A DNA stretch of 7,622 nt. Source: an uncultured Oscillospiraceae bacterium (GTDB lineage Bacteria > Bacillota_A > Clostridia > Oscillospirales > Oscillospiraceae). The notes beneath the pieces were generated by a model. The model was not told where the DNA came from and did no database searches. It saw only the letters and a list, made by a program, of their open reading frames with translations. The stretch is taken from assembly GCA_947631215.1 (NCBI GenBank), contig CANRKN010000094.1:1-7622 (forward strand). Reading direction: 5' to 3'. Position 1 is the first letter of the stretch. Every line of letters starts with the position of its first letter. Made by a program: the position numbers and the translations under genes. This document shows, in pieces, positions 1 to 7,622 of the stretch.

Positions 1-117
1 CTTCTCAAAATCCCAGAACGGTGTGTTCAGGTCTACCCATTCATATTCGTCGTCATGGGGTGTTATACCATTGGCGCACATGGTGGGTTTCCTCTTTGCC
101 TTGATATTTTCAACCAT
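1..117 (-). CDS. 5' end of an unidentified protein gene, cut by the window edge
   Basis: The frame is open from an ATG at 117-115 to the left edge, giving 39 residues with no stop. The ATG directly follows the relaxase stop codon (TGA then ATG, no gap). It has a ribosome site, AAGGAGAG, seven bases upstream inside the end of the relaxase gene, so it looks like the third gene of the mobilization operon and is probably translationally coupled. A second possible start is Met13 (MCANGI...), preceded by GAGGAA at good spacing. The visible part has a short basic start (KAKRKP) followed by an acidic, aromatic stretch (HDDEYEWVDL, then PFWDFEK). I do not recognise the family and assign no function. 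The reading frame and start are well supported; the identity is not. Confidence 0.6.
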   Translation of the reverse strand, partial: MVENIKAKRKPTMCANGITPHDDEYEWVDLNTPFWDFEK

Positions 118-1587
118 TCAACGCTCTCCTTTTTCAACTTTCTTCTCCTGGGTAGTGACCGGCTGACCGCGCTGTTCCAGTGCCACATTGACGTGGTGCC
201 GGACCTGCAGCAGCTTCGTGAGATCGTCCCGCAGGGGTTTGTACTTGGCATAGGCCGCCTCATGCTCCCGCGTCAGCGTTTCCATCTCCCGTTGCCAAGC
301 GGAGATGGGCAGCTTGCCGTCCGGCGTGAAAGCGTCCGTCAGCTTGCGCCGGGCCATATAAAACTGCCGCAGCTCGCTTTCATGCTCCTGCCTGTACTTC
401 TCCCGCTGGCCCTTCCAACGGATGCCGGTCATCTCGTCGAAGATAGGCTTTAGGCGGGCGTAGTTCTCCGCCTGCTGGAGCAGGTCCTTCAGCTCTTTCC
501 GGCGCTTGTTGGATGCGTCCATTTCCGATTTCAGCCCAGACACTTGGCTGTTGAGCTCGGCAACACGTTCTTCCATCGCTTCCACCGTGAACAGCCTGTT
601 CTCCATGATGTAGTTGTGGGCTTCCACAAACTGCTTCAGGTTGTTGAGCTTCGCTTTCCGGCTCCACGCTCCGGCGTTTCGTATGGCGATGTAATCGCCC
701 AGAAGCTGGCCCAGGTTGGGCTGCTGGGGCTGGGACAGCTCCTGCTTGACCTCCTTCAGCCAGTCCAGCAACGTGGCGATCTTCTTCCGCAGACTGCGGA
801 TGGCCGCGTTGGTAGAGCGAATCCAGCGGTTGAGATCGCCCTTGTCGGTAGGGATGCCCTTCGCCTCCATCTGCCGGACGGCGGGACCCTCGTGGACCGT
901 CGGTATCTGGTCGATCCCTTGGCGCGCATAAGAGCGGTGGTCGATCCTACAATCCAAACCTTTTTCCTCAAACTTGGCGTTGCACAGCGCAGCCCAGGCC
1001 GCCCGCCAGGATTCCAGCCGCTCCGGGCTGCCCCAATCGGTGGTGGGTACAGCGTCAAAGGTCGCCTTGCCATTCTCGTCAAGGATACGGTTGCCGTTCT
1101 CGTCCAAGTGGTAGACGCGGTGCTGCTTGTATCCCCATTTCCCATTCTCCTTCAATGGCCGGATGGGACAGAGAATATGGAAATGGGGATTTTGTATCTC
1201 CTTGTCCGGCTTATGGATGGCGAGGTCCGCGATCATACCCCGACTGACAAGCTGCTCCGATACAAATTGCCTTGCAAGCGCGATGTTCTCCTCTAGGGAA
1301 AACTCGTCCTGCAAGGCAATGTCAAAGCTGTATGCAAGCTGGGCGTCTTTGTTCCGCTCCACCTGCTCCAAGGCGTTCCAGAGCGTCTGCCGGTCCGCGT
1401 ATTCTGGCGGGGCATTTGGCGGGAGAAGTATCTCGGAACATATCACGCCTTTCTTTTTACTGTAGTCGCTGGTCTCGCCGTAGTATTCGCTGTAAAGTTT
1501 CTCTCCGGCGCGGTAGGCGGCGGAGGCGATGGCAGACTGACCGGCGTTGCGCTTGATCTGGGTGACATGAAAATGGTAAAGGGCCAT
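118..1587 (-). CDS. MobA/MobL-family (MOBQ) relaxase
   Basis: This is a conjugative relaxase of 489 aa. Relaxases of this family nick one strand at oriT, stay covalently bound to the 5' end through a tyrosine, and pilot the strand into the recipient. The N-terminus (MALYHFHVTQI, then SAIASAAYRAGEK) carries the probable catalytic Tyr25. The metal-binding histidine cluster is seen as H125 followed by NPHFH (residues 133-137) and IRP at 142-144. A DHRSYARQG motif at 216-224 is also typical of MobA/MobL proteins. Residues after about 260 are helical and charged, with a likely coiled coil at about 335-405; no primase or helicase domain is visible. The ATG directly follows the stop of the DUF3847 gene (TAA then ATG) with GGGGAGG upstream, implying coupled translation. 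The matching oriT-like sequence lies about 450 bp upstream of the start. No truncation or frameshift is visible. Confidence 0.93.
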   Translation of the reverse strand: MALYHFHVTQIKRNAGQSAIASAAYRAGEKLYSEYYGETSDYSKKKGVICSEILLPPNAPPEYADRQTLWNALEQVERNKDAQLAYSFDIALQDEFSLEENIALARQFVSEQLVSRGMIADLAIHKPDKEIQNPHFHILCPIRPLKENGKWGYKQHRVYHLDENGNRILDENGKATFDAVPTTDWGSPERLESWRAAWAALCNAKFEEKGLDCRIDHRSYARQGIDQIPTVHEGPAVRQMEAKGIPTDKGDLNRWIRSTNAAIRSLRKKIATLLDWLKEVKQELSQPQQPNLGQLLGDYIAIRNAGAWSRKAKLNNLKQFVEAHNYIMENRLFTVEAMEERVAELNSQVSGLKSEMDASNKRRKELKDLLQQAENYARLKPIFDEMTGIRWKGQREKYRQEHESELRQFYMARRKLTDAFTPDGKLPISAWQREMETLTREHEAAYAKYKPLRDDLTKLLQVRHHVNVALEQRGQPVTTQEKKVEKGER

Positions 1588-1878
1588 TTACAAATCCTCC
1601 CCGTGCAGCGTCCCATGGATAACGGCCTGAGCTTCCGGCAGAGAAAGTATCTGCTCCATGAGGGAGTAAAACGGCACTTCCTCCATGCTCTTGATCTCCG
1701 GGACGATGCTCTCCACGGCGGCCCCGCGGGTGATAAGCCGGTGCGCCCGTGCGGTCCGCTCGGCCTTGCTCAGATACTTTGCTCGGTTCTCTAGCCGTTC
1801 CAGTCGATGCTGGTATTGTTCCAATCGGATGATGTCTTTTTCTTGCTCAGCCAGTAATTGCTCTCTGGTTTTCTCCAT
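1588..1878 (-). CDS. DUF3847-family mobilization accessory protein
   Basis: This small protein of 96 aa matches what I know of the DUF3847 family, usually found directly upstream of MobA/MobL relaxases in mobile elements of Firmicutes. The first half (residues 1-38) is a charged, heptad-like helix rich in Glu, Gln, Arg and Leu, suggesting a short coiled coil. The second half has the basic segment KAERTARAHRLITRGAA (about 38-54), followed by a helix including FYSLMEQILSLP. The basic centre could contact DNA or the relaxase, by analogy with MobC-like accessory factors, but that role is inference. The start is set by a strong AGGAGG six bases upstream of the ATG. The stop TAA abuts the relaxase ATG, so the two are very likely co-transcribed and co-translated. 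The family call rests on memory of its pattern and context. Confidence 0.8.
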   Translation of the reverse strand: MEKTREQLLAEQEKDIIRLEQYQHRLERLENRAKYLSKAERTARAHRLITRGAAVESIVPEIKSMEEVPFYSLMEQILSLPEAQAVIHGTLHGEDL

Positions 1879-1903
1879 AGAATTCCTCCTAAATCAATAA
1901 TTC

Positions 1904-1982
1904 CTGCCGCCAGCAGGCAGCAGGGGGATAGACGCGCAAGCGTCGCAAGGGGGCCGCCCCTTGACCGGAGCAACAGCGACGC
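1904..1982 (-). promoter_or_regulatory. Structured leader upstream of the mobilization genes
   Basis: This non-coding stretch between the terminator and the DUF3847 ribosome site is full of short perfect inverted repeats. Pairs seen: 1940-1946 with 1976-1982 (7 bp); 1946-1952 with 1957-1963 (7 bp, 4-nt loop, CAAGGGG/CCCCTTG); 1931-1935 with 1940-1944 (5 bp, GCAA loop on the plus strand); and 1904-1908 with 1916-1920 (5 bp). The 1940-1946 arm can pair either with 1976-1982 or with 1931-1935, so two folds compete. This could be an RNA leader controlling mob expression or a set of DNA sites for the mobilization proteins. No convincing -10/-35 pair is visible inside it. The pairings are read directly from sequence; the function is inference. 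Confidence 0.45.
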
Positions 1983-2015
1983 AAAAACAGCCCGGACATT
2001 CGTGTGTCCGGGCTG
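1983..2015 (-). terminator. Rho-independent terminator after the defence operon
   Basis: A perfect 11-bp GC-rich stem (1988-1998 with 2005-2015, CAGCCCGGACA/TGTCCGGGCTG) closes a 6-nt loop. On the minus strand it is followed at once by TTTTT (1987-1983). The plus-strand side has no T-run, so it acts on leftward transcription. It lies about 70 bp after the stop codon of the helicase-nuclease gene, beyond the oriT repeats, and would separate the defence transcript from the mobilization genes. If the mob genes are transcribed from within the oriT region, it would instead work as an attenuator for them. Confidence 0.85.
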
Positions 2016-2027
2016 CTGCCTCGCAGA

Positions 2028-2083
2028 GCGCACATACATGGTCGTCAGACCATGTATAGAAGTGCGCCCTTTGTTTCAAAGGG
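2028..2083 (+). other. Probable origin of transfer (oriT), RSF1010/pIP501-like nick region
   Basis: A perfect inverted repeat (2034-2042 with 2049-2057, ATACATGGT/ACCATGTAT, extendable by C2043-G2048 to a 10-bp stem with loop GTCA) is followed within a few bases by AAGTGCGCCCTT at 2060-2071. This has the layout of MOBQ origins of transfer: inverted repeat, then a core resembling TAAGTGCGCCCT as in RSF1010 and pIP501. By that analogy the plus strand is nicked, probably around GTGCG/CCCT (2066/2067). An outer 6-bp arm (GCGCAC 2028-2033 with GTGCGC 2062-2067) extends the cruciform over the nick core. A second perfect repeat (2067-2073 with 2077-2083, CCCTTTG/CAAAGGG, 3-nt loop) follows immediately. 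The MOBQ relaxase encoded nearby makes a cognate site expected. The nick position itself is inferred. Confidence 0.8.
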
Positions 2084-2087
2084 ATGA

Positions 2088-5000
2088 TTATTGGTCCTTA
2101 AAGCATTGATCCACCAGCGCCTGCAGCGTGCTGCTCTTGGCCGCCTCCGCGGCGTCGGCCTGGGCGAAGTGGGTCGTCGCTTTTTTCATATCCTCATCAA
2201 ATCCCAGTATGTAGTTTGTGGCGATCAGGTATATGATCCGTGTCGGTGCCATGCCGTAGACCTGCCTTTCCAGGATGTGGCGGATGCGCTCCCTGTCGTC
2301 TGGGAAGAGCTGGCGCATCTTCTCGCTCCGATAGAGCCGCTTGACGATCTCGGTGATGTAGAGGCCGGACTTCATATAGAGGTCGGCGAAAGTGTTGTCC
2401 GGGTCATCGAAGCAGCCGGGATTCTCTGCCTCCAGCTCATCCACCATCTTGACCACCACCCACCGGGGCGTGAAGATCTGGTTGGTCTTCTGGGGCGGGA
2501 TGTAGTCGAATATATCCTCCTCCCGGCTCTCGTCGAAATAGTCGGCCAGTTCCCGCTTCTTTTTCAGAAACTCCCGGATAGAGTCGTTGAACACCACCTC
2601 GTCGAAGAGGTGCCCGGCGAAATGCTCCGTTACGCCAGTCTCCGGGTCCGTATAGTCCCCGCCGTCCCGCAGGAAACGGAAATCGTCCTCGGTGATACCG
2701 GTCACGTCCAGGAAAACGTTATCCTCCGTGTAGTCGTCGAAGTTAGCCAGGGTAAGCTCGTCGTCCCCGTAGGCCATGATGAAGCTGGGGATGGTGCGGG
2801 CAAAGCCCCGCAGGTGGGCGCGGACATCCTCCTCGATGGTGCGTTTCTCGCTCTCCGCCTTGTGCTTTTCCAGCTGCTCGACCAGCTCTTTGGGCTTCTC
2901 CTCGATGGTCCTCTGGGCTTGCTGCATGGCGGAATCCGTAAAGACCTTCAGCGCGTCCGCGATGGCGGCACTGTACTCATCCTCGGCCTTCTGTATCTCC
3001 GCCTCGCTCTCCGCGGACTGGCGTTTGCGCTCCAGCTCCACCCTGGCGATATTGGTCTGCTGGCGGTAATCGTCCTCCAGCTTCTGAAAGCTGGCGTCCA
3101 CTTCCCGCTCCACTTGTTTTTCCACGCGGGTCCGCACGCCCGGCTTCACGTCATAGGCGTCCGCTGCCGGCTCCACGGTCTTCTGTTTCACCGCCGTCTT
3201 CACGGCCGTCACCATGTCCTGCAGCCGCTTCCCTATATCGTCCGGTCCAGCCGCGCCGAGACTGTCCAGGCTGTCCTGGATATCCGCCTGCATATCCTCG
3301 TAAACCTTGGGTCCGAACACGTCCTGGGTCCGCCCGATGACGATGGCGCCGGGTATCTCCACCTCGCCCTCGCCGTTCACAGGCACTTCGCCCATGTGGT
3401 CCAGAGAATCCCTCTTGTTCTTCTTCGGGTCCTCCTGAGCGGGGGTGAGCTTCTCCACGATCTGGCGCACGATGCCGGGCGCGCCGAAGATGTTGGTGAT
3501 GTTTTTGAACAGGAAGTTGGACATGAAGCCGTGGCGGACCACCTCCTGACTTTTCAGCCGCCGGGGTATGGACAGCACCGCCTTGGCGTCCAGCTCCACC
3601 ATTTTGCCTTCCTCGTCCTCGCCCAGGACGGGGAAGAAGTTCAGGAGCCTCCGGATGTTCTTCTCCCGGTCCTCCCCAGTGCCCCGCCCGGAGGCGGTCT
3701 CCGGGGACAGGTTGTTGGCGAACTCATCAAAGATGATGAGCGTCCGCGCCGGGTCGAAGTCGAAAACGTAAGAGTTCTGCTTTCGGAACCGCTGGCCGCC
3801 GCTGGTGAAGATGCAGGGATTCTGGGCCCGGAACGCCGCCTGCATATAGGACGCCGGGCTTTGCAGATTGCAGAGCATCAGCACGCCGGTCCACTCCGGG
3901 ATGGTCACGCCCACGGTGAGCTGCCCCACGCTTAAGGTGATGGTCCGCTCATGTGTAGCGATGGCCGTTTTCACCCGGTCATAGGCCGCCGCTGTTGCCG
4001 CGTCCTCGTCGCTCTCCCGGCCGTCTCCCGCCGCGATGACGATCTCGCAGTCCCCGAAGGCATAGGCAAACTCGTCGTCCTTCAGCAGCTTGGCCAGGGC
4101 CTTGACGGACGCCACCCGGTTCAGTATCCACAGCGTGTGGGCCAGCTCCCGCCGCAGCTCCGGTGTGGAGAAGGGGTACTTCTCCTGGGTCGTCAGCGCG
4201 TGGAGGAACCTGCGCACCTCCGCCTCATGGACGAACTTGCCGCTCTCGTTGGTGGCGAAAAACTCATTCAGATCGAAAGCGAAATCCACCGTGTCCCCGT
4301 CGTCGGAGAGATCCACGCCTAGCTTAAGCTGGTCATAGATCATGCCCGACATCTGATAGGTGAACATGTTCATCCGGGGCAGGGCCTCGTAGGGGTTGTA
4401 GTCGTCCCCCGTCCAGTTTTCCTTTGCCTCCTGCTCGTCGGCATAGGACCAGTTGTAGATCTGCTCACTGGAAAACTGGTCGCTGGCAAGCTGCTTGAAG
4501 GGTGTGCCGGAGAGATACAGCGTGTGTCTGCGCTTGATGTTTCGGAAGGCTCGCTCTGTGCGCATGGTGTCCACGCCCTCGTGGGCCTCGTCGATGATGA
4601 GAAGGTCGAACTGCATATCGCTGATCCACTTCAGCTTGTCATACTGCCCGCCGAAGTAGACCGAGCCCTTCAGCCCCTGCAGGGATTCAAAGGCCACGAT
4701 GCCCCGCTCGATGCCCCGGCTCAGTGCCGAGATATATTCCTCCCTAGTCTGGACTCCGGCCTGGCCCCGCAGGGCGTCCGTGTCCGAAACGAAGGCCATT
4801 CTATCCCGCCAGCCGATGAACTTGCGGAAATCCTCCGCCCAGGAGTTGGCGATGCTGGGCCGGTTGGTGACGATGAGCACCCGGTCCAGCTCCATCTTTT
4901 CGATCAAGTCATAGCTGGCCAGGGTCTTCCCGAACCGGGGCTTGGCGTTCCAGAGAAACTCCGTTCCGCCGCTCTCAAAGTAGTCCGCCGTCATGGCCAC

Positions 5001-5402
5001 GGCCTCCGCCTGCTCTTTTCGCAGGTCGTAGGTACATGCCTCCGGCCAGGAGGTCTCCCGCCGGGCAAAGCTACGGAACAGCTCCTCCGAGCGGGGACCG
5101 TCTATCTGGAACCACTCGGTTTTCGGTTCCCGGGGGATGTGGTGCTGGCTCTGGAGAAAGTCGTGGAATTCATGGTCCGTGAAATACTCCCCGGAGCCGT
5201 CCTTATACATGGCGTTGTCCGACCAGGCCAGCGCCCAGCGGATGTCAGCCGTGTGGGTCTGCTGGCCGATGCGCTTTTGGACGGACTGCTTTTCCGTGTA
5301 CCCGATCTTCGTCCAGCCGTCGTGATAGCTGACGCCCGGCGTGTTGTAGGCGTATATCATGGGGACGACCCGGACGTTAGGCGCAATGTTGGGCACGCTC
5401 AT
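2088..5402 (-). CDS. GIY-YIG-like nuclease / DEAH helicase with methyltransferase-like C-terminus (restriction subunit)
   Basis: This multidomain protein of 1104 aa is probably the DNA translocase and cleavage subunit of a restriction-like system. The N-terminus (about 13-115) resembles T5orf172/GIY-YIG nucleases: MIYAYN (15-20), TKIGYT (31-36), R44, and EWF (96-98). A superfamily 2 helicase core follows: Walker A AKPRFGKT (153-160), DEAH (271-274), SGTP (298-301), a motif V-like segment (490-504, SVGQLTVGVTIPEW) and a motif VI-like QAAFRAQNP (521-529). Residues about 755-865 are strongly charged and heptad-like, a likely coiled coil. The C-terminus (about 975-1075) has methyltransferase-like sequence: QIFTPRWVVVKM, a degenerate motif I (FADLYMKSGLYITEI) and QVYGMAPTRIIYL. 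It ends without an NPPY motif. The ATG overlaps the upstream methyltransferase stop by one base and has AAGGAG eight bases upstream, so the two are coupled. The nuclease call is less certain than the helicase. A Type ISP- or Type III-like mechanism is inference. Confidence 0.88.
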   Translation of the reverse strand: MSVPNIAPNVRVVPMIYAYNTPGVSYHDGWTKIGYTEKQSVQKRIGQQTHTADIRWALAWSDNAMYKDGSGEYFTDHEFHDFLQSQHHIPREPKTEWFQIDGPRSEELFRSFARRETSWPEACTYDLRKEQAEAVAMTADYFESGGTEFLWNAKPRFGKTLASYDLIEKMELDRVLIVTNRPSIANSWAEDFRKFIGWRDRMAFVSDTDALRGQAGVQTREEYISALSRGIERGIVAFESLQGLKGSVYFGGQYDKLKWISDMQFDLLIIDEAHEGVDTMRTERAFRNIKRRHTLYLSGTPFKQLASDQFSSEQIYNWSYADEQEAKENWTGDDYNPYEALPRMNMFTYQMSGMIYDQLKLGVDLSDDGDTVDFAFDLNEFFATNESGKFVHEAEVRRFLHALTTQEKYPFSTPELRRELAHTLWILNRVASVKALAKLLKDDEFAYAFGDCEIVIAAGDGRESDEDAATAAAYDRVKTAIATHERTITLSVGQLTVGVTIPEWTGVLMLCNLQSPASYMQAAFRAQNPCIFTSGGQRFRKQNSYVFDFDPARTLIIFDEFANNLSPETASGRGTGEDREKNIRRLLNFFPVLGEDEEGKMVELDAKAVLSIPRRLKSQEVVRHGFMSNFLFKNITNIFGAPGIVRQIVEKLTPAQEDPKKNKRDSLDHMGEVPVNGEGEVEIPGAIVIGRTQDVFGPKVYEDMQADIQDSLDSLGAAGPDDIGKRLQDMVTAVKTAVKQKTVEPAADAYDVKPGVRTRVEKQVEREVDASFQKLEDDYRQQTNIARVELERKRQSAESEAEIQKAEDEYSAAIADALKVFTDSAMQQAQRTIEEKPKELVEQLEKHKAESEKRTIEEDVRAHLRGFARTIPSFIMAYGDDELTLANFDDYTEDNVFLDVTGITEDDFRFLRDGGDYTDPETGVTEHFAGHLFDEVVFNDSIREFLKKKRELADYFDESREEDIFDYIPPQKTNQIFTPRWVVVKMVDELEAENPGCFDDPDNTFADLYMKSGLYITEIVKRLYRSEKMRQLFPDDRERIRHILERQVYGMAPTRIIYLIATNYILGFDEDMKKATTHFAQADAAEAAKSSTLQALVDQCFKDQ

Positions 5403-7366
5403 CAGCTCATCTCCTTCACGTGGGATTCGATGAACGCGATCTCCGCTTCATCCAGCCCATACTTGGCATAGAGCTGCCTATCGATCTCCGGGATGGACCT
5501 GGACCAGTCGATGTCGGATGCGGGGGTGAAGTCCTGGAGGGGGATAAATCTCCATCTTTCCGGGGGATTATCCTGCGTTATTTTCAGGATACCCAATAAA
5601 CATCTCGCAAACTTTGACTTTATGTATTTTAATGCAGATGTTGCTTCTAATTCAGCTGCAAAAGCCCCTATGCCAATAAAAGATTGTGTATACCCAATAC
5701 CAGGTCCCAATATAAACGGTTCCGCAATAATCCTTACCGGTGTTTCACAAAGATTTCCCGCGCCTCCATTCGATTTGGAAACCATTATCTTATGTTTGAA
5801 TAGATTTCCATTGTCCTCGATATAATTTTTGTCTACCCATTTCTTTACGCGTTTTTGTCCTGTTCCCTCCAGGCCAAAAATTGCGATCATTTCTTGGCGA
5901 TCTTCATTGGTATTTTGAAATATTGGTAGTTTATTGAACGCACTACTCACAATTCGTCGTTCATTTCCCTCGCTGCTTATTACTGACCTAAGCTGTGGGT
6001 AATCTTGATATAAACTATCAAGGTTAAGGCGGTTCTGGAGTATCATTATATCTGGCAAAGAACTCTCTTGGACGTATTTGTGCATTTTTGCAGACAGCGA
6101 TCGTATTTCTTCATATTGGGAAAATACTTCAATAGCGCCAAAACTCTTTGTAGCATCTCGATAGGATATAGAAATCCCACCAGTAATTCGCGTCCCCTGG
6201 AAATAGTGCCCACTATCCTGTGCGTAATCAAGCACAGTGAAATGCTCATCATTTAGCATTTTTTCATTCCACGCTTTTGGTGTTTTTCCAGCATTGAATA
6301 AGAAACGAGCAGGTGTTATAAGCAAAACCTTGTCAGAAATCAAATAGGCGGCATCCATAAAGCTGTTATACACCGGCTTATCTGACGTTCCTTCTGTTTC
6401 TTCCTGATACGGCGGATTGCCAATGATAAAATTAAACTTCATCTTTCCCGTCCCCCTTCTTAACTCCTGGAATTCAACGCTGGTTTTCTTCCGCCAGTCA
6501 TAGATCCGGCAATAGGGCTGTGTCTTTTCTTCCTTATCCGGGAAACCCATCTTTTCAAAAAAGTCAAACTGGAAGCCCTCCTCCTCGGGCTTCCGATACG
6601 GGATGGTGTATGTGAGCCCATCCATTTGCCACAGGTTCCAAACGATGACGTTGGCGATGGTCTCATATTCCTGCTTCGTCGGCTTTCGCTTCCACCGGCT
6701 GGACAGATATTCCTCAAAGGTCATCAGCAGGTTCAAACGGGCAATGAGCAGGTTGTCACCCTGAAACTCATAGCCATAGGTTGCCTGGAACGCCCGCAGA
6801 GACCATTGCAGCCACTCTTCCTCCGTGTCGGTGTTCTCGCTCACCACCCGCAGCTTCCGGTCCAGCAGGCCGGTCCGCCGCTCCAGGGGGATGATCTCGC
6901 CGTTGGAGACGTCGTACCGGCTCGCCAAAAACGGCGCCTCGCCGCATGTGATCTCCATGCGCCGGTCGTCCACGTACCGCTTCCAGTTCTTCCGCTTGGA
7001 AAACCCCACCCGGTTGGTGGGCTCGTCGTCCTTAAAAAACGTGTCCGGCCGGCCGAACCACACCTCGTCGGCATAGTCGCACATTTTCGCGCAGACCCAG
7101 TTGGGTGTAAATACTTCAGCGTGCTGCCGGGTGCGGGCGGACTGCTGCTCCAGGGCCTTCCGTGCCCGGTTCTTGATGACGCCGGAGCGCTCGCCGGTGA
7201 TCAGCTCGGCCCTGATCTCCCTGTCCCGCTGATAGCCGGGGCCCAGGTCGGTATAGGCGTCCGTCGCCCAGAGGATGTGCGCCTTGGTCGTTCTATCGGC
7301 CAGGAGCCTGTCCAGCAGACCGAGGGAGTTGATCCGCAGCAATTCATCTTGTATCCCGATGATCAA
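5402..7366 (-). CDS. N6-adenine DNA methyltransferase with C-terminal specificity region (Eco57I-like)
   Basis: This 654-aa protein is a probable modification and target-recognition subunit that transfers a methyl group from S-adenosylmethionine to adenine in DNA. It has EVFTPNWVCAKM (84-95), the FTP segment that precedes the catalytic core in many N6-adenine methyltransferases. An unusual motif I, EITCGEAPFL (138-147), follows, then GYEFQGDNLLIARLNLL (198-214) and the catalytic motif IV NPPY (317-320). Residues about 320-610 probably hold the target recognition domain, and the C-terminus ends in helical, charged sequence. The start is TTG at 7366-7364: the next in-frame Met is residue 95, and GGAGGAGG lies eight bases upstream. 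The gene leads an operon with the nuclease-helicase (one-base stop/start overlap). Base composition changes sharply: about 5550-6480 is AT-rich (several 60-base lines at 32-38% GC), while the 5' part and the partner gene reach about 62-65%. No frameshift is seen. A separate nuclease domain was not recognised in it. Confidence 0.9.
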   Translation of the reverse strand: MIIGIQDELLRINSLGLLDRLLADRTTKAHILWATDAYTDLGPGYQRDREIRAELITGERSGVIKNRARKALEQQSARTRQHAEVFTPNWVCAKMCDYADEVWFGRPDTFFKDDEPTNRVGFSKRKNWKRYVDDRRMEITCGEAPFLASRYDVSNGEIIPLERRTGLLDRKLRVVSENTDTEEEWLQWSLRAFQATYGYEFQGDNLLIARLNLLMTFEEYLSSRWKRKPTKQEYETIANVIVWNLWQMDGLTYTIPYRKPEEEGFQFDFFEKMGFPDKEEKTQPYCRIYDWRKKTSVEFQELRRGTGKMKFNFIIGNPPYQEETEGTSDKPVYNSFMDAAYLISDKVLLITPARFLFNAGKTPKAWNEKMLNDEHFTVLDYAQDSGHYFQGTRITGGISISYRDATKSFGAIEVFSQYEEIRSLSAKMHKYVQESSLPDIMILQNRLNLDSLYQDYPQLRSVISSEGNERRIVSSAFNKLPIFQNTNEDRQEMIAIFGLEGTGQKRVKKWVDKNYIEDNGNLFKHKIMVSKSNGGAGNLCETPVRIIAEPFILGPGIGYTQSFIGIGAFAAELEATSALKYIKSKFARCLLGILKITQDNPPERWRFIPLQDFTPASDIDWSRSIPEIDRQLYAKYGLDEAEIAFIESHVKEMS

Positions 7367-7371
7367 AAAGC

Positions 7372-7407
7372 GATCCTCCTCCGATCCGAAAAGACCGCAG
7401 GAGGATC
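7372..7407 (-). promoter_or_regulatory. Hairpin covering the ribosome-binding site of the methyltransferase gene
   Basis: In the leader of the methyltransferase mRNA, a perfect 9-bp inverted repeat (7399-7407 with 7372-7380; GATCCTCCT/AGGAGGATC as transcribed) closes an 18-nt loop. The 3' arm contains the AGGAGG Shine-Dalgarno sequence used by the TTG start at 7366. If folded, it would hide the ribosome site and lower translation of the whole operon. The pairing is seen directly; regulation is inference. Confidence 0.55.
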
Positions 7408-7433
7408 AGCAAAGCTATGCCCGTTTTGCAAAT

Positions 7434-7554
7434 GTGTACTTTACCAAACTTTCCTGCGTGTTCTACATATTCGCATTATAGCATCAAAACCTGGAAACGG
7501 CAACAAATTCTGGGCTGTCTTTTCCCCTGGCTTCGACTGTCGGAAAAAGTACAC
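7434..7554. repeat. 9-bp inverted repeat pair flanking the operon promoter
   Basis: GTGTACTTT at 7434-7442 is repeated in inverse orientation as AAAGTACAC at 7546-7554. The two copies bracket the promoter, one in the transcribed leader and one about 43 bp upstream of the -35. This is the arrangement of paired operators for a looping repressor, but only two copies exist and chance cannot be excluded. Confidence 0.3.
7475..7503 (-). promoter_or_regulatory. Sigma-70/SigA-type promoter of the methyltransferase/helicase operon
   Basis: On the minus strand, TTGCCG (7503-7498) and a perfect TATAAT (7480-7475) are separated by exactly 17 bp. The predicted transcription start is near 7468, leaving a leader of about 100 nt before the TTG start. 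The surrounding DNA is AT-rich, and this is the best promoter-like match I saw in the non-coding DNA here. Confidence 0.8.
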
Positions 7555-7622
7555 CAATTCAAATTATTGAGCGGTTTATTTAATCCACCTTTTCAAACCG
7601 CCTCGCTTTCGAGTAAAACGTC

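Follow-up and report, generated by a model that had tools for sequence, protein, structure and literature searches.

The window, by which we mean the whole stretch of 7,622 nucleotides analysed here from an uncultured Oscillospiraceae bacterium, carries two genes on its minus strand, P2 followed by P1, whose reading frames overlap by one base (Table 1). A sequence-only reading of this DNA had described a 654-aa N6-methyltransferase gene overlapping an 1104-aa gene by a single base, and both the open reading frames and the Pfam Eco57I match agree with that description. Downstream of P1 lie a DUF3847 protein gene and a MobA/MobL (MobQ) relaxase gene (window 118-1878, minus strand). The block recurs in contig C61 of genome G001 (96% identity across 1913-7442 of the window) and in locus L012, from a bin labelled Akkermansia (92% identity across 1-5544), where it is flanked by a large serine recombinase (13759-15378, beside the relaxase) and a resolvase (5059-5820). 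Given the relaxase beside the pair and these flanking genes in L012, P1 and P2 are probably carried on mobile DNA, likely a mobilizable element. Beyond the end of P1, some 170 bp of intergenic DNA (1911-2084) have copies elsewhere in G001 (C49, 96%; C1, 87%; C8, 91%) and may be a small repeat, mobile or regulatory. At its right end (7425-7622) the window has two G001 matches in opposite orientation at contig ends (C61 and C63), which suggests that the boundary upstream of P2 is rearranged or repeated.

Table 1. Features of the P2/P1 locus, in window coordinates
Feature	Position	Strand	Description
P2	7366-5402	(-)	654 aa; TTG start, AGGAGG site ahead; modules B+C; Pfam Eco57I, AF2 model, fold matches
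Module B	6443..7366	(-)	P2 1-308; motif X EVFTP, motif I EITCGEAPF 138-146, motif II YGYEFQGD 197-204
Module C	5405..6442	(-)	P2 309-654; begins MKFNFIIGNPPYQ; predicted catalytic NPPY and recognition domain
NPPY catalytic motif	6407..6418	(-)	P2 317-320
Swapped recognition cassette	5545..6210	(-)	blastn against L012
P1	5402-2088	(-)	1104 aa ORF; modules N+T; Pfam ResIII
GIY-YIG (T5orf172) domain, predicted	5052..5366	(-)	P1 about 13-117; profile match and invariant residues
SF2 helicase	3483..5030	(-)	P1 about 125-640; FGKT 157, DEAH 271, SGTP 298, AFRAQNP 523
Putative linker/coupler	2553..3482	(-)	P1 between helicase and tail; poorly conserved save about 855-950
Module T	2097..2540	(-)	P1 955-1102; motif X TNQIFTP..VV..M, motif I variant DLYMKSG 1007-1013, motif II-like QVYGMAPT

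P1 opens with a domain that the sequence-only reading had likened to GIY-YIG/T5orf172 nucleases, and this assignment holds for the predicted domain on the basis of the profile and of the invariant Y17 and R44. The residues Y17, Y19, K32, G34, T36, R44, D76, E96 and W97 are invariant in all 41 N-termini, and the T5orf172 profile matches 35 of the 41 members at E <= 0.001, the window member exceeding the curated cut-off; the top VIA hits point the same way, though weakly. A Pfam scan with full-length P1 gave no GIY-YIG match, but the isolated domain and the relatives' domains did match, and Foldseek returned no significant match for the P1 N-domain. The DEAH helicase of superfamily 2 read from the letters alone is likewise borne out by a ResIII match and by the motifs FGKT, DEAH and SGTP, and the region between it and the tail would act as a linker or coupler. 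Searches of PDB sequences with P1, P2 and their profiles yielded nothing, or weak, unrelated or generic helicase matches.

P2 is predicted to combine an N6-adenine methyltransferase and a recognition domain of its own. Its motif X lies at residues 83-90 and is followed by motifs I, II and IV (NPPY) and then the recognition domain, in an order read from the motifs themselves; the names X, I and II, here and in the P1 tail, and the label gamma-type are those which we take to apply. Behind NPPY a variable region precedes a conserved C-terminus. The AF2 model (pLDDT 86.3) aligns with CamA, MmeI, LlaGI, BrxX and LlaBIII over both halves, with large full-chain rmsd values of 7 to 11 A.

The two proteins are made of four modules that are distributed differently among relatives: N (nuclease-helicase), T (the P1 tail), B (the first half of P2) and C (NPPY and the recognition domain). 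Profiles for B (P2 1-304), short B, C (P2 305-654), T, TC, GIY-YIG and the helicase were run on 117 loci (L011-L127), among which L011/L107, L020/L022 and L058/L059 look like near-copies, and revealed five arrangements, written here with a slash between genes. The window type, BC/NT, is found in 41 loci and in 8 more truncated by the locus end. B/C/NT is found in 21 loci, plus 6 cut ones; 8 of the 21 have a short HsdM-like B and 13 a long B, although three of the latter (L058, L059 and L094) have C frames without NPPY and may be interrupted BC genes instead. B/NTC is seen in 8 loci, T being too diverged for the profile in four of them, and B/TC/N in 6, namely phage NatCom_35866 and plasmids of Variovorax, Rhizobium, Sphingopyxis, Mycolicibacterium and Acuticoccus. 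B/NT/C is restricted to 2 loci, on plasmids of L. plantarum and Arthrobacter, and 25 of the 117 loci are broken or too short to be assigned. In L094, from a Bifidobacterium longum plasmid, an IS256 family transposase gene (2633-3817) sits between B and C.

In phage NatCom_35866, a 506-aa 'DNA methyltransferase' matches the P1 tail joined to C and its 974-aa neighbour matches P1 minus the tail, indicating that the tail is a separate module. B still has its own gene in those relatives that unite N, T and C on one chain. B is present in 97 of the 117 loci, and 19 of the 20 loci without it have less than 1,500 bases upstream. The remaining one, L038, has a full-length P1 (8001-11342) and a C remnant, and no P2 match was found in its genome; it would represent either restriction without protection or an inactive system. 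L016, where a DUF2971 gene is present but B is not and 1,446 bases lie upstream, is perhaps a counter-case. The single-chain proteins of L106 (2656-7014, Lactococcus lactis) and L104 (2674-7050, Staphylococcus equorum) have some 170-200 extra N-terminal residues ahead of a weak GIY-YIG-like stretch, and in L106 this extension matches DUF4145 at 21.8 bits, just below the cut-off of 23.1.

The arrangements appear to have changed repeatedly. A quick tree of 89 helicase regions, which comes with long-branch warnings and places L096 (an interrupted P1 gene) under B/C/NT, requires 16 arrangement changes, and its starred branches force at least 8 changes of the BC/NT state. A second quick tree with the same warnings, from which 16 rows were dropped as doubtful, cut or long-branched, requires 9 changes, at least 5 of them forced for BC/NT. 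The repeated joining of B with C, T with C and N with T suggests, as far as sequences can tell, that all four modules assemble in one complex.

The junction between B and C is placed within the methyltransferase itself. NPP[YFWH] was found in 0 of 45 stand-alone B proteins, 38 of them uncut, and 24 of the 38 stand-alone C frames start 8-15 residues ahead of NPPY, typically with MKFDFIIGNPPYQ. In seven others the stretch in front is longer (21-87 residues if the earliest possible start codon is used), and the last 7, cut or interrupted, start within C. In the P2 alignment, moreover, a Met is found at most 9 residues ahead of GNPP in 42 of 44 rows; the C frames without NPP[YFW] (15 of 112) are mostly short or interrupted. 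Since B alone lacks NPPY and C starts just ahead of it, the split runs through the methyltransferase fold, and neither B nor C alone would be able to act as a classical methyltransferase.

Module T is the partial methyltransferase-like tail that had been noticed in P1, and it combines a motif X with a Lys-variant motif I and a motif II-like stretch. The first-Gly position of motif I is occupied by Lys in 106 of 108 T modules, the other two being L033, which is cut short, and L103, an exception. B modules, in contrast, have Gly there in all 86 cases that reach the motif, as counted by alignment. An hhalign comparison of T with B aligned motif X only (20 columns, probability 90), the short-B profile recognises the T module of 5 among 108 T proteins, and the TC profile reaches the beginning of B in 11 of 97. 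With cross-matches this sparse, it is chiefly the TC-type members and the motif order that speak for homology of T and B across motif I. A vestigial tail was also considered for T and ruled out, because T is conserved and found fused to C (L095). All six TC-type proteins (L095, L097-L101) have a CxxC between T and NPPY, possibly a metal site; the NT and NTC proteins in the same set showed no such motif.

Judged from these sequences, T is most likely a docking piece that joins the motor to the methyltransferase. It is unlikely that T rather than B completes the methyltransferase, T and C being active in trans or in cis with the Lys tolerated and B serving as an accessory AdoMet sensor or regulatory subunit. 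The T-C order in the TC and NTC proteins is canonical, and D...K[ST]G is under selection, as 106 of 108 T modules retain it; however, motif I of B is intact wherever it can be read (86 of 86), the window type has B covalently joined to C in a chain that models as a CamA-like methyltransferase, and among the loci with 1,500 or more bases upstream only L038 lacks B.

The recognition cassette is exchanged between near-identical systems. No blastn match to L012 was found within the cassette of the window, and its flanks are 92% and 88% identical. Per 100 residues, P1 of the window and L012 are 93-100% identical, whereas P2 drops to 30-42% over residues 401-550; P2 identity drops likewise in L066. 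The cassette has a G+C content of 39.3%, against values of 60.8% in P1 and 58.7% in B, and G+C begins to fall near the B/C border. Such an exchange would be the expected trace of a restriction-modification system selected for new specificities. Of the two proteins only P2 has a swapped cassette, a single one, and cutting would presumably make use of it too.

We propose, with a probability of about 0.72, that P1 and P2 form an ATP-dependent restriction-modification system with a composite methyltransferase, to which T docks the motor. P2 would recognise an asymmetric site and methylate an adenine at N6. P1 would dock on P2 and, driven by its SF2 motor, travel along the DNA starting at unmodified sites; nicking or cutting would fall to the GIY-YIG domain at its N-terminus. 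Within the methyltransferase, B would be the AdoMet-binding half (motifs X, I and II) and C the NPPY half with the recognition domain, and T would be a second, Lys-substituted AdoMet-type half that docks the motor to it. It has long been asked how a restriction enzyme with a single recognition domain chooses, at a given site, between marking and cutting. One tentative and rather doubtful answer is a clutch, in which the live B and the Lys-substituted T on the motor compete for a shared C, and replacement of B by T at unmodified sites would switch the one recognition domain from marking to cutting.

Two other roles can be weighed against restriction. BREX is a multi-gene set around PglX, for which methylation-guided defence that does not cut has been proposed; a similar role here, with P1 blocking phage replication and the GIY-YIG domain having another task, seems highly improbable in view of the GIY-YIG motif residues kept in 41 of 41 N-termini and of ten plasmid loci, whose annotation contains no BREX names. 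An addiction or epigenetic module, serving mainly to retain a mobile element in its host rather than to stop phages, seems quite improbable: the adjoining MobA/MobL relaxase, the large serine recombinase nearby in L012 and the relatives on 83 plasmid records would suit it, but the cassette swapping and the AbiH-type cargo of relatives fit defence, and addiction and defence are not mutually exclusive.

The restriction-modification system proposed here differs from the established types. Type I enzymes have a separate HsdS subunit with two recognition domains; no HsdS was found among the four window proteins scanned, and the recognition domain sits in P2. Type III enzymes combine a Mod with beta-type motif order and a Res with a C-terminal PD-(D/E)XK nuclease, whereas P2 has the order X, I, II, IV and recognition domain, and P1 has its GIY-YIG domain at the N-terminus and a half-methyltransferase at the C-terminus. 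CamA of Clostridioides difficile differs in being a methyltransferase without a motor or nuclease partner. In Type IIG enzymes nuclease and methyltransferase share one chain, but they are split in the window. The sequence-only reading had called the content Type ISP-like, split over two chains and with GIY-YIG in place of Mrr. An SF2 motor, a gamma-type N6-adenine methyltransferase and one recognition domain are indeed common to both, but the tail proved to be a separate, extra half-methyltransferase. Type ISP enzymes are further defined by ATP-driven translocation and by cutting set off on collision. Type ISP enzymes such as LlaGI and LlaBIII are moreover single chains with an Mrr-family nuclease (PMC4666363), unlike the two reading frames of the window and the T5orf172/GIY-YIG domain of P1.

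That reading had also matched the pair to no named type, which stands insofar as the system lacks defining features of Types I, III, ISP and IIG, but not for databases and print. PADLOC, applied to P1 and P2 and to seven proteins from relatives, places the pieces under Type II/IIG. Its model REase_MTase_IIG (PDLC03626) scores 392.5 bits with the fused relative L091, and P1 (51.2) and P2 (88.7) match it in part; it describes a single-chain Type IIG enzyme, whereas the window has separate chains and a module B. Blow et al. 2016 (PMC4752239) describe Type IIG-like systems in which the methyltransferase/recognition chain lacks a nuclease, OspHL35III having the translocase and GIY-YIG on other chains and AchA6III a fused PLD-nuclease/translocase on another chain. 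Going by those descriptions rather than by sequence, our system differs in having GIY-YIG and motor on one chain with a half-methyltransferase tail, and in the split of the methyltransferase in many relatives. CglI-type endonucleases also pair an ATP-dependent motor with a nuclease outside Types I, ISP and III (PMC5737866), but their PLD nuclease and ATPase are on separate chains and here GIY-YIG is on the motor chain. Despite failing the definitions of the four types, the system should work like an ISP or IIG enzyme. What is already known is thus the PADLOC binning of the parts and the Type IIG-like combination of translocase and GIY-YIG (PMC4752239); what lies beyond is the anatomy, a composite methyltransferase that shifts among arrangements. 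The portions of the full-text literature covered by our search contained neither this nor a B/C/T split.

The expectation that homologous pairs occur elsewhere agrees with at least 7,997 relatives of P1, which make the system a common one. Among 391 genomes sampled from the class, 18 match P1 (14 of them near full length), and matches of any length were obtained in 83 plasmid records and 11 phage records. This widespread family puts a live cofactor half, an altered cofactor half and a catalytic half on separate genes, from which each can be expressed and combined singly, and provides a case of recurrent gene fusion and fission at one junction within a single protein fold. 'Type II methyltransferase', 'N-6 DNA methylase' and 'DEAD/DEAH box helicase' are among the unconnected labels that annotation gives the modules, for which the family offers a reason. 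Additional domains (HNH, Bro-N, KilA-N, PIN, SLFN_AlbA_2, AbiH and DUF2971) are carried between or beside the modules in L017, L021, L023, L039, L074, L078 and L016, and insertions between the hsd genes of Type I systems are likewise known.
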